This document shows positions 1-64,000 of a stretch of DNA of 64,000 nucleotides, in pieces (within the stretch, counting starts at the first letter, position 1; every line of letters begins with the position of its first letter). Both the position numbers and the translations under genes were made by a program. Below the pieces are notes generated by a model, which did not search any database, was not told where the DNA came from, and saw only the letters and a program-made list of their open reading frames with translations. Origin of the DNA: Methylorubrum aminovorans (GTDB lineage: Bacteria > Pseudomonadota > Alphaproteobacteria > Rhizobiales > Beijerinckiaceae). The stretch lies in NCBI RefSeq assembly GCF_022179725.1, contig NZ_BPRC01000001.1, positions 868,001 to 932,000 of the forward strand, in the 5' to 3' direction.

Positions 1-1
1 C

Positions 2-775
2 CTGCCGTCACGCCGCGGCAACGATGGGCTCGGCCGCGCCCTGAGCCTGCTGACGGTGACGCCCTACGACAGCTGGAAGCGCGCGCATGCCCTGCATCAC
101 GCCACCACCGGCGATCTCAGCCGCCGCGGCACGGGCGATGTCCATACCTTGACCGTGCGCGAATACCTCGCGCTGCCGCGCTGGGGCCGGTTGCGCTACC
201 GCCTCTACCGCAATCCGCTCATCCTGATCGTACTCGGTTCTCCGATCAACTTCCTCATCCTGCAACGCCTTCCCTCCGGCGTGGGGCTGCCGTGGCGGAC
301 GGCATGGCGCGACGTGCTGGCGCTCGACGCCGTGCTCCTCGTGGTCCTGGCGGGGCTCGCGCTCGCGGCCGGCGGCATCGGGCCGGTGCTCTGGACATTC
401 CTGCCGGTGATCGTCGTCGCCGCCTGGGTCGGTGGCTGGCTGTTCTATGTCCAGCACCAGTACGAGGAGACCGTCTGGGAGGAGGCCGACGCCTGGGACT
501 TCCACCGCGTGGCGCTCGGCGGCAGTTCATACTACGCGCTGCCGCGGGTTCTTCAGTGGTTCACCGGCAATGTCGGCCTGCACCACGTCCACCACCTCAA
601 CAGCCGCATCCCGAATTACCGCCTGCAGGAATGCCTCGACGGCCACGAGGTTCTCGGGCGGGTGGGCCGTCTGACCCTGCGCGACAGCCTGCGCTGCCTG
701 AAGCTGGCACTCTGGGACGAAGAGGCCCGCAAGATGGTCGGTTTCGCGCGTGTGCGAGGACTCCAGGCCGCCTGA
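2..775 (+). CDS. Fatty acid desaturase, 5'-truncated by window edge
   Basis: C-terminal 257 residues of a membrane di-iron acyl desaturase; the reading frame is open to the window edge, so the start and the first histidine box lie upstream. Visible are the second box (HALHH, near the left edge) and the third box (HHVHH, within NVGLHHVHHLNSRIPNYRL), which ligate the di-iron centre in this family. Hydrophobic stretches around the PLILIVLGSPINFLIL and LWTFLPVIVVAAWVGGWLF segments are membrane spans. It resembles FAD/DesA-type omega desaturases that introduce double bonds into membrane lipid acyl chains; exact regiospecificity cannot be read from the sequence. A GTG at 56 is internal. Confidence 0.88.
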   Translation: MPSRRGNDGLGRALSLLTVTPYDSWKRAHALHHATTGDLSRRGTGDVHTLTVREYLALPRWGRLRYRLYRNPLILIVLGSPINFLILQRLPSGVGLPWRTAWRDVLALDAVLLVVLAGLALAAGGIGPVLWTFLPVIVVAAWVGGWLFYVQHQYEETVWEEADAWDFHRVALGGSSYYALPRVLQWFTGNVGLHHVHHLNSRIPNYRLQECLDGHEVLGRVGRLTLRDSLRCLKLALWDEEARKMVGFARVRGLQAA

Positions 776-814
776 GACGGTTTCCGGTTGATCGCTTGGG
801 ATTGTGCCGGACTT

Positions 815-906
815 CGTCATCGCGAGGCGGAGCCGAAACGATCCAGGGCACGAGATCTCTGGAAAGGTCGCGCCCTGGATTGCCACGGCATCGCCTCGCA
901 ATGACG
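815..906. repeat. Dispersed palindromic repeat, copy 1
   Basis: Imperfect inverted repeat of about 90 bases. It begins CGTCATCGCGAGGC and ends with its near complement GCCTCGCAATGACG, and the inner arms carry ATCCAGGG and CCCTGGAT. A second copy lies at 4574-4666. The flanking sequence TTTCCGGTTGATCGCTT (781-797) reappears in inverted form beside copy 2, so the mobile or conserved unit is longer than the palindrome and the two copies face opposite ways. It sits in the intergenic space between the desaturase and tyrS. It has no coding capacity. Confidence 0.75.
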
Positions 907-1083
907 AGGAAGGACACCGGGGTCATCAGTCGGACGCCGTATGAGACGCGCGGGACGCTGTCCAAGTTCGGCGGGGCAGCCCCCGAGACGCGGATGACGG
1001 CTCGGTCATGCAGGCGCGTGATCCGAACTGTCGGAGCGATCGGGGGCCGAGGTACGGGGCCCCTTGCCGGCCGGGTGGAACGA

Positions 1084-2355
1084 CTATTCCGCCCGCAGCA
1101 GAACGTGCTTCTTGCGCCCGAACGAGAGCTTGATCACGCCGTCCGCCGTGAGATCGGACGGGCGCAGCACCGCCTTCTCGTCGCTGACCTGCACGTCGTT
1201 GACCCGCAGGCCGCCGCCCTTGATCTGGCGGCGCGCCTCGCTCATCGAGGGAACGAGCTTGGCGAAGTCCGGGCCAAAGGCGGTGAGCACGCCGAGACCC
1301 GCCTCCAGCACCGGCGACGGCACGGAAATCGTCGGCAGGGACTGCGCCAGCGTGCCTTCCACGAAGGTCTTGCGGGCGGTCTCGGCCGCCGCCGCCGCCG
1401 CCTCGGCCCCGTGCATCAGGCCCGTCGCCTCGGTTGCGAGGATCGTCTTGGCCTCGTTGATCTCGGCGCCCTGGAGCGCGGCGAGCCGCTCGATTTCGGG
1501 CAGCGGCAGCAGGGTGAACAGCTTGAGGAAGCGGCCGACATCGGCGTCCTCGGTGTTCCGCCAGAACTGCCAGTAATCGTAAGGGGAGAGCATCCCGGCA
1601 TCGAGCCAGACGGCACCGGCCGCCGTCTTGCCCATCTTGGCGCCCGATGACGTCGTCAGCAGCGGGCAGGTGAGCGCGTAGAGCTGCGGCGTGCCCATGC
1701 GGCGGCCGAGATCGATGCCGTTGACGATGTTGCCCCACTGGTCCGAGCCGCCCATCTGCAGGCGGGTGCCGAGGCGGCGGTTCAGCTCCACGAAGTCGTA
1801 GGATTGGAGGATCATGTAGTTGAACTCGAGGAACGAGAGTTCCTGGTCCCGCTCCAGCCGCATCCGCACGCTGTCCATCGACATCATGCGGTTGACCGAG
1901 AAGTGCCGGCCGATGTCGCGCAGCATCTCGATGTAGTTGAGCTTGGTCAGCCACTCCGCGTTGTCGACCAAGACCGCGCCGTTGCCGCCCTCGCCGAAGC
2001 TGAGGAAGCGGGCGAAGGTCTGCTTGATCCCCTCCTTGTTGGCCTCGATCTGCTCGAGCGTCAGGATCTTGCGCGCCTCATCGCGCCCGGAGGGGTCGCC
2101 GACGCGGGTGGTGCCGCCACCCATCAGCACCACCGGCTTGCCGCCGGTCTGCTGCAGCCAGTGCAGCATCATGATCGAGAGCAGGTGGCCGACATGGAGC
2201 GAGGCCGCCGTGCAGTCGTAGCCGGTATAGGTCGTCAGCCCACCCTCCGCCGCCAGCGCGTCGATGCCGGCGAGATCGGAGGCCTGGTGGATATAGCCGC
2301 GCTCCTGCAGCACCCGGATGAAGTCGGATTTCGGCGCGAAGCTCTCGGCGGTCAT
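1084..2355 (-). CDS. tyrS: Tyrosyl-tRNA synthetase
   Basis: Class I aminoacyl-tRNA synthetase of 423 aa, the usual TyrRS length. The HIGH-type motif reads HVGHLL near residue 55 and the KMSKS-type motif reads AKMGKT near residue 247. The tyrosine pocket signatures [15 protein letters not shown] and [11 protein letters not shown] are intact. A C-terminal S4-type RNA-binding domain begins around residue 355 ([18 protein letters not shown]). It attaches tyrosine to tRNA-Tyr in the cytoplasm. It is transcribed divergently from anmK, with about 135 bases between the two starts that must hold both promoters. Confidence 0.98.
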
Positions 2356-2491
2356 GCTGATCGGTCTCGGATGGTTTGGCGGCGCGACAGGGGCGCGGCC
2401 GCAATGCTATCCCGCGAGGGGCAGCGCTCGCGGGCTCTTAGCAGGGCAGGCCGCGAAAGGCACGAGTCCGGATTCGGGGGAGAGGACGGCC

Positions 2492-3625
2492 ATGGCGATG
2501 AAGCGCGCGATCGGCCTGATGAGCGGCACCTCGCTGGACGGGATCGACATCGCGTTGATCGAGAGCGACGGCGAGCGCATCCGCGTCGTGCGATCCGCCA
2601 ACGGCTTCATCGCACCGCTCGGGCCGACCGGCTATCGCGGCTACGACGGGGCCGAGCAGGCGCTGCTGCGCGAGGCCACTCGGGACGCGGAAGGGTTGCG
2701 GGAGCGCACCGACCGTCCGGGCCGCCTCGCGGAAGCCGAGGATTTCGTCACCCGCGCCCATGCCGAGGCGATCGAGGCGTTCCTGGCCGAGAACGGCATG
2801 AGCCCCGCGGAAATCGACGTGGTCGGCTTCCACGGCCAGACGGTGATCCACCGGCCCAGGCTCGGCCTCACCGTACAGATCGGCGACGGCGCGGCGCTCG
2901 CCCGGCGCCTCGGCATTCGCGTCGTGTCCGACATGCGCGCCAACGACGTAGCGGAGGGCGGCCAGGGCGCGCCGCTGGTGCCGGTGTTCCATAGGGCGCT
3001 GGCCGAGGCCGCGGGCTTTGCCGGGCCGCTGGGCATCCTCAATATCGGCGGGCTCGCCAACGTCACGCTGATCGGTTCGCGCGGGACCATGCTCGCCTTC
3101 GATACCGGGCCGGGCAACGGGCCGATCAACGACTGGATGAAGGAGCGGGCCGGCCGGGATTTCGATGAGGGCGGCGCCACCGCTGCCCGCGGCACGGTAG
3201 ATGCCGCGCTTCTCGACAACCTGCTCGGCCACCCGCTGATCCTGCGCACGCCGCCGAAATCGCTGGACCGCAACTGGTTCTCCCACCGGCTCGCGGGCTA
3301 CCTGACGCTCGAGGACGGTGCGGCGACGCTCACCGCCTTCACCGCCCACGCCATCGCCCGCAGCCGCACCTTCACGCCGGAGCCGCCGACCCGCTGGATC
3401 GTCGGCGGGGGAGGGGCGAAGAACGGGACGCTGATGGCGATGCTGAAGCGGCTGCTCGACGCCGAGGTGCTGAACGCGGATGAGATCGGCTGGTCCTCCG
3501 ACTTCCTGGAGGCGCAGGCCTTCGCCTATCTCGCCCTGCGCGCCCTCGAAGGCTTGCCGCTCACCTACCCGACCACGACCGGGGTCAGCACGCCGGTGAC
3601 GGGCGGCATCGTCTCCGAGCCGTGA
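2492..3625 (+). CDS. anmK: Anhydro-N-acetylmuramic acid kinase
   Basis: 377 aa, close to the E. coli enzyme (369 aa). It phosphorylates 1,6-anhydro-MurNAc, opening the anhydro ring to MurNAc-6-phosphate in cell-wall recycling. Family landmarks: GLMSGTSLDGID at the N terminus, VVGFHGQTVIHRP, NIGGLANVT, AFDTGPGNGPIND and VGGGGAKNGTLM near the C terminus (ASKHA-type kinase fold). The ATG at 2492 is preceded by GGGGGAGAGGA and gives the canonical N terminus; the frame stays open upstream to 2318 but carries no family sequence there. The MrcB_N gene follows 10 bases downstream. Confidence 0.96.
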   Translation: MAMKRAIGLMSGTSLDGIDIALIESDGERIRVVRSANGFIAPLGPTGYRGYDGAEQALLREATRDAEGLRERTDRPGRLAEAEDFVTRAHAEAIEAFLAENGMSPAEIDVVGFHGQTVIHRPRLGLTVQIGDGAALARRLGIRVVSDMRANDVAEGGQGAPLVPVFHRALAEAAGFAGPLGILNIGGLANVTLIGSRGTMLAFDTGPGNGPINDWMKERAGRDFDEGGATAARGTVDAALLDNLLGHPLILRTPPKSLDRNWFSHRLAGYLTLEDGAATLTAFTAHAIARSRTFTPEPPTRWIVGGGGAKNGTLMAMLKRLLDAEVLNADEIGWSSDFLEAQAFAYLALRALEGLPLTYPTTTGVSTPVTGGIVSEP

Positions 3626-3635
3626 GGCTCGTCCG

Positions 3636-4241
3636 TTGAGCCTCGGCCACGCCCTGCGCCGCATCGTCGAGGAATATCCGCTCGCGCGCACCGATCCGCC
3701 GGCCGGACACCCGCTGGCCCATGTCATCCGGAAAGGCGCGCCGGACGAGTTGCGCCGGGCGCTCGCGCCGCTGGACGGACCGTTCCTGGTCAAGGGCAGC
3801 CCCGGCCGCGGCAGCCACTGGGCCGCGGTGCCGTGGCTGGCAATGTTCGACCCCGCCGTGACGACGAGCGCGACGCGCGGCTACTACCTCGTTTACCTGT
3901 TTCCGGCGCATCGCGAGGCGGTGCATCTTTCGCTGGCGCAAGGGACGGTGGCGGCGATCCGCGAGCACGGCGCCCGCGCAGGCGAGCACCTGCGCGCCAG
4001 CGGTGTTCGGCTGCGGCAACGACTCTCGGACTTCTCGGATGCCCTGCCGGTGACGGCGATCACGCTCGGCACTTCTGGCGAATTGCCCGAGGGCTACGAG
4101 GCCGCCCACATCCTCGGCGTGACCTATGACCTGGACGCCCTGGCCGACGAGCGGCGCCTGCATGCCGACCTCGCCACGGGCATCGCCGCCTATCGGGCGC
4201 TGAAGGCGTGGGGCGGGCTCGATCTTCCGGTGCTACGCTGA
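3636..4241 (+). CDS. Stand-alone MrcB-like N-terminal domain (DUF3578) protein
   Basis: 201 aa, TTG start 10 bases after the anmK stop, so probably cotranscribed. Residues about 50-150 match the MrcB_N/DUF3578 pattern: VKGSPGRGSHWAAVPWLAMFD, then TTSATRGYYLVYLF and VHLSLAQGT. In other proteins this domain precedes McrB-type AAA+ or HNH nuclease domains of modification-dependent restriction systems, where it is thought to recognise DNA. Here no ATPase or nuclease follows in frame or next door. No ATG lies near the N terminus, so TTG is the best start. Its 3' end overlaps the 3' end of the convergent antitoxin-like gene by 9 bases. Function unknown. Confidence 0.75.
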   Translation: MSLGHALRRIVEEYPLARTDPPAGHPLAHVIRKGAPDELRRALAPLDGPFLVKGSPGRGSHWAAVPWLAMFDPAVTTSATRGYYLVYLFPAHREAVHLSLAQGTVAAIREHGARAGEHLRASGVRLRQRLSDFSDALPVTAITLGTSGELPEGYEAAHILGVTYDLDALADERRLHADLATGIAAYRALKAWGGLDLPVLR

Positions 4242-4535
4242 AGCGTCAGTGGGGTGGGCCACGCAGGCCGTGAGGCGGACGTTCAGGGCGTTGAGGACGC
4301 GCAACGCCGTATCGAGACTCGGATTGCCGTCGTCCGATAGCGCCCGGTACAGGCTTTCCCGCGACAGGCCCGTTTCGCGGGCGATCTGGGTCATGCCGCG
4401 GGCGCGCGCCGCGACGCCGAGAGCCCGACGAAGCAGCGCGGCATCGCCCTCTTCGATGGCCGCAGCAAGATACTCGGCAACGGCCTCGTCGCTGTCGAGG
4501 AACTCGGCCGAGTCGTATGGAGGCATGTCCCTCAT
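4233..4535 (-). CDS. Orphan HI1420-family addiction-module antidote (HTH) protein
   Basis: 100 aa. YDSAEFLDSDEAVAEYLAAA, RALGVAARARGMTQIARETG and LSRESLYRALS are the hallmarks of the HI1420/DNSTRM antidote family, with a helix-turn-helix from about residue 48 to 70. Partners are normally RelE/Gp49-like (HI1419) toxins encoded just upstream. Here the upstream 215 bases hold only the palindromic repeat and no toxin-like frame, so the gene looks orphaned. A start at the ATG 9 bases further in (MPPYDS) is equally possible. It may act as a solo DNA-binding regulator. Confidence 0.82.
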   Translation of the reverse strand: MRDMPPYDSAEFLDSDEAVAEYLAAAIEEGDAALLRRALGVAARARGMTQIARETGLSRESLYRALSDDGNPSLDTALRVLNALNVRLTACVAHPTDASA

Positions 4536-4573
4536 CCGTCATCCGTTGGATTGCTTCGGGTTCTACGACCCTC

Positions 4574-4666
4574 CGTCATCGCGAGGCGAAGCCGAAGCGA
4601 TCCAGGGCGCGACCTTTCCGGACAATGCGGAGCCCTGGATTGCCACGGCTTCGCCTCGCAATGACG
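4574..4666. repeat. Dispersed palindromic repeat, copy 2
   Basis: Second copy of the element at 815-906, in opposite orientation. It starts CGTCATCGCGAGGC and ends GCCTCGCAATGACG, with inner arms ATCCAGGGCGCGACC and CCCTGGAT. The flank GATCAACTGGAAACCG (4683-4698) is the inverted counterpart of the flank beside copy 1. It fills most of the gap between the orphan antitoxin gene and aroC, where a toxin gene would be expected. Confidence 0.75.
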
Positions 4667-4752
4667 GAATGACAGCCGAAGCGATCAACTGGAAACCGTT
4701 CGACCAAGCGGAATTTGTGCCGCCCCGCATCCCGCGCTAAGGCACGCGCGCC

Positions 4753-5853
4753 ATGTCGCACAACACCTTCGGCCACCTGTTCCGCGTCACCACCTTCGGC
4801 GAGAGCCACGGGGTGGCGCTCGGCTGCGTGGTGGATGGATGCCCGCCCGGCCTTCCCCTGGAAGCCGAGGAGATCCAGGCGGAACTCGATCGGCGCAAGC
4901 CCGGCCAGTCGCGCTTCACCACGCAGCGGCGCGAGCCCGATCAGGTGAAGATCCTGTCGGGCGTGTTCAGCGACGACCGCACTGGCGGGCGCCAGCTCAC
5001 CACCGGCACGCCGATCGCGCTGATGATCGAGAACACCGATCAGCGCTCGAAAGACTATTCCGAGATCCGCGACAGCTACCGCCCCGGCCATGCCGACTAC
5101 ACCTACGACGCCAAGTACGGTTTGCGCGATTACCGCGGCGGGGGCCGGTCCTCGGCACGGGAGACGGCGGCGCGGGTCGCGGCCGGTGCCGTCGCCCGCA
5201 AGGTGGTCCCCGGCATCACCATCCGCGCCGCCCTGGTGCAGATGGGGCCGCACGCCATCGACCGCGCGAACTGGGATTGGGAGGAAGTCGGCAACAATCC
5301 GTTCTTCTGCCCCGACGCGAACGCGGCGGCGCTCTACGAGACCTATCTCGATGGCATCCGCAAGGACGGTTCTTCGGTCGGCGCGGTGATCGAGGTGATC
5401 GCGGAGGGCGTACCGCCCGGCCTCGGCGCGCCGATCTACGGCAAGCTCGACGCGGATCTCGCCGCGGCGATGATGTCGATCAACGCGGTCAAGGGCGTCG
5501 AGATCGGCGACGGTTTCGCCGCGGCCGCGCTACGCGGCGAGGACAATGCCGACGAGATGCGCGCCGGCAATGACGGCCGCCCACGCTTCCTCGCAAACCA
5601 TGCCGGGGGCATCTTAGGGGGCATCTCGTCGGGCGAGCCGGTGGTGGTGCGCTTTGCCGTGAAGCCGACCTCCTCGATCCTGACACCCCGCCAGAGCGTG
5701 AACCGAGACGGCGCGGAGATCGACCTCATCACCAAGGGCCGCCACGACCCCTGCGTCGGCATCCGCGCCGTGCCCGTCGCCGAGGCGATGATGGCCTGCG
5801 TGCTGGCCGATCACTATCTTCGCCATCGCGGGCAGGTCGGCGAACGCGCCTGA
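4753..5853 (+). CDS. aroC: Chorismate synthase
   Basis: 366 aa. It catalyses the last shikimate step, 5-enolpyruvylshikimate-3-phosphate to chorismate, using reduced FMN. Family signatures: GESHG and [10 protein letters not shown] at the N terminus, [46 protein letters not shown], and [10 protein letters not shown] followed by [17 protein letters not shown]. The ATG at 4753 gives the conserved [20 protein letters not shown] start. ribB follows after 35 bases on the same strand; because chorismate synthase depends on flavin, shared transcription with a riboflavin gene makes metabolic sense (inference). Confidence 0.98.
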
Positions 5854-5888
5854 CCCGCCCTTTCGAACCGCTGAACGAGACGAAGCCC

Positions 5889-6965
5889 GTGCCCCATTGC
5901 AGCGTCACCGAGGCCATCGAGGCCTTCGCCCGCGGCGAGATCGTGGTCGTCACCGACGACGACGACCGCGAGAACGAGGGCGATCTCGTCGTCGCCGCCT
6001 CGCTCTGCACGCCGGAGAAGATGGCGTTCATCATCCGCAACACCTGCGGCATCGTCTGCGCGCCGATCACGCTCGACGAGGCGCGCCGCCTCCATCTCGA
6101 CCCGATGGTGGCCTCGAACGACGCGCCGCTCGGCACCGCCTTCACCGTCACGGTGGACGTGCGCCACGGACTGACCACCGGCATCTCCGCCGAGCAGCGC
6201 TGCAACACGGTCCGGGCGCTGGCCAACGGCAACATGGGCGCGGGCGACTTCGTCCGGCCGGGCCACGTCTTCCCGCTCATCGCCCGCGATGGCGGCGTGC
6301 TGATGCGCTCCGGGCATACGGAAGCGGCGGTCGATCTCTGCAAGCTCGCAGGTCTGCCGCCGGTCGGCGTGATCTGCGAACTCGCCAACGACGACGGCAC
6401 CGTGATGAAGGGGCCGCAGATCGATGCGTTTTCCGAGCAGCACGGCCTCAAGCGCGTCTCGGTGGCCGATCTCATCGCCTATCGGCAGGCCCGCGACCGG
6501 TTGGTGGAGCGAGTCGGCACCTTCCCGGTCAAGACCGAGTTCGGCGCGATGACCGGCTACGCCTACGTCACGCCGTTCGAGCCGATCCAGCAATTCGCCT
6601 TCGTCCACGGCGCCATCGGCGACGGCCGCAACGTGCCGGTGCGCCTGCATCGCTCCAACGTCGTCGCCGACGTGATCGAGGGCGGAGGGCAGATCGAGAG
6701 CGTGATGCGCCGCTTCGCCAAGGAGGGCCGCGGCATCCTCGTCTACCTGCGCGACGGCACCGCGGGCGTTCCGCTCAACCGCTACGTCGACGAGGGCGCC
6801 GAGGCGCAGCGCGTGCGCCAGTGGCGCGAGGTGGGCCTGGGCGCGCAGATCCTGCGCGACCTCGGCGTGGTCTCGATCCGCAACCTGTCCTCCTCGTCGC
6901 GCTCCTATGTCGGCCTGTCGGGTTTCGGCATCGAACTGGTCAGCGAGGAGCCGCTGGAAGGGTAA
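5889..6965 (+). CDS. ribB: 3,4-dihydroxy-2-butanone-4-phosphate synthase fused to a degenerate GTP cyclohydrolase II domain
   Basis: 358 aa, GTG start. Residues 1-200 are an intact RibB domain converting ribulose-5-phosphate to the four-carbon riboflavin precursor: DDDDRENEGDLV, NTCGIVCAPIT, HGLTTGISAEQR, RPGHVFPLIAR, GHTEAAVDLC. Residues about 210-358 align in layout with RibA, but the zinc ligands (normally VRVHSECLTGD...RCDC) are gone: the segment reads VPVRLHRSNVVADVIEG with no cysteine, and the EGRGIGL-like loop is replaced. Cyclohydrolase activity is therefore unlikely. Similar RibBX-like fusions with an inactive second half are known from alphaproteobacteria. Probably cotranscribed with aroC. 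Confidence 0.93.
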   Translation: MPHCSVTEAIEAFARGEIVVVTDDDDRENEGDLVVAASLCTPEKMAFIIRNTCGIVCAPITLDEARRLHLDPMVASNDAPLGTAFTVTVDVRHGLTTGISAEQRCNTVRALANGNMGAGDFVRPGHVFPLIARDGGVLMRSGHTEAAVDLCKLAGLPPVGVICELANDDGTVMKGPQIDAFSEQHGLKRVSVADLIAYRQARDRLVERVGTFPVKTEFGAMTGYAYVTPFEPIQQFAFVHGAIGDGRNVPVRLHRSNVVADVIEGGGQIESVMRRFAKEGRGILVYLRDGTAGVPLNRYVDEGAEAQRVRQWREVGLGAQILRDLGVVSIRNLSSSSRSYVGLSGFGIELVSEEPLEG

Positions 6966-7088
6966 GCGGCTGCGCTCGCAGCCCGGTTGCCCCTCTCCCC
7001 GCCTGGGGGTCGAGGGATTGCGCACCCAACGCGGCGCTCACCCGGACACGCGTTTACCCCTTGCGGCCAAGCGCGGCCGTTCCCAGGT

Positions 7089-7120
7089 CCAGTGAGGCGG
7101 CGCCATCGCTGCCTCACTGG
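7089..7120. repeat. Perfect inverted repeat upstream of the zinc-ribbon gene
   Basis: CCAGTGAGGC (7089-7098) pairs exactly with GCCTCACTGG (7111-7120) across a 12-base loop. It lies 14 bases before the ATG of the zinc-ribbon gene and ends right against its ribosome-binding stretch AAGGGAG. No T-run follows. It may be a 5' UTR hairpin or an operator rather than a terminator. Confidence 0.6.
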
Positions 7121-7133
7121 AAGGGAGCACCGC

Positions 7134-7367
7134 ATGGTCCTTGTCCCCTGTCCCGCCTGCGATCACCGCGTCTCGGACAAGGCGTTCGCCTGCCCCTCCT
7201 GCGGGCATCCCGGCAGCCAGTCCGATCGGCACGGCCTCGTGCCGGCGCTCGGCCGCGTCGCCGGAACCTACGTCTCCGCGAACGCCATCACCGGGGCGAT
7301 CCTAGGCAGCGTGATGTTCCTGAGCGTCGCCGCGGTGCTCATCACGCTGATTTTGACCCACCGATAG
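7134..7367 (+). CDS. Small zinc-ribbon membrane protein
   Basis: 77 aa. CPAC (residues 6-9) and CPSC (20-23, followed by GHP) form a four-cysteine zinc ribbon. A central linker follows, then a C-terminal transmembrane helix (about residues 50-72, AITGAILGSVMFLSVAAVLITLIL). The ATG at 7134 has AAGGGAG upstream; the frame extends further up but has no family features there. The topology suggests a cytoplasmic zinc ribbon on an inner-membrane anchor. Function unknown; short zinc-ribbon/TM proteins are common in this group. Confidence 0.78.
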   Translation: MVLVPCPACDHRVSDKAFACPSCGHPGSQSDRHGLVPALGRVAGTYVSANAITGAILGSVMFLSVAAVLITLILTHR

Positions 7368-7391
7368 GCCCCCGGCCTGGGGCGGTGACGG

Positions 7392-8321
7392 TCACCGCCC
7401 CATCAGCGCATCCACATGCGCGGCGACCGAGCGAGCGAGTCCGTCGAGGCTGTAGCCTCCTTCCAGGATCGAGACGACGCGCCCGCCGGCGTGACGGTCG
7501 GCGACTTCCATCAGCCGGCGCGTAGCCCAGCCGAAATCCGCCTCTTCGAGCTGGATGTTGGCCAGCGGGTCGAGCTTGTGCGCGTCGAACCCGGCCGAAA
7601 TCACGATGAGGTCGGGCGCGAAGGCATCAAGCCGTGGCAGGATCCGAGCTTCGAAGGCTTCGCGAAAAATCTCGCTGCCGTCGAAGGCCTTGAGCGGCGC
7701 GTTGACGATGGTGTCGTGGTCGCCCCGCTCGCCCGTTCCGCCCGTGCCGGGAAACAGCGGCATCTGGTGGGTCGAGGCGTACATCACGGTTCTGTCGGCC
7801 CAGAAGATGTCCTGTGAGCCGTTGCCGTGATGGACGTCGAAATCCACCAGCGCGACGCGGGTGGCGCCGAACGCCTTCTGAGCGTGGCGCACGGCGATCG
7901 CCGCGTGGTTGAACAGGCAGAAGCCCATGGCGCGGTCGCGCTCGGCGTGGTGGCCGGGCGGGCGCATCGCGACGAAGGCGTTGGCGCACTCGCCCTTCAT
8001 CACCGCATCGACCGCGTGATTCGATCCGCCGATAGCGTGCAGGCAGGTGTTGAGCGAGCCCGGCGACATCAACGTGTCGCCGTCGATCTGGAAGAAGCCT
8101 TCGCTGGGCGACGCCGCTACGATGGTCTCGACGAAGGCGGCCGGGTGGACGAGTTCGGCGACCGAAGCCTCCGCCTTCGGGGCGTGGCAGCGGACGAGGG
8201 CGGAGAACCGCTCGTTTTCGAGGGCGCTCTCCACCGCCTGCATGCGGGCGGGCCGCTCCGGATGCCCGGTCGGGACCGCGTGTTCGACGGCGCTCGGATG
8301 GGTGACGTACAGGGTGCTCAG
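7392..8321 (-). CDS. Histone deacetylase / acetylpolyamine amidohydrolase family protein, probable CTG start
   Basis: Zinc-dependent deacylase of the arginase/deacetylase fold, 309 aa if started at 8321. Motifs: RPPGHHAERDRAMGFCLFNHAA (catalytic His pair), VDFDVHHGNGSQDIFW (zinc ligands), STHQMPLFPGTGG, ISAGFDAHKLDPLA, EGGYSLDGLA. The first ATG (8243) would remove the conserved YVTHPSAVEHAVPTGHPERP block. Upstream of that block the frame has no ATG, GTG or TTG before a stop. It has a CTG at 8321 with GGGAGA about 7 bases upstream, so CTG is the likely start. Substrate not predictable; bacterial relatives act on acetylpolyamines or acetylated small molecules. Confidence 0.9.
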   Translation of the reverse strand: MSTLYVTHPSAVEHAVPTGHPERPARMQAVESALENERFSALVRCHAPKAEASVAELVHPAAFVETIVAASPSEGFFQIDGDTLMSPGSLNTCLHAIGGSNHAVDAVMKGECANAFVAMRPPGHHAERDRAMGFCLFNHAAIAVRHAQKAFGATRVALVDFDVHHGNGSQDIFWADRTVMYASTHQMPLFPGTGGTGERGDHDTIVNAPLKAFDGSEIFREAFEARILPRLDAFAPDLIVISAGFDAHKLDPLANIQLEEADFGWATRRLMEVADRHAGGRVVSILEGGYSLDGLARSVAAHVDALMGR

Positions 8322-8619
8322 GGCCGTTTCTCCCGGGTGCGCGAAACGGTGAAGCCGAGCGTCGGCGGTCCCGCCTCTTCACGCGCCGCCCTGCGGGGGC
8401 AGGGCAACCTTGATGTTGCCGATGCGGCGCTTCCGGCTGCCGCCAGGTTTGCCGTTCTTGTTGTCTCGAACTTGTCGATCTTGCCGCCCGCACGCAACAG
8501 GGCAAACCGGGACAACGGCCCGGATCACGTTCTTCCACAAGGGTCCGCTCGCGGCCCAAGCGCGGCCATTAACACAGGCTCAACCTGCGGTCGTCTCCTC
8601 GTACGACCGGCCTCTCGCT

Positions 8620-8847
8620 ATGCGCTCCTTCCCCGCCCGCCTCCTCTCGGGCCTTCTCTCCGTGGCCGCCGGCTTGGCCGCCTGCCAAACGCAGACGGCG
8701 CCGATGGCACCGCCGGTCGAGGCGGTCGCCGAACTGCCCGCCGTTCCGCCCCCTGCCGCCGGGACCGGAGCGGGACGCGGCCTGGATGAAGCACGCGCCG
8801 CACGCGCCTCTCGATCCCACCCTATGGTCAAAACCCAATCAGCTTGA
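8620..8847 (+). CDS. Short lipoprotein-like N terminus, probable remnant of a split L,D-transpeptidase gene
   Basis: 75 aa. The N terminus is a lipoprotein signal (MRSFPARLLSGLLSVAAG followed by the lipobox LAAC, cysteine at residue 22), then a Pro/Ala-rich linker (APMAPPVEAVAELPAVPPPAA). After about residue 50 the sequence becomes arginine/alanine-rich without a recognisable fold and stops. A transpeptidase C-terminal fragment in the same direction lies at 9320-9463, and base composition drops between the two. I infer that this is the 5' end of an ErfK/YbiS-type gene interrupted after the linker. It could instead be an independent small lipoprotein. Confidence 0.5.
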   Translation: MRSFPARLLSGLLSVAAGLAACQTQTAPMAPPVEAVAELPAVPPPAAGTGAGRGLDEARAARASRSHPMVKTQSA

Positions 8848-8897
8848 CCGCACAGAAGGCTGCTGAGGGTGGTTTCCGGACGGTCGGCTTTCAGGCG

Positions 8898-9191
8898 ATG
8901 ATGTGGGAAAGCCGACATCGAATGGAGGCGGACCCATTGAAAATCGTCAGGACGTTGGAAACGATAGAAACTGACTCACCCATGCACCCGGTCAGGAGGG
9001 TCGTTGTTGTTGAGCGGAACGATGGCTTTTACTGCCACGCACAGCAATATTACTTCCGATCGGAATATGAAGGGGAGCTCATTTCGGAGGGTTGGCACAC
9101 CATCTCGTTCGACGGTATCTATGAAACGCCTGAGATGGCTGAGATCGAAGGAAGAGCTTCATTTGCAGGCTGCTATGGCGTCGAGTATTGA
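8898..9191 (+). CDS. Hypothetical protein in a lower-GC patch
   Basis: 97 aa from the ATG at 8898; the frame is open from a TTG at 8844 that overlaps the previous stop codon, giving 115 aa. No recognised domain. The core RRVVVVERNDGFYCHAQQYYF, then WHTISFDGIYETPEMAEIEGRA has the look of the small alphaproteobacterial family with a W-x-GiYxSxxxAExEA ending (weak resemblance only). Codon use is clearly less GC-biased than in its neighbours. It lies between the two halves of the presumed split L,D-transpeptidase gene, which suggests it was acquired with the insertion. Confidence 0.5.
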   Translation: MMWESRHRMEADPLKIVRTLETIETDSPMHPVRRVVVVERNDGFYCHAQQYYFRSEYEGELISEGWHTISFDGIYETPEMAEIEGRASFAGCYGVEY

Positions 9192-9319
9192 AGATATATT
9201 CTTTTTCTGTCCGCTATTCGGCTCGTTCAGCAACCATGCTGACGGCAACTTTGGGTCGGAAGAGGCTCCTCATACGGTCAAGCTGATTAGGTTCTAATCC
9301 GAGCCCGTATCCCGGTCGA

Positions 9320-9463
9320 TTTCACGACGCGCAAGACCGCATCCACGGCGCCAACGAGCCGGAGACGATCGGGCAGGCGGTCTCCTCGCGCTGCCCTCGC
9401 ATGCTCAACGACGTGATGGACCTCTACGCGCGTGCCGGGGGGAAAAGGGTCGTGGTGCGATGA
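9320..9463 (+). pseudogene. C-terminal fragment of an L,D-transpeptidase (YkuD/ErfK family)
   Basis: Reading this frame gives about 47 residues ending in a TGA at 9461. They include DRIHGANEPETIGQAVSS, then RCPRMLNDVMDLYARAGGKRVVVR, matching the YkuD active-site block (HGTNEP.TIG..VSSGCIRM.N.DV.DLY). The catalytic His and Cys are present, but the usual SSGCIRM reads SSRCPRM. No start codon or N-terminal catalytic half precedes it; the upstream 450 bases are lower-GC and code for something else. A decayed remnant of a peptidoglycan cross-linking enzyme. Confidence 0.72.
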
Positions 9464-9498
9464 AGAGAGTCTTACTTTCGACCGGCAAGATTTCCGAA

Positions 9499-9540
9499 AG
9501 GCTCAATCGTGAGCCTACGTTTACCTGAACACGGGTTCAG
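9499..9540. repeat. Two tandem short hairpins after the transpeptidase fragment
   Basis: AGGCTCA-ATCG-TGAGCCT (9499-9516) is a perfect 7-bp stem with a 4-base loop. CTGAAC-ACGG-GTTCAG (9525-9540) is a perfect 6-bp stem with a 4-base loop, 8 bases further on. No T-run follows either. They sit between the transpeptidase remnant and the gene at 9636 and could act as a factor-assisted terminator or a 5' UTR structure. Confidence 0.45.
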
Positions 9541-9635
9541 ATTTGGCCATTAACCTCTTCGAGCGTTGTCGGTCCGTATTGTCAGCACAGACACGGACAA
9601 ACACCGGCGACATCAGGCCGGGGAGGCATCAAACC

Positions 9636-10094
9636 ATGACCAACACTGCGCTTGAACTGTTCTGCACCCGCATCGTCGATGCCGGCCGGCTGACCCAGGA
9701 CGACGTTCGCGAACTCGCCCGCGAGATCCTCCCCGACGGCATCATGGGCCGCGAAGAGGCCGACCTCCTGCTGGCGCTGGACCGCGCCGTCGCCGACATT
9801 CACGAGGGCTTCGCGGCCTTCGTCACGGCGGAGGTCGTGAACTTCGCCGTCTACGGCGAGCGCCCCACCGGCATCATCACCCGCGAGATGTCCGCCTGGC
9901 TCTCCGCCTCCATCGCCGGCCGCAAGGGCCCGACCGCTCTGGGCAGCCGCATCGCCATGGAGATCGTGCGCGAGGCCGAGACCAGCGACGAAACGCTGAT
10001 CGCCTTCGCCCTCAAGGCCAAGAGTGCTCTGGCCAAGGGCTCGGCTGCCAACACCGCCGAGTGCCGCACCGGTGGTCTGTCCTGCGCTGCATGA
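9636..10094 (+). CDS. Conserved-looking hypothetical protein
   Basis: 152 aa from an ATG preceded by a strong GGGGAGG site (9620-9626). No signal peptide or membrane segment. The N-terminal half (DAGRLTQDDVRELAREILPDG and IMGREEADLLLALDRAV) resembles a pair of acidic helical motifs and is faintly TerB/EF-hand-like, but no diagnostic loop is present, so no function is assigned. The C terminus has two cysteines (ECRTGGLSCAA). Codon use is typical of the host, unlike the patch just upstream. Confidence 0.75.
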   Translation: MTNTALELFCTRIVDAGRLTQDDVRELAREILPDGIMGREEADLLLALDRAVADIHEGFAAFVTAEVVNFAVYGERPTGIITREMSAWLSASIAGRKGPTALGSRIAMEIVREAETSDETLIAFALKAKSALAKGSAANTAECRTGGLSCAA

Positions 10095-10321
10095 TGAATT
10101 CAGTTTTAAGACCCAATGCACCTGGGATCGCGGCTCCGCCGCCAGCATCCGAGCACTGTCGAAATTCGAATTGAGAGTGGCTCAATCGAATTTCACCGAA
10201 GCTGGCCTTTTGGGCGAGGCGGCACAGCTTCCCCCACCCGCGCAACTGCTTTATCGGGATGCGTTCGGGCTTGCCTTCGGGAGGGGCGGGCCGAGACAGT
10301 CTCCCTCAAGAAGCGGCTGCG

Positions 10322-12325
<2,004 letters not shown>

Positions 12326-12499
12326 TCGACGGAACGCCCCTGCCGGCCTGGGCGAAGCGGTCGAGGGCGCGACGGTCGAAGGCTCGTCCAGACCGTTTCG
12401 CCCTCCGCTATCGTTCGGGCCGAAGCCTCGCGACGAGTGAGGACGGATCACCCGAGGCCCCGAACACGCCGGCCGACGCTCCCATCCGCGCCGAGAGCC

Positions 12500-12931
12500 A
12501 TGCCCCTCTACTTCGCCTACGGCGCCAACATGGATGCCGCCGCCATGGCCCAGCGCTGCCCGGCCTCGCGGCTGATCGGGCGCGGGCGACTGCCGCGGCA
12601 CCGCTTCATCATCATGCGGGAGGGCTGGGCCTCCGTGGTGCGCGCGCCCGGCGCGACCGTGTGGGGCGTGCTCTGGGAGCTGGCGCTCTCGGACGTGCCG
12701 GCGCTGGACCGCTACGAGGGCGTGGCGGGCGGCCTCTACGTGAAGGCCTATCAGCCGATCGTCACCGAGGAGGGCACGAAGCGCGCCCTGATCTATCTCG
12801 GCCGCAGCGGAACGGGCGGCCTGCCGCGTCCCGGCTACCTCGAAGCCGTGCTCGCGGCCGGCCAGGCGGCCCAATTGCCCGGTCCCTATCTTCAGGAGAT
12901 CCGCGGCTGGCAGCGCAGGGCTCCGGCCTGA
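12500..12931 (+). CDS. Gamma-glutamylcyclotransferase-like (AIG2/GGCT fold) protein
   Basis: 143 aa. The N terminus PLYFAYGANMD is the YGSN-type substrate loop of the GGCT fold, and the motif ALDRYEGVAGGLYVK carries the catalytic-type glutamate (DxYEG). Family members release 5-oxoproline from gamma-glutamyl peptides or act as tunable small-molecule cyclotransferases. Which substrate is used here cannot be told. The ATG at 12500 is chosen because it begins the conserved strand. The acylphosphatase gene follows about 95 bases downstream on the same strand. Confidence 0.85.
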   Translation: MPLYFAYGANMDAAAMAQRCPASRLIGRGRLPRHRFIIMREGWASVVRAPGATVWGVLWELALSDVPALDRYEGVAGGLYVKAYQPIVTEEGTKRALIYLGRSGTGGLPRPGYLEAVLAAGQAAQLPGPYLQEIRGWQRRAPA

Positions 12932-13025
12932 TCGGGTGGCGGCGTACGCCCCGTCGAGCCCGCATGGTATCATCGACGATCATCGTCGGCTGACCGCCGA
13001 TCGCAATCCGCGAGATCCTGCCGCC

Positions 13026-13310
13026 TTGAGCACCGACAGCAAGACCATCCGCATCGTGATCCGCGGTCGCGTCCAGGGCGTGTCCTACCGCGCCTGGACC
13101 CGCAAGCAGGCCGAACGGCACGGCGTTGCGGGCTGGGTCCGCAATCGGCCCGACCGCACCGTCGAGGCTTTGTTCACCGGCCCGGTCGAGGCGGTCGAGG
13201 CGTTGCTCGCCGCGTGCCGGCGCGGCCCGTTCGCGGCCCGCGTCGACGGCATCGACGTCAGCGACGAGGCCGAGCCCGCCTCGATCACGGGTTTCGAGAT
13301 CCGCACGTAG
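13026..13310 (+). CDS. acyP: Acylphosphatase
   Basis: 94 aa, the standard acylphosphatase size. The signature IVIRGRVQGVSYRAWTRKQA contains the catalytic arginine (GRVQGVSYR), and GWVRNRPDRTVEALFTG holds the catalytic asparagine block. It hydrolyses carboxyl-phosphate bonds such as those in acetyl or carbamoyl phosphate. The start is a TTG (TTG AGC ACC GAC) because no ATG lies near and it gives the normal length; an upstream in-frame GTG would add 30 residues without family sequence. Confidence 0.93.
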   Translation: MSTDSKTIRIVIRGRVQGVSYRAWTRKQAERHGVAGWVRNRPDRTVEALFTGPVEAVEALLAACRRGPFAARVDGIDVSDEAEPASITGFEIRT

Positions 13311-13411
13311 AAACCGCGAGGGCTTGCCGGGCGTGCCTCCGGCCTGTAGCCGCCGGGGCAGCGCACCGACCCGGACCGGCCAGACGACCTCGCGATGACG
13401 ACGCCCTGACC

Positions 13412-14125
13412 ATGTGGGACCTCCACGCCTTTTCCCCGCTCGACTTCGCGGCGCTCGTCTTCTTCGTGGCCGCCTGGGCGGGCTACAGCATCGCGGTGGC
13501 GCGGCGGCGGGGCGACCGGCTGAGCCTCAGCCAGATCATGAACCGCCAGCGACGCAACTGGGCGGTCCAGATGATCGCCCGCGACAACCGCGTCGTCGAC
13601 ACGACGATCAACGCATCACTGCAGAACGGCACCGCCTTCTTCGCCTCGACCTCGCTGATCGCGCTCGGCTCGGTGCTGACGCTCTCGCGCTCCAGCGACG
13701 ACGTGCTGAACCTGTTCTCGGCGCTCCCCTTCGGCACCGTGACCACCCGGCAAACCTGGGAGATCAAGGTCGCCGGACTGGCGGTGGTGTTCGTCTACGC
13801 CTTCTTCAAATTCGCCTGGGCCTACCGGCTGTTTAATTACGGCGCGATCCTGATCGGCGCGGTGCCGCCCAAGGGCTCGGGCGCGCCCGAGGCCGAGATG
13901 CGGCGCGCCGCCGAGCGGGCCGGGGCGATGAACGTCGCGGCAGGCTCGCATTTCGCGAAAGGACAGCGTGCCTTCCTGTTCGCACTGGCCTATCTCGGCT
14001 GGTTCGTGAGCGCGCCGGTGCTGATGCTGGCCACCGCCAGCGTGGTCTGGGTGATGTGGCGGCGGCAGTTCGCCTCGCCGATCCGCGCCGCGCTGCTCGC
14101 CGAGGAGGATTCCCATGGCCGATGA
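13412..14125 (+). CDS. DUF599-family inner-membrane protein
   Basis: 237 aa. Membrane segments lie near residues 8-28, 72-92, 117-135, 144-152 and 190-220. QIMNRQRRNWAVQMIARDNRVVDTTINASLQNGTAFFASTSLI is the strongly conserved DUF599 core. Function of the family is unknown. The ATG at 13412 gives the short N terminus typical of the family. The next gene overlaps its 3' end by 11 bases, so the two are likely translated together. Confidence 0.88.
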   Translation: MWDLHAFSPLDFAALVFFVAAWAGYSIAVARRRGDRLSLSQIMNRQRRNWAVQMIARDNRVVDTTINASLQNGTAFFASTSLIALGSVLTLSRSSDDVLNLFSALPFGTVTTRQTWEIKVAGLAVVFVYAFFKFAWAYRLFNYGAILIGAVPPKGSGAPEAEMRRAAERAGAMNVAAGSHFAKGQRAFLFALAYLGWFVSAPVLMLATASVVWVMWRRQFASPIRAALLAEEDSHGR

Positions 14126-14378
14126 AGCCGCAATCGAAGAGACGATGCTGCGGCTCGTGAGCGAGCGCGGGGCCGACAAGACCTGCTGCCCCTCCGAGGT
14201 CGCCCGCGCGCTCGGCGGTCCGCATCCGGACGGCTGGGGGCCGCTGATGCAGCCGGTGCGGCGCGTTGCCGTGCGGCTGACGAAGCAGGGCCGGGTGCAG
14301 ATCCTTCGGAAGGGCAAGCCCGTGGCCGACCCCGACGACTTCCGCGGGATCTACCGTCTGAGCCTGCCGCGGGCGTGA
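14115..14378 (+). CDS. DUF3253-domain small protein
   Basis: 87 aa. It has the winged-helix-like DUF3253 pattern: an N-terminal helix, the cysteine-containing block GADKTCCPSEVARALGG, W-x-PLMQPVRRVAVRLTKQGRVQILRKGKPV, and an ending FRGIYRLSLP. Its start overlaps the DUF599 gene by 11 bases, indicating translational coupling. The conserved PSEVAR segment suggests nucleic-acid binding, but this is not demonstrated. Confidence 0.85.
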   Translation: MADEAAIEETMLRLVSERGADKTCCPSEVARALGGPHPDGWGPLMQPVRRVAVRLTKQGRVQILRKGKPVADPDDFRGIYRLSLPRA

Positions 14379-14385
14379 CGGCGGC

Positions 14386-15183
14386 TCACGGCTTCGGTAT
14401 CACCGCGTCGGTGTAGCCGGCGAGCTTGTAGGCCAGCATCCCGATCCACTCCTTCACGCCGATGTCGAGTTCGCCCAGGCCGGTCGAGGCGAAGCTCGCG
14501 AAACGGTACGCGTCGCGCGGCCAGTTGGTACGGTAATCGACCGGATAGGCGGTGACGTCGAACCCGGCCTTGCGGAAGCAGCCGATCGAGCGCGGCATGT
14601 GCCAGGCGGATGTGACGAGGAGCCAGCGCTCGCCCGGCTTCGGCTGCACCATGCGGGCCGAAAATACCGCGTTCTCGCGCGTGTTGCGCGATTGCTGCTC
14701 GAGGATCAGGCGGTTGCGCGGCACGCCGAGCGTGTCGGCGTAGCGGCTGACGATCTCGGCCTCGGAGACGGCGTCCTCGCGGGTGCTGCCGGCACCGCCG
14801 GAGAAGACGAGGCGCGCCTGCGGGTAGCGCCGGGCGAGATCACCCAGCGCGATGGCGCGCTCGCCGGCTTCGTTGACGGTGATCTGGTCACGGCCGATCG
14901 AGGTATCGGCCTCGACCGTCCCCCCGAGGACGATGATGCCGGTGACCGGCGTCCCGTCGTCGGCGAAGGCGGGGAAGCGATTTTCCAGCGGCGCCAGCGT
15001 CCAGGCCGAGAGCGGCGAGAGCCCGGCGACGAAGAGCCCGACGAAGCCGGCAATTGCGAGAACCCGCCCGATTCCGCGGCCGAACTCGGTGAAGAGCAGC
15101 AGGCAGCCGACAAGCCCGAGCAAAATCAGGAAATTCGACGGCGTGAGGACGAAGAAGATCAGCTTCGAGAGCGGGAAGAACAT
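14386..15183 (-). CDS. YdcF/ElyC-family DUF218 envelope protein
   Basis: 265 aa. Two N-terminal membrane helices (about residues 8-30 and 37-55) are followed by a DUF218 domain: GIIVLGGTVEADTS, ARLVFSGGAGS, EQQSRNTRENAVFSARM, LLVTSAWHMPRSIGCFRKAGF. In E. coli ElyC/SanA-type relatives act in envelope integrity and lipid-carrier metabolism. The ATG at 15183 gives the membrane start; an in-frame GTG 13 codons upstream is possible. It is 62 bases downstream of the glutathione S-transferase gene and may be the last gene of the epmA-epmB-gst unit. Confidence 0.86.
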   Translation of the reverse strand: MFFPLSKLIFFVLTPSNFLILLGLVGCLLLFTEFGRGIGRVLAIAGFVGLFVAGLSPLSAWTLAPLENRFPAFADDGTPVTGIIVLGGTVEADTSIGRDQITVNEAGERAIALGDLARRYPQARLVFSGGAGSTREDAVSEAEIVSRYADTLGVPRNRLILEQQSRNTRENAVFSARMVQPKPGERWLLVTSAWHMPRSIGCFRKAGFDVTAYPVDYRTNWPRDAYRFASFASTGLGELDIGVKEWIGMLAYKLAGYTDAVIPKP

Positions 15184-15245
15184 CGTCTTCTTTCGTCCAG
15201 AGTTCGGCACGGCTTCCGTCACGGGCTGACCTTCGCGGCGGCGCG

Positions 15246-15869
15246 TCAGGTGAGCGGCAGCGACAGAACCGCCGAGGAGGCGGGCCGTTGCGCCAGAGTG
15301 GCGAGCCAGCGGCGGATGTTCGGGCGCTCCTCCCGCTCCAGCGGGAGCTGGAACCAGCGATTCGCCGCGAGCCCGACGGCGATGTCGGCGATAGAGAAGT
15401 GCGCGCCTGCTACAAAGGGCGTGTCCGCGAGGTGCCGGTCGAGCAGGGCGGCGCAGCGCTCGGAATCCGTTCGCGACGCCTCGATCACGCGGGGGTCCTG
15501 CTTGTCGGGCGCGACGCGCACGAGTTGGAGGAAGGCGTCGCGCATCGCCGGGGTGAAGGCGGTGGCCTGCCAATCGAGCCACTGATCGATCAGCGCGCGG
15601 GCGCGCGGGGCTTCGGGCAGGGCGAGCGGTCCGCCGTGGGCATGGGCAAGGTAGCGCAGGATCGCGTTCGACTCCCACAGGACGAAGCCGTCCTCTTCGA
15701 GCGTCGGCACGAGGCCGTTGGGATTCATCGCGCGATAGGCGGCGTCGCCGACGATGCCGTGGGCGCCGCCCGCCTCGATATGCTCGTAGTTGAGCCCGAG
15801 TTCGTCGAGCGCCCAGAGCGCCTTCTGCACGTTTCCGGAGCTGGCCCGCCCCCACAGCTTCAGCGTCAT
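15246..15869 (-). CDS. Glutathione S-transferase family protein
   Basis: 207 aa. Thioredoxin-like N-terminal domain (MTLKLWGRASSGNVQKALWALDELG, with NPNGLVPTLEEDGFVLWESNAILRYLA as the glutathione-binding block around residues 50-80) plus an all-helical C-terminal domain (HFSIADIAVGLAANRW). A serine near residue 10-11 probably activates glutathione. Its ATG overlaps the epmB stop codon (ATGA), so it is translationally coupled to the EF-P modification genes, although no functional link is obvious. Confidence 0.93.
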   Translation of the reverse strand: MTLKLWGRASSGNVQKALWALDELGLNYEHIEAGGAHGIVGDAAYRAMNPNGLVPTLEEDGFVLWESNAILRYLAHAHGGPLALPEAPRARALIDQWLDWQATAFTPAMRDAFLQLVRVAPDKQDPRVIEASRTDSERCAALLDRHLADTPFVAGAHFSIADIAVGLAANRWFQLPLEREERPNIRRWLATLAQRPASSAVLSLPLT

Positions 15870-16942
15870 CCCTGGTCCTCGTCGGTGTTCTCGGGCGGAT
15901 AGGCGTGCACGGCCCCGCTCGGATCGGTCACCTGCCACGCGCCGTCCGATTCCTCCAGATAGCTCGGCCCGATGGGAACCTTGCCGTGGCCGCCGGGAAT
16001 GTCGAGCACGTAGAGCGGCTGGGCGAGGCCGGAGAGGCGCCCGCGCAGGTTTCGCATCAGCGCCTGCCCCTCGGGCAGTCCGGTGCGCAGATGGCCGGTG
16101 CCGGGCGCGAGGTCGCCGTGATGGAGGTAGTAGGGCTTGATCCGGTTCTCGACGAAGCGGCGCATCAGGCTCTCGAGCGTCTCCGCGTCGTCGTTGACGC
16201 CGCGGAGCAGCACGCTCTGGCTCACCATCGGAATGCCGGCATCGACCAGCCGGGCGATGGCTCCGCACGCGGCCGGCGTGAACTCGCGCGGATGGTTGGC
16301 GTGGAGCGCCACGAACACCGCGCCGGGAAAGTGTTTTAGCGCCGTGACCAACGCCTCGTCGACGCGGCGCGGCTCGACCACGGGGACACGGGTGTGGAAG
16401 CGCAGCACCCGCACATGCGGGATCGCGCCGAGCGCCTCGGTGATGGCCGCGAGCCGCCGCGGCGAGAGGGCGAAGGGATCGCCTCCCGTCACCACCACCT
16501 CCCAGATCTCGGGATGCCCGGCGATGTAGCGATAGGCGCCCGCCAGCTCCGCCTCACTGAGCGAGCCGTGGCCGGCGGGTCCGACGCGCTCGCGGCGGAA
16601 GCAGAACCGGCAATAGACCGGGCAGATGTGGAGCGGCTTGAGCAGAACCCGGTCGGGATAGCGGTGGACGATGCCGGGCACCGGCGCATGCGCGTCGTCG
16701 CCGATCGGATCGGCGCGCTCTTCCGGCCGCGTCTCGATTTCCTCCGCGCGCGGCACGAACTGGCGGGCAATCGGGTCGTCGGGGTCGTCCCGGTCGATCA
16801 GTTCGGCCATGTCGGCCGTCACCGAGACCGCGTAGCGCGCCGCGACTCGCTCCAGAGCGGGGAGGGCGGCCGCCTCCACCAGCCCGGCACGGGCGAGCGC
16901 GGCCGTGCTCTTCAGTGCAAGACTCACCGTGTCACCACTCAC
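15866..16942 (-). CDS. epmB: EF-P beta-lysylation protein EpmB (lysine 2,3-aminomutase family)
   Basis: 358 aa from a GTG that overlaps the epmA stop (GTGA); a second GTG 15 bases inside (16927) is the alternative start. Radical-SAM cluster motif ICPVYCRFCFRRE (CxxxCxxC), the VVVTGGDPFALSPRRL motif, a C-terminal PLP-lysine region (LYVLDIPGGHGKVPIG) and HHGDLAPGTGH are typical of KamA/EpmB. At 358 aa it is shorter than catabolic lysine 2,3-aminomutases. It is expected to convert (S)-alpha-lysine to (R)-beta-lysine for EF-P. Adjacency to epmA and efp strongly supports the call. Confidence 0.93.
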   Translation of the reverse strand: MSGDTVSLALKSTAALARAGLVEAAALPALERVAARYAVSVTADMAELIDRDDPDDPIARQFVPRAEEIETRPEERADPIGDDAHAPVPGIVHRYPDRVLLKPLHICPVYCRFCFRRERVGPAGHGSLSEAELAGAYRYIAGHPEIWEVVVTGGDPFALSPRRLAAITEALGAIPHVRVLRFHTRVPVVEPRRVDEALVTALKHFPGAVFVALHANHPREFTPAACGAIARLVDAGIPMVSQSVLLRGVNDDAETLESLMRRFVENRIKPYYLHHGDLAPGTGHLRTGLPEGQALMRNLRGRLSGLAQPLYVLDIPGGHGKVPIGPSYLEESDGAWQVTDPSGAVHAYPPENTDEDQG

Positions 16943-17997
16943 CGGGTTCTGCCCCGGGCGACCGGGGTCCAGATCACGTCGTCGATGCGCGGCGCACCGG
17001 TGGCCAGCATCACCAACCGGTCGAAGCCCAGCGCGATGCCGCTGGCCTCGGGCATCACGGCGAGCGCCTCCAGAAACTCCTCGTCGATAGGGTAGCGCTC
17101 GCCGTAGATGCGGGCCTTTTCCGCCATCTCCGCCTCGAAGCGGCGGCGCTGCTCGGCCGGGTCGGTGAGTTCGCCGAAGGCATTGGCGAGTTCGACGCCG
17201 CAGGCATAGAGTTCGAACCGTTCGGCGACGCGCGGGTCGCGCGGGCTCGGCCGGGCGAGCGCCGCCTCGCTCACCGGATACTCGCACAGCACCGTCGGGC
17301 GTCCCTGCCCGAGATGCGGCTCGATCAGCCCGACGAGGACGCGGCTGAACAGGTCGGCCCAGCTGTCGTCCGGCGCCACCCGAAGGCCGCGGGTCATCAC
17401 CGCGTCGGCGAGCCTGTCGCGGTCGGTGGCGCCGTCGGGCGCGACCGTGGCGAGGAGATCGATGGCCGCAAAGCGCTGGAACGCCTCGGCCAGGGTCAGC
17501 CGCTCGAAGGGCGCGAACGGATCCGCCTCGCGCCCGCGGAAGGTCAGGCGCCGGGCGCCCGCACTCTCGGCGGCGAGCGCCAGCAGGGCGGCACAATCCG
17601 CCATCAGCGCGTCGTAGTCCTCGCCCGCCCGGTACCATTCGAGCATGGTGAATTCGGGATGGTGCAGCGCGCCGCGCTCGCGGTTGCGGAAGACGTGTGC
17701 GAGGCTGAACAGGCGCGGCTCGCCCGCCGCCAGAAGCTTCTTGCAGGCGAATTCCGGCGAGGTGTGGAGGTAGAGCGGCTCGCGCCCGCCATCGGGCAGG
17801 ATCGCCTCGGTGGCGAAGGCCGAGAGATGCGCCTCGTTGCCCGGCGAGACTTGCAGCGCGGCGGCTTCCACCTCCACGAAATCGCGGCTCGCGAACCACG
17901 CGCGGATTTCCGCGAGGATGCGGTTGCGGGTCAGCAGCAGCGGCCGGCGATCCGCGTGGAGGCCGGAATGCCACCAGGGCGAAGACTCGTGACTCAC
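16939..17997 (-). CDS. epmA: EF-P lysine ligase EpmA (GenX/PoxA)
   Basis: 352 aa. Class II lysyl-tRNA synthetase catalytic core without the N-terminal anticodon-binding domain, which is the EpmA architecture. Motif 2 FRNRERGALHHPEFTMLEWYRAG and motif 3 SGIALGFDRLVMLATG are intact; YLHTSPEFACKKLLAAGEPRLFSLAHVF is also typical. It activates (beta-)lysine and attaches it to EF-P. The start is GTG (VSHESSPWW). It is divergent from efp across a 123-base intergenic region and overlaps epmB by 4 bases. Confidence 0.94.
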   Translation of the reverse strand: MSHESSPWWHSGLHADRRPLLLTRNRILAEIRAWFASRDFVEVEAAALQVSPGNEAHLSAFATEAILPDGGREPLYLHTSPEFACKKLLAAGEPRLFSLAHVFRNRERGALHHPEFTMLEWYRAGEDYDALMADCAALLALAAESAGARRLTFRGREADPFAPFERLTLAEAFQRFAAIDLLATVAPDGATDRDRLADAVMTRGLRVAPDDSWADLFSRVLVGLIEPHLGQGRPTVLCEYPVSEAALARPSPRDPRVAERFELYACGVELANAFGELTDPAEQRRRFEAEMAEKARIYGERYPIDEEFLEALAVMPEASGIALGFDRLVMLATGAPRIDDVIWTPVARGRTR

Positions 17998-18120
17998 GCG
18001 AAAACAGCCTCCGGCTGGCAACCGAACCGCGGATAGGGTAGGGCCTCGCGGATGATTCCGCTCACCCGGCCGAGACGCCGGTGAAGAGCCGCCGTTCTCG
18101 TCCAGCCAAGGTCCACGCTC

Positions 18121-18687
18121 GTGAAAGTGATTGCCAGTACCCTTCGCAAGGGCAACGTCGTCGATAAGGACGGCAAGCTCTACGTCATCCTGACGGCTGA
18201 GAACATCCATCCCGGCAAGGGTACGCCGGTGACGCAGCTCGACATGCGCCGCATCACCGACGGCGTGAAGGTCTCCGAGCGCTACCGCACCACCGAGCAG
18301 GTCGAGCGCGCCTTCGTCGAGGATCGCGACCACACCTTCCTGTACCAGGACGGCGAGGGGTATCACTTCATGAACCCCGAGAGCTACGAGCAGATCGCCG
18401 TTCCGGCGGACGTCATCGGCGACTCCGCCCCCTATCTGCAGGAGGGCATGACCGTGTCCCTCTCGACCCATAACGGCGTGCCGCTGACCATCGAGCTGCC
18501 GCAGCGCATGACCTTCGAGATTGTCGAGACCGAGCCGGTCACCAAGGGCCAGACGGCCTCCTCGTCCTACAAGCCGGCGCTCCTGTCGAACGGCGTGAAG
18601 ACCTCGGTGCCGCCCCACATCACCACCGGCACCCGCGTCGTCATCATGACGGCCGACGGCTCCTACGTTGAGCGTGCGAAGGACTGA
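18121..18687 (+). CDS. efp: Elongation factor P
   Basis: 188 aa, GTG start. Three OB/KOW-type domains; the loop NIHPGKGTP places the modifiable lysine at residue 33, the site beta-lysylated by EpmA/EpmB in other bacteria. EF-P relieves ribosome stalling at polyproline stretches. C-terminal signature [19 protein letters not shown]. It is encoded divergently from the epmA-epmB pair and is followed by an inverted-repeat terminator at 18697-18757. Confidence 0.98.
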
Positions 18688-18696
18688 GAGCGCCTG

Positions 18697-18757
18697 ACAA
18701 AACTCCCGGTCACCGACCGTTCTCGCTCTGGCGAGGACAGCGCAGCGGGAGTTTTGT
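18697..18757. terminator. Bidirectional intrinsic-type terminator between efp and the DUF1624 gene
   Basis: ACAAAACTCCCG (18697-18708) pairs perfectly over 12 bases with CGGGAGTTTTGT (18746-18757). The intervening 37 bases contain a smaller stem. The A/T ends of the stem give a TTTT on the plus strand and likewise on the minus strand, suitable for terminating both convergent genes. Confidence 0.7.
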
Positions 18758-18773
18758 GAGAGACACGAAGTCC

Positions 18774-19760
18774 TCACGGCGGGGCCGCGGTGCCTTCCGC
18801 GGCCTCGTAGCAGCGTTGCGAGAGGCCCTGCGCCTTGGCCCGCTCCTCGACCGAATACGGTTTGCCGGAGCCCCAGAGCCCCTCCCGGCGTAGGGCGTCC
18901 GCGGTGCAGCGGGCGGCGATCCGGCAGGCTCCCGCCTCGCCGCCGGTGCGGGTGCAGTGCGCGACGTAATCCTTTCGGAAGTTCGCGAGCCCGGCCTTCG
19001 GGTGCGGACCGGTCAGCGTCACGAGGCCGGTCAGGAGGGCGAGCAGCACCGGCTGGTGGACGAGGTAGACCGCAAGGCTGTGCCGTCCGGCGAAGGCCGC
19101 CCCGCGCGCCATCGGGTTACGGGCGCGCCATTGTGCGAGCGCCGACCCTGCCAGCCTCGGCCGAAGCAGCTGGGCTAGCGTGATCCCGGCCAGCACCAGC
19201 CCGAACCAGGGAAACAGCGGCACCCAGTCGTTGCTGTCCGGCAGCCCTCGGCCGAGACCGAGAAAATAGAATTCCGGCGCGTCGAACAGGGGATGGGCCA
19301 CGACGTGCGGGGCTAGCATCACGCCGACGGCGGTGAGCGCCGCGACCCAAGCCGGCAGGAACACGAACGGCAGTCCCAGCAGGCTGGAGACGGCGATGCA
19401 GTGCAGGATGCCGAAGAAGATGTAGCTCTGCGGAAAGGCGATCCGCGTCGCCACCGTGATGAGGAGCGCCGCGCCGCCGATACGGGCGAGGCGCAGGATG
19501 AAGAGCCGCCAGCGCACACCGTCGCCGTTGGCGAGCACGAGGCCGACGCCGACCAGCAGCAGGAACGCGCCGGCGATGCCGTGGGCCGCCAGGCGTCCCG
19601 GTGGTGTCAGCGCGTAGTTTTGGGGCGTGAGTTGCAGGAAGCCGAGGTCCCACAGCCCATGATAGGCCGCCATCGCCGCGAGCGCCGTCCCGCGGGCCAG
19701 ATCGACGGCATCGATCCGCCGGCTCGGGCGGAGCGGCGTGGACGTGGGGGAGGCAGACAT
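18774..19760 (-). CDS. DUF1624 membrane protein (heparan-alpha-glucosaminide N-acetyltransferase-like)
   Basis: 328 aa with about seven membrane helices. RIDAVDLARGTALAAMAAYHGLWDLGFL at the N terminus is the conserved acyltransferase-3-like/DUF1624 start, and FFGILHCIAVSSLLGLPF and HSLAVYLVHQPVLLALL are family blocks. These proteins are thought to transfer acyl groups across the membrane. A C-terminal extension of about 80 residues with five cysteines (CTRTGGEAGACRIAARC, then RCYEAAEG) follows the last helix. Convergent with efp. Confidence 0.86.
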   Translation of the reverse strand: MSASPTSTPLRPSRRIDAVDLARGTALAAMAAYHGLWDLGFLQLTPQNYALTPPGRLAAHGIAGAFLLLVGVGLVLANGDGVRWRLFILRLARIGGAALLITVATRIAFPQSYIFFGILHCIAVSSLLGLPFVFLPAWVAALTAVGVMLAPHVVAHPLFDAPEFYFLGLGRGLPDSNDWVPLFPWFGLVLAGITLAQLLRPRLAGSALAQWRARNPMARGAAFAGRHSLAVYLVHQPVLLALLTGLVTLTGPHPKAGLANFRKDYVAHCTRTGGEAGACRIAARCTADALRREGLWGSGKPYSVEERAKAQGLSQRCYEAAEGTAAPP

Positions 19761-20118
19761 GGCCGCGGCCTACCACCGTTCGCGGGTCCGGGCGAAGGGT
19801 GCGCGCGTAAGCCGCTGCCTGCTGGACAGCCGGCCCTGCGCCCCCTCGCATCGTGCGCGTGAGGGGCGACACTCCCGCGAAAGGCGGCAGGGGCGACCTT
19901 AACCCTTTGTGCGGCCACGCTCTCCCGTGCCGGAATCTGTTCAAGACTGATCAGACAGGCCGGCGACACGGCCCCGGGGAGATGCGACATTGTCGCCATG
20001 CCTTCGAAAAATGATCATTTGAAGTGTCCCGTTGCCGGCCAAACGGGCTTTCCGCGTAATCTGACTTTGTTAACGTAGCTCCGGGATTGCGCCGCGCGAT
20101 TCGGCACGGGTTGCTTAC

Positions 20119-20727
20119 ATGTCGAACGATCACGAATTGAGTTCCGTCGAGCTTCGCACGCCGGACATGCGGCACCGCGCGACGGAGCGGGAAAGCGAGG
20201 AGGAGCGTCCGCCCGAACTCGTGGAGATCGCCGGGCGCATCAAGTGGTTCGACGTCTCGAAGGGGTTCGGCTTCATCGTGCCGGATGACGGCTCGGCGGA
20301 CGTGCTGCTGCACATCACCTGCCTGCGCCGGGATGGTCACCAGGCCGCGAGCGAGGGCGCGCGGATCGTGGTCGAGGCGGTAAAGCGCGCCCGCGGCTGG
20401 CAGACCTTCCGGGTGATCTCGCTGGATCAGTCGACCGCGCTCCACCCCTCCGAACTGCCCATGGCGCGCACGCATGAGGTCGTCACGCCCACGAGCGGCC
20501 TGGAGGTTGCGGTGGTGAAATGGTTCAATCGCCTGCGCGGCTTCGGCTTCCTCAGCCGCGGCGACGGCACGCCGGACATCTTCGTCCACATGGAGACTCT
20601 GCGCCGTTACGGCATCGCCGAGCTGAAGCCCGGCGAGCAGGTGCTGGTGCGCTACGGCGACGGCTCGAAGGGTGCTATGGCGGCGGAAGTCCGCCTCGTC
20701 GACGGGGCGCTTCCGGCCTCCCATTGA
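20119..20727 (+). CDS. Double cold-shock-domain protein
   Basis: 202 aa with two cold-shock domains. The first (about residues 38-100) carries [31 protein letters not shown]; the second (about 130-195) carries [31 protein letters not shown]. Both retain RNP1- and RNP2-type aromatic residues for single-stranded nucleic acid binding. An acidic/basic 35-residue N-terminal tail precedes them. Two-domain CSPs of this length are characteristic of alphaproteobacteria. The DUF192 gene starts immediately after the stop. Confidence 0.93.
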
Positions 20728-20729
20728 CG

Positions 20730-21233
20730 GTGATCCGCGTGCCCGTGTTCCGATCCGCGTCCAAGCTCCTTCTCGCCGCCTGTCTCGCCGCGCTGGCGGC
20801 GGCGACCCAGCTGCCGCCGGCCCGAGCCCAGGACACGGCACCTGCCGCCCAGGCCGCGACCGAGCCGCTCGCCATCGTCGCGAAGAATGGCCGCCACGCC
20901 TTCCAAGTCGAGGTGATGCGCACCGACGCGCAGCGCGCCAAAGGGCTGATGTACCGCCGTTCCATGCCCGTCGACCATGGCATGCTGTTCGACTTCGAGC
21001 GGCCGGCGCCGGCCACCATGTGGATGAAGAACACTTACCTCTCGCTCGACATGGTGTTCATCCGCTCCGACGGCTCGATCGCCCGGATCGCCGCCGACAC
21101 CGAGCCGCTCTCGACCAAGGTGATCTCGTCGGGCGAGCCGGTTCTGGCGGTGCTCGAACTCAATGCCGGCACCGCCGCCAAGCTCGGCATCCGCGCCGGC
21201 GACCGGGTCGAGCACCCGATGTTCAAGCGCTGA
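20730..21233 (+). CDS. DUF192-domain exported protein
   Basis: 167 aa. An N-terminal signal peptide (SASKLLLAACLAALAAATQLPPARAQ, cleavage after ARA) is followed by a DUF192 domain: FQVEVMRTDAQRAKGLMYRRSMPVDHGMLFDFERPAPATMWMKNTYLSLDMVFI and GDRVEHPMF. The family is of unknown function. The start is one of three closely spaced GTGs; 20730 gives the longest signal peptide, 20739 and 20745 are alternatives. bchD begins 8 bases after its stop. Confidence 0.85.
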   Translation: MIRVPVFRSASKLLLAACLAALAAATQLPPARAQDTAPAAQAATEPLAIVAKNGRHAFQVEVMRTDAQRAKGLMYRRSMPVDHGMLFDFERPAPATMWMKNTYLSLDMVFIRSDGSIARIAADTEPLSTKVISSGEPVLAVLELNAGTAAKLGIRAGDRVEHPMFKR

Positions 21234-21241
21234 GCCCCGCG

Positions 21242-23026
21242 ATGGCCCCGGAGCCCGACGATCCGGCCGGGGCCTGGGACGATGCGCTGCGCGCCGCCGC
21301 CCTGTTCGCCGCCGATCCGCACGGCCTCGGCGGAATCGTGCTGCGCGCTCGCGCCGGGCCGGTGCGCGACCTTTGGCTCGACCATCTTCGCGACCTTTTC
21401 GCCGGGCCGATCCGCCGGATGCCGCCGGGCATCGCCGACGACCGGCTGATCGGTGGCCTCGATCTGCCCGCGACCCTGCGCGCCGGCCGCCCCGTGATCC
21501 AGCGCGGACTTCTGGCGGAGGCCGATGGCGGGCTCGTGCTGGTGCCGATGGCCGAGCGGCTGGAGCGCGGCACCGTCGCCCGGCTCGCGGCCGCCCTCGA
21601 TACTGGAATGCTGAGACTCGAACGCGACGGTCTCGCCGCCCGGCTCCCGGCCCGGTTCGGCCTCGTGCTGCTCGACGAAGGACAAGAGGACAAGGGGAAT
21701 GAGGACGAGGCCGTCGCGGCGGCCCTCGCCGACCGGCTCGCCTTCCGCATCGACCTGAACGGCGTGGGCCTGCGCGAGGCGCAGGCCACGGCATCACGAC
21801 GGGGAGAGACGCCGACGCGACGGGAGTCGCGGGCGCCGATGCCACCCGGACAGGCCCCGGACGATCCGGTCGCCACCCTGTGCGCCGTCGCGGAAGCCTT
21901 CGGCGTCGCATCCCTGCGGGCGCCGCTCCTCGCCCTCCGGGCCGCCCGGCTGATCGCGGCGGCGGCGGGCCGTGCGGAACCGGGCGAGGCCGACCTGATC
22001 GAAGCGGCCGGGTTCGTGCTCGCCCCGCGGGCGACGCGGCTGCCCTCTCCGCCGCAACCCGACGGGGACGCGGCAGAGCACCCGCCGCCTCCGGAGCCGC
22101 ATCCTCCGCAAGACGCTCAGCCAGCGCCCGACGACGCGTCGGAGCGAAACGAGTCGACGGCACAAGCGCCCGACGAAAGGGTGCTCGAAGCCGTCCGCGC
22201 CGCATTGCCAAAAAATCTGCTGGCGCAGCTTCTCGCCGGCGGGCCGCCGCTGCGCGCGACCGCTGCCGGGCGGATGGGTGCGGCCTCGGCCTCGCCGCTG
22301 CTGGGCCGCCCAGTCGGCAGCCGTCCCGGCGACCCGCGCCGGGGGCGGCTCGACCTGATTGCGACGCTCCGCGCCGCCGCCCCGTGGCAGCGCCTGCGTC
22401 GAGCCGGGGATGACGTGGGCCGTATCGTCGTCACCCCGGAGGATTTCCGGATCCGCCGGCTGAAGCGGCGCAGCGAGACCACGACGATCTTCTGCGTCGA
22501 TGCCTCCGGCTCGGCGGCGCTCGAACGGCTGGCGGAAGCGAAGGGCGCCGTCGAATTGCTGCTCGCCGAGGCTTACGTCCGGCGCGACCGGATCGCCCTC
22601 GTTGCCTTCCGCGGCACCGGCGCCGAGACCGTGCTGCCGCCGACGCGCTCTCTAGTGCGGGCCAAGCGCGCGCTGGCAGGCCTGCCGGGCGGGGGCGGCA
22701 CGCCGCTCGCCGCCGGGCTCGACGCCGCGGCGGCCCTGGCGCTCGGTATCCGCCGCGGGGGCGGAAGCCCAGTCATCGTCCTGCTCACCGACGGGCGCGC
22801 CAACGTCGCCCGCTCCGGCCTCGGCGGCCGGGCGCTCGCCGGGGAGGAGGCGCTGGCCGCCGCCCGCCTGCTGCGGGTCCAAGGCCTGCCTATCCTCGTG
22901 ATCGACACCGGCGCGCGTCCGGACGGCGCGCGCCGCCTCGCCGAGGCGGCGCAGGCGCGCTATTGTCCGCTGCCCCACGCCGATGCGGGCAGCGTCAGCG
23001 CGGCGGTGCGCGCCGCCACAGCCTGA
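21242..23026 (+). CDS. bchD: Magnesium chelatase subunit D
   Basis: 594 aa. An N-terminal AAA+-like domain with a degenerate P-loop, a Pro/acidic linker (about residues 275-320, PSPPQPDGDAAEHPPPPEPHPPQ), and a C-terminal von Willebrand A domain. The MIDAS motif is TTIFCVDASGSAALERLAEAKGAVELLLAEAY with a downstream GGGGTPLAAGLDAA. With BchI and BchH it inserts Mg2+ into protoporphyrin IX, the first committed bacteriochlorophyll step. bchO follows directly. bchI, which often precedes bchD, is absent here. Confidence 0.95.
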   Translation: MAPEPDDPAGAWDDALRAAALFAADPHGLGGIVLRARAGPVRDLWLDHLRDLFAGPIRRMPPGIADDRLIGGLDLPATLRAGRPVIQRGLLAEADGGLVLVPMAERLERGTVARLAAALDTGMLRLERDGLAARLPARFGLVLLDEGQEDKGNEDEAVAAALADRLAFRIDLNGVGLREAQATASRRGETPTRRESRAPMPPGQAPDDPVATLCAVAEAFGVASLRAPLLALRAARLIAAAAGRAEPGEADLIEAAGFVLAPRATRLPSPPQPDGDAAEHPPPPEPHPPQDAQPAPDDASERNESTAQAPDERVLEAVRAALPKNLLAQLLAGGPPLRATAAGRMGAASASPLLGRPVGSRPGDPRRGRLDLIATLRAAAPWQRLRRAGDDVGRIVVTPEDFRIRRLKRRSETTTIFCVDASGSAALERLAEAKGAVELLLAEAYVRRDRIALVAFRGTGAETVLPPTRSLVRAKRALAGLPGGGGTPLAAGLDAAAALALGIRRGGGSPVIVLLTDGRANVARSGLGGRALAGEEALAAARLLRVQGLPILVIDTGARPDGARRLAEAAQARYCPLPHADAGSVSAAVRAATA

Positions 23027-23033
23027 GGCCCGT

Positions 23034-23942
23034 TTGCTCTTGCCCCTCCACGACGACCGTCCGGATTGGGAGCGCGACGGCCGCGACTGGCCGCACCGAG
23101 CCGCGAGCCGCTTCGTCGAGGCGGCCGGCCTCCGCTGGCACCTGCAGGAATTCGGCGAGCCGGACGCACCCGGCCTGCTGCTCCTGCACGGCACCGGGGC
23201 CGCGACCCATTCCTGGCGTGGGCTGGCGCCGCTCCTGGCCGCGCGCGGGTTCCGCGTAGTGGCGCCCGATCTGCCGGGCCACGGCTTCACCGATCCGCTG
23301 CCTGCCCGCCACCTCTCCCTGCCCGGCATGGCCGAGGCGGTGGGCGACCTCGCCGCCGGCCTCGGCCTGACGCCGCGCCTCGCCGTGGGTCACTCGGCCG
23401 GCGCCGCTGTGCTCGCGCGGATGTGCCTCGACCGGCGCATCGCTCCCGACCTGTTGGTGGCGCTCAACGGCGCGCTGACTCCGTTTCCAGGGGTTGCCAG
23501 CTTCCTGTTTCCCAGCATTGCCCGGATGCTGTTCCTCAACCCGGTGACGCCGAAAGTCTTCGCCTGGGGCGCCGACCGGGCCGCGGTGCGCCGGCTCATC
23601 GACGGCACCGGCTCGCGCCTCGATGCGCAGGGGCTCGACCTCTACCGGCGGCTGTTCACCCGCGCCGGCCACGTCGCCGGCGCGCTCGGCATGATGGCAA
23701 ACTGGGATCTGCCAGCACTGTCGCGCGATCTGCCGCGGCTCGACACCCGCACGCTGCTGATCGTCGGCGGCGACGACAAAGCGATCAAGCCGGAGGACGC
23801 CTTCACCCTCCGCGAGCGCCTGCCGGACTCCCGCGTCGAGCTGCTGCGGGGGCTCGGCCATCTCGCCCACGAGGAGGCGCCGGAGCGGGTTGCCGACATC
23901 ATCCTGGCGGAAGCGGGCGCCGCGCGGACCACGCCGGCCTGA
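23034..23942 (+). CDS. bchO: BchO, alpha/beta-hydrolase of the magnesium chelatase locus
   Basis: 302 aa. The N-terminal DWERDGRDWPHRAASRFVEAAGLRWHLQEFG is characteristic of BchO. The hydrolase fold shows the oxyanion strand LLLLHGTGAATHSW, the nucleophile elbow GHSAGAAV and a C-terminal His in GLGHLAHEE. Its role in Mg-protoporphyrin formation is not biochemically settled. The start is a TTG at 23034 or 23040, with GAGG at 23025-23028 overlapping the bchD stop; no ATG is available. Confidence 0.92.
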   Translation: MLLPLHDDRPDWERDGRDWPHRAASRFVEAAGLRWHLQEFGEPDAPGLLLLHGTGAATHSWRGLAPLLAARGFRVVAPDLPGHGFTDPLPARHLSLPGMAEAVGDLAAGLGLTPRLAVGHSAGAAVLARMCLDRRIAPDLLVALNGALTPFPGVASFLFPSIARMLFLNPVTPKVFAWGADRAAVRRLIDGTGSRLDAQGLDLYRRLFTRAGHVAGALGMMANWDLPALSRDLPRLDTRTLLIVGGDDKAIKPEDAFTLRERLPDSRVELLRGLGHLAHEEAPERVADIILAEAGAARTTPA

Positions 23943-23977
23943 ATCGCCTCTTGCGCTAACGAGAATCCCGGCCATAG

Positions 23978-23995
23978 TGTCAACTGATGTTGACA
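23978..23995. promoter_or_regulatory. Predicted PpsR/CrtJ operator overlapping the crtI start codon
   Basis: TGTCAAC-TGAT-GTTGACA is a perfect 7-bp-arm palindrome that fits the PpsR/CrtJ consensus TGT-N12-ACA exactly. The crtI ATG (23987-23989) lies inside it. PpsR represses photopigment genes in oxygen and light in purple bacteria. A weak sigma-70-like pair, TTGCGC (23951-23956) and CATAGT (23973-23978), precedes it, so a bound repressor would cover the -10 region and the start codon. Confidence 0.75.
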
Positions 23996-25513
23996 CTTGC
24001 CGTCAAGCCGACTGACGCGACAGGCCCCGATGCCCGGCCGCACGCCGTCGTGATCGGTTCCGGCTTCGGCGGGCTGGCGGCGGCGATCCGGCTTGGCGCG
24101 CGCGGTTACCGCGTCACCGTGCTGGAGCGGCTCGACCAACCCGGCGGCCGTGCCCGCGTTCACCGGCAGGATGGCTTCACCTTCGATGCCGGGCCGACCA
24201 TCGTCACGGCGCCGTTCCTGTTCGAGGAGCTGTGGCGCCTGTGCGGGCGGGCGATGCACGAGGACGTCGCCCTCGTGCCGATGCAGCCGTTCTACCGCAT
24301 CCGCTTCGAGGACGGCGAAAGCTTCGCCTATAGCGGCGACCGCGCGGCGATGCGGGCGGAGGTCGCCCGGTTCTCGCCCGATGACGTGACCGGCTACGAG
24401 CGCTTCATGGCCCATAGCGAGGCCGTGTGCCGGGTCGGATTCGAGAGACTCGGCCACGTCCCCTTCGGGAGCGTCGGTGCGATGCTGCGGATCGCGCCCG
24501 ACCTCCTGCGCCTCTCGGGCCATCGCAGCGTCTACGACGTGGTCGCCCGCTTCATCGGCGACGAGCGGCTGCGCACGGTCTTCAGCTTCCATCCGCTGCT
24601 CATCGGCGGCAACCCGTTCCGCGCCAGCGGCATCTACTGCCTCATCGCCCATCTGGAGCGGCAGTGGGGCGTCCACTTCGCCATGGGCGGCACCGGGCGG
24701 CTGGTGGACGGGCTCTGCGGCCTGATCCGTGGGCAGGGCGGGACGATCCGCTGCGGCGCGGACGTGGCGCGCATCCGGGTCGAGGGCGGGGCGGCGACCG
24801 GCGTCGCGTTGGCGGACGGCGAGAGCATTCCCGCTGACATCGTCGTCTCGAACGCCGATTCCGCCTTCACCTACGGCACGTTGCTCGGCGGCCGGACCCG
24901 GCGCTGGAGCGCGCGGCGGCTCGCGCGCGCCGCGTCCTCCATGGGGCTGTTCGTCTGGTATTTCGGCACCCGGAGGAAATACCCGGAGGTCGATCACCAC
25001 ATGATCCTGATGGGCCCGCGCTACCGCGCGTTGCTGCAGGACATTTTCGATCGCAAGCATCTGGCGGACGATTTCAGCCTCTACCTCCACCGCCCGACCG
25101 CGACCGACCCGCTGCTCGCCCCGCCGGGCTGCGATGCCTTCTACGTGCTCGCGCCGGTGCCGAACCTGGCCGGCGGCCAGGATTGGGCGCGGCTCGCCGA
25201 GCCCTACCGCCAGCGGATCGCCCACTTCCTCGAAGGCTCGGTGCTGCCGGGGCTGTCCGACGCCCTCGTCACTTCGCGGGTGACGACGCCGCAGGACTTC
25301 TCCGACGACTTCCTGAGCTTTCGCGGCTCCGGCTTCGGGCTCGAACCGGTGCTGACGCAATCGGCGTGGTTTCGCCCGCACAACCGCTCGGAGGACGTGG
25401 CGAACCTCTTCCTCGTCGGCGCGGGGACACACCCCGGCGCTGGTCTGCCGGGCGTTCTCTCCTCGGCCCGTGTCCTCGATTCCGTGGTGCCGGATGCCCG
25501 TGTTCGTGCCTGA
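23987..25513 (+). CDS. crtI: Phytoene desaturase
   Basis: 508 aa FAD-dependent CrtI-type carotene desaturase. N-terminal dinucleotide-binding fold AVVIGSGFGGLAAAIRLGARGYRVTVLERLDQPGGRARV; C-terminal CrtI signature NLFLVGAGTHPGAGLPGVLSSARV. It desaturates phytoene to neurosporene or lycopene; the product number cannot be read from sequence. Its start codon lies within a TGT-N12-ACA palindrome. crtB overlaps its last 20 bases. Confidence 0.96.
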   Translation: MLTLAVKPTDATGPDARPHAVVIGSGFGGLAAAIRLGARGYRVTVLERLDQPGGRARVHRQDGFTFDAGPTIVTAPFLFEELWRLCGRAMHEDVALVPMQPFYRIRFEDGESFAYSGDRAAMRAEVARFSPDDVTGYERFMAHSEAVCRVGFERLGHVPFGSVGAMLRIAPDLLRLSGHRSVYDVVARFIGDERLRTVFSFHPLLIGGNPFRASGIYCLIAHLERQWGVHFAMGGTGRLVDGLCGLIRGQGGTIRCGADVARIRVEGGAATGVALADGESIPADIVVSNADSAFTYGTLLGGRTRRWSARRLARAASSMGLFVWYFGTRRKYPEVDHHMILMGPRYRALLQDIFDRKHLADDFSLYLHRPTATDPLLAPPGCDAFYVLAPVPNLAGGQDWARLAEPYRQRIAHFLEGSVLPGLSDALVTSRVTTPQDFSDDFLSFRGSGFGLEPVLTQSAWFRPHNRSEDVANLFLVGAGTHPGAGLPGVLSSARVLDSVVPDARVRA

Positions 25514-26555
25514 TCCCTCCGCCGCCAGCCCCAGCGACTGGGCCGCCTGCCGGGCCACGATCCGCGCCGGGTCGAAAAGCTTTTTCGCGGCCTCGATGCT
25601 GCTGCCGCCTAAGGTGCGGGTGTCCGCCTACGGCCTCTACGCCTTCTGCCGCCTCTCCGACGATGCGGTGGACGCGGCGGGCGGCAACCGGGGCGCATCC
25701 CTGGCGCGGCTGGAACGGCGGCTGACGGCGGCGCTCGCCGGCCGGCCCGCCGACCACCCGGCCGACCGGGCGCTCGCCGAGGTCTTGGCCCGCCACACCA
25801 TCCCCGAGGCGCTGCCGCGTGCCCTGCTCGAGGGCTTCGCCTGGGACCTCGAAGGGCGGCGCTACGACACCCTGTCGGATCTCGCCGCCTACGCCGCCCG
25901 CGTCGCGGGAACGGTGGGGGCGATGATGACGCTGGTGATGGGCGTGCGCGATGCGGACGCGCTCGCCCGCGCCTGCGACCTCGGCGTGGCGATGCAGTTG
26001 ACCAACATCGCCCGCGACGTCGGCGAGGATGCCCGCGCCGGGCGTCTCTACCTGCCGCGGAACTGGCTCGACGCGGCCGGAATCGATCCGGGCGCCTTCC
26101 TCGCCGACCCCCGGCTCAGCCCCGGCCTGCAACGGGTCGTGGCCGACCTGCTGACGGCGGCCGCCGAGCTCTACGCGCGCGCCGAGCCCGGCATCGCCGC
26201 ACTTCCCTTAGGTTGCCGCCCGGCGATCCGCGCCGCCGGCACGATCTACGCGGAGATCGGCCGCGCGGTGGAGGTGAACGGCCTCGATTCGGTGACCCGG
26301 CGCGCCCGCGTGAGCGGCGCTCACAAGGCTCGGCTGCTCGCCCGCGCCGTCCTGCCCGCGAGCCGCGCGCCGGGCCTCTCGGCGCCGCCGCTGCCGGAGA
26401 CAGCGTTCCTCGTGGAGGCCGTGCTCCACCATCCGGTCCTGGCCTCGCGCCGCCTACCGCCGTGGTGGAACGTTTCGGGTCAGGTCGTGCGCGTGCTCGA
26501 CCTGATCGAGGTGTTGGAGGAACGCGACGCGTTCCGCCGTTCCGCCCCGTCGTGA
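25494..26555 (+). CDS. crtB: Phytoene synthase
   Basis: 353 aa. It condenses two geranylgeranyl-PP molecules to phytoene. The two aspartate-rich motifs are present: FCRLSDDAVDAAGG (first DxxxD) and MQLTNIARDVGEDARAGRLYLP (second). GSKSFFAASMLLPPKVR is the conserved N-terminal block. The ATG at 25494 gives a 20-base overlap with crtI; an upstream in-frame start at 25470 would add 8 non-conserved residues. Immediate overlap with crtI shows a crtIB operon. Confidence 0.96.
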   Translation: MPVFVPDPSAASPSDWAACRATIRAGSKSFFAASMLLPPKVRVSAYGLYAFCRLSDDAVDAAGGNRGASLARLERRLTAALAGRPADHPADRALAEVLARHTIPEALPRALLEGFAWDLEGRRYDTLSDLAAYAARVAGTVGAMMTLVMGVRDADALARACDLGVAMQLTNIARDVGEDARAGRLYLPRNWLDAAGIDPGAFLADPRLSPGLQRVVADLLTAAAELYARAEPGIAALPLGCRPAIRAAGTIYAEIGRAVEVNGLDSVTRRARVSGAHKARLLARAVLPASRAPGLSAPPLPETAFLVEAVLHHPVLASRRLPPWWNVSGQVVRVLDLIEVLEERDAFRRSAPS

Positions 26556-26584
26556 GGAAAGTGGGTACAGCCGGATTCCCTTCT

Positions 26585-26598
26585 CCCCGCGAGCGGGG
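26585..26598. terminator. Short GC hairpin between convergent crtB and ureG
   Basis: CCCCG-CGAG-CGGGG is a 5-bp GC stem with a four-base loop in the 87-base gap between the 3' ends of crtB and ureG. It belongs to a CTTCTCCCCGC-type sequence; a related CCCTCTCCCCGCC lies near 6990. No clear T-run, so terminator function is tentative. Confidence 0.4.
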
Positions 26599-26642
26599 CG
26601 AAATGATGCGCACTCACCCGATGCGGATCACCTGAACCGGCC

Positions 26643-27257
26643 TCAACCCAATCCGCCCGCCTCGACGATGAAGCGCGCGACCGTGTCGGCCCCGTGTCCT
26701 TCGCGCAGCGAGGCGAACACGTAAGGCCGCGTACCGCGCATCCGCCGCGTGTCGGCCTCCATCACCGAGAGGTCGGCGCCGACCAGTGGCGCGAGGTCGG
26801 TCTTGTTGACGATGAGCAGGTCCGAGCGAGTGATGCCGGGTCCGCCCTTCCGCGGGATCTTCTCGCCGCCCGCCACGTCGATGACGTAGAGGGTGATGTC
26901 GGCCAGTTCCGGCGAGAAGGTCGCCGCGAGGTTGTCGCCGCCGGATTCGATCAGCACGAGGTCGAGCCGGGGAAATCGGCGACGCATCTCCGTCACGGCG
27001 GCAAGGTTGATCGAGGCGTCCTCGCGGATCGCCGTGTGCGGGCAGCCGCCGGTCTCGACCCCGAGGATGCGCTCCTCGGGTAGCGCCCCGGCCACGGTGA
27101 GGATGCGGGCATCCTCCTTGGTGTAGATGTCGTTGGTGATCGCGCAGATCTCGTAACGGTCGCGGAAGCGGCGGCAGAGCTGCTCCATCAGCGCCGTCTT
27201 GCCCGAGCCGACGGGGCCGCCGATGCCGACGCGCAGAGGTCCGTTGAGGGATGCCAT
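26643..27257 (-). CDS. ureG: Urease accessory GTPase UreG
   Basis: 204 aa SIMIBI-class GTPase that powers nickel delivery to urease. P-loop [10 protein letters not shown], the metal-binding CPH motif [32 protein letters not shown], and the guanine-specificity motif [13 protein letters not shown] use the ATG at 27257; an upstream TTG at 27266 (LDV extension) has better ribosome-binding-site spacing and cannot be excluded. Last gene of the urease operon. Confidence 0.96.
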
Positions 27258-27274
27258 AACGTCCAAAGATGTCC

Positions 27275-27949
27275 TCAGGAGCGGAAGATGCGGGAATACT
27301 GCGTCTCGTGCCGGAAGGAACCGAGATCGAGCCGCAGGGTCGCGCTGCCGAGCGCGTCGAGGTCTCCGACCTGAAGCGTCTCCGCGAGTTTAGCGACCTG
27401 CGGCGTGAGCGCGGCGAGTACCGCCGTGCCGGCGCTCTGGCCGACCGGCGCCACCCGTAGCGCCGCCGAGACGAGGTTCTGGACGAAGGCGAGACCGTAG
27501 GCCGCCACCGTCGCTTTCCGCGCGACGCTGTGCGCGCCGGCCGCCGCGCCAACGGCCACGGGATAAGCAATCTCGGCCGCGAGCCGCTCGGCGACGGTCG
27601 AGAGGGTAGGGCAGGGCCACGCCCGCAACGTCGCGTCGAGAAAGCTGCGGCCCTGCTGGCTCGTTTCCAGGTGAAGCTCGCGCGAGGGGGCGAGCGCCAG
27701 CGCGAGATCGTTGATTTCGACGAGTCCCGCCCCGTCGCCCGCCTCCGTGGCGCGATGGGCGGCGGCGCAGAGGATCATGTCGTTGCGCCCCGCGCCCCGC
27801 TCCAGCACGTCGCCGAGCCAGTGGCAGAGGGTGGTGGCGTCTCGCACATCGCCGCACTCCACTGCCCATTCGAGTCCGTGGGAATAGGCGAAGGCACCGA
27901 CCGGGTAGGTCGGCGAGAGCCACGCCATCAGCCGCAGCGCATCAATCAT
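27275..27949 (-). CDS. ureF: Urease accessory protein UreF
   Basis: 224 aa, all-helical UreF family: [29 protein letters not shown] at the N terminus and a C-terminal [19 protein letters not shown] tail that typically contacts UreD. It acts as a gate and scaffold in the UreDFG apourease activation complex. The ATG at 27949 overlaps the ureE stop codon by 8 bases; the frame is open further upstream inside the His-rich ureE tail, but that extension is a shadow. Confidence 0.94.
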
Positions 27950-28445
27950 GGGCGTGATGGTGGCCGTGCGAATGAGCGTGCCCATGGTCGTGCCTCTCGG
28001 CATGCCCGTGCCCGCCGGCATAAGCGCCGCCCTCGGGCCGGAACGGCCGCGTCACCGGCTCGGCGCTGCCCCCTAAACCCCGCACCATCTCGGCGAGCAC
28101 GTGGTCGTGGCCGATCCACACCGCCTCCTCGCCGATCTCGGCGGGGATGTGCCGGTTGCCGATGTGCCAGATCAGTCGCTTGAGCGCGTGCGGGGAGGGC
28201 GCGCGGATCTCGAGCAACGCCTCCGGCGCCGCCTCGACCCAGACCAGCCGGCCATCCTCCAGCGCGAGGGCGTCACCGTCATCGAGCACGGTGGCCTCGG
28301 CGAGGTCGAGCAGGAAGGCGGTGCCGCCGACGCCGCGCATCGCCATGCGGCGGCGGTGGCGGTCGTTCGAATCGAGCACGATGCGATCGACGATCTCGCC
28401 GGAGCCGAGACGATCACGGCGAATGACGCGGGTGGCGCGGATCAT
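27942..28445 (-). CDS. ureE: Urease accessory nickel chaperone UreE
   Basis: 167 aa. An N-terminal peptide-binding domain and a C-terminal ferredoxin-like metal domain ([14 protein letters not shown] and [15 protein letters not shown] supply the interface histidine) are followed by a histidine-rich tail ([22 protein letters not shown]) for nickel storage. It starts 3 bases after the ureC stop and overlaps ureF by 8 bases. Confidence 0.96.
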
Positions 28446-28448
28446 GGT

Positions 28449-30161
<1,713 letters not shown>

Positions 30162-30234
30162 GAGGGACACTCAGGTTTCAGGGACGCCAGGGGGACAGGC
30201 AGGATCGGTGCCGAGGGGGTCGGGCAGGAAGCCC

Positions 30235-31134
30235 TCAGGCCGCGGGATCGGGCGAGGGCGGTCCGGAGGGCGGTCCGGCCCCGGCGGCGGGCGGAGCCGC
30301 GTCGGAGGTCGCTGGCTTCGCGCGCTTCTTGCGCACGACCTTCTTGACCTTGACGACCGGCTTGCGCGCCACACGGGTGCGCATCTCCTGAAGCATCTCG
30401 AGCTGGATCTGCTGGATTTCCGCCAGTCTCTGCCACTGCTTCGTGACGAGATGATCCATCTTCTCGTGCAGATGCCGGATTTCCAGCTCCGCCTTCAGGT
30501 TGACGCGGTAATCGTTGTTTGAGCGCAGGCGGTCCTTCTTGTCCTGCCGGCTCTGGCTCATCATGATGATCGGCGCCTGGATCGCCGCGAGGCAGGACAG
30601 GACGAGGTTGAGCAGGATGAACGGGTAGGGGTCGAACGCCCCCCTCTCACCCATGGTGACGTTCACTGCCATCCAGGCGGCCAGCACCAGCGCGAAGCTG
30701 ATGAGGAAGGCCCAGGACCCGCCGAAGGCGGCGAGCCCGTCCGAGACGCGCTCGCCGAAGCTGCGGTGCTCGTCGTAATCTTCCTCGACGTTCTCGGCGA
30801 TCGTGTCTTGCGCGGCGATGCTCTCGGCCACCTGCCGGTCGAGATCGGAATACTCGCCGTGCTCCTCCGCCAGCAGTTCGGCGACGTAGCGGGTGCGGTA
30901 CCGGGCGAGTTCCTTGACGCTGATGAGCGCGTCGTCGGCGAGGCCCGGATAGTCCGACCGGATATGTCCGGCGAGCGCCGGGCGCAGGCTCGCCAACGGA
31001 ACGAGATTGCGGCGGTTCATCTCGACGCCGGAGATCGCGCAGACGCCGCGCTTTTTCGTCGTCAGCAAATGCGCCTCGGCATCGAGCGCCATCATCCCCC
31101 GGTCGCGCTCGTGCACCTCGTCGGTCAGGCTCAC
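30235..31134 (-). CDS. DUF1003 membrane protein embedded in the urease operon
   Basis: 299 aa. An N-terminal soluble part ([27 protein letters not shown]) precedes a DUF1003 core: [42 protein letters not shown], two helices near residues 137-157 and 173-195, [41 protein letters not shown], a coiled coil, and a Lys/Pro-rich tail. Family function unknown. Its GTG overlaps the ureAB stop by 4 bases and ureC starts 73 bases after its end, so it is cotranscribed with urease structural genes. Confidence 0.9.
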
Positions 31135-31751
31135 AGAGGACCCATCACGTCGCCGCGGAAGCCGAAGACCTTTCGGTCTCCCGAAAGCGGCACGAGCGCC
31201 ACCGCGCGGGTCGAGCCCGGCTCGAAGCGCACCGCGGTGCCCGGCGCGATGTCGAGGCGCTGGCCTCGGGCCTTGTCGCGGTCGAAGACGAGGCCCGGAT
31301 TCACCTCGAAGAAGTGGTAGTGCGAGCCGACCTGAATCGGGCGATCGCCGGTATTGGCGACCTCGATCACGGTGCGCGGCGCGCCCACGTTGAACACGAT
31401 CTCGGCGGGCAGGGTCGTCACGGTGCCAGGCACGTCCGCCGAGGGGATGCCGCGGATCGGGTGGTGGACCGTGACGAGCTTGGTGCCGTCGGGAAAGGTC
31501 GCCTCGACCTGGATGTCGTGGATCATCTCCGGCACCCCCTCCATCACCTGCGAGGCGTCGAGGACGGTGGCCCCCGCCTGCATCAATTCGGCGACGGAGC
31601 GACCGTCGCGGGCACCCTCGACGACGAAGTCGGTGATGAGCGCGACCGCCTCGGGATGGTTGAGCTTGACCCCACGCGCCAGCCGGTTGCGGGCGACCTG
31701 GGCGGCCATGGCGACGAGGAGCTTGTCTTTCTCGCGGGGCGTAAGGAGCAA
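31131..31751 (-). CDS. ureAB: Urease fused gamma-beta subunit
   Basis: 206 aa. Residues 1-100 are the gamma (UreA) part: [49 protein letters not shown]. The rest is the beta (UreB) part: [45 protein letters not shown]. Such fusions occur in several bacterial lineages. I choose a TTG start (31751), which gives the canonical gamma N terminus and has AGGA 8 bases upstream; an ATG at 31823 would add 24 unconserved residues. It overlaps the DUF1003 gene by 4 bases. Confidence 0.93.
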
Positions 31752-31849
31752 GGCGTGCGTCCTGAGGCAGAGGGCTGAGGTGGCAGGCGGCCGGGTTTGA
31801 AGGTCGGCGCGAGCAAGGATCATGCTCGCGCCGAGGTCAAGCGGGTCGG

Positions 31850-32740
31850 TCAGCTCTGCCAGACGCGCGGCATCGGCTGCCCGCGCCACGCGGCCAGGAA
31901 ACGGGCGGCGCCCTCGCGCAGCGGCGCGACGGTCGGCGCCAGCATCCGCACGGCGAGATGACCGTTCCAGGCGCTCGCGCCTGCCTCGACGGAGTCAGGC
32001 AACGTGCCGAGAAGGGCGCGTGCTTCGTCGATCCGTGCTTCGGCACCGGGCGCGAAGTCGAGGATCGTCGCGAGCGCGCGGGCGCCGCCGCCGATCGCGG
32101 TGCGGGCCATGAGCGCACTCACCGGGCCGTCGAGGCGCAGATCGTCGGCATAGGCGAGGCGGCTGTCGCGGCGGATGCGCCAGCGATCCTCGAACAGGGC
32201 CTCCTGCAAGCTCTCATCTCGCGCCGCCCGGCCGAGCACCGCGATCTCGGCCACGAGCAACGCGGCGTCGCGGGCGAGATCCGCCTCGAACCGGCGCCGG
32301 AGCCGGGCACGATCGAACAGGATCGTCTCCTGCGGCAGCCAGTCGAGGCGCGCGCCGGAGCCGACGCTCGCCCGGTTGAGGATCTCCGCATCCGGCAGGT
32401 CCGAGCGGTAGATCTTCTCCGCCGCGGTCGTGGTCAGCAAGCAGGCGCCGCCGGCCTCGACCACGACCGAGACCTCGAACCGATCACCGCAGGCGACGCC
32501 GCCGCCGGTATTGACCAAGACGCCCTCCAGCATCCGCTCGGAGCCCTGGCGGGGGAAGCGAAGGCGCAAGGGACCGCTCTCGGCGAGATCCACGATCCGC
32601 GTCGGGGCGTGCGCGGCGGTGCCGGCCGGGGCGGCGCGCAGGCGCACGATTCCGTGCGAGCGCTGGCGGACCGGGGCCGGGCGATGCGGTTCGGCAGCGG
32701 GAATGGCACGGTCTCCGAAGGTGTTCGACCCGCGCTTCAT
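31850..32740 (-). CDS. ureD: Urease accessory protein UreD (UreH)
   Basis: 296 aa. Typical blocks: [92 protein letters not shown]. It scaffolds nickel insertion into urease with UreF and UreG. The ATG at 32740 is used; the frame is open to 32896, but that part lacks family sequence. First gene of the urease operon and divergent from rutF, with 238 bases between the starts for both promoters. Confidence 0.93.
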
Positions 32741-32978
32741 CCGACAGGGCCGGCCGGTTCCGCAAGGCGACGGACGGGCTCTGCCCGGTGCCATCCCGCA
32801 CCGATCTTCGGAAATGCACGGGACGATCCCGTCGCGATCACTCCGGACGACGACCCGCGCCCTTGACCGGAACGGCCGGAGCGCCCACCGCGTCATGCTT
32901 TCGCGAGCGCTCGACCGGGCCTTGCGACGTCCTGCTCAACGATCGGGACCCGATTTCGGCCCCGAGAGGCGTAACCCT

Positions 32979-33500
32979 ATGACTTCACCCGACTCCGAGA
33001 CCCCCTCCGCCTCGGCCTATCGCGAGGCGATGGCGCAACTCGCGAGCGCGGTGCATCTCGTCACCACCGACGGGCCGGGCGGCCGGGCGGGTCTCACCGC
33101 GACCTCGGTCTGCAGCGTCAGCGACGGTCCGCCGACGCTGCTGGTCTGCCTCAACCGCGGCTCCTCCGCCTATCCCGCCTTTCTTCGAAACGGCGTGCTC
33201 TGCATCAACACGCTGACGGCGGCGCACGAAGGCCTCGCGGCGGATTTTGCCGGCCGCGTCCCGCGCGACGAGCGCTTCAACGGGCGGGAGTGGGGCATCT
33301 TGCAGACCGGGGCGCCGGTCCTGCCGGATGCTCTCGTCGCCTTCGACTGCCGCATCGTCGATCGGCACGAGGTCGGCACCCACGACGTGCTGATTTGTGA
33401 GGTCGAGGCGCTTGCCGAGATCAGGGATATCGACGGCTTGCTCTACGCCGGACGCCACTACCGGGTCCTGCCGCGCCGAACCGCACCCGAAGCATCGTGA
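32979..33500 (+). CDS. rutF: RutF-like flavin reductase
   Basis: 173 aa flavin reductase-like FMN-binding protein. [54 protein letters not shown] and [29 protein letters not shown] align block by block with what I recall of E. coli RutF, which supplies reduced FMN to the pyrimidine-cleaving monooxygenase RutA. No other rut genes occur nearby, so its partner is unknown; it may serve RutA encoded elsewhere or a different monooxygenase. The ATG at 32979 gives the family-length protein. Confidence 0.85.
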
Positions 33501-33665
33501 TGGATGTCCGATCCGGTACGCGGCCCTGAACTCCGGTTTTCCATCGATACGAAAGCCGGGGACCGCCGGAGCCGATGGGTGCGGCGCCGACGGATGAGAA
33601 TCACCGGGCAAGCAGCGGCCGATCCCCGTTGCTGAACGCGGGTGATCGGCCGGCCCGTCGCGGCC

Positions 33666-33914
33666 TCAGCGCGCGTAGTGGCGAGCGCGGGCGGTGTCGG
33701 GGTTGAAGCCGCTGCGGCCCGCCGCGCGCGGCCCGAGATCGCGCGGATCGTAGGGCGGAGCCTCGAAGAGGCCGAACGGTTCACTCAGCCGCCCGACGCT
33801 GCCGGTGGTCTCCGCTTGCGGGTTCGCGGGCATCCGGCTCCGATCTCCGGCAAGGGCGCCGCCTGCCGAGAAGGCGAGCACCAAGAGAGCGGCCGAAACG
33901 GTGTGTGCGGACAT
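33666..33914 (-). CDS. Small exported hypothetical protein
   Basis: 82 aa with a clear signal peptide (MSAHTVSAALLVLAFSAGGALAGDR, cleavage after ALA). The mature 60 residues are proline/arginine-rich (PFGLFEAPPYDPRDLGPRAAGRSGF) with no recognised domain. The ATG at 33914 is chosen because it begins the signal peptide. Confidence 0.6.
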   Translation of the reverse strand: MSAHTVSAALLVLAFSAGGALAGDRSRMPANPQAETTGSVGRLSEPFGLFEAPPYDPRDLGPRAAGRSGFNPDTARARHYAR

Positions 33915-34445
33915 CGTGTGACTCCTGAACAAGGTCTTCCGTTTCAGGATTTAAGCACGAAGCCGAGGCAATCATCATAGAATTTGTGCAGCGATGCCTC
34001 ACGCAGCGCCAGACTTTGCCCATTGCAAAGGCAGACCCAGAGCCATGAGATGCCGAGGCATTAAAGGAACTGCCTGGGCCGCCCACCAACTCTACGCTAA
34101 ATCAATGGTTTACGCGCGGATCGCAGGATTTTGCTCACATCCGCAGCAGTTGGCATGATCCTTTCCCGAGGGGTGCGTGTTGGCACAGGGCAGGTTTCCC
34201 TCGGGATTAAGGGCAGCGCTGACAGAGCACCCAGGTGACGGTCGCTTTCACGCGTCCCAGGCGCTCACCCCTGAACTGCCCGTGCAGGTCGTGCCCGGCG
34301 GACATGCGGCGCCCATGCGCTCACAACTGAACGAGACCGGATCGATCGGAATGTCCGACATGTCGGGAATCGCGAGGCCAATCTCCGGCCCGAGGGCCAG
34401 CGCCCGGCCGGTACGGGCTGATCCGGATACCGAATTCGGCGGATG
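33915..34445. other. Intergenic region without a supported gene
   Basis: About 530 bases between a small secreted protein and the amidohydrolase gene. Composition is a little less GC-rich than the surroundings (for example around 33950-34160). The frames on both strands look like neither known families nor host codon use. I see no inverted repeat with a T-run. It may hold the promoter of the minus-strand gene at 33914 and possibly a non-coding RNA, but nothing can be called. Confidence 0.5.
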
Positions 34446-35804
34446 TCAGCCGAAGAGTTGGTGGGCGAGCCGCGAATGTTCCTCGCGCAGGCGCCCGGTC
34501 TCGATACCGAGCGGCTGACCGTCGATCACCCGCCAGCGGCCGGCGACCATCACTCGGTCGGCCCGGTGGGCACCGCACAGCACGAGTGCCGCGAGCGGGT
34601 CGTGGGCACCGGAGAAGCGTAGTTCATCCAGGGTGAACAGCGCCAGATCCGCCTCCCGGCCGGTCTCGATCCGGCCGATATCGTCACGGTTGAGGCAGGC
34701 AGCGGAGCCCTCGGTCGCCCAGCGCAGGGCGTCGCGATGGGTCACCGCCTCAGCGCCGTAGGTCAGGCGGTTGATCATCAGGGCGTGGCGCACGCCCTCC
34801 ATCAGGTTCGAGCTGTCGTTGGAGGCCGAGCCGTCGACGCCGAGGCCCACGGGCGAGCCCGCCGCCTCCAGCTCGCAGGTCCGGCAATGGCCCGAGGCCA
34901 GCACCATGTTCGAGGTCGGGCAGTGGCACACGCCGACGCCGGCCGCGCCGAGACGGCGCACCTCCTCGTCCTCGAAGTGGATGCCGTGGGCGAGCCAGGC
35001 CCGCCGCGTCATCCAGCCGACCTCCTCGAGGTAATCGACCGGACGCTGGCCGAAGGCCTCCAGGCAGAAGGCGTTCTCGTCGCGGGTCTCGCCGAGATGG
35101 GTGTGGAGCGGGCAATCGTAGCGCTCGGCCAGCACCGCGCTCTCGCGCATCAGCCGCTTGGTGACGGCGAAGGGTGAACAGGGTGCGAGCCCGATCCGCA
35201 CCATCGCACCGGGCTTGGGATCGTGAAACAGGCGCAGCACCCGTTCGCTGTCGGCGAGGATGGTGTCGTCATCCTGCACCAGCGCTCTGGGCGGCAACCC
35301 GCCGTCCTCCTGCGACAGGCTCATCGAGCCGCGGGTGACGACAGCGCGGATGCCCAGCGCCCGCGCCTCCTCGACCTGAATATCGACGGCCTTCTCCAGC
35401 CCCTGCGGGAACAGGTAGTGGTGGTCGCCCGCCGTGGTGCAGCCCGAGAGCAGCAACTCGGTATAGGCGAGCCGGGTGGCGAGGCGGAACGCCTCCGGGT
35501 TGAGCCGGCCCCAGATGCCGTAGAGCGCCTGCAGCCAGGGAAACAGCGGCTTGTTGATCGCCGCCGGATGGGCGCGGGTGAGCGTCTGGAAGAAGTGGTG
35601 ATGGGTGTTGACGAGGCCGGGGATGACCACGTGCCGCCCGGCCCCGAAGGTCTCGTCGACCGGGGCGGAGGGATGTGCGCCCGCGGGCACCGTCTCGGCG
35701 ATGCGGCTGCCCTCGACGACGACGCCTCCGGCGGCTCCCTCCGCCAGGATCGCGAGGGGATCACGGATCCAGAGGCGCCGCACCGTCATGCCGTCCGCTG
35801 CCAT
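34446..35804 (-). CDS. 8-oxoguanine deaminase / ATZ-TRZ family amidohydrolase
   Basis: 452 aa metallo-dependent hydrolase of the amidohydrolase superfamily. NTHHHFFQTLTRAHPAAINKPLFPWLQALYGIW is the HxH metal motif and a substrate loop typical of 8-oxoguanine deaminases. Further landmarks are HTHLGETRDENAFCLEAFGQRPVDYLEEVGWM, AHGIHFEDEEVRRLG, CHCPTSNMVLASG and GLGVDGSASNDSSNLMEG (catalytic Asp). It is expected to deaminate an oxidised purine (8-oxoguanine to urate, releasing ammonia). Substrate assignment is by motif resemblance; a related aminopurine or triazine substrate is possible. Confidence 0.88.
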   Translation of the reverse strand: MAADGMTVRRLWIRDPLAILAEGAAGGVVVEGSRIAETVPAGAHPSAPVDETFGAGRHVVIPGLVNTHHHFFQTLTRAHPAAINKPLFPWLQALYGIWGRLNPEAFRLATRLAYTELLLSGCTTAGDHHYLFPQGLEKAVDIQVEEARALGIRAVVTRGSMSLSQEDGGLPPRALVQDDDTILADSERVLRLFHDPKPGAMVRIGLAPCSPFAVTKRLMRESAVLAERYDCPLHTHLGETRDENAFCLEAFGQRPVDYLEEVGWMTRRAWLAHGIHFEDEEVRRLGAAGVGVCHCPTSNMVLASGHCRTCELEAAGSPVGLGVDGSASNDSSNLMEGVRHALMINRLTYGAEAVTHRDALRWATEGSAACLNRDDIGRIETGREADLALFTLDELRFSGAHDPLAALVLCGAHRADRVMVAGRWRVIDGQPLGIETGRLREEHSRLAHQLFG

Positions 35805-36080
35805 ACCGACTCCTGAGATCGTCGAAAGAAAAGCTCGAACCGCGCCGCGGCCCCGGCTGTATCGAACGGCGACGATAGGGGTGGAGAGCTTTGGGATGAA
35901 GCGTTTTGCCTAAGACCTGTGGTGGAAGAGCCGATGAAGTTCGCGTTTTGATACATGGATCTATGGACGCCGCAGGCACGCACCCCTACCTTTGCTGGGA
36001 GCTTCCACGGCGGGATCGTTGCACCCGGCGCAGGAGCTGACGGCCGGCGTTGTCCATCTCCGATCCCGAGGGGATTTCCC

Positions 36081-36737
36081 ATGTCGCGCGGCAGCCGCTT
36101 TCGAACGCTCCTAATCCTGGTCGGCACCCTGCTGGCAGCCAACCCTGCCGCTGCGCAGGACAAGCCGGGCCCTTCCCCAGCCGATGGCAAGCCGTCCGGC
36201 CAGTGGACTGATCCGCCGGCCAAGGTCGATCCTCCAGTAACGAATGTCGGGTCGAAGACGGTCTCGACGCCCGCCAAGCTCGACGAGCCGCGGAGCGAGG
36301 CCCGCGTCGAGGCCCGCTCTTCCCGACGTTCGGCCAAGCTTCGCCGCGAGCGGATCCGGACGGCCGCGGTTCGCGCGCGTCCGGCACGGCAGGAACGGGT
36401 CGCCCTAGTGCGGAGAGCGGAGCGGCCGAGCCGACGGGTCGCGATGCGGCAGATGGTTTGGCCGAGAGCGGCGAGGGCGGCGCCGATGCGAAGCCTGCGT
36501 CCGGTCTACGGCGACATCCCGCCCGATGCTCCGGCGGATGCCTATTACGAGCAGCGCCGGTTCGGAACGGTCGGCAACCGGTCCCGGGATCTCGGCGTAC
36601 CGCCGGAGGGCGCCGCCGCCTATCACAGCGTCGGGATGCGCGAGGGCGGACGTCTCGTCATGCGCTGGCGCGGACCGGGCATCCCGCCCACCGTGGTCGG
36701 CCAGCCGTCTCCGTTCGATGCCTTCGGCGCGGATTAG
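36081..36737 (+). CDS. Exported basic hypothetical protein
   Basis: 218 aa. A signal peptide (FRTLLILVGTLLAANPAAAQ) is followed by a proline-rich acidic segment, then a strongly arginine/alanine-rich region (about residues 72-140) and a conserved-looking C terminus (VYGDIPPDAPADAYYEQRRFGTVGNR, then GGRLVMRWRGPGIPPTVVGQPSPFDAFG). No known domain. The Arg-rich middle may bind a polyanion in the periplasm. The ATG at 36081 has AGGGGA upstream. Confidence 0.65.
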   Translation: MSRGSRFRTLLILVGTLLAANPAAAQDKPGPSPADGKPSGQWTDPPAKVDPPVTNVGSKTVSTPAKLDEPRSEARVEARSSRRSAKLRRERIRTAAVRARPARQERVALVRRAERPSRRVAMRQMVWPRAARAAPMRSLRPVYGDIPPDAPADAYYEQRRFGTVGNRSRDLGVPPEGAAAYHSVGMREGGRLVMRWRGPGIPPTVVGQPSPFDAFGAD

Positions 36738-36829
36738 TTCGGAAAATGATACGGGCGCCGTGCAGAGCAGGGCGCCCGAGTCCGATCGCTTCGCCTTGGG
36801 ATGCGAGCGTGATGCTTCAGCAAAATGCC

Positions 36830-37153
36830 TCAGCGAACGCGGCCGGGACGGGCCGGCTCGAACACGATGCGGCGGTGGTAGGCGCACCAGCTCTTGCCAT
36901 CGGCGACCGGGGCTCCGCAGCATACGGCCTGGTCGCTCGGCTCACCGATGATGAACTTGCAGACGAAGGTGCCGGATTGCGCGAAGGGGACACGGAGATC
37001 GGCGGAGGGCTCGGCAATCGCATCGGCCTCGCCGACTTGCGGCAGGCGGAAAAGTTGGTTCATCGTGCGGACACTCGGTGTTCGAACTCGCTGGACCCAA
37101 GCGAGGGGCGACACGGCGCCCTGGGCCTGGATGGATGTCTCGGCCGGCTCCAT
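36830..37153 (-). CDS. Small protein with GcrA-like C-terminal zinc-knuckle motif
   Basis: 107 aa. The last 45 residues, FVCKFIIGEPSDQAVCCGAPVADGKSWCAYHRRIVFEP, carry the C-x(n)-GEP-x(n)-CCGxP-x(n)-WCxxH spacing seen at the C terminus of GcrA-family cell-cycle regulators (C..PIGDP....FCG.P...G..YC..H). The N-terminal DNA-binding half of GcrA is missing; instead there is a 60-residue linker with TMNQLFRLPQ. The ATG at 37153 follows GGGGTGAG. It may modulate transcription or be a relic; GcrA itself is not in the window. Confidence 0.65.
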   Translation of the reverse strand: MEPAETSIQAQGAVSPLAWVQRVRTPSVRTMNQLFRLPQVGEADAIAEPSADLRVPFAQSGTFVCKFIIGEPSDQAVCCGAPVADGKSWCAYHRRIVFEPARPGRVR

Positions 37154-37524
37154 GGTCTCACCCCTTCCGTGCAACGGCGTTCGGCCCCGGCAGACGTCGG
37201 GACCCGCGTCGCAGGCGGGTGCAAGGCATAAGTCGGCTGATAGTCTGGCGTAAGTATACCTGATTCCCCGAGAAACAACCCCTGAGCCGGCGCGACAGGT
37301 CCGCGCTGGAAGCAGGCTTGACCGGACAGGACAGGGTACCCGGCGCGTGACAACGCACCGAAAAACCTTCCAAATCGAAAATCGACCAGCGGCGGCAACG
37401 TTCCCCCAAGGGTGTTCAGGGGCACTCGTCCGGGGCTGTCGCAACCCCGATCGCATTTCTTGCGAGGCGCGGCTGCGAAGGCTATCCCGCTTCATCCTCG
37501 GGAATTCGGCGCGACGGGCCTCGC

Positions 37525-38538
37525 ATGCACGCTCTTGTCACGGGCTCCGCCGGCTTCATCGGCCACGCGCTGAGCCGGCACCTGCTGGCGGCGGGCCACA
37601 CCGTGACCGGCTTCGATGGCCTCTCGCCCTACTACGACGTCGCGCTGAAGCGGGCCCGGCACGCGGATCTTGCCCGGGATCCAGGCTTCGAGGCGGTGGA
37701 GGCCCGGCTGGAGACGCCCGGCGCGCTCCTCGACGTGATGGCCCGCGCCAAGCCGGATCTCGTGTTCCACCTCGCGGCGCAGGCCGGCGTCCGCTACAGC
37801 CTCGTCGACCCCGGCGCCTATGTCGAGGCGAACCTCGTCGGCTTCGCCAACCTGCTTGAGGCGGTGCGCGCCCACCCCGTCCGACACCTGCTCACGGCCT
37901 CGACCAGTTCGGCCTATGGCGGCAATGCCAGCGTGCCGTTCCGCGAGACCGACCGTGCGGTCTCCCCGCTCACGCTCTACGCCGCCTCCAAGCTCGCCAA
38001 CGAGGCGATGGCGCATTCCTACGCCCACCTGTTCCGCGTACCGACGACGGCGTTCCGGTTCTTCACGGTCTACGGACCGTGGGGTCGGCCGGACATGGCG
38101 CTGTTCCTGTTCACCCGGAAGATCCTGGCGGGCGAGCCGATCGAGGTGTTCGGGGAAGGCGCGGCGGAGCGCGACTTCACCTACATCGACGATCTCATCG
38201 ACGCGATCGTCGCCCTGTCGGAGCGTCCGCCGCCGCTGCCGGGCGAGGGCGGTCCGGTCTCGACCGCCGACACCTTGAGCGCGGTGGCGCCCTACCGCCT
38301 TGTGAATATCGGCGGCGGCCGTCCGGTCCGGCTCGATGCCATGATCGGCGCCCTGGAAGCGGCCCTCGGGCGCAAGGCCGAACGCGTGCTGAAGCCGCTT
38401 CCGCCGGGGGACGTGATCCGCACCCATGCGAGCACCGACCTGCTGCACGCCCTCGTCGGCCGCCTGCCGGAAACGCCGTTGGCGACCGGCATCCCGGCCT
38501 TCGTGAAGTGGTACCTCGACTATTACGGAGACCAGTAG
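37525..38538 (+). CDS. UDP-glucuronate 4-epimerase-type sugar epimerase
   Basis: 337 aa extended short-chain dehydrogenase. NAD-binding VTGSAGFIGHALSRHLLAAGHTVTGFDGL; Ser-x-Tyr-x3-Lys catalytic set in TASTSSAYGG and LTLYAASKLANEAMAHSYAHLF; substrate block RFFTVYGPWGRPDMALFLFTRKILAGEPIEVFGEG. This block is typical of UDP-glucuronate (LpsL/Cap1J-like) epimerases, making UDP-galacturonate for surface polysaccharide. UDP-glucose dehydrogenase follows 220 bases downstream and would supply the UDP-glucuronate. Confidence 0.9.
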   Translation: MHALVTGSAGFIGHALSRHLLAAGHTVTGFDGLSPYYDVALKRARHADLARDPGFEAVEARLETPGALLDVMARAKPDLVFHLAAQAGVRYSLVDPGAYVEANLVGFANLLEAVRAHPVRHLLTASTSSAYGGNASVPFRETDRAVSPLTLYAASKLANEAMAHSYAHLFRVPTTAFRFFTVYGPWGRPDMALFLFTRKILAGEPIEVFGEGAAERDFTYIDDLIDAIVALSERPPPLPGEGGPVSTADTLSAVAPYRLVNIGGGRPVRLDAMIGALEAALGRKAERVLKPLPPGDVIRTHASTDLLHALVGRLPETPLATGIPAFVKWYLDYYGDQ

Positions 38539-38759
38539 GCGCGAGACGGCCTGCATCGCCCTTTGTCTTCTAAGTCGGATCACAGCCTTTCGGGGCAATC
38601 GCATCACCCGATCATCACCCGGTCGTCACCCGAATGCGCCGGGACCGTCCACGCTGCGCGCATTGTCGGCACGGGAAAATATGCCGACCCTTGTGACAGG
38701 CGGCCTCCTCCGCGGTTCCTGAGGATCGAGGGCTGCCGCGGCAGGGAGACGGATCACCG

Positions 38760-40076
38760 ATGCGCATCGCAATCATTGGCTCGGGCTATGTCGGCCTCGT
38801 CTCGGGCGCCTGCCTCGCCGATTTCGGCCACGAGGTCGTCTGCATCGACAAGGATCCCGACAAGATCGAAGCCCTCAACCAGGGCCGCATGCCGATCTAC
38901 GAACCCGGCCTCGATGCCCTCGTCGCCGAGAACGTCCGCGCCAGACGCCTCGGATTCTCTACAGACCTCAGACCCGCCGTGGCGCAGGCCCAGGCCGTGT
39001 TCATCGCGGTGGGCACCCCGTCGCGCCGCGGCGACGGCTTTGCCGACCTCTCCTACGTCTACGCCGCAGCGCGCGAGATCGCCGAGGCGCTCACCGGCTA
39101 TGCCGTGGTCGTCACCAAATCGACCGTCCCCGTCGGCACCGGCGACGAGGTCGAGCGCATCCTGCGCGAGGCCCGCCCCGACCTCGATGTCGGCGTCGCC
39201 TCCAACCCCGAATTCCTGCGCGAGGGCGCGGCCATCGGCGACTTCAAGCGGCCCGACCGCATCGTCATCGGCGCCGAGGATGCCCGCGCGGCCGCCGTCA
39301 TGCAGGAGGTCTACCGCCCGCTCTACCTCAACCAGGCGCCGATCCTGCTCACCGGACGGCGCACGGCCGAGCTGACCAAGTACGCCGCCAACGCGTTCCT
39401 GGCCACCAAGATCACCTTCATCAACGAGATCGCGGATCTCTGCGAGCAGGTCGGTGCCAACGTGCAGGAGGTCGCCCGCGGCATCGGGCTCGACAACCGC
39501 ATCGGCTCGAAGTTCCTGCATGCGGGGCCGGGCTATGGCGGCTCGTGCTTCCCGAAGGACACGCTGGCGCTGGTGAAGACGGCGCAGGATTACGGCACGC
39601 CGGTGCGGATCGTCGAGACGGTGGTGGCGGTCAACGACCAGAGGAAGCGGGCGATGGCGCGCAAGGTGATCGCGGCCTGCGGCGGCTCGGTGCGGGGCAA
39701 GCGGGTGGCTTTACTCGGCCTGACGTTCAAGCCGAACACCGACGACATGCGCGACGCGCCCTCGCTATCGATCATCGCCGGGCTGCAGGATGCGGGGGCG
39801 CGGATCGTGGCCTACGATCCGGAGGGGATGGAGCAGGCGCGGCCGCTGCTGCAGGGCGTGGCTTACGCCGAGGACGCCTATGGCTGCGCGGAAGGGGCGG
39901 ACGCGCTGGTGATCGTCACCGAGTGGAACGCGTTCCGGGCGCTCGATCTGGCGCGGCTGAAGGGGCTGATGGCCGCCCCCGTCCTCGTCGATCTGCGCAA
40001 TGTCTACGCGCCGGACGAGGCCCGCCGCCACGGCCTGCGCCATATCGGCGTCGGCGCGCTGGCGGGCGACGACTGA
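38760..40076 (+). CDS. ugd: UDP-glucose 6-dehydrogenase
   Basis: 438 aa. RIAIIGSGYVGLVSGACLADFGHEVVCIDKD (NAD-binding), VVVTKSTVPVGTGDEV, SNPEFLREGAAIGDFKRPDRIVIG, KYAANAFLATKITFINEIADLCE, and the catalytic cysteine block LHAGPGYGGSCFPKDTLAL. It oxidises UDP-glucose to UDP-glucuronate. The downstream GLTFKPNTDDMRDAPSL and C-terminal UDP-binding domain are complete. Works with the epimerase gene just upstream. Confidence 0.97.
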   Translation: MRIAIIGSGYVGLVSGACLADFGHEVVCIDKDPDKIEALNQGRMPIYEPGLDALVAENVRARRLGFSTDLRPAVAQAQAVFIAVGTPSRRGDGFADLSYVYAAAREIAEALTGYAVVVTKSTVPVGTGDEVERILREARPDLDVGVASNPEFLREGAAIGDFKRPDRIVIGAEDARAAAVMQEVYRPLYLNQAPILLTGRRTAELTKYAANAFLATKITFINEIADLCEQVGANVQEVARGIGLDNRIGSKFLHAGPGYGGSCFPKDTLALVKTAQDYGTPVRIVETVVAVNDQRKRAMARKVIAACGGSVRGKRVALLGLTFKPNTDDMRDAPSLSIIAGLQDAGARIVAYDPEGMEQARPLLQGVAYAEDAYGCAEGADALVIVTEWNAFRALDLARLKGLMAAPVLVDLRNVYAPDEARRHGLRHIGVGALAGDD

Positions 40077-40097
40077 CCGGAGGATTGCCCTCTGGCC

Positions 40098-40442
40098 TCA
40101 GCGCGCCGCGCGGCGGGCGAGCAGGAGATGCAGCCCCTGCGCGGCAAGGCCGCCGATCATCGCCGCGCCGCCCTTGACCAGAAAATCGATCACCCGTCCG
40201 TGGCGGCTCACGGTCAGGCCCTGCGCCGCTTCGAGGGCGCCGGCGAGGGCGACTGCCGCGATGAGGGCCAGCCCCCAGCGCCGCGGATAGGAGAGCGCGA
40301 GCAGAAAGCCGAACAGGGCGTAGGCGCCGGCCCGCTCCAGGTTCGGCGAGGCGATGACCGGACGCGCCTCGAGCGGCGAGAGCGTCACGGCGACGAGGCC
40401 GATGGCCACGATCCACGCCATCAGGCGAACAAGCGTCAGCAT
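40098..40442 (-). CDS. VanZ-like small membrane protein
   Basis: 114 aa with about four hydrophobic helices (LMAWIVAIGLVAVTLSP, AYALFGFLLALSY, WGLALIAAVALAGALEAAQ, FLVKGGAAMIGGLAAQGLHLLL). The pattern TLSP-x(n)-ERAGAYALFG-x(n)-ALEAAQGLTVSRHGRVIDFLVKGGAAMIG is that of VanZ-like/DUF2809-type proteins. Function unknown. The ATG at 40442 is chosen; a TTG 18 bases upstream is possible. Convergent with ugd, 21 bases apart. Confidence 0.75.
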   Translation of the reverse strand: MLTLVRLMAWIVAIGLVAVTLSPLEARPVIASPNLERAGAYALFGFLLALSYPRRWGLALIAAVALAGALEAAQGLTVSRHGRVIDFLVKGGAAMIGGLAAQGLHLLLARRAAR

Positions 40443-40513
40443 AGGATCAGGTGCGCGCAAGCCGTCGCTGCGGTCAAGCGAGACCTGCGCGCCTCAGGTG
40501 TCGTCCGCCGGGC

Positions 40514-40594
40514 TTATTCCACCGATGACGCGATCAGCGTGAACAGAAGCCCGAGCGCGAGGTTGCAGGCGAGCAGGATCAGGAACAGGGTCAT
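40514..40594 (-). CDS. 26-residue single-pass membrane peptide
   Basis: MTLFLILLACNLALGLLFTL continues for six more residues (IASSVE) to a TAA. It is an almost wholly hydrophobic helix with one cysteine and an acidic C-terminal end. GTGAGG sits 5 bases before the ATG and overlaps the stop codon of the upstream small secreted-protein gene, so the two are translationally coupled. No family can be assigned at this size. Similar one-helix peptides regulate membrane transporters or kinases. Real coding status is supported by the ribosome-binding site and the operon placement only. Confidence 0.5.
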   Translation of the reverse strand: MTLFLILLACNLALGLLFTLIASSVE

Positions 40595-40601
40595 CACCGC
40601 C

Positions 40602-40826
40602 TCACGCCACGCAGGTCAGGACGATGTAGGGCCAGCGCGGCGGACATGATGCCCGCGCCGCTCTCTGAGACGTCTGCGGGCTGCGGCCCGCCTCCTGTCC
40701 GGGCGCTGATCGGGCATCCTCGGAACGGCGCTCCGATCCGCCGCCCGTCGCCGCAAGGCCGGGAGCCGAGCCGGACACGATCAGAAGGATCGAAGCGGCC
40801 CGGGCTGCGATAGCGATCTTCGGCAT
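40602..40826 (-). CDS. Small exported hypothetical protein
   Basis: 74 aa. Signal peptide MPKIAIAARAASILLIVSGS, cleaved near GLAA; the mature part is serine/arginine-rich with a terminal pair of cysteines (SCPPRWPYIVLTCVA) that could form a disulphide. The 26-residue membrane peptide gene begins 7 bases after its stop. Function unknown. Confidence 0.55.
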   Translation of the reverse strand: MPKIAIAARAASILLIVSGSAPGLAATGGGSERRSEDARSAPGQEAGRSPQTSQRAARASCPPRWPYIVLTCVA

Positions 40827-41026
40827 CTTTCCCCTCGCGACGTCTTCGTTTCGCAAGAAGCGAGTTAGCCCTGACTGTTTGCGGCCATGTTGCGTGAAAT
40901 GTTGCGTCCTCTCCGCCGACTGGCGGTTGCGGTGGCGCAACGCGGTCCGGCGGCCCCCGGCGGCAAGATCTGTTTGGGGATGTACGCTACTACTTAAGCG
41001 CAAATGATGCCGGATATCCCTAATTT

Positions 41027-41043
41027 GGAGGATGAAATCCTCC
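41027..41043. repeat. Short perfect hairpin GGAGGAT-GAA-ATCCTCC
   Basis: A 7-bp perfect stem with a 3-base loop in an AT-richer stretch (40980-41060). The left arm is itself a strong Shine-Dalgarno-like sequence that would be masked in the folded RNA. It lies upstream of the doubtful small frame at 41144. Function unknown. Confidence 0.4.
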
Positions 41044-41143
41044 TGAAATCGTTGCCTGCTTTCATCGTTGGGGCACGGGCTGCCGTGACACCGGGGGTGC
41101 GCCGAGGGGGCGTTCCGGTAGCGGCGGAGGAGCCCTGAGGGGG

Positions 41144-41377
41144 ATGGTCATGGTCAGGAATGGGGCGGTTCATCCGCGCTGGGTTTTGCGCAGGGACGAG
41201 CGGCGGGCCGGACGCTACGAGGGTGACAAGGTGGTGCGGTGGATCGCACGCCCAACCCTGATGAAAGGGCGCGCGAAGGGACCGGCGAACTCTGAAGCGG
41301 GAGACGGCGCCGCGGGTTACGCCGCGTCATCCCGCCCGAACGGCTTCACGGGTTTGCGGATCGTCTCCGACACCTGA
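41144..41377 (+). CDS. Doubtful small basic protein
   Basis: 77 aa, arginine-rich (HPRWVLRRDERRAGRYEGDKVVRWIARPTL), with no recognisable domain. GGGGG lies directly against the ATG and GGAGGAG about 12 bases upstream. The region from 40827 to 41662 has no better gene, so this is listed as a possibility only; base composition alone could produce this frame. Confidence 0.22.
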   Translation: MVMVRNGAVHPRWVLRRDERRAGRYEGDKVVRWIARPTLMKGRAKGPANSEAGDGAAGYAASSRPNGFTGLRIVSDT

Positions 41378-41448
41378 TCCGGAGACGAGGATCGCAGGGC
41401 GCGCGGCCATCGCCGAAGACGGGCGCGAACCCTGATCGCGCAGCCATC

Positions 41449-41476
41449 GCGCCGGTGTTTCCAACGACACCGGCGC
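41449..41476. repeat. Inverted repeat, 10-bp perfect stem
   Basis: GCGCCGGTGT (41449-41458) pairs with ACACCGGCGC (41467-41476) over an 8-base loop. A TTTT lies about 15 bases downstream on the plus strand. It is in the gene-poor stretch before the gene at 41663 and could terminate a short transcript or form a 5' leader structure. Confidence 0.45.
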
Positions 41477-41662
41477 GGAGCCACGGTTTTGACAAAGCGT
41501 GCAGACCGGAAGATGCGCCGGCCGGTGTCGTCGGTCTTCGAGCCGGATCCGTGAGGATTGAGGCCTGACACGACGCCGGAATCTCTTGGCAAGCTCTTCG
41601 GCTCGGTCCATGCTTCCCTTCGACAGCCGCCGGATAACGCGGCGGCATCGGAGGTTCGCCCC

Positions 41663-41935
41663 ATGCTCGCCGCCAACCGCCTGGTCAAATCCGCCTGGAT
41701 CGCCGTCGATATCACCAAGGACCGCGCCGAACGCGTCCTCGTGGTCGAGGCCTACATCGCCGTCAGCCCGCTTGAGAAGGACTTCGACGCCCACCGCTAC
41801 GAGAAGGTCGTGGAGGATGTGCGCCGCGTTCTCGCCGAGCATCCCGAGATCGACCGGGCCTCGATCCTGAGCATGCACCGGGATGCCGGCTGCACGGCCC
41901 TGTTCCGCAGCCAGCCCGCGCACGCTGCCGTGTGA
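41663..41935 (+). CDS. Hypothetical protein
   Basis: 90 aa, soluble. AANRLVKSAWIAVDITKDRAERVLVVEAYIAVSPLEKDFDAHRYEKVVEDVRRVLAEHPEIDRASILSMH has regular alternation suggesting an alpha/beta fold; codon use matches the host. No family recognised. The ATG at 41663 is the start most consistent with the composition shift; the frame is open further upstream to 41558. Confidence 0.55.
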   Translation: MLAANRLVKSAWIAVDITKDRAERVLVVEAYIAVSPLEKDFDAHRYEKVVEDVRRVLAEHPEIDRASILSMHRDAGCTALFRSQPAHAAV

Positions 41936-41959
41936 TCCCTTCGGGACCGGCCGGACCGA

Positions 41960-42280
41960 TCAATCGAGCGGCGCCTGGGACGGATCGGCGGGTCTCACCT
42001 CGCTGTGTCCGGGATTGCGCAGCCCCGGCGTGACGGTCGCGCCGCGCCGGCTGGCCTCGGCGCCCGCTGCGCAGCCCGAGCAGATCGAGCGGGCGGCGCG
42101 GTTGCTGCGCTCGGCGATCCGCCGGTCGAACTCGGCCTGACGCGCCATGGAATCCTCAGCGCTGCGGTGCGTGAGGATCGAGGTCTCCGCGGACGGAGCC
42201 GTAGCGGGGGCGGCCCGCTTCGCCGGGCCGGCCAGAGCCGGCGTGGCGAGAGCGAGCAGGGCGAGAAGGACTGAGCGCAT
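41960..42280 (-). CDS. Small exported hypothetical protein
   Basis: 106 aa. A signal peptide (MRSVLLALLALATPALAGPA, cleavage after ALA) is followed by an alanine/arginine-rich charged segment containing ARQAEFDRRIAERSNRAARSICSGC. The CSGC pair might bind a metal or form a disulphide. No family recognised. Convergent with the gene at 41663. Confidence 0.6.
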   Translation of the reverse strand: MRSVLLALLALATPALAGPAKRAAPATAPSAETSILTHRSAEDSMARQAEFDRRIAERSNRAARSICSGCAAGAEASRRGATVTPGLRNPGHSEVRPADPSQAPLD

Positions 42281-42436
42281 CGGTGGTCGCCTCTCTATGC
42301 GGACGGCCATCGCCGCCTGCCGGTGCCATCGGAGGCACCGAGGCTGACAGCGGAAAAACGGCCTCAAGACGGCCGCAAGGAGGCCTGCGTCCCTCAAGGC
42401 GGTGCGAGCGCCGTAGCGATCGTACCGGACCGGCTC

Positions 42437-43981
42437 TCACGCCCCGCGATGGGCTGCGTCGCCGCCGATGCCGTTGTCGAGGAATAGCCGGTAGGCCGGA
42501 TTGTCGGTCTCATCGACATAGGGATAGGCCAGCGCTTCGAGGACGGCGTCGAAGCGGGCGCGCTCGGCTGGGGGCACCTCGATTCCGGCCAGCACCCGGC
42601 CGTAATCGGCGCCGTGGTTGCGGTAGTGGAATAGGCTGATGTTGAACCCATCGCCCAAGGCCTCCAGGAACTTCATCAGCGCACCCGGCCGCTCCGGGAA
42701 CTGGAACCGGTAGAGCCGCTCGTCGGCGAGACCCGAGGCACGTCCGCCCACCATGTAGCGGACATGGACCTTGGCCATCTCGTTGTCGCTCATGTCGGCG
42801 ACGCGGTAACCGGCGGCCTCCAGGGCCGCGATCAGGTCGCGCTTCTCCGGCTTGCCACCGGGCAGGTTGATGCCGACGAAGATGCGCGCCTCGCTTCCCT
42901 TGGCGTAGCGGTAGTTGAACTCGGTGATCGCGCGGGGACCCAGGGCGCCAATGAAGGCGCGGTAGGCACCCGGCCGCTCGGGAATGGTCACGCCGAGCAG
43001 CACCTCGCGCTCCTCGCCGATCTCCGCCCGCTCGGCGATGTGGCGCAGGCGGTCGAAGTTGAGGTTGGCGCCCGACGAAATCGCCACCAGCGGCCCGGCG
43101 CCGGGATTGTCCGCCGCCCAGGCCTTGGCGCCGGCGAGACTCAGTGCGCCCGACGGCTCGGAGATCGCGCGGGTGTCGTCGAAGATGTCTTTCACCGCCG
43201 CGCACATCGCGTCGGTATCGACGGTGATCACCGCGTCGAGATGCTCGCGGCAGAGGCGGAAGGTCTCCTCGCCTGCCTGCCGCACCGCGACGCCGTCGGC
43301 AAACAGGCCGACGCTCGGTAGCATGACCCGGTCGTTCGCCCGGATCGCCTCGGCCATGGTGGCGGCGTCGTCCGGCTCCACGCCGATCACCTTGGTCTCG
43401 GGACGCAGGTACTTCACGAAGGTGGCGATGCCGGCGGCCAGGCCGCCGCCGCCGATCGGCACGAAGATCGCCTCGATCGGCCCGGTATGCTGGTGCAGGA
43501 TCTCCATGCCGATCGTGCCCTGGCCGGCGATCACCTCGGGATCGTCGAAGGGGTGGAGGAAGGTCAGGCCCCACTGCGCCTCCAGGCGCCGCGCCTCGGC
43601 CAGAGCCTCGTCGAAGGCATCGCCGTGCAGCACAACCTCGGCGCCCCGCGCCCGGCAGGCATCGACCTTGATGGCGGGCGTGGTGCGCGGCATCACGATC
43701 ACCGCGCGCACGCCGAGCTTGGCCGCGCCGAGGGCCACCCCCTGCGCGTGGTTACCGGCCGAGGCGCAGATCACGCCGTTTTCGAGCTGCTCCCGCGGCA
43801 GCGAAGCCATCTTGTTGTAGGCACCGCGCAGCTTGAACGAGAAGACCGGTTGCAGATCCTCGCGCTTGAGCAGAACGGGGCGGCCGAGCCGCTTGGTCAG
43901 GCGCGGCATCGGGTCGAGGGGGCTCTCGATCGCCACGTCGTAGACGCGGGCGGAGAGGATCTTTTTGATGTAGTCGGTCAC
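42437..43981 (-). CDS. ilvA: Biosynthetic threonine ammonia-lyase
   Basis: 514 aa, the long biosynthetic form. PLP lysine in PVFSFKLRGAYNKMASL, phosphate-binding glycine loop PIGGGGLAAGIA, plus ASAGNHAQGVA. The C-terminal ~180 residues hold two ACT-like regulatory domains (EVLLGVTIPERPGAYRAFI and YRFQFPERPGALMKFLEALG), through which isoleucine normally inhibits. It converts threonine to 2-oxobutanoate for isoleucine synthesis. Confidence 0.97.
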   Translation of the reverse strand: MTDYIKKILSARVYDVAIESPLDPMPRLTKRLGRPVLLKREDLQPVFSFKLRGAYNKMASLPREQLENGVICASAGNHAQGVALGAAKLGVRAVIVMPRTTPAIKVDACRARGAEVVLHGDAFDEALAEARRLEAQWGLTFLHPFDDPEVIAGQGTIGMEILHQHTGPIEAIFVPIGGGGLAAGIATFVKYLRPETKVIGVEPDDAATMAEAIRANDRVMLPSVGLFADGVAVRQAGEETFRLCREHLDAVITVDTDAMCAAVKDIFDDTRAISEPSGALSLAGAKAWAADNPGAGPLVAISSGANLNFDRLRHIAERAEIGEEREVLLGVTIPERPGAYRAFIGALGPRAITEFNYRYAKGSEARIFVGINLPGGKPEKRDLIAALEAAGYRVADMSDNEMAKVHVRYMVGGRASGLADERLYRFQFPERPGALMKFLEALGDGFNISLFHYRNHGADYGRVLAGIEVPPAERARFDAVLEALAYPYVDETDNPAYRLFLDNGIGGDAAHRGA

Positions 43982-44090
43982 GGACAGACTTTCGGCCGCG
44001 TCATCGGGCAGGGCTCGCCCGGGGACTTAGACCTTCCGCGGCCGGGATGCGAGGGGAGGGCCGGGACGGATCCCTCCGACCGAAACCGGA

Positions 44091-44666
44091 TCAGAGCCGG
44101 ATCCCGGCATGGACCTGCCCCGGATCGAAGGGAAAGGCGAAGGCGGCACCGATGCCGTCGCGGAAGATGCGCACGACCTGCGCCGCCGTGCTGCCGATGG
44201 TGATGCTCGCCCCGGCGGACAATGTATGGTCGAGCGCCAGCGCCGCGCCGGAGGCCGAGACGTTGATCAGCCGCCCCGGCAGGACGCGCCCATCCTCAAG
44301 GGTCACGAGCACGTCCTTGCGATCCGGGCTGATCCGCGGATGTGCGCGCGCCGGCTGCAGGGTGCGCTCCTGCTCACGGCTCAGCGCCAGCAGGGTGCGG
44401 GCGACCTCGGCCGCCCTCTGTCGGGATGCTTTGAGCCGGACCAAGAACAGCCTGTCGTCGGTTCTGACGACGCGGGCATCGACCTGGCCGATGTAGCGGA
44501 TGCTGCAGGTGATCTGCTCGTCGAGCGCCGGCTCGGCCGCCGAGCGGAAGCTGATGCCCTCCCGGGAGACATCCTGCGTCACCGCGTAGAAGTCGGGCTG
44601 CCGCCGACTCCAGCAGAGGGCTGGGAGGATCACGGTATAGAGATCGGGGGTGAGGTGCTCGGTCAT
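44091..44666 (-). CDS. PilZ-domain protein with two PilZ-like halves
   Basis: 191 aa. The second half (about residues 105-191) carries the c-di-GMP-binding signature: RAHPR (RxxxR) and NVSASGAAL (D/NxSxxG). The first half has a lone DxSxxG (DVSREGISF) without an upstream RxxxR, so it is probably a degenerate partner domain. A c-di-GMP effector for motility or surface polysaccharide is expected; no output domain is attached. The ATG at 44666 is chosen. Confidence 0.85.
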   Translation of the reverse strand: MTEHLTPDLYTVILPALCWSRRQPDFYAVTQDVSREGISFRSAAEPALDEQITCSIRYIGQVDARVVRTDDRLFLVRLKASRQRAAEVARTLLALSREQERTLQPARAHPRISPDRKDVLVTLEDGRVLPGRLINVSASGAALALDHTLSAGASITIGSTAAQVVRIFRDGIGAAFAFPFDPGQVHAGIRL

Positions 44667-44910
44667 GCTGCAACGTGTCGTCGGCACGTCACCTTGGAAG
44701 CACAGCCCTGAAGGGAAAACGGACAGAATTCCTCGACTTTTGCGGACTTTTTCACGGATGATGCGGCGCGGCGGATGTTCGCGAGCTGAGGCGAACATCA
44801 GGCCTCCGCCTCCGGACGATCTCGGCGCCCGCTACGGTCGGGCTCATCCGAAACCGGCGGCTTCCGATCCGGCCCTGTGTGATGAGACAGAATCAAGTCA
44901 TTGCGCGTGT

Positions 44911-44942
44911 GCTCGAACGAACGATAAATCATCGTTTCGAGC
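44911..44942. repeat. Bulged hairpin in the PilZ-slyX intergenic region
   Basis: GCTCGAA (44911-44917) pairs with TTCGAGC (44936-44942), and inside it ACGAT pairs with ATCGT, with a CGA bulge and AAATC loop. It sits in an AT-enriched 456-base divergent intergenic region (44667-45122) that must hold promoters for both genes. Candidate operator or leader structure. Confidence 0.45.
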
Positions 44943-45122
44943 GCGTCCTCTACATGACGGGCAAGCGTTCAATACAAGTCGCAATTTGAGCAGGCGCGTA
45001 TCCATGCCGAAAAGACATGCCGCTCATCCAAAATTGGCATGGCGGAAAATCGCGGCCTTTCCAGCCTTTGCTCACGGTGACGCCGGTTGTCAGGGACGGG
45101 GCGCCCCGCGCATGGTCGGCCA

Positions 45123-45341
45123 ATGAGCGACATTCCCCCCGATACCGACAGAATCGCGCGCCTCGAGATCCGGTTGACCGAGCAGGAGGCCGTGATCGAG
45201 GATCTGAACGCGGCCATCACCGCGCAATGGGGCGTCATCGATCGGCTCACCCGGCAGCTCGCACGGGTGCAAGAGCAGGTCGAGGAAAGCGCCTTTCGGT
45301 CCGCCAGCGGTGCGCCGGAGCCGCCGCCACCGCACTATTGA
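45123..45341 (+). CDS. slyX: SlyX family protein
   Basis: 72 aa. RIARLEIRLTEQEAVIEDLNAAITAQWGVIDRLTRQLARVQEQVEE is the SlyX coiled coil, ending with the characteristic proline-rich PEPPPPHY tail. Function of SlyX is unknown. The ATG at 45123 gives the standard length. Confidence 0.92.
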   Translation: MSDIPPDTDRIARLEIRLTEQEAVIEDLNAAITAQWGVIDRLTRQLARVQEQVEESAFRSASGAPEPPPPHY

Positions 45342-45414
45342 TATCGGATCGGTATCGGTTGTCGTGTCGATCGTCGGGTGGTCGTATCGCGCCGGAGGAG
45401 CGAAGGAGAGCAGG

Positions 45415-45741
45415 ATGATGCGCAGGGCGGTGCCGTGTCTCGGCTTTTGTCTCGTCCTGGTGCCTCTTCTTGCGGGCACTCGCCCGGCGAGTGCATTCGA
45501 GCGCGCACCGCAACCCTCCGAGACGCCGATGGAGGCCTGCCCGAGCCAGGGGAGGGGCTTCATCCGGATTCCCGGCACGACGACCTGCATCCGTCTGTCC
45601 GGCCGGGTCAGAACCGGCGCTGATATCGGCACAAGCCGGACCGCCCCCTCATTGCAGGGCCGCATCGCGGTCGATACCCGCAGCGAGTCCGCCCTGGGGC
45701 CGGTGCGCAGCTTCGTGCGGATCGAGGCCGGGCACCACTGA
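45415..45741 (+). CDS. Short porin-like exported protein
   Basis: 108 aa. A signal peptide (RRAVPCLGFCLVLVPLLAGTRPASA) is followed by CPSQGRGFIRIPGTTTCIRLSGRVRTGADI, the N-terminal signature of the alphaproteobacterial porin family (CP.yGaGFy.IPGTdTCirigG). The rest of the beta barrel, normally over 300 residues, is absent; the frame ends after VDTRSESALGPVRSFVRIEAGHH. It is a truncated porin relative or a small protein that reuses the porin plug-like motif. Confidence 0.7.
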   Translation: MMRRAVPCLGFCLVLVPLLAGTRPASAFERAPQPSETPMEACPSQGRGFIRIPGTTTCIRLSGRVRTGADIGTSRTAPSLQGRIAVDTRSESALGPVRSFVRIEAGHH

Positions 45742-45779
45742 TCGACGTCGTCTCGGCGACGGCGCCAGGCCGGATCATA

Positions 45780-45816
45780 CCAAATCCGGTCGATCCCAGC
45801 GGGATGGCGGATTTGG
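45780..45816. terminator. Inverted repeat between convergent porin-like and dksA genes
   Basis: CCAAATCCG (45780-45788) pairs perfectly with CGGATTTGG (45808-45816), with an inner ATCCC/GGGAT stem. It lies between the 3' ends of the porin-like gene and dksA, the right position for a shared terminator, though no T-run follows. Confidence 0.5.
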
Positions 45817-45880
45817 CCCTCGCTCAAGCGCCGCGCAGGCTTGCTGATACACTCCCCGCTCTGATCAAGCGGACACGGTA

Positions 45881-46300
45881 TCAGTCGTCGCGGTAGACGC
45901 GCTCGCGGCGCTCGTGGCGCTCCTGCGCCTCCAGGGACAGGGTCGCGATCGGCCGCGCATCGAGGCGCTTGAGGGAGATCGGCTCGCCGGTCTCCTCGCA
46001 GAAGCCGTAGGAGCCCTCCTCAAGCCGGGCCAAAGCCGCGTCGATCTTGCTCGTCAGCTTGCGCTGGCGGTCGCGGGCGCGCAGCTCGATCGCACGATCC
46101 GTCTCGGAGGATGCGCGGTCGGCGAGATCGGGATGGTTCTCGTTCTCGCTCTGAAGCGCGCTGAGAGTATCCTGCGCCTCGCGCAAGATTTCGCTCTTCC
46201 AATTGAGCAGCTTGCGACGAAAGTACTCGCGCTGCCGCTCATTCATGAAGGGCTCGTCGTCGGAGGGCCTGTAGCCGTCCTCGATCGTGACCTTCGCCAT
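45881..46300 (-). CDS. dksA: RNA polymerase-binding transcription factor DksA
   Basis: 139 aa. The N-terminal coiled-coil hairpin (MNERQREYFRRKLLNWKSEILREAQDTLSALQ to RKLTSKIDAALARLEEGSYGF) would insert into the secondary channel of RNA polymerase; the tip acidic residues lie in ENHPDLADRASSETD. The zinc-finger region reads GFCEETGEPISLKRLDARPIATLSLEAQERHER and has only one of the four classical cysteines, the low-cysteine form usual in alphaproteobacteria. It mediates the stringent response with ppGpp. Confidence 0.95.
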   Translation of the reverse strand: MAKVTIEDGYRPSDDEPFMNERQREYFRRKLLNWKSEILREAQDTLSALQSENENHPDLADRASSETDRAIELRARDRQRKLTSKIDAALARLEEGSYGFCEETGEPISLKRLDARPIATLSLEAQERHERRERVYRDD

Positions 46301-46553
46301 CGTCTTGTCCTCGCGCTCCCTGCCGGTCAGCGGCGATCTGGGGCGAGGCTATAATCGAGCCGGGCAAGCTCTACAACGCGCGGATGCCGCCATGCACCGT
46401 CTCGCGCGAAAAGCTCCCGCGATGCGGCAAAGACGACACGCTCAGGTGGCCGTTGACGCGACATGAGGTTGTTCCGCGGCGTGACGCAGCACGCGTGAGA
46501 TGGACGGCGGTGCCACCGGCCCGGCCTGTCGCGGAAACCGGGTCCGCTCCGGT

Positions 46554-47573
46554 TCAGGGCTTCTTGCGCAGACGGTCGATCGCGGCGGCGATCTCGTCGG
46601 CGAGCGGCCGGGCCAGGGCGTGCCGGTAGTGGGTCTGGTCGAAGAACAGGTCCGGCTCGTGCGAGGCGGGCCGCTCGTGCCGCGCATCGACGAGGGCGCT
46701 GCGTTCGTGAAGCCGCAACGCCTCCGTCATCGCCGCCCGGCAGGCGGCCTCAGCCTGGGCGCGCGGCGTGCCGGGGCGGGGGAGGCCGGCGGCGTAGACC
46801 GGCGGGAACACCATGACCACCGCCGTCTCGGGCGGCAGAGCCGCGAGGGCGCCGCCGAGGCGTGCGGCGGCCGGGAAATCCGGCCCTGCCTTGCCCGGAT
46901 CCGGCGCGTCGGGGACCGGCGTCTCGCGGGCGGCGCGGAAGCGCTCGCCGTCGAGGGCACCGAGCCGCAAGTAGTCCGGTTCGTAGTCCCACCAGCCGTC
47001 GGCGGCCGCCCGCTTACGGCGCGGGCCGAGGAGCCAGCCGGCGCGTTCGACCACCTCTTGCGCCACGGAGAAGCGCAGGAGGCCGCGCAGATAGGCGAGC
47101 GGCTTGTGACTGTAGAGCCAGAACGGGAACGGCTTGTCGTTGGGCAAGGCCGGATCGGCGATGCACCAGTAATCGTCGACCGCCAGGACGATCGCCTTCG
47201 GCGCCGGATGGTGGTGCAGGAACCAAGCGAGCAGGGTGAGCTGCTCGCCGGGGCCGGTCGCGGGCACCGAGAGCTGAACGAAGGGAATGCCGGTCGCCGC
47301 CGTGAGCCGGGCCGGCTCGACGAGCTGGATGTGGGAATTACCGAACACCGCCCCCGCGAAGGCCGGATCGCGCCCACGCGACGCCGCGGCGGTGCGCGGG
47401 CCCTGCGGGCGCACGGCACCGGCCGAGAACAGCGTCGAGCGGCCGCTGTCGTAGGGATCGATCACGAAGGCCAGCGCGAGATAGCCTGCGAGCAGACCGA
47501 TCACCGTCCCGAGGAACAGGCGTGCGAAACCCGCCCAGTTCCGCGGCCCGGTGCTGTCGGGGACGGACTCCAT
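46554..47573 (-). CDS. AlgX/AlgJ-like or SGNH-type partner of the MBOAT acyltransferase
   Basis: 339 aa. One N-terminal membrane anchor (about residues 15-35) is followed by a periplasmic domain. FAGAVFGNSHIQLVEPARL carries a GNS-type nucleophile serine, and the C-terminal DLFFDQTHYRHALARPLADEI supplies a DxxH pair, together an SGNH-like catalytic layout. It starts 1 base after the MBOAT stop (TGA-G-ATG). The two together probably O-acetylate an extracellular or periplasmic polysaccharide; the substrate is unknown. Confidence 0.82.
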   Translation of the reverse strand: MESVPDSTGPRNWAGFARLFLGTVIGLLAGYLALAFVIDPYDSGRSTLFSAGAVRPQGPRTAAASRGRDPAFAGAVFGNSHIQLVEPARLTAATGIPFVQLSVPATGPGEQLTLLAWFLHHHPAPKAIVLAVDDYWCIADPALPNDKPFPFWLYSHKPLAYLRGLLRFSVAQEVVERAGWLLGPRRKRAAADGWWDYEPDYLRLGALDGERFRAARETPVPDAPDPGKAGPDFPAAARLGGALAALPPETAVVMVFPPVYAAGLPRPGTPRAQAEAACRAAMTEALRLHERSALVDARHERPASHEPDLFFDQTHYRHALARPLADEIAAAIDRLRKKP

Positions 47574-47574
47574 C

Positions 47575-48948
47575 TCAGAACTGGAAGTAGATGAACTCGT
47601 AGTTCGCATCGTCCCCGATCTTCAGGAGGACGACGACGAACAACAGGGCGAAGCCGGCCGCGAGCCAGCGGTTCGGCGGCAGGCGATGTACGGCAGCCCA
47701 GGCGGTTGGGCCGATCATCGCGACCGCGGCGGCGATCGCGATGGCCCGCCACTTGAAGCCGGAGCCGGTCGGAGCCAGCCCGAACAGCCCCTTGTAGATC
47801 GCCAGAGCCGCCTCGAACGAGGTCGCGCGGAACAGCACCCAGGTCAGGATCACGAACACCGCCGTCAGCACCCAGCCGAGGAGGTGCGGCATCCGCCCGC
47901 CGGCCCGGCGCCACAGCACGCCGGCCCCGAGGCCGATGCCGTGGGCCGCGCCCCAGGCGATGAAGGTCAGCCCGGCCCCGTGCCACAGGCCGCCGAGCGT
48001 CATGGTGGCGAACAGGGCGCCGACCTGCACCGCGAGGCCACGGCGGTTTCCGCCCATTGCGATGTAGAGGTAGTCGCGCAGGAAGCGCGACAGCGTCATG
48101 TGCCAGCGCCGCCAGAAGTCGCGCAGCGAAGTGGCGCGGTAGGGCACGTCGAAGTTCTGCGGCAGCACGATCCCGAACAGCAGCGCGAGGCCGAGCGCCA
48201 TATCGGTGTAGCCGGAGAAGTCGAAATAGATCTGGAAGGTGAAGCCGAGCGTCGCCTGCCACGCCTCGGCCATGCTCACCGCCTTGCCCGCAGCGGCCGC
48301 CTGGAACACCGGGTTGACGTAGACCGAGAGCGGATCGCCGAGGAACACCTTCTTGGCGAGCCCCACGGTGAGCAGCATCACCCCCCGGCCGATCCGCTCG
48401 GCGGCGTCCGGGCGCGCGTAGGGGCGCTCCTCGAACTGGTGCATGATCTCGCTCCAGCGCACGAGCGGGCCGGCGAGAACCTGCGGGAAGAAGGCGATGT
48501 AGAGGGCGTAGCGGGTCAACCCGAAGGCCGGCGCGCGCCCGGCCCTCAGGTCCGTCAGGTACATGATGTGGTGGAAGGTGAAGAACGAGATCCCGAGCGG
48601 CAGGGCGAGGTCGATCCGCGGAAGATCGAGGCCGGGGATCAGGTCGGCGAGATCGGTGAGGAAGCCGAGATACTTGAAAAGGCCGAGCACCGCGAGGTTG
48701 CCGGCCAGTGCGACCGGGAACAGCCAGCCTGAACGGTCCCGCGGCAGGGCGCGGGCGATCCCCCAGTTCACGCCGATGGAGACGAGCAGCAGCGGCAGGA
48801 AACGCCAGTCCCACCACGCGTAGAAGACGAAGGAGAGACCGACGAGGAGCGGCAGCCGCGCCTGCGGCCAATAGCGCTCGGCGGCTGCGTGCAGCACGAG
48901 CGCGACCGGCAGGAAGGCGAGCAGGAAGATGAAGGAGTTGAACAGCAT
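47575..48948 (-). CDS. MBOAT family O-acyltransferase (AlgI-like)
   Basis: 457 aa polytopic membrane protein. FNSFIFLLAFLPVALVLH at the N terminus, LPLGISFFTFHHIMYLTD, YIAFFPQVLAGPLVRW, DFSGYTDMALGLALLFGI, FWRRWHMTLSRFLRDYLYI and the catalytic histidine block ATMTLGGLWHGAGLTFIAWGAAHG are AlgI/MBOAT signatures. It transfers acetyl groups across the inner membrane. Coupled to the downstream SGNH-type gene. Confidence 0.95.
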   Translation of the reverse strand: MLFNSFIFLLAFLPVALVLHAAAERYWPQARLPLLVGLSFVFYAWWDWRFLPLLLVSIGVNWGIARALPRDRSGWLFPVALAGNLAVLGLFKYLGFLTDLADLIPGLDLPRIDLALPLGISFFTFHHIMYLTDLRAGRAPAFGLTRYALYIAFFPQVLAGPLVRWSEIMHQFEERPYARPDAAERIGRGVMLLTVGLAKKVFLGDPLSVYVNPVFQAAAAGKAVSMAEAWQATLGFTFQIYFDFSGYTDMALGLALLFGIVLPQNFDVPYRATSLRDFWRRWHMTLSRFLRDYLYIAMGGNRRGLAVQVGALFATMTLGGLWHGAGLTFIAWGAAHGIGLGAGVLWRRAGGRMPHLLGWVLTAVFVILTWVLFRATSFEAALAIYKGLFGLAPTGSGFKWRAIAIAAAVAMIGPTAWAAVHRLPPNRWLAAGFALLFVVVLLKIGDDANYEFIYFQF

Positions 48949-49293
48949 CGCGGCGCGGACGTTTTCCTCAGGCGATCCGGCGAGACCGGCGCGCGCCCGC
49001 TCACGCGGCCAGCCTTGTCGAGGATCGAAGCGGAGCCGTCAATCGTGACGCGGCTGCGCCTCAAGGAAGCGGACGATCATTCGGCCGCCCAACCGGTGGT
49101 TGGTAAGGCTCACAGCGGGAAGGATCGGCAAGAGAGCGGCGCTGCCGGACGGGATCACATCGAAGTGCCCAGGCTCTGGCGGTCACTCCCGTCAGCACCG
49201 CGAAGAGGAGCCTCCAGTCAGGTTCGGTTCATCGAGCAGGACATAGCTTTGGACATCGGCCGTAAGCTTCGGCCCGAACGGAGAAATCGTACG

Positions 49294-49587
49294 ATGACGC
49301 ACGCGAAGGCGTTCGCATTGGCTGCGGTGATCGCCGGCAGCCTTGGTGTGGCAGGGTCAGCCCAGGCGGCTCCCTTCAGTCCCGTTCCCCTCGCCACCGC
49401 GACGGACAACGCACTTGTCGAGCGCACCGCCGGCGGCTGCGGACCGGGTTTCCACCCGAATCCCTGGGGTATCTGCCGTCCGAATTGGGGTCCGCGCCGC
49501 TTCTACGGCCCGCCTCCCGGCTATTACCGCCCGCGGCCGTTCTACCGGCCCTACGGCTACTACCGCCCACGTCCCTATTATTGGTGA
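49294..49587 (+). CDS. Small exported Gly/Pro/Tyr-rich GCG-CRPN protein
   Basis: 97 aa. The signal peptide (FALAAVIAGSLGVAGSAQAA) is followed by the motif GGCGPGFHPNPWGICRPNWG, the cysteine-containing start of the GCG_CRPN small-protein type, and then a PRRFYGPPPGYYRPRPFYRP-type Pro/Tyr/Arg repeat. Proteins with this layout are common in Methylobacterium-like genomes; function unknown. An intrinsic terminator follows at 49611-49642. Confidence 0.8.
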   Translation: MTHAKAFALAAVIAGSLGVAGSAQAAPFSPVPLATATDNALVERTAGGCGPGFHPNPWGICRPNWGPRRFYGPPPGYYRPRPFYRPYGYYRPRPYYW

Positions 49588-49610
49588 TCGCTTAATCGAG
49601 TGATCGTTCT

Positions 49611-49642
49611 GGCCGGACCTCGACAGGGGTCCGGCCCCTTTT
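49611..49642 (+). terminator. Intrinsic terminator
   Basis: GGCCGGACC (49611-49619) pairs with GGTCCGGCC (49628-49636) over an 8-base loop and is followed by CCTTTT. A classical rho-independent terminator for the GCG-CRPN gene, ending 5 bases before the 3' end of the convergent fliX gene. Confidence 0.88.
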
Positions 49643-49647
49643 CGCAT

Positions 49648-50085
49648 TCAGACGCCGCGGGCCGCCTCGAGTTTTGCGAGTTCCACCGCCGCGCGCAGCT
49701 CGATCTCGGCCACAAGCCCGTCGAGGCGGGGATCGCCGCTCTCCGCCATCCGCTCGGCGAGGCGGCCGGCGATGACCTGGAGGTCGCGCGTTGCCACCCG
49801 GCCGCCGATCAGTGCCGCCTTTAGCCGGTCGAGCCCGTCGAGCAGGTCGTGCCCGCGCTGCACCGAGCGGCGGCGGCGCTCCTTCTGCGCCTCGGCCCCG
49901 TCCTGCCCCTGCAGCGTGAGGAGCGCGTCGAGGCCGGTGAGCATGCCGGTCTGGCTTGCACCCGCGGTCGCGGCGCGGGGCGTTTCCTCGGTGCCGGCGG
50001 GCGCGAAGGCACCCGGCGCGGCGGCGCGGCGGGTCGCATTGAGCGCACCCGCGGCTGCAGCGGCAAAGCGTGTGTCGACGCGCAT
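49648..50085 (-). CDS. fliX: Flagellar assembly regulator FliX
   Basis: 145 aa. MRVDTRFAAAAAGALN at the N terminus and the C-terminal core LTGLDALLTLQGQDGAEAQKERRRRSVQRGHDLLDGLDRLKAALIGG match the FliX family. In Caulobacter FliX links basal-body completion to the sigma-54 activator FlbD. The ATG at 50085 gives the conserved N terminus. It is divergent from flgI, with a FlbD-like palindrome and a sigma-54-like element in the 254-base gap. Confidence 0.92.
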   Translation of the reverse strand: MRVDTRFAAAAAGALNATRRAAAPGAFAPAGTEETPRAATAGASQTGMLTGLDALLTLQGQDGAEAQKERRRRSVQRGHDLLDGLDRLKAALIGGRVATRDLQVIAGRLAERMAESGDPRLDGLVAEIELRAAVELAKLEAARGV

Positions 50086-50175
50086 GGGGGCTTGAAACCT
50101 TCTCGCGCCCCTCGATTCACGACGAGCGCTGACCCGAGAAGACATCGTCCGGTAGGGTTAAGCATGGGTAAACAG

Positions 50176-50194
50176 CCCGGCAGAAGCTGCCGGG
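50176..50194. promoter_or_regulatory. ftr-like (FlbD) palindrome upstream of flgI
   Basis: CCCGGCAGAAGCTGCCGGG is a perfect 8-bp-arm palindrome with core CGGCA-N5-TGCCG, the form of Caulobacter ftr enhancers bound by FlbD as I recall them. It lies about 100 bases upstream of the sigma-54-like -24 element at 50276. A second imperfect arm pair (CGGCAGGAAACGCTGCC) starts immediately after it. Confidence 0.6.
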
Positions 50195-50275
50195 GCGGCA
50201 GGAAACGCTGCCCCCACTCGCGCCGCCACGGCAGGGCCGCTCTGGATAAAACATCGTTCTCTCAAAGACTTGGCA

Positions 50276-50292
50276 TTTGGCACGGCCCTGGC
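50276..50292 (+). promoter_or_regulatory. Sigma-54-type -24/-12 promoter of flgI
   Basis: TTTGGCACGGCCCTGGC: GG at 50279-50280 and GC at 50291-50292 are separated by exactly 10 bases, and the -24 box TTGGCACG is a perfect match to the sigma-54 consensus; the -12 box (TGGCA) is one base off TTGCA. It lies 48 bases upstream of the flgI ATG. A near-identical element precedes flgF. Confidence 0.65.
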
Positions 50293-50339
50293 AGAGATCG
50301 TCTCGGCGCGAAGACGCCAAAACCGGTCGCCGAGTCCCG

Positions 50340-51470
50340 ATGCCCCTCCCTCGCTTCTCCCTCGCCCGCCCGCTGATCGCGATGCTGGCCTGCTTGGCGG
50401 TCCTGGTGCCGCCGGCCCCGGCCAGCGCCCTGTCGCGGGTGAAGGATCTCGCCGCGGTCGAGGGCGTGCGCACCAACCAGCTTGTGGGCTACGGCATCGT
50501 CGTCGGCCTCAACGGCACCGGCGACACGCTCAACAACATCCCCTTCACCAAGCAGTCCCTGCAGGCGATGCTGGAGCGGCTCGGCATCAACACCCGCGGC
50601 GCGACCATGCGCACGCAGAACCTCGCGGCGGTGATGGTGACGGCCAACCTTCCCCCCTTCGCGACACAGGGTACGCATATCGACGTCACGGTCTCCTCAC
50701 TCGGCGACGCCAAGTCGCTCCAGGGCGGCACCTTGGTGGCGACCTCGCTGCTCGGCGCCGACGGCGAGATCTACGCTTTGGCGCAGGGCTCAGTGGCGAT
50801 TGCCGGCTTCGCCGCAGAGGGCGAGGCGGCCAAGATCACCCGCGGCGTGCCGACCAACGGGCGCATCTCCAACGGCGCCCTGGTCGAGCGCGAGATGGCG
50901 TTCAAGCTCAACGAGGCGCGTTCCTTACGCCTGTCGCTGCGCAACCCCGACTTCACCACGGCCAAGCGCATCGCCTCGGCGATCAACGACTTCATGGGCG
51001 CCGACACCGCCGAGCCGACCGACCCGGCCACCATCACCCTCCAGATCCCGGCCAAGTACCGCGGCAACATGATCCGTCTCATCACCGAGGTGGAACAGCT
51101 CAAGGTCGAGCCCGACCAGACCGCGCGGGTGGTGGTGGACGAGCGCTCCGGCATCATCGTCATGGGCCGCGACGTGCGCGTCTCCACCGTCGCCATCGCG
51201 CAAGGCAACCTCACGGTGACGATCACCGAGCAGCCGATGGTGAGCCAGCCGGCGCCGCTGTCGAACGGCCAGACCGCGATCGTGCCGCGCACCGGGGTGA
51301 AGGTCGATACCGGCGACGGCAACAAGCTCGCCTTGGTCAAGGAAGGCGTGAGCCTGCGCGAGCTGGTGGACGGCCTCAACGCGCTCGGCGTCGGCCCGCG
51401 CGACCTGATCTCGATCCTCCAGGCGATCAAGACGGCCGGCGCGCTCCAGGCCGACATCGAGCTGATGTAA
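50340..51470 (+). CDS. flgI: Flagellar P-ring protein FlgI
   Basis: 376 aa with a Sec signal peptide (LIAMLACLAVLVPPAPASA). Family blocks: SRVKDLAAVEGVRTNQLVGYGIVVGLNGTGDT, FTKQSLQAMLERLGIN, VTVSSLGDAKSLQGGTLVATSLLGADGEIYALAQG, VVVDERSGIIVMGRDVRVSTVAIAQGNLTV. It forms the periplasmic P ring around the rod. The ATG at 50340 is preceded by a sigma-54-type promoter. The rod-binding gene follows 26 bases downstream. Confidence 0.97.
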   Translation: MPLPRFSLARPLIAMLACLAVLVPPAPASALSRVKDLAAVEGVRTNQLVGYGIVVGLNGTGDTLNNIPFTKQSLQAMLERLGINTRGATMRTQNLAAVMVTANLPPFATQGTHIDVTVSSLGDAKSLQGGTLVATSLLGADGEIYALAQGSVAIAGFAAEGEAAKITRGVPTNGRISNGALVEREMAFKLNEARSLRLSLRNPDFTTAKRIASAINDFMGADTAEPTDPATITLQIPAKYRGNMIRLITEVEQLKVEPDQTARVVVDERSGIIVMGRDVRVSTVAIAQGNLTVTITEQPMVSQPAPLSNGQTAIVPRTGVKVDTGDGNKLALVKEGVSLRELVDGLNALGVGPRDLISILQAIKTAGALQADIELM

Positions 51471-51496
51471 TTTTTCTCGGACCGGGAGACCGCACC

Positions 51497-51856
51497 ATGC
51501 TGCCCCTCGCAACCTTCGCGGCCTCCGCCGCGGTCGGCGTCGGCAAGAGCCTGATCGGCTCGCTCGCCAAAACCGACACCGAAACGATGGACCCGGCCAA
51601 GGCCACCGCCTCGGCCAAGGCCCGCAAGACCGCCGACGACTTCGAGAAGATGTTCCTTGAGGACAGCCTGGAGAAGCTGACGCAAAGCGCCGGCACGGAT
51701 GGGCCGCTCGGCGAGAACGGCACCGGCGGCGGCGTCTGGCGCTCGATGCTGACCAAGGAATACGCCAACGCCATCGTGAAGACCGGCGGCGTCGGCATCA
51801 GCAACCAGGTCTATTCCGAGATGATGCGGATGCAGGAGGCGGGCGGTGGCCGCTGA
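51497..51856 (+). CDS. Rod-binding (FlgJ N-terminal/CheL-like) protein
   Basis: 119 aa. KARKTADDFEKMFLEDSLEKLTQSAGTDGP and WRSMLTKEYANAIVKTGGVGISNQVYSEMMR are the rod-binding domain of FlgJ without the muramidase domain, the CheL type found downstream of flgI in Caulobacter. It probably aids rod assembly. It overlaps the next gene by 11 bases. Confidence 0.9.
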   Translation: MLPLATFAASAAVGVGKSLIGSLAKTDTETMDPAKATASAKARKTADDFEKMFLEDSLEKLTQSAGTDGPLGENGTGGGVWRSMLTKEYANAIVKTGGVGISNQVYSEMMRMQEAGGGR

Positions 51857-52325
51857 ACCGAACCCTGCCGTGCGCCTCACCGACCGCGCCGCCGCGCTCG
51901 GCTTCGTGCAGGGCCTGCTCGCCACCATGGACGCGCTGGAGCGCGTGCTCGCCCGCGAGAGCGAGGGCGTGCGCGCCGGGCGGATCGCCCAGGCGCTGAC
52001 GGATTCCGCGCCGAAATCCGAACTCGCCTCCGCCTACATGAACGGCTTGGAGGCGGCCAAAGCCAACGCCATCGCGCTCGCCCGCTTCGCGCCCGAAGGT
52101 CTGGAGGCGCTGAAGGCGGCCCAGCACCGCTTCGCGGCGGTCGTCGAGATCAACCAGCAAGTGCTCGCCACCGCCCGCGCCGTCTCCGAGGGGCTCGTCA
52201 AGGCACTGGCCGAGGAAGTCGCCAAGACGCACACCCCCACCGTCTACGGCCGCCCGTCGCTGTCGCCCTCGCCCTACGGCCGGGGCGCGCAGGGCGGACC
52301 GCTGGTGCTGTCACGCAACCTCTGA
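51846..52325 (+). CDS. FlgN/FlbY-like flagellar chaperone
   Basis: 159 aa, GTG start overlapping the previous gene by 11 bases. Helical, with ALGFVQGLLATMDALERVLARESEGVRAGRIAQALTDSAPKSELASAYMNGLEAAKANAIALARFAPEGLEALKAAQHRFAAVVEINQQVLATARAVSEGL resembling FlgN-type export chaperones. By position after flgI-cheL it corresponds to Caulobacter flbY. A proline/glycine tail (YGRPSLSPSPYGRGAQGG) ends it. Confidence 0.8.
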   Translation: MAAEPNPAVRLTDRAAALGFVQGLLATMDALERVLARESEGVRAGRIAQALTDSAPKSELASAYMNGLEAAKANAIALARFAPEGLEALKAAQHRFAAVVEINQQVLATARAVSEGLVKALAEEVAKTHTPTVYGRPSLSPSPYGRGAQGGPLVLSRNL

Positions 52326-52555
52326 CGGCGGCGCTTTCCGGCCGCGAGACGATCGAGACGCTGTTCAGGGACGATCCCGAACTGGCCGGGAAATTCGAGA
52401 GCGTCGCCTCCCTGAAAACCATGCAAGCCGCGCCGAAGTCCCTCGAACGCGACAACGCGGAGAAGAAGGGCGCCCGACGCCGGTACGAGCAGGAAGCGGC
52501 CTACGGACGCGACACCTCCCGCATGATCGACAATCAGGCCCGGGCGGGGAGATGA
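52325..52555 (+). pseudogene. Unidentified coding remnant after the flagellar genes
   Basis: A 76-residue open stretch begins at the flbY-like stop codon: LSGRETIETLFRDDPELAGKF, then ESVASLKTMQAAPKSLERDN and a Lys/Arg-rich helical tail ending GRDTSRMIDNQARAGR. It has no suitable start codon. Its charged helical composition resembles C-terminal parts of mobilisation or plasmid proteins, but no family is assigned. Possibly the tail of a deleted gene, or chance. Confidence 0.3.
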
Positions 52556-52900
52556 CGCTGAAGGTCCGCGCCCCGTCCTCGGCGGCGGAGGGTGACATCG
52601 GGGTGATGTCCGGCGTAATGCCAGCGACGACGGACCACCCGCGGGGTGGCGTGCTGAAGCGCACTGGCTCGATCCTGCACATCGGAGCGTAACCGAGGCT
52701 GCTCCGAGGGAGCAGGACGATCCGCCTCGACCGACCCGAGAACCGAGCGGAGGCAGGTTGCGAGGAATTCAGTCTTATCTTGCTCCAATAAAATCAAACG
52801 AAGTCATCATGCCGCATCGTTTCGATGCCATCCGACGACTTGACTGTTCGGAACTTTCCTCACGCGCGCCACTTGCCCTCGAACACAATCATCGGAGGAA

Positions 52901-53083
52901 ATGGCCGTGTCGAACGACGTCCTCATTCCGTTGCTCGCGATCGTGACCATCGTCCTCGTCGCGGCCTTCGCCATCTGGCAGCGGGGCCGGGTCGCGCAGT
53001 CGAAGGGAGACCCGCGACGCTCAGCCTTCACCCAAACCCACGGCGAGGCACCGCGGCCGAACCGGCCGGGCACCGAGCACTGA
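52901..53083 (+). CDS. Small single-pass membrane protein
   Basis: 60 aa. One N-terminal transmembrane helix (VLIPLLAIVTIVLVAAFAIWQ) is followed by a hydrophilic, proline-rich cytoplasmic tail. GGAGGA sits 3 bases before the ATG. An AT-rich stretch upstream (about 52750-52850) is a likely promoter region. The preceding 345 bases (52556-52900) hold no other supported gene. Function unknown. Confidence 0.6.
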   Translation: MAVSNDVLIPLLAIVTIVLVAAFAIWQRGRVAQSKGDPRRSAFTQTHGEAPRPNRPGTEH

Positions 53084-53125
53084 CGCACGCCACCGGCGCG
53101 GGAAGGGGCCCGAAGGCCCCTCCGG

Positions 53126-53899
53126 TCAGAACGGCAGCAGGATATCGACGAGCTGCTGGCCGTAGCGCGGCTGCTGCACGTCGGTGATCTGGCCGCGGCC
53201 GCCATAGGCGATGCGCGCCTGGGCGATCTTGCTCGAATCGATCGTGTTGTCGGACTCGATGTCCTCGGGCCGCACCACGCCCGCCACGATCAGCTCGCGC
53301 ACCTCGAAATTGATGCGGATCTCCTGCTTGCCCTCCACCACGAGGTTGCCGTTGGGCAGCACCTGGGTGACGACGGCGGCGACATTGGTGGTCACCGTCT
53401 CGGCGCGCTGGACCGAGCCGGCGCCGTCGCTCGACGAGGTGGAGGTGCCGTTGATGAGCTTGTCGGGCGAGATGCCGGCGGCAGCCACGCCCGCGCTGTT
53501 CTCCAGGCCGAAGGCGTTGGGCAGGCCGAACCCTTCCGCGTTGGTGCGCGAGCGCTTGGTCTCGTTGTTGAGGTTGGCCCGATCGGTGACGTTGACCTTG
53601 ACGGTGAGCAGGTCGCCGATCCGCGCCGCGCGCTGATCCTTGAAGAACGCGCGCGAGCCCGTGCGCCACAGGGAGTTCGGCGCGTAGGAGACGGGGGCGA
53701 CGTCCGGCATCGCCATGCGCACCGGCCGGTAGCCGGGCTGGGCCGTCGGGTCCTCGATCGCCGAGAGCGTCGGGGTGGCCCCCACCTGCGAGAGCCGGTC
53801 CACGGTATTGCAGGCGCCGAGCGGCGCGAGCGCCAGGATCACGGCGAGGCGGGGCAGGGGGCGGGCAAGGGAGTGGAGAGAGGGGCGGCGAGCGGTCAT
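53126..53899 (-). CDS. flgH: Flagellar L-ring lipoprotein FlgH
   Basis: 257 aa. Lipoprotein signal LALAPLGAC (cysteine near residue 30). NSLWRTGSRAFFKDQRAARIGDLLTVKVNVTDRANLNNETKRSR and VLPNGNLVVEGKQEIRINFEVRELIVAGVVRPEDI are the FlgH signatures. Forms the outer-membrane L ring. Last gene of the flgF-flgG-flgA-flgH unit. Confidence 0.96.
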   Translation of the reverse strand: MTARRPSLHSLARPLPRLAVILALAPLGACNTVDRLSQVGATPTLSAIEDPTAQPGYRPVRMAMPDVAPVSYAPNSLWRTGSRAFFKDQRAARIGDLLTVKVNVTDRANLNNETKRSRTNAEGFGLPNAFGLENSAGVAAAGISPDKLINGTSTSSSDGAGSVQRAETVTTNVAAVVTQVLPNGNLVVEGKQEIRINFEVRELIVAGVVRPEDIESDNTIDSSKIAQARIAYGGRGQITDVQQPRYGQQLVDILLPF

Positions 53900-53963
53900 C
53901 GGAAGGCTCCGGCGCAGGCGAAACGGGAAGGGCGAGGGAAAGGCGAATTGAGGAGCGCGCCGC

Positions 53964-55010
53964 CTACGGGGCGGCGCTGGCCTGGAGCACGGGCTGGGGC
54001 TGAGGCACGGGGCCAACCGAGACGCGGCCGGGGCCGATCACCACGGCCTGGAGTACCTTCTTCGAGGCGCCGTTCGTCACCGAGACGCTAGCGCCGAGCC
54101 GGCCGCTCTCGTTGGCGACGCCGCGCATCGACAGCGACACGCCGGGCGTCTCGAACACGATGGCCACGCTCTCGCCGCGGGAGACGAGATCAGGCGGCGC
54201 CACGTCGCCCGAGCGCAGGACCGCGCCGGCGCTCAAGGGACGCTGCGCCACCTGGCCGGCGACCAGGCTCGGCGCGCCCTGCACGTCGGCCGGCACGGCG
54301 TCGCGCGGGCGGCGTTCGAGGCTGAGGTCGGCGCTGGCGATCGCCTCGCCGCGATGGAGGCTGCGGGTCAGCACCGCCACCTCGCGGGTCTCGACCGCCA
54401 CGCCCGCGACCCGGAGCGAAGCCTGCCGTTCGCCGAGCACGATGAGGCCGGCGACCCGGCGGGAACGTGGATCGTAGGTGACATCGACCGCCGCCGCCTG
54501 CCCGTCGAGGTCGAGCGGCGCGAGCAGAACCGGCGCGTCGCCGTCGAGCCGCACGGACAGCGCCTTGGCGTCGAGGCCGTAGCCGGTCTCGAGCGCGCGC
54601 TTCAGCGCCGCCTCGATCTCCGGCGGCCCGACCCGGCGGGCGGCGCGCTGCACGGTGACCTGTACGCGGCCGCCGGTCTCGATCCCGGTGAGCCCGAGGG
54701 CCGCGACCGATTCGATGATGCGGCGGGCCTGGATCGTGCCGATGGCCCCGAGGGCGGGCGCGCGGAACAGGGGACGGGCGGCCAGCTCGGCCGGCACGCC
54801 CTCGACGAGGTCACCGAGGCTCAGCGTGTCGCCGCGGGCGGTCACGTCCCCGCGCAGGCGCAGCGGGTTGCCGGCGGCCATCAGTGGCAGGGCGAACAGG
54901 GTCACCGCCATGAAAGCGGCCAGCGCGACGACGGTTCGGCCGATCACGCCGCGGGACAGGGGGGTGACGGCCGGAGGAGCGGAGCGGCGGATCGGCTTGA
55001 GGGCGTGCAT
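53964..55010 (-). CDS. flgA: Flagellar P-ring assembly chaperone FlgA
   Basis: 348 aa. The signal/anchor (TVVALAAFMAVTLFALPLMA) is followed by SAF-type domains: TRSLHRGEAIASADLSLERRPRDAVPADVQGAPSLVAGQVAQRPLSAGAVLRSGDVAPPDLVSRGESVAIVFETPGVSLSMRGVANESGRLGASVSVTN. It is longer than E. coli FlgA because of an N-terminal domain. ATG at 55010, directly inside a GTG at 55013. Assists P-ring formation. Confidence 0.93.
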   Translation of the reverse strand: MHALKPIRRSAPPAVTPLSRGVIGRTVVALAAFMAVTLFALPLMAAGNPLRLRGDVTARGDTLSLGDLVEGVPAELAARPLFRAPALGAIGTIQARRIIESVAALGLTGIETGGRVQVTVQRAARRVGPPEIEAALKRALETGYGLDAKALSVRLDGDAPVLLAPLDLDGQAAAVDVTYDPRSRRVAGLIVLGERQASLRVAGVAVETREVAVLTRSLHRGEAIASADLSLERRPRDAVPADVQGAPSLVAGQVAQRPLSAGAVLRSGDVAPPDLVSRGESVAIVFETPGVSLSMRGVANESGRLGASVSVTNGASKKVLQAVVIGPGRVSVGPVPQPQPVLQASAAP

Positions 55011-55024
55011 CACGGGTCCGATCC

Positions 55025-55816
55025 TCAGCCGCGGAACATCTGCGAGGTGGTGGAGAGCATCTGGTCGGCGGCGGTGACGACCTTCGAGTTCATCTCGTAG
55101 GCGCGCTGCGCCGCGATCAGCGACGAGATCTCGGTGACCGCGTTGACGTTGGCCTCTTCGAGGTAGCGTTGCTGCAGGTTGCCGAAGCCTTCCGAGCCCG
55201 GCAGTCCGGTGATGGCCGGGCCCGAGGCCGCGGTCTCGACGAACAGGTTGTCGCCGATCGACTCGAGGCCGACCTTGTTGACGAAGCGGGCGAGCTGGAA
55301 CTGGCCGAGCGCCTGCGGCGCGGTCTGGCCCGGCATCGTCGCCTGCACCGCGCCGGTGGCCGAGATCGTCACCGAGGTCGCGGTGTTGGGTACCGTCACG
55401 CCGGGATCGAGCAGGTAGCCGTCGCGGGTGACCATCTGGCCTTGCGCGTCGAGATCGAACGAGCCGTCGCGGCTGTAGGCGGTGCGTCCATCGGGCAGGC
55501 GGACGCGGAAGAGCCCCTCGCCGCGGATGGCGACGTCGTAGTCCTTCTCGGTCTGGGCCAGCGGCCCCTGGTTCATCGCGCGGGCGGTGGAGGTGGTCTT
55601 CACGCCCGAGCCCAGCGCAAGTCCGGCCGGAAGGATCGTGTTCTGGTCCGAGGTCGAGGAGCCAGAGCGGCGCAGGTTCTGATAGAGCAGATCCTGGAAA
55701 TGCACCTGCTGGCGCTTGTAGCCGGTGGTGCGCAGGTTCGCGATGTTGTTCGAGATGACCTGAACGTTGAGTTCCTGGGCCGCCATGCCCGTGGCGGCGG
55801 CATAGAGGGCGCGCAT
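55025..55816 (-). CDS. flgG: Flagellar distal rod protein FlgG
   Basis: 263 aa. MRALYAAATGMAAQELNVQVISNNIANLRTTGYKRQQVHFQDLLYQ at the N terminus and EEANVNAVTEISSLIAAQRAYEMNSKVVTAADQMLSTTSQM at the C terminus are the rod/hook signatures; length and C-terminal block identify FlgG. 26 bases downstream of flgF. Confidence 0.97.
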   Translation of the reverse strand: MRALYAAATGMAAQELNVQVISNNIANLRTTGYKRQQVHFQDLLYQNLRRSGSSTSDQNTILPAGLALGSGVKTTSTARAMNQGPLAQTEKDYDVAIRGEGLFRVRLPDGRTAYSRDGSFDLDAQGQMVTRDGYLLDPGVTVPNTATSVTISATGAVQATMPGQTAPQALGQFQLARFVNKVGLESIGDNLFVETAASGPAITGLPGSEGFGNLQQRYLEEANVNAVTEISSLIAAQRAYEMNSKVVTAADQMLSTTSQMFRG

Positions 55817-55842
55817 CGGCGTCGATCCTTAGAGCCGGGAGA

Positions 55843-56583
55843 TCAGGCGACGTCGGCGAGACGGCGGATGGCCGTGCCGCGCAGGTCGTCGAGGCGCGAG
55901 ATGATGCTCGACACCATCGTGTAGGTGCGGTTCACGTCCATCAGCCGGGTCATCTCGATCACCGGCTTCACGTTGGAGCGCTCGAGAGCGCCGGGCTCCA
56001 GATGCTGGCCGGGGCCGGCGGGCCGGGCGGGCGTCTCGGACGAGAACAAGTTGGCGCCCTCTGACTTGAGCGCCTGCGCGTTGGCGAAGGTGACGAGGCG
56101 CAGCCGGCCGCGGATGCCGAGATTGGTCGAGACCGTGCCGTCGGGGGCGATGGCGAGCCCCGTCTCCTGCTGGCCGATGGTGATTGGGCCGCCATCGCCC
56201 TGCACCGCGTAGCCGTCCGAGGTGACGAGGTTTCCGGTGGCGTCGAGTTCGAACGCGCCGTTGCGGGTGTAGCGCAGGCCCTGGGGTGTCTGGACCGCGA
56301 GGAAGGCGTCGCCGCGCAGGGCCACGTGCATCGGGTTGCCGTCGGGCTCCACCGGTCCCTGCGTGAGGTCGAGCGGCGTGCCCTGATCGATCACGTAGGA
56401 GAGGCGCCGGTCGGCGCGTTGGAAGCTGTCGGCGGAGGCGACCGGCATCAGGTATTCCTGGAAGCGGGCGGAGCGCGCCTTGAAGCCGGTGGTCGAGACG
56501 TTGGCCATGTTGTTGGCGATGACGTCGAGTTCGCGGGCCAGCGCGGCCTGGGCGGAGACTCCGACGAAGAGCGCGTTCTGCAT
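55843..56583 (-). CDS. flgF: Flagellar basal-body rod protein FlgF
   Basis: 246 aa. MQNALFVGVSAQAALARELDVIANNMANVSTTGFKARSARFQEYLMPV is the N-terminal rod motif; C terminus ERSNVKPVIEMTRLMDVNRTYTMVSSIISRLDDLRGTAIRRLADVA. Proximal rod component and first gene of the minus-strand flagellar unit. Preceded by a sigma-54-type element at 56620-56637. Confidence 0.96.
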   Translation of the reverse strand: MQNALFVGVSAQAALARELDVIANNMANVSTTGFKARSARFQEYLMPVASADSFQRADRRLSYVIDQGTPLDLTQGPVEPDGNPMHVALRGDAFLAVQTPQGLRYTRNGAFELDATGNLVTSDGYAVQGDGGPITIGQQETGLAIAPDGTVSTNLGIRGRLRLVTFANAQALKSEGANLFSSETPARPAGPGQHLEPGALERSNVKPVIEMTRLMDVNRTYTMVSSIISRLDDLRGTAIRRLADVA

Positions 56584-56619
56584 GGTGGGCCTCGGATGGC
56601 GACAGGTTCGTGCCATCCA

Positions 56620-56637
56620 CCGCAGGGGCCGTGCCAA
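56620..56637 (-). promoter_or_regulatory. Sigma-54-type -24/-12 promoter of flgF
   Basis: On the minus strand TTGGCACGGCCCCTGCGG: GG and GC are exactly 10 bases apart and the -24 half is a perfect TTGGCACG. The -12 half reads CTGC rather than TTGC. It is about 37 bases upstream of the flgF ATG. The first 12 bases are identical to the flgI element at 50276. Confidence 0.65.
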
Positions 56638-56656
56638 TCGCGGCCGATTGGTTTTT
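56634..56656 (+). terminator. Compact hairpin plus T-run in the flgF-fliL intergenic region
   Basis: CCAATCG-CGGC-CGATTGG followed by TTTTT (56652-56656): a 7-bp stem with 4-base loop and a T-run, the form of a plus-strand intrinsic terminator, although no plus-strand gene precedes it. It overlaps the -24 box of the flgF promoter, so it may instead reflect a binding site. Confidence 0.45.
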
Positions 56657-56733
56657 ACCCTAACAGACAATGACTTGCCTCGATCACACCTCCGCAGGGG
56701 CACCGGTCCGCCTTGCGCCGGCGGCAAGTCCGA

Positions 56734-56752
56734 CCCGGCAAGTTCTGCCGCC
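56734..56752. promoter_or_regulatory. ftr-like (FlbD) site between flgF and fliL
   Basis: CCCGGCAAGTTCTGCCGCC contains CGGCA-N5-TGCCG, the same core and spacing as the element upstream of flgI. It is about 100 bases upstream of the flgF sigma-54-type element and abuts the CtrA box of fliL on the other side, so one site could serve both directions. Confidence 0.55.
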
Positions 56753-56768
56753 TTAACCGAGGGTTAAC
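56753..56768. promoter_or_regulatory. CtrA box upstream of fliL
   Basis: TTAA-CCGAGGG-TTAAC matches the CtrA consensus TTAA-N7-TTAAC exactly. It lies 90 bases upstream of the fliL ATG and directly beside an ftr-like site. CtrA drives early flagellar genes in Caulobacter; fliL-fliM heads such a class II operon there. Confidence 0.7.
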
Positions 56769-56857
56769 CACGTCGGCCGAGAAGGAAGGCGAGGGGAGTG
56801 CGCCTCGCGCGCGGGCCTCGCCCCATCGTCCCGAACCGGTTTGCCGACGAGCAGCAC

Positions 56858-57376
56858 ATGGCCAAGAAGCCGAAGAAGGCGCCCGCGGCCGAGGGCGAGG
56901 AGGGCGCGGCGGAAGCGCCGAAGTCCAAGAAGAAACTCATCATCATCGCCGCCGCGGTGCTGCTCCTCGGGGGCGGCGGGGGCGGGTTCTTCTTCATGAA
57001 AAGCCGGGCGGCCCATGCCGACGCCCACGGCGAGCACGCGGCCGAGAAGGTCGATCCCAAGGCGCAGGCCGTGTTCCTCGACATGCGCGACATGATGGTC
57101 AACCTCAGCCCCGATCCCGGCGCGACCAAGGCCAATGTGCTCAAGCTGCGCGTCGCCCTGGAACTCAAGGACGCCAAGGTCGAGGCGACGGTGAAGCCGC
57201 TGATGCCGCGGGTGGAGGATGCCTTCCAGACCTACCTGCGCGAGATCCGGGCCAGCGATCTGGCCGGCTCCACCGGCCTCTATCGCCTGCGCGAGGAGCT
57301 GCTGCGGCGGGTCAACATCGCCCTGCATCCGGCCAAGGCCGAGGCGGTGCTGTTCAAGGACGTGATCGTCCAGTGA
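56858..57376 (+). CDS. fliL: Flagellar basal body-associated protein FliL
   Basis: 172 aa. A charged N terminus (MAKKPKKAPAAEGEEGAAEAPKSKKK), one transmembrane helix (IIIAAAVLLLGGGGGGFFF) and a periplasmic domain (VFLDMRDMMVNLSPDPGATKANVLKLRVALELKDAKVEATVKPLMPRVEDAFQTYLREI) typical of FliL. It supports stator function. An exact CtrA box lies upstream. Confidence 0.94.
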   Translation: MAKKPKKAPAAEGEEGAAEAPKSKKKLIIIAAAVLLLGGGGGGFFFMKSRAAHADAHGEHAAEKVDPKAQAVFLDMRDMMVNLSPDPGATKANVLKLRVALELKDAKVEATVKPLMPRVEDAFQTYLREIRASDLAGSTGLYRLREELLRRVNIALHPAKAEAVLFKDVIVQ

Positions 57377-57440
57377 ACGGCGCGGCCGCCTCTTCCCGAA
57401 CCCCGAACGCTGAAAAGACAACCGCGAGCGCGCGACAGGC

Positions 57441-58658
57441 ATGACCGGCCCCGAAGACGAGCTGGACGACGATTGGGCGGCCGCCTTTGCCGAGCAAGGC
57501 GAAGGCGGTGGCGGCGACGCGTCGCTGGCCGAGGAATGGGGCGCGGCGCTCGCCGAACAGGGCACGACCAAGAGCGCGGGCGACGTCGCCGCCGAGTGGG
57601 CGACGATGATCGAGGACGGGGAGACCGAGAATCTCCCCGAACTCGCCGGCAACGACCGCATCCTGAACCAGGACGAGATCGACGGCGTCCTCGGCTTCTC
57701 GCTGCGCGAACTCTCCGCCTCCGGCGCGGGAGGCGTACGCGCCATCGTCGATTCGGGTGTCGTCCAGTACGAACGCCTGCCGATGCTGGAAATCGTCTTC
57801 GACCGGATGATCCGGTTGCTGTCGACCAGCCTCCGCAACTTCTTCCAGGACAACGTCGAGGTGACCCTCGACAACATCACCTCGGTCCGGTTCGGCGACT
57901 ACCTCAACGCGATCCCGCTGCCGACCCTGCTCGGCGTGTTCAAAGCGGATGCCTGGGAAGGCTCGGGCCTCGTCACCGTCGAGCAGACGCTGGCCTACTC
58001 GACCATGGACCTGCTGCTCGGGGGCAAGCGCGGCGGCTCATCGAGCCGTCTCGACGGGCGGCCCTTCACCACGATCGAGATGAGCCTCGTGCGCCGCCTC
58101 GTCGAAATCATCCTCACCGATCTCGAACTCTCGTTCCAGCCGCTCTCGCCGGTGCGGTTCGGTATCGACCGCATCGAGACCAACCCGCGCTTCGCCACCA
58201 TCACCCGGCCCGGCAACGCCGCCATCCTCATCACGCTCAAGCTCGACATGGACGGCCGCGGCGGCGGGATGCAGATCCTGTTCCCCTACGCGACGATCGA
58301 GCCGATCCGCGACCTGCTCATGCAGAGCTTCATGGGCGAGCGGCTCGGGCGCGACCAGGTCTGGGAGAGCCACCTCGCCACCGAGATCTGGCAGGCGGAC
58401 GTGGAGATGGAGGCGGTGCTGCACGAGGTGACGCTGCCCCTGAAGCGCGTGCTCAACCTCAAGGTCGGCGACACGCTGATGTTCGACCGCAAGCCGACCG
58501 ACCTCATCACCGTGCGCTGCGGCGACTGGGCGCTGACGCAGGGGCGGATCGGCCGGATCGACGATGCCATCGCGGTGCAGGTCGCCCGCCCCCTGCGGCA
58601 GTCGCGCACGACGCTGCAGGCCTACGAAATCTCCATGCAGAACCGTAACGACGGCTGA
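57441..58658 (+). CDS. fliM: Flagellar motor switch protein FliM
   Basis: 405 aa. An acidic N-terminal extension of about 70 residues precedes the CheY-binding-type motif ILNQDEIDGVLGF (near residue 73). The middle CheC-like domain and a C-terminal surface-of-antigens domain follow (RVLNLKVGDTLMFDRKPTDLITVRCGDWALTQGRIGRIDDAIAVQV). Forms the C ring and binds phosphorylated CheY. The N-terminal extension is longer than in enterics. Confidence 0.95.
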   Translation: MTGPEDELDDDWAAAFAEQGEGGGGDASLAEEWGAALAEQGTTKSAGDVAAEWATMIEDGETENLPELAGNDRILNQDEIDGVLGFSLRELSASGAGGVRAIVDSGVVQYERLPMLEIVFDRMIRLLSTSLRNFFQDNVEVTLDNITSVRFGDYLNAIPLPTLLGVFKADAWEGSGLVTVEQTLAYSTMDLLLGGKRGGSSSRLDGRPFTTIEMSLVRRLVEIILTDLELSFQPLSPVRFGIDRIETNPRFATITRPGNAAILITLKLDMDGRGGGMQILFPYATIEPIRDLLMQSFMGERLGRDQVWESHLATEIWQADVEMEAVLHEVTLPLKRVLNLKVGDTLMFDRKPTDLITVRCGDWALTQGRIGRIDDAIAVQVARPLRQSRTTLQAYEISMQNRNDG

Positions 58659-58672
58659 GCGGCAGGCTGACC

Positions 58673-59182
58673 ATGATGACCTTCTTCGTCTCGATGGCCG
58701 CCGACGTCCTCGTCGCTGTCCTCCTCGTGGCCACCATCGTCTCCTCCGTGAGGCTGTCGCGGCGAATCAACCGGCTCAAGGCGGACGAGGCGGCCCTGCG
58801 CTCCACCATCGGCGACCTCGTGGTGGCGAGCGCCACCGCCGAGCGGGCGATCGCGGGCCTGCGCGCCACGCTGGACGAGTGCGACCGCACGCTCACCGAG
58901 CGCCTCGCCGGCGCCGAACGCACCAGCACCGATCTTGCCGCGCACGTGCAGGCGGGTGAGAGCGTCATCGCCCGCATCGCGGCCATCGTCGGCCAGGCAC
59001 GCCATGCGGCCACCGCGCCAGCCGCCGCGCCTTCGACCACTGCTCCCCAGGCCGGCCCGCGTGCCGTGCTGGTGGAACCCGCCCCGGCCGGCGGCAACGG
59101 CGAGCGTGTCGGCGCGGCGCTCGCCGCCGCTCAGGCCCTGTCCGAGCGCGCCCTCGACCGCCTGCGGGCCAGAGCCGCATGA
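58673..59182 (+). CDS. DUF6468 flagellar protein (PflI-like)
   Basis: 169 aa. An N-terminal membrane helix (FFVSMAADVLVAVLLVATIVSSVRL) is followed by a long coiled coil (LSRRINRLKADEAALRSTIGDLVVASATAERAIAGLRATLDECDRTLTERL) and an alanine-rich tail, the DUF6468 layout found after fliM in alphaproteobacteria, where PflI positions the flagellum. 14 bases after fliM and overlapping motE by 4 bases. Confidence 0.85.
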   Translation: MMTFFVSMAADVLVAVLLVATIVSSVRLSRRINRLKADEAALRSTIGDLVVASATAERAIAGLRATLDECDRTLTERLAGAERTSTDLAAHVQAGESVIARIAAIVGQARHAATAPAAAPSTTAPQAGPRAVLVEPAPAGGNGERVGAALAAAQALSERALDRLRARAA

Positions 59183-59976
59183 GCCTGCCCGCGCGCCGAC
59201 TCGCACGCCTCGCGAGCCTTCCGGCGCGTCCCTTCCGGCTGCGCCTGATCGACGCCGTGACCCTGGCGGCGATTGGGCTTCTCGTGCTCAAGCTGACCGC
59301 CCTGCTGGCCGACGACCCGGCGCCCCCCGGCACGCCGCTGCCGGACTTCGCCCGCGTGCTGGCCAAGGCACGGACCAATTACGAGCCGACCGACCCGACT
59401 ACCACCGGCTCCGTCTCGACGCCGCCGAAGAAGGCCGAGCCCGCTCCGCCGCCGGTCTACCAGCCACAGGTGCCGGAACCGGTCTCGGACAGCGAGCGGG
59501 CGATCCTTGAAAAGCTCGCCGCCCGCCGCGAGACCCTGAAGCATCGCGGGGACGAACTCGACCTGCGCGAGCAGATGCTGAAGGACGCCGAGCGCAAGCT
59601 CGAATCCGGCGTGGCCGACCTCAAGGGCGCCGAGGACAAGGTCGGGTCCGAGGGCAGCAGGCGGGCCGAGGCCGAGAAGGCGGGGATGAAGGGCATCGTC
59701 CTGATGTACGAGACGATGAAGCCGAAGGATGCGGCTCGGGTCTTCGACCGCCTGAACCTCGAGACGCTGGTGCCGATCGTGATGGCGATGAACCCACGCA
59801 AGATGGCCGAGGTGCTGGCCCTGATGGGCTCGGAGCCCGCCGAGAAGCTGACCGTGGCGCTCGCCAACCGCGCCCGCGGCGTCGACGCCCCGCAGGTGGC
59901 CGCCGCTGCCCCCGGTCTGCCGCCGGGCGAACTGCCGGCAATCGATCCGGGGCCTGCGGCCCGAACGGGGCGGTGA
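59179..59976 (+). CDS. motE: MotE-family protein (MgtE-N-like, flagellar motor chaperone)
   Basis: 265 aa. An N-terminal anchor (LIDAVTLAAIGLLVLKLTALL), a Pro-rich periplasmic linker, a coiled coil (SERAILEKLAARRETLKHRGDELDLREQMLKDAERKLESGVADLK) and a C-terminal MgtE-N-like domain (MYETMKPKDAARVFDRLNLETLVPIVMAMNPRKMAEVLALM). In Sinorhizobium MotE is a chaperone for MotC. Its ATG overlaps the preceding stop (ATGA). Confidence 0.88.
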   Translation: MSLPARRLARLASLPARPFRLRLIDAVTLAAIGLLVLKLTALLADDPAPPGTPLPDFARVLAKARTNYEPTDPTTTGSVSTPPKKAEPAPPPVYQPQVPEPVSDSERAILEKLAARRETLKHRGDELDLREQMLKDAERKLESGVADLKGAEDKVGSEGSRRAEAEKAGMKGIVLMYETMKPKDAARVFDRLNLETLVPIVMAMNPRKMAEVLALMGSEPAEKLTVALANRARGVDAPQVAAAAPGLPPGELPAIDPGPAARTGR

Positions 59977-59979
59977 GCC

Positions 59980-60474
59980 CTACCCGGCCGGCTTCGCCAG
60001 GGCCCGCTCGATCGCGTCCTCCAGGGCCGCCGGCTTCGTCGAGGGCGAGAAGCGGCCGATCACCCGTCCGTCGCGGCCGATCAGGAACTTCGTGAAGTTC
60101 CACTTGATCGCCTGCGTGCCGAACAGCCCCGGCTTCTCCCGCTTCAGACCGATGTAGAGCGGATCGGCGCCGGGGCCGTTCACCTCGAGTTTGGCGAGCA
60201 CCGGGAAGGTGACGTCATAGGTCAGCGAGCAGAACTGCTCGATGGCGGCGGCATCGCCCGGCTCCTGGGCGCCGAACTGGTTGCAGGGCAGGCCGAGCAC
60301 CACGAGGCCACGGTCGCGATGGCGGCGCCAGAGCTCTTCGAGGCCCTGATATTGCGGAGTGAAACCACATTTCGAGGCGGTGTTGACCACCAGAAGCACC
60401 TTGCCGCGATACTGCGACAGGGGATGGGGTTCGCCACGGGCATCGCGCGGGGCGTGATCGAGAATGCTGCTCAT
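59980..60474 (-). CDS. btuE: Glutathione peroxidase-family thiol peroxidase
   Basis: 164 aa. GKVLLVVNTASKCGFTPQYQGLEELW has the peroxidatic cysteine; LGLPCNQFGAQEPGDAAAIEQFC the second block with a resolving cysteine; WNFTKFLIGRDG the third with the conserved Trp-Asn. Reduces hydroperoxides. The ATG at 60474 gives the standard length. Convergent with motE, 3 bases apart. Confidence 0.95.
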   Translation of the reverse strand: MSSILDHAPRDARGEPHPLSQYRGKVLLVVNTASKCGFTPQYQGLEELWRRHRDRGLVVLGLPCNQFGAQEPGDAAAIEQFCSLTYDVTFPVLAKLEVNGPGADPLYIGLKREKPGLFGTQAIKWNFTKFLIGRDGRVIGRFSPSTKPAALEDAIERALAKPAG

Positions 60475-60662
60475 ATGCGCTCCGGGCACCTTCTTTTGCT
60501 CAATAATCCCGGCAGGAACCGGGATATTGTTCTGAATTTCGTGGAACGGTTCCAGGCTTGACCGCAAATTTCTTCGTCTCGCTTCTGTGCGGCGTCGGTG
60601 CGATTGCATCCGTCCGCAAGCGGGGCTAGGCGCCCCCTTACGACACCCTTAGGAGCCCGACC

Positions 60663-61364
60663 ATGCCGCCTCTGTCCCGCGGAACCGCGTCTGCCACCGC
60701 GCTTCTGCTCGCCGGAATGATGGTTCTGGCTTGGCCAAGCCTCGCCCCGGCGCAGGAGGATGCCGCAACCGACGCTGCGCCCGCCGAGCCGGCCGCCAAG
60801 CCGAAGCCGCGCCCGCGCAAGCCGGCTCCGAAGAAGGAAGAGGCCAAGGAATCCGCTCCCCCTGCGCCGTCCGGCACGGTGCTGGAACCTGCCGCGGCCG
60901 CCAGTTCCTCCCAGTGGCCCGCTGGCGCCAGCTCCGTCAGCGAGAGCTACGGCGACTGGACGATGAACTGCAACCGGGCCGAGGCGCGCACCGACTGCGT
61001 CATCATCCAGTCGCAGGGCGACCGGCGCACGGGCAAGCGGCTGTTCAGCGTCGAGATGCGCCCGCCCCGGGACGGGAAGAGCGAGGGACTGATCCTGATG
61101 CCGTTCGGCCTCCAGATCGAGCCCGGCGTCTCGTTCAAGCTCGACGACCGGCAGCTCGGCAAGGGGGCGCCGTTCTCCTACTGCGTCACCGACGGCTGCC
61201 TCGTACCGATCAGCCTGCCGACGCTCGCCACCGACGCGATGAAGACGGCGACCAACCTCACGATCTCGGCGACCAAGCCGGACGCGAAGGAACCCACGAT
61301 CATCACCGTGCCGCTCTCAGGCTTCGCGGCCGCCTTTGCCCGGGCGAGCGCCTTCGGAAGCTGA
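60663..61364 (+). CDS. Invasion-associated locus B (IalB) family protein
   Basis: 233 aa. A signal peptide (TALLLAGMMVLAWPSLAPA), a Pro/Lys/Ala-rich linker (residues 35-75), then the IalB domain: SVSESYGDWTMNCNRAEARTDCVIIQSQGDRRTGKRLFSVEM, with four conserved cysteines (also FSYCVTDGCLVPI). Despite the name, IalB proteins are widespread periplasmic proteins in non-pathogenic alphaproteobacteria; function unclear. Confidence 0.92.
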   Translation: MPPLSRGTASATALLLAGMMVLAWPSLAPAQEDAATDAAPAEPAAKPKPRPRKPAPKKEEAKESAPPAPSGTVLEPAAAASSSQWPAGASSVSESYGDWTMNCNRAEARTDCVIIQSQGDRRTGKRLFSVEMRPPRDGKSEGLILMPFGLQIEPGVSFKLDDRQLGKGAPFSYCVTDGCLVPISLPTLATDAMKTATNLTISATKPDAKEPTIITVPLSGFAAAFARASAFGS

Positions 61365-61410
61365 CGCACCGGCCCTCGCGATCAGGCGAAGAGATGGTAA
61401 GGCGGCACCC

Positions 61411-62679
61411 ATGCGGCCTTCAGCCAAAGCCCTCCTCCTCGCCACCCTGACCCTCACCGGCGCGAGCCCGGTGCGGGCCGAGGCTCCGACCGATCCGGCG
61501 GCCAGCGCGGCGGCAAACCCGGCAACAGCGCCGGATTTTGCGCAATGCCTCAGCGGATTGAAGACGCTCGCCGAGGCGCGCGGCGTGCCCCGGCCTGTGG
61601 CCGAGGCGGCGCTCACGGGGATCACCCCCGATCCCACAGTGGTGCCGGCGACCCAGTCCCAGGCCGAGTTCGTCAAGCCGATCTGGCAGTATGTCGAAGC
61701 GAGCGTGACGCCGGAGCGGATCGCAACGGGCCAAGCCAAGCTCGCCGAGTGGTCCGAGGTGCTGGGACGGATCGAGGCGGCCTACGGCGTCGATCGGCAC
61801 ATCCTGGTCGCCTTCTGGGGCGTCGAGTCGAATTACGGGGCCGCCCTCGAAGGGAATGGCATCCGCCCGGTGATCCCGGCGCTGGCGACGCTCGCCTGCG
61901 GCGACCCGGCCCGGCCCGGCCTGTGGCGCGACGAACTCGTCGCGGCCCTGAAGATCCTTGCCGATGGCGATGCCGACGCGGAGCGGATGCGCGGCTCCTG
62001 GGCCGGCGCCATGGGCCACACCCAGTTCATGCCGACCGCCTTCCTGCGCCACGCCGTCGATTTCGACGGCGACGGCCGGCGCGACATCTGGCACGCGGTG
62101 CCGGACGCGCTGGCCTCGACCGCCAACTTCCTCAAGCAATCCGGCTGGCGGGCCGGCGAGGGCTGGGGCGTCGAAGTGCTGCTGCCGGACGATTTCGATT
62201 ACCGGTTCGCCGACGAGTCCACCGAGCGCCCCTTTTCCGAGTGGCAGAGCCTCGGTCTGAAGCCCGCCGCCGGCGCCTTCCCCGAGGGCGCGGAGCGCCG
62301 CGCCGCCCTGCTGCTGCCGACCGGCGCCAAGGGCCCGGCCTTCCTGCTGGAGCCGAACTTCCGGGTGATCCTGCGCTACAACACGGCGCTGGCCTACGCG
62401 CTCACCGTGGCACATCTCTCCGACCGGCTGCGCGGCGCGCCCGGCTTCACCCGCGACTGGCCGCGGGGCGACCGCATGCTCACGACCGAGGAGCGCACTG
62501 ACCTGCAGACGCGGCTTTCCGCCCTCGGCTATCCGGTCGGCGGCGCCGACGGCAAGATCGGCCCGAAGACCCGCGCCGCGATCCGCGCCTTCCAGGCGGA
62601 CAAGGGCCTCGTGCCCGACGGCTACGCCGACGCCGCCCTGCTCGACCGGCTGCGGGCGGCGGGCACGCCGGCCCCCTGA
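61411..62679 (+). CDS. Lytic murein transglycosylase (MltB-type) with peptidoglycan-binding domain
   Basis: 422 aa. A signal peptide (residues 1-24, cleavage after VRA), an SLT/MltB domain with the catalytic Glu in VAFWGVESNYGAALEGNG, and MGHTQFMPTAFLRHAVDFDGDGRRDIW, plus a C-terminal PG_binding_1 domain (LQTRLSALGYPVGGADGKIGPKTRAAIRAFQADKGLVPDGYAD). Cleaves glycan strands to 1,6-anhydro-MurNAc, the substrate class recycled by AnmK encoded at the other end of the window. The next gene starts 4 bases later. Confidence 0.94.
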   Translation: MRPSAKALLLATLTLTGASPVRAEAPTDPAASAAANPATAPDFAQCLSGLKTLAEARGVPRPVAEAALTGITPDPTVVPATQSQAEFVKPIWQYVEASVTPERIATGQAKLAEWSEVLGRIEAAYGVDRHILVAFWGVESNYGAALEGNGIRPVIPALATLACGDPARPGLWRDELVAALKILADGDADAERMRGSWAGAMGHTQFMPTAFLRHAVDFDGDGRRDIWHAVPDALASTANFLKQSGWRAGEGWGVEVLLPDDFDYRFADESTERPFSEWQSLGLKPAAGAFPEGAERRAALLLPTGAKGPAFLLEPNFRVILRYNTALAYALTVAHLSDRLRGAPGFTRDWPRGDRMLTTEERTDLQTRLSALGYPVGGADGKIGPKTRAAIRAFQADKGLVPDGYADAALLDRLRAAGTPAP

Positions 62680-62683
62680 ACCG

Positions 62684-63268
62684 ATGCGCGTCCTGCTGGT
62701 CCACTGCCATCCCCGCGCCGACAGCTTCAACGCGCGGCTGCGCGACGCCGCCGGCGCCGCGCTCGAAGCGGCGGGTCACACGGTCGAGCGACTTGATCTC
62801 TACGAGGAGAACTTCGACCCGCGCCTCAGTGCGCGGGAACGGGGCGCCTATTACGACGAAGCGGCCGAGCGGTCCGACATCGCCGGCCATATCGCCGCCC
62901 TGCGCCGGGCCGAGGCACTGGTCTTCGTCTATCCCACATGGTGGTTCGGGCCGCCGGCCATGCTGAAGGGCTGGTTCGACAGGGTCTGGCTGCCCGGCGT
63001 CGCCTTCGCGCTGGGCGGGGCGAAGGTCTTGCAACCGCGCCTCACCCAGATCCGCCGGATCGCGGTGGTGACGACCTACGGCTCGCCGCGATGGCTGCTC
63101 TGGCTCGTCGGCTGGCCGGACTGGCGCCTGTTCCGCTTCGGCATCCGCCCGCTCTGCGCCCGGCGCTGCCGGCTCGACTGGATCGCGCTGACCGGCATGG
63201 ACAAAGCCACGGACGAGGCGCGGGCGCGCTTCGTCGAGCGAGTCCGTCGGAAGCTGACGGCGTTCTGA
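62684..63268 (+). CDS. NAD(P)H dehydrogenase (quinone)/KefF-type flavodoxin-like oxidoreductase
   Basis: 194 aa. RVLLVHCHPRADSFNARLRDAAGAALEAAGHTVERLDLYEENFDPRLSARERGAYYDE and LRRAEALVFVYPTWWFGPPAMLKGWFDRVWLPGVAFALG are the flavodoxin-like fold-2 signatures (FMN/FAD pocket and substrate loop). It reduces quinones or azo compounds with NAD(P)H. Four bases after the transglycosylase stop, so likely cotranscribed. Confidence 0.92.
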   Translation: MRVLLVHCHPRADSFNARLRDAAGAALEAAGHTVERLDLYEENFDPRLSARERGAYYDEAAERSDIAGHIAALRRAEALVFVYPTWWFGPPAMLKGWFDRVWLPGVAFALGGAKVLQPRLTQIRRIAVVTTYGSPRWLLWLVGWPDWRLFRFGIRPLCARRCRLDWIALTGMDKATDEARARFVERVRRKLTAF

Positions 63269-63274
63269 ACGGCG

Positions 63275-63670
63275 TCAGCCCGCCGGAAACCGCTCGAAGC
63301 TCGGCAGGCGGTGCGCGTCCTCCATCCAGGCGATGCGCTCGGCCACCTGGATATGCGCCTGCGGCGGCAGGGCGTCGGGCGTGTCGAGGGTTCCGGTCTG
63401 CACGTCGATCATGCCCGGCAGCATCTGCTCGTTGACGTAGAACAGGCTCGTGCCGCAGCGCCCGCAGAAATGCCGTCGGCCGTGCTCGGAGGAGGCGTAG
63501 ACGGCCGGCTCGCCGGAGATCGTCACGCGCTCGGCCGGCACCATCGCCCAGCCCACCATCGGCGCACCGGAATGCCGTCGGCAATCGGAGCAGTGGCAGA
63601 GCGCGTTATGGACGACCTCCGCGGTCATCTCATAGCGGATGGCCCCGCAATGGCAGCGTCCCTTGAGCAT
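63275..63670 (-). CDS. Gfa-like (S-glutathione formaldehyde-activating/CENP-V) zinc protein
   Basis: 131 aa. GRCHCGAIRYEM, LCHCSDCRRHSGAPMVGWAMVP and FCGRCGTSLFYVNE give the CxCG/CHCxxC/CxxC zinc-binding pattern of the GFA family. Family members include the glutathione-formaldehyde adduct enzyme Gfa, but many are of unknown substrate; in a methylotroph-like genome a formaldehyde link is tempting but unproven. The ATG at 63670 is chosen. Confidence 0.92.
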   Translation of the reverse strand: MLKGRCHCGAIRYEMTAEVVHNALCHCSDCRRHSGAPMVGWAMVPAERVTISGEPAVYASSEHGRRHFCGRCGTSLFYVNEQMLPGMIDVQTGTLDTPDALPPQAHIQVAERIAWMEDAHRLPSFERFPAG

Positions 63671-63750
63671 GGCGCTTTCCCCCTGAAATCCTGAAGCGTC
63701 ACCGCAGCGGCACACAGGATAGAGCCGGGGGACGGCCCCTCAAAGCGAGA

Positions 63751-63783
63751 AACCGCGGCAGCCACGTGACGGCTGCCGCGGTT
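63751..63783 (-). terminator. Strong hairpin downstream of the dctA-type gene
   Basis: AACCGCGGCAGCC (63751-63763) pairs perfectly with GGCTGCCGCGGTT (63771-63783) around a 7-base loop, a 13-bp GC-rich stem. It lies 47 bases after the stop of the minus-strand symporter gene, the place expected for its terminator; the following minus-strand bases TCTCGCTTTG are only weakly T-rich. Confidence 0.7.
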
Positions 63784-63829
63784 CCCATACCGGACGGAGG
63801 ACGCAGGACGGTGCGCCCTCCTGCCCGGA

Positions 63830-64000
63830 TCACTCGGCCGGCTGGAGAGCCGGGGCGGGGGCCGCCTCGACGATCGGCTGGCCGGCCAGCGCGGCGTGGA
63901 GCTTGGCCTCGTCGACTTCACCTTCCCAGCGGGCGACGACGATGCAGGCGACCGCGTTGCCGATGAAGTTGGTGAGCGCGCGGCACTCCGACATGAAGCG
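63830..64000 (-). CDS. dctA: Dicarboxylate/cation symporter, C-terminal part (window edge)
   Basis: The last 56 residues of a minus-strand gene that continues beyond the window. [38 protein letters not shown] is the conserved end of DctA-type Na+/H+:C4-dicarboxylate symporters (DAACS family), followed by an Ala/Pro-rich tail. DctA imports succinate, fumarate and malate. Confidence 0.88.

Follow-up and report, generated by a model that had tools for sequence, protein, structure and literature searches.

Can a single regulator site, set between an early and a late flagellar operon, switch one of them on and the other off? The question is raised by the intergenic region between flgF and fliL of Methylorubrum aminovorans, which lies in the 64,000-nucleotide stretch of the 6.09-Mb genome analysed here (hereafter the window). 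Flagellar genes are switched on in assembly order, and the turn-down of early genes during late-gene onset is, to our knowledge, known mainly from Caulobacter. In that system, according to the available portions of PMC3096577 and PMC3930126, CtrA activates the class II genes and FlbD, sigma-54 and IHF the class III genes, FliX acts as a checkpoint, and ftr sites are used by FlbD both ways, for activation and for repression. The initial annotation of the window proposed a two-way switch of this kind, in which FlbD, bound at an ftr-like palindrome (FTR) touching the CtrA box of fliL, would activate the late operon beginning with flgF and at the same time repress the early operon fliL-fliM. The comparisons presented here suggest that the whole is best explained as a divergent early/late control region, a reading to which we assign a probability of about 0.8. 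Predicted sites of the two regulators fit into 150 bp here, and the methylotroph lineage concerned includes laboratory strains. The region is a good place for tests of the early-to-late handover.

The two genes are separated by 274 bp between the flgF start (ATG 56583, minus strand) and the fliL start (ATG 56858, plus strand). The first of them, flgF, heads the late operon flgF-flgG-flgA-flgH, which lies entirely on the minus strand; the NCBIfam matches for this operon and for fliL-fliM are all above cut-off, in agreement with the gene order given by the initial annotation. The minus-strand sigma-54 element, the ftr-like site and the exact CtrA box that it had listed were all located between the two genes (Table 1), and its statement that the ftr-like site touches the CtrA box is nearly exact, with 2 bp between the 15-bp palindrome and the box, or 3 bp when the GGCA-N5-TGCC core is taken as the border. 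An additional FTR half-site upstream of the palindrome had gone unnoticed. At 56781, within the block that holds the uncertain -10 candidate of fliL, the window has a G where fliL regions across the order conserve an A.

Table 1. Genes and predicted control elements of the two divergent flagellar regions, with positions in the window
Feature	Position	Strand	Basis or remark
flgF, 246 aa	55843-56583	-	ORF list; NCBIfam FlgF NF009331, 396 bits (cut-off 347)
flgG	55025-55816	-	NCBIfam FlgG above cut-off
flgA	53964-55013	-	Start of the longest ORF; NCBIfam above cut-off
flgH	53126-54016	-	Start of the longest ORF; NCBIfam above cut-off
fliL	56858-57376	+	NCBIfam NF009420 above cut-off; Pfam PF03748
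fliM	57441-58658	+	Pfam FliM and FliMN_C; NCBIfam TIGR01397 above cut-off
Predicted sigma-54 (-24/-12) promoter of flgF, TTGGCACGGCCCCTGCGG	56620-56637	-	GG-N10-GC kept in 81/81 regions
T-rich tract then CAA-N4-TTG, tentative candidate IHF bend site	56650-56678	.	Weak conservation
Upstream FTR half-site CGGCA	56722-56726	+	Conserved; 14 bp before the full palindrome
FTR palindrome CGGCA-N5-TGCCG, predicted FlbD site	56736-56750	.	GGCA-N5-TGCC core in 81/81 regions
Predicted CtrA box of fliL, TTAA-N7-TTAAC	56753-56768	+	TTAA-N7-TTAA in 81/81 regions
Candidate -10 of fliL, uncertain	56779-56784	+	Moderately conserved block, 73-91% at 56779-56782
fliX, early side	49648-50145	-	Pfam PF10768; flgI is the divergent late gene
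CtrA-like box of fliX, TTTA-N7-TTAA read towards fliX	50158-50172	-	One mismatch
FTR palindrome between fliX and flgI	50178-50192	.	Precedes the box, with 6 bp from core to box
Candidate sigma-54 promoter of flgI, TGGCACGGCCCTGGCA	50278-50293	+	Score of 10 or more in 30/31 relatives

Conservation was assessed in the window together with 80 relatives, the best 80 of 86 picked by FliL similarity. Nearly all of these belong to Methylobacterium or Methylorubrum, which also supply the closest FliL relatives (97-99% identity in the best five), and the remainder are one Bosea, two Salinarimonas and a few MAGs. The initial annotation had named the conservation of its three elements in related genomes as a check, and all three are present, at rigid spacing, in each of the 81 regions, which come from related genomes and hence do not amount to 81 independent trials. 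The FTR core and TTAA-N7-TTAA were found throughout, and the sigma-54 GG-N10-GC was in every case placed 119-123 bp from the FTR centre; the full 15-mer CGGCA-N5-TGCCG was found in 48 of the 81. Mean column identity is 99-100% in the sigma-54 element, the FTR arms, the CtrA halves and the upstream CGGCA half-site (99.5% for the last), and falls to 76% in the spacer between the CtrA halves, 64% at the centre of the FTR and 50% elsewhere. Outside the motifs, 73 of the 80 relatives are less than 60% identical to the window. The sigma-54-to-FTR length averages 120.5 with a standard deviation (sd) of 0.65, and the FTR-to-CtrA length, with a gap of 3 bp in 74 regions and 4 bp in 7, has an sd of 0.28; the flanks are loose, with an sd of 10.1 from the flgF start to the sigma-54 element (n=81) and 13.6 from the CtrA box to the fliL start (n=62). 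The signal at the candidate IHF site is weak: A56669, T56675 and T56676 are conserved at 93-100%, and CAA-N4-TTR occurs in 29 of the 81 regions as against 1.25 in a simple base shuffle.

Of the three elements taken one by one, only the CtrA box clearly exceeds chance in the window, and the palindrome does so modestly. In dinucleotide-preserving shuffles of the window, 0.00 CtrA boxes were expected against the one found, and 0.26 palindromes against the two found; 2 of 100 shuffles gave as many. The second palindrome is located at fliX/flgI. No excess was seen in the window for the sigma-54 pattern when up to one mismatch was allowed (2 found, 3.97 expected). For the combination of FTR and CtrA box the count exceeds chance genome-wide: in pattern searches, the composite GGCA-N5-TGCC-N0..12-TTAA-N7-TTAA matched three times, at two genomic places, and its reversed control not at all.

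GGCA-N5-TGCC is predicted to be a site for FlbD from the Caulobacter literature and, here, by association. The genome encodes FlbD (NCBIfam equivalog NF050807, 796 bits, cut-off 750), as the last gene of a fliF-fliG-fliH-fliN-flbD cluster, and CtrA (NCBIfam equivalog NF045991, 422 bits, cut-off 350); there is one RpoN match in the genome, and FliX is identified by Pfam PF10768 at 120 bits, above the cut-off of that model, and scores below the NCBIfam equivalog cut-offs. The palindrome might instead be the site of another protein, or a product of chance. The assignment to FlbD is a predicted one, the palindrome by itself shows no enrichment in the whole genome (44 sites, 58 for the reversed pattern), and a lone FTR beside ccrM is confined to a small minority of loci; yet a core conserved in every one of the 81 regions at a fixed distance from the sigma-54 element, together with the tight association of the composite with FliX and flagellar genes described below, makes such an origin very improbable.

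The FTR beside ccrM, at C7:84269, precedes by 88 bp an ORF for a CcrM-like methyltransferase that scores below the NCBIfam CcrM cut-off; it was considered as a tie between FlbD and the cell cycle and rejected: 30 genomes of the family were searched, and among the 28 ccrM-like loci scanned an FTR was present in 2, that of the genome under study included. The palindrome is probably there by chance. Elsewhere in the genome, contig C19 (1130, 40659 and 50231) carries another FliL-like gene, together with two regulators of the OmpR type whose N-terminal half is unusual and which may be FtcR-like; one of the two regulators was scanned against NCBIfam and gave no match above cut-off. Together these genes may be part of a second flagellar system.

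Across the order, the FTR-CtrA composite was found in 198 of 397 genomes, as compared with 4 for the reversed control (counted by eye), and FliX in 228 of the same 397. Both were present in 189 genomes, the composite only in 9, FliX only in 39 and neither in 160, which corresponds to an odds ratio of 86 when relatedness is ignored. Locus annotation covered 29 composite loci among the matches listed; 28 of these are flagellar, at flhA, flgB, fliX/flgI or fliL/flgF, and the other gave no match to the query proteins.

The fliL regions themselves were surveyed at two depths. For the order, 52 of 108 regions were fetched, one of them ended by a contig end, and a divergent flgF was present in 51 of the 52. 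Within these 51, a sigma-54 score of 10 or more was reached in 48, the exact FTR core was found in 36 and the exact CtrA box in 4, and an FTR with, no more than 25 bp after it, a box of at most one mismatch was found in 18. In 50 of the 51 there is a TTAAC half-site, usually as GTTAACC, a count made without a chance control; control of fliL by CtrA is thus likely across the order. For the class, 80 of 180 genomes with FliL were examined, one per family, of which 18 gave no FlgF match; flgF is divergent from fliL in 62 of the 80 families, and these 62 regions include 56 with a sigma-54 score of 10 or more, 33 with the exact FTR core and 3 with the exact CtrA box. Tandem FTRs 14 bp apart recur upstream of flgF, the offset of 14 being counted 25 times when one mismatch was tolerated in one copy.

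These surveys suggest that the sigma-54/FTR half of the arrangement, that which would serve flgF, is widespread in the class and that the tight contact with CtrA is not. As a general feature the close contact fails: among the 48 order rows with an FTR (at most one mismatch) upstream of TTAAC, 5 have 3-6 bp between FTR and CtrA array and 43 have at least 10 bp, most often 15-16 bp (14 rows). By this comparison the near-contact of 3-4 bp is largely lineage-specific, being found in the lineage of the window and a few others. In several families the CtrA half-sites at fliL repeat every 11 bp. Steps of about 11 bp are also favoured in the FTR-CtrA distances of 21 families (p 0.0003 against a uniform null), a phasing that was set aside as exploratory because the half-sites themselves repeat every 11 bp and the families are related.

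The FTR might serve flgF alone, and its nearness to the CtrA box would then be compact packing of independent sites. The occurrence of the sigma-54/FTR pair far beyond the abutting lineage, with the wider gap in most order rows, speaks for such packing, and the place of the FTR at fliL is also unlike the -10 place that it takes at other early promoters (see below). A 3-bp gap that is nearly constant over 81 regions is less readily accommodated, as is the close gap kept at fliX/flgI; the 11-bp steps point the same way, confounded as they are by half-site arrays and shared ancestry. We regard service to flgF alone as a serious candidate, at odds distinctly below even.

The second palindrome of the window belongs to a second divergent early/late region, that between fliX and flgI (50146-50293), where FlgI scores above the NCBIfam subfamily cut-off; FliX is, in Caulobacter, a regulator that partners FlbD. 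The fetched DNA of 31 of the 80 relatives contained both genes and was compared, 49 having been fetched without fliX or flgI; the FTR-box gap is 6 in 25 of the 31, and the remaining six showed no FTR/box pair at one mismatch.

A comparison of the flagellar promoters of the genome showed three types of FTR placement. In class III-type promoters served by FlbD and sigma-54, the ftr is expected about 100 bp from the sigma-54 promoter, and in the late type found here, at fliK (ahead of flgD), flgI and flgF, the FTR lies approximately 100-120 bp from the sigma-54 element. In the early type, fliF, flhA and flgB each have a CtrA box followed by an FTR exactly 10 bp downstream; fliF and flhA share the CtrA-like box TTAACGCCTCGCTAA, with one mismatch, and no sigma-54 site of score 9 or more was found in the three intergenic stretches. 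The mixed type comprises fliL/flgF and fliX/flgI, in which the FTR is upstream of the early CtrA box, on the enhancer side of the late gene. Here the likeness to the fliF promoter of Caulobacter drawn by the initial annotation breaks down, in that the FTRs of fliF, flhA and flgB in this genome are downstream of the box and that of fliL is upstream. None of the 81 regions has an exact FTR in the 50 bp that follow the fliL box; 2 have one with a single mismatch there.

Counted from the first T of the last TTAA, the downstream FTR of fliF, flhA and flgB covers positions 14-26. Across the order, fliL regions share at position 17 a conserved A (24 of 27 rows), which we take, with some uncertainty given the G of the window, as part of the -10; if this is correct, the downstream FTR should therefore cover the -10. 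The spacing of 10 bp between CtrA box and FTR was found at 11 of 11 flhA loci of other genomes and at six of seven flgB loci, that of the present genome included, with 9 bp at the seventh; one further flgB locus, from the annotation of composite loci, also has 10 bp. It was the composite pattern itself (gap 0-12) that led to the flhA and flgB loci in other genomes, and therefore the constant spacing, rather than the presence of the pair, is the evidence. The FTR that follows the CtrA-like box of fliF and flhA is likely an off-switch operated by FlbD.

The intergenic region of flgB and a fliO-like gene has the order FTR-CtrA-FTR (C1:422221-422276), its upstream FTR abutting the box with a gap of 3. 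This upstream copy was considered as support for repression but not made main evidence, being absent from all six related flgB loci that gave a reading, out of seven. The downstream FTR at flgB recurs in other genomes.

Taken as a single claim, these placements may follow a position rule. At early operons with no sigma-54-dependent late operon next to them, the FTR would act as an off-switch, placed over the -10 at a constant 10 bp beyond the CtrA box. At early operons divergent from a late one, it would precede the box and serve the late side as its enhancer; some lineages would have it pressed against the CtrA box, coupling the handover on one face of the DNA. We consider this rule only just short of an even bet. 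The FTR geometry hints that FlbD obeys a rule like that of CtrA in Caulobacter, for which the available part of PMC4287350 describes activation from a location at -35 and repression from one at -10. If the rule is true, sequence alone would tell which early genes are repressed by FlbD, and flgF/fliL would be a natural place for testing the coupling of early and late expression.

As a divergent early/late control region, the flgF/fliL locus would work as follows. Early in assembly, CtrA would bind its box and drive fliL-fliM. Once the MS-ring/switch/export stage was complete and the FliX checkpoint had been passed, as in Caulobacter, FlbD would bind the FTR, taking both the full site and the half-site at 56722, and from there would activate the sigma-54 promoter of flgF-flgG-flgA-flgH approximately 120 bp away, perhaps helped by a bend at the IHF-like site. 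We infer from sequence FlbD as the binder, the order of these events and any effect on fliL. Of the two halves of the switch put forward in the initial annotation, the use of the ftr as an enhancer for flgF is the better supported: the fixed sigma-54 distance and a layout that recurs across families argue for it, and that part of the proposal stands. Repression of fliL, the other part, is only possible.

In Methylobacterium and its kin the FTR and the CtrA box are 3-4 bp apart, and therefore FlbD and CtrA probably influence each other when bound there; both the contact and its constancy speak for such mutual influence. Three points count against a simple repressor like that proposed for fliF, flhA and flgB: the FTR is upstream of the box, no exact FTR follows the box at fliL, and the two sites are more loosely spaced in other lineages. 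That binding of FlbD at the FTR lowers fliL expression is, in our judgement, somewhat under an even chance.

The full two-way switch goes further, in that FlbD at the one FTR would activate flgF and also shut fliL off by excluding CtrA. It would account for the abutment in all 81 regions and for the like layout, with a gap of 6, at fliX/flgI in 25 of 31 relatives; it has a precedent in the repression of early genes by FlbD in Caulobacter, as described in accessible sections of PMC3930126 and PMC3096577; and the upstream FTR at flgB of this genome abuts its box (gap 3) with no divergent sigma-54 site scoring 9 or more. Set against this, the early promoters that have no late neighbour, fliF, flhA and flgB, carry their FTR downstream, over the expected -10; fliL has an exact downstream FTR in 0 of 81 regions; the upstream FTR of flgB is seen in 0 of six related loci, and abutment is missing in most order rows. 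On balance we hold the full switch to be rather more doubtful than probable, and possible above all in Methylobacterium and its kin.

The same contact could also work in reverse, with CtrA on the fliL box blocking FlbD from the FTR so that flgF would stay off while CtrA occupancy was high. The anatomy would be identical to that of the two-way switch, and the conserved upstream half-site would then be the FTR half farthest from the box. In most order rows, however, the FTR is too far from the box for exclusion, and we consider such a gate unlikely.

The divergent early/late control region thus described can be set against known systems. The open-licence literature searched yielded no paper dealing with FlbD in Methylobacterium or with an FTR/CtrA composite between fliL and flgF. 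The fliLM early promoter of Caulobacter has been studied, according to a title cited in the part of PMC7591256 available. A close parallel is the fliF promoter of Caulobacter crescentus with ftr4, which is, as here, an early flagellar promoter with an ftr and at which, as far as the accessible text describes it, FlbD represses a CtrA-dependent gene. What sets the present region apart is an FTR that precedes the CtrA box and looks towards a divergent sigma-54 promoter; at fliF of this genome, the FTR follows a one-mismatch CtrA box after 10 bp. The late side resembles the Caulobacter class III promoters, which combine a sigma-54 -24/-12 element with IHF and a distal ftr; the first and the last of these have predicted counterparts here, and IHF a tentative one. 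Divergent use of ftr sites also has a counterpart in flaN and flbG of Caulobacter, both of which are late genes, whereas one side here is an early CtrA promoter. For that pair, the title of Mullin and Newton 1993, as cited in PMC3096577, has ftr2 and ftr3 serving the divergent units.

In layout, the fliL2p-fliF2p region of the fla2 system of Rhodobacter sphaeroides is similar, being likewise a short divergent region with a CtrA box for fliL; according to the available portion of PMC6180460, CtrA drives both sides there from a single box, whereas the other side here is assigned to sigma-54 and FlbD, and flbD is reported in the same portion to be missing from the Rhodobacteraceae compared. We rate the flgF/fliL region as a conserved variation on the known Caulobacter logic. 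Its new and testable part is the FTR position rule, in which an FTR over the -10 would indicate repression and an FTR upstream of the CtrA box a divergent late operon.
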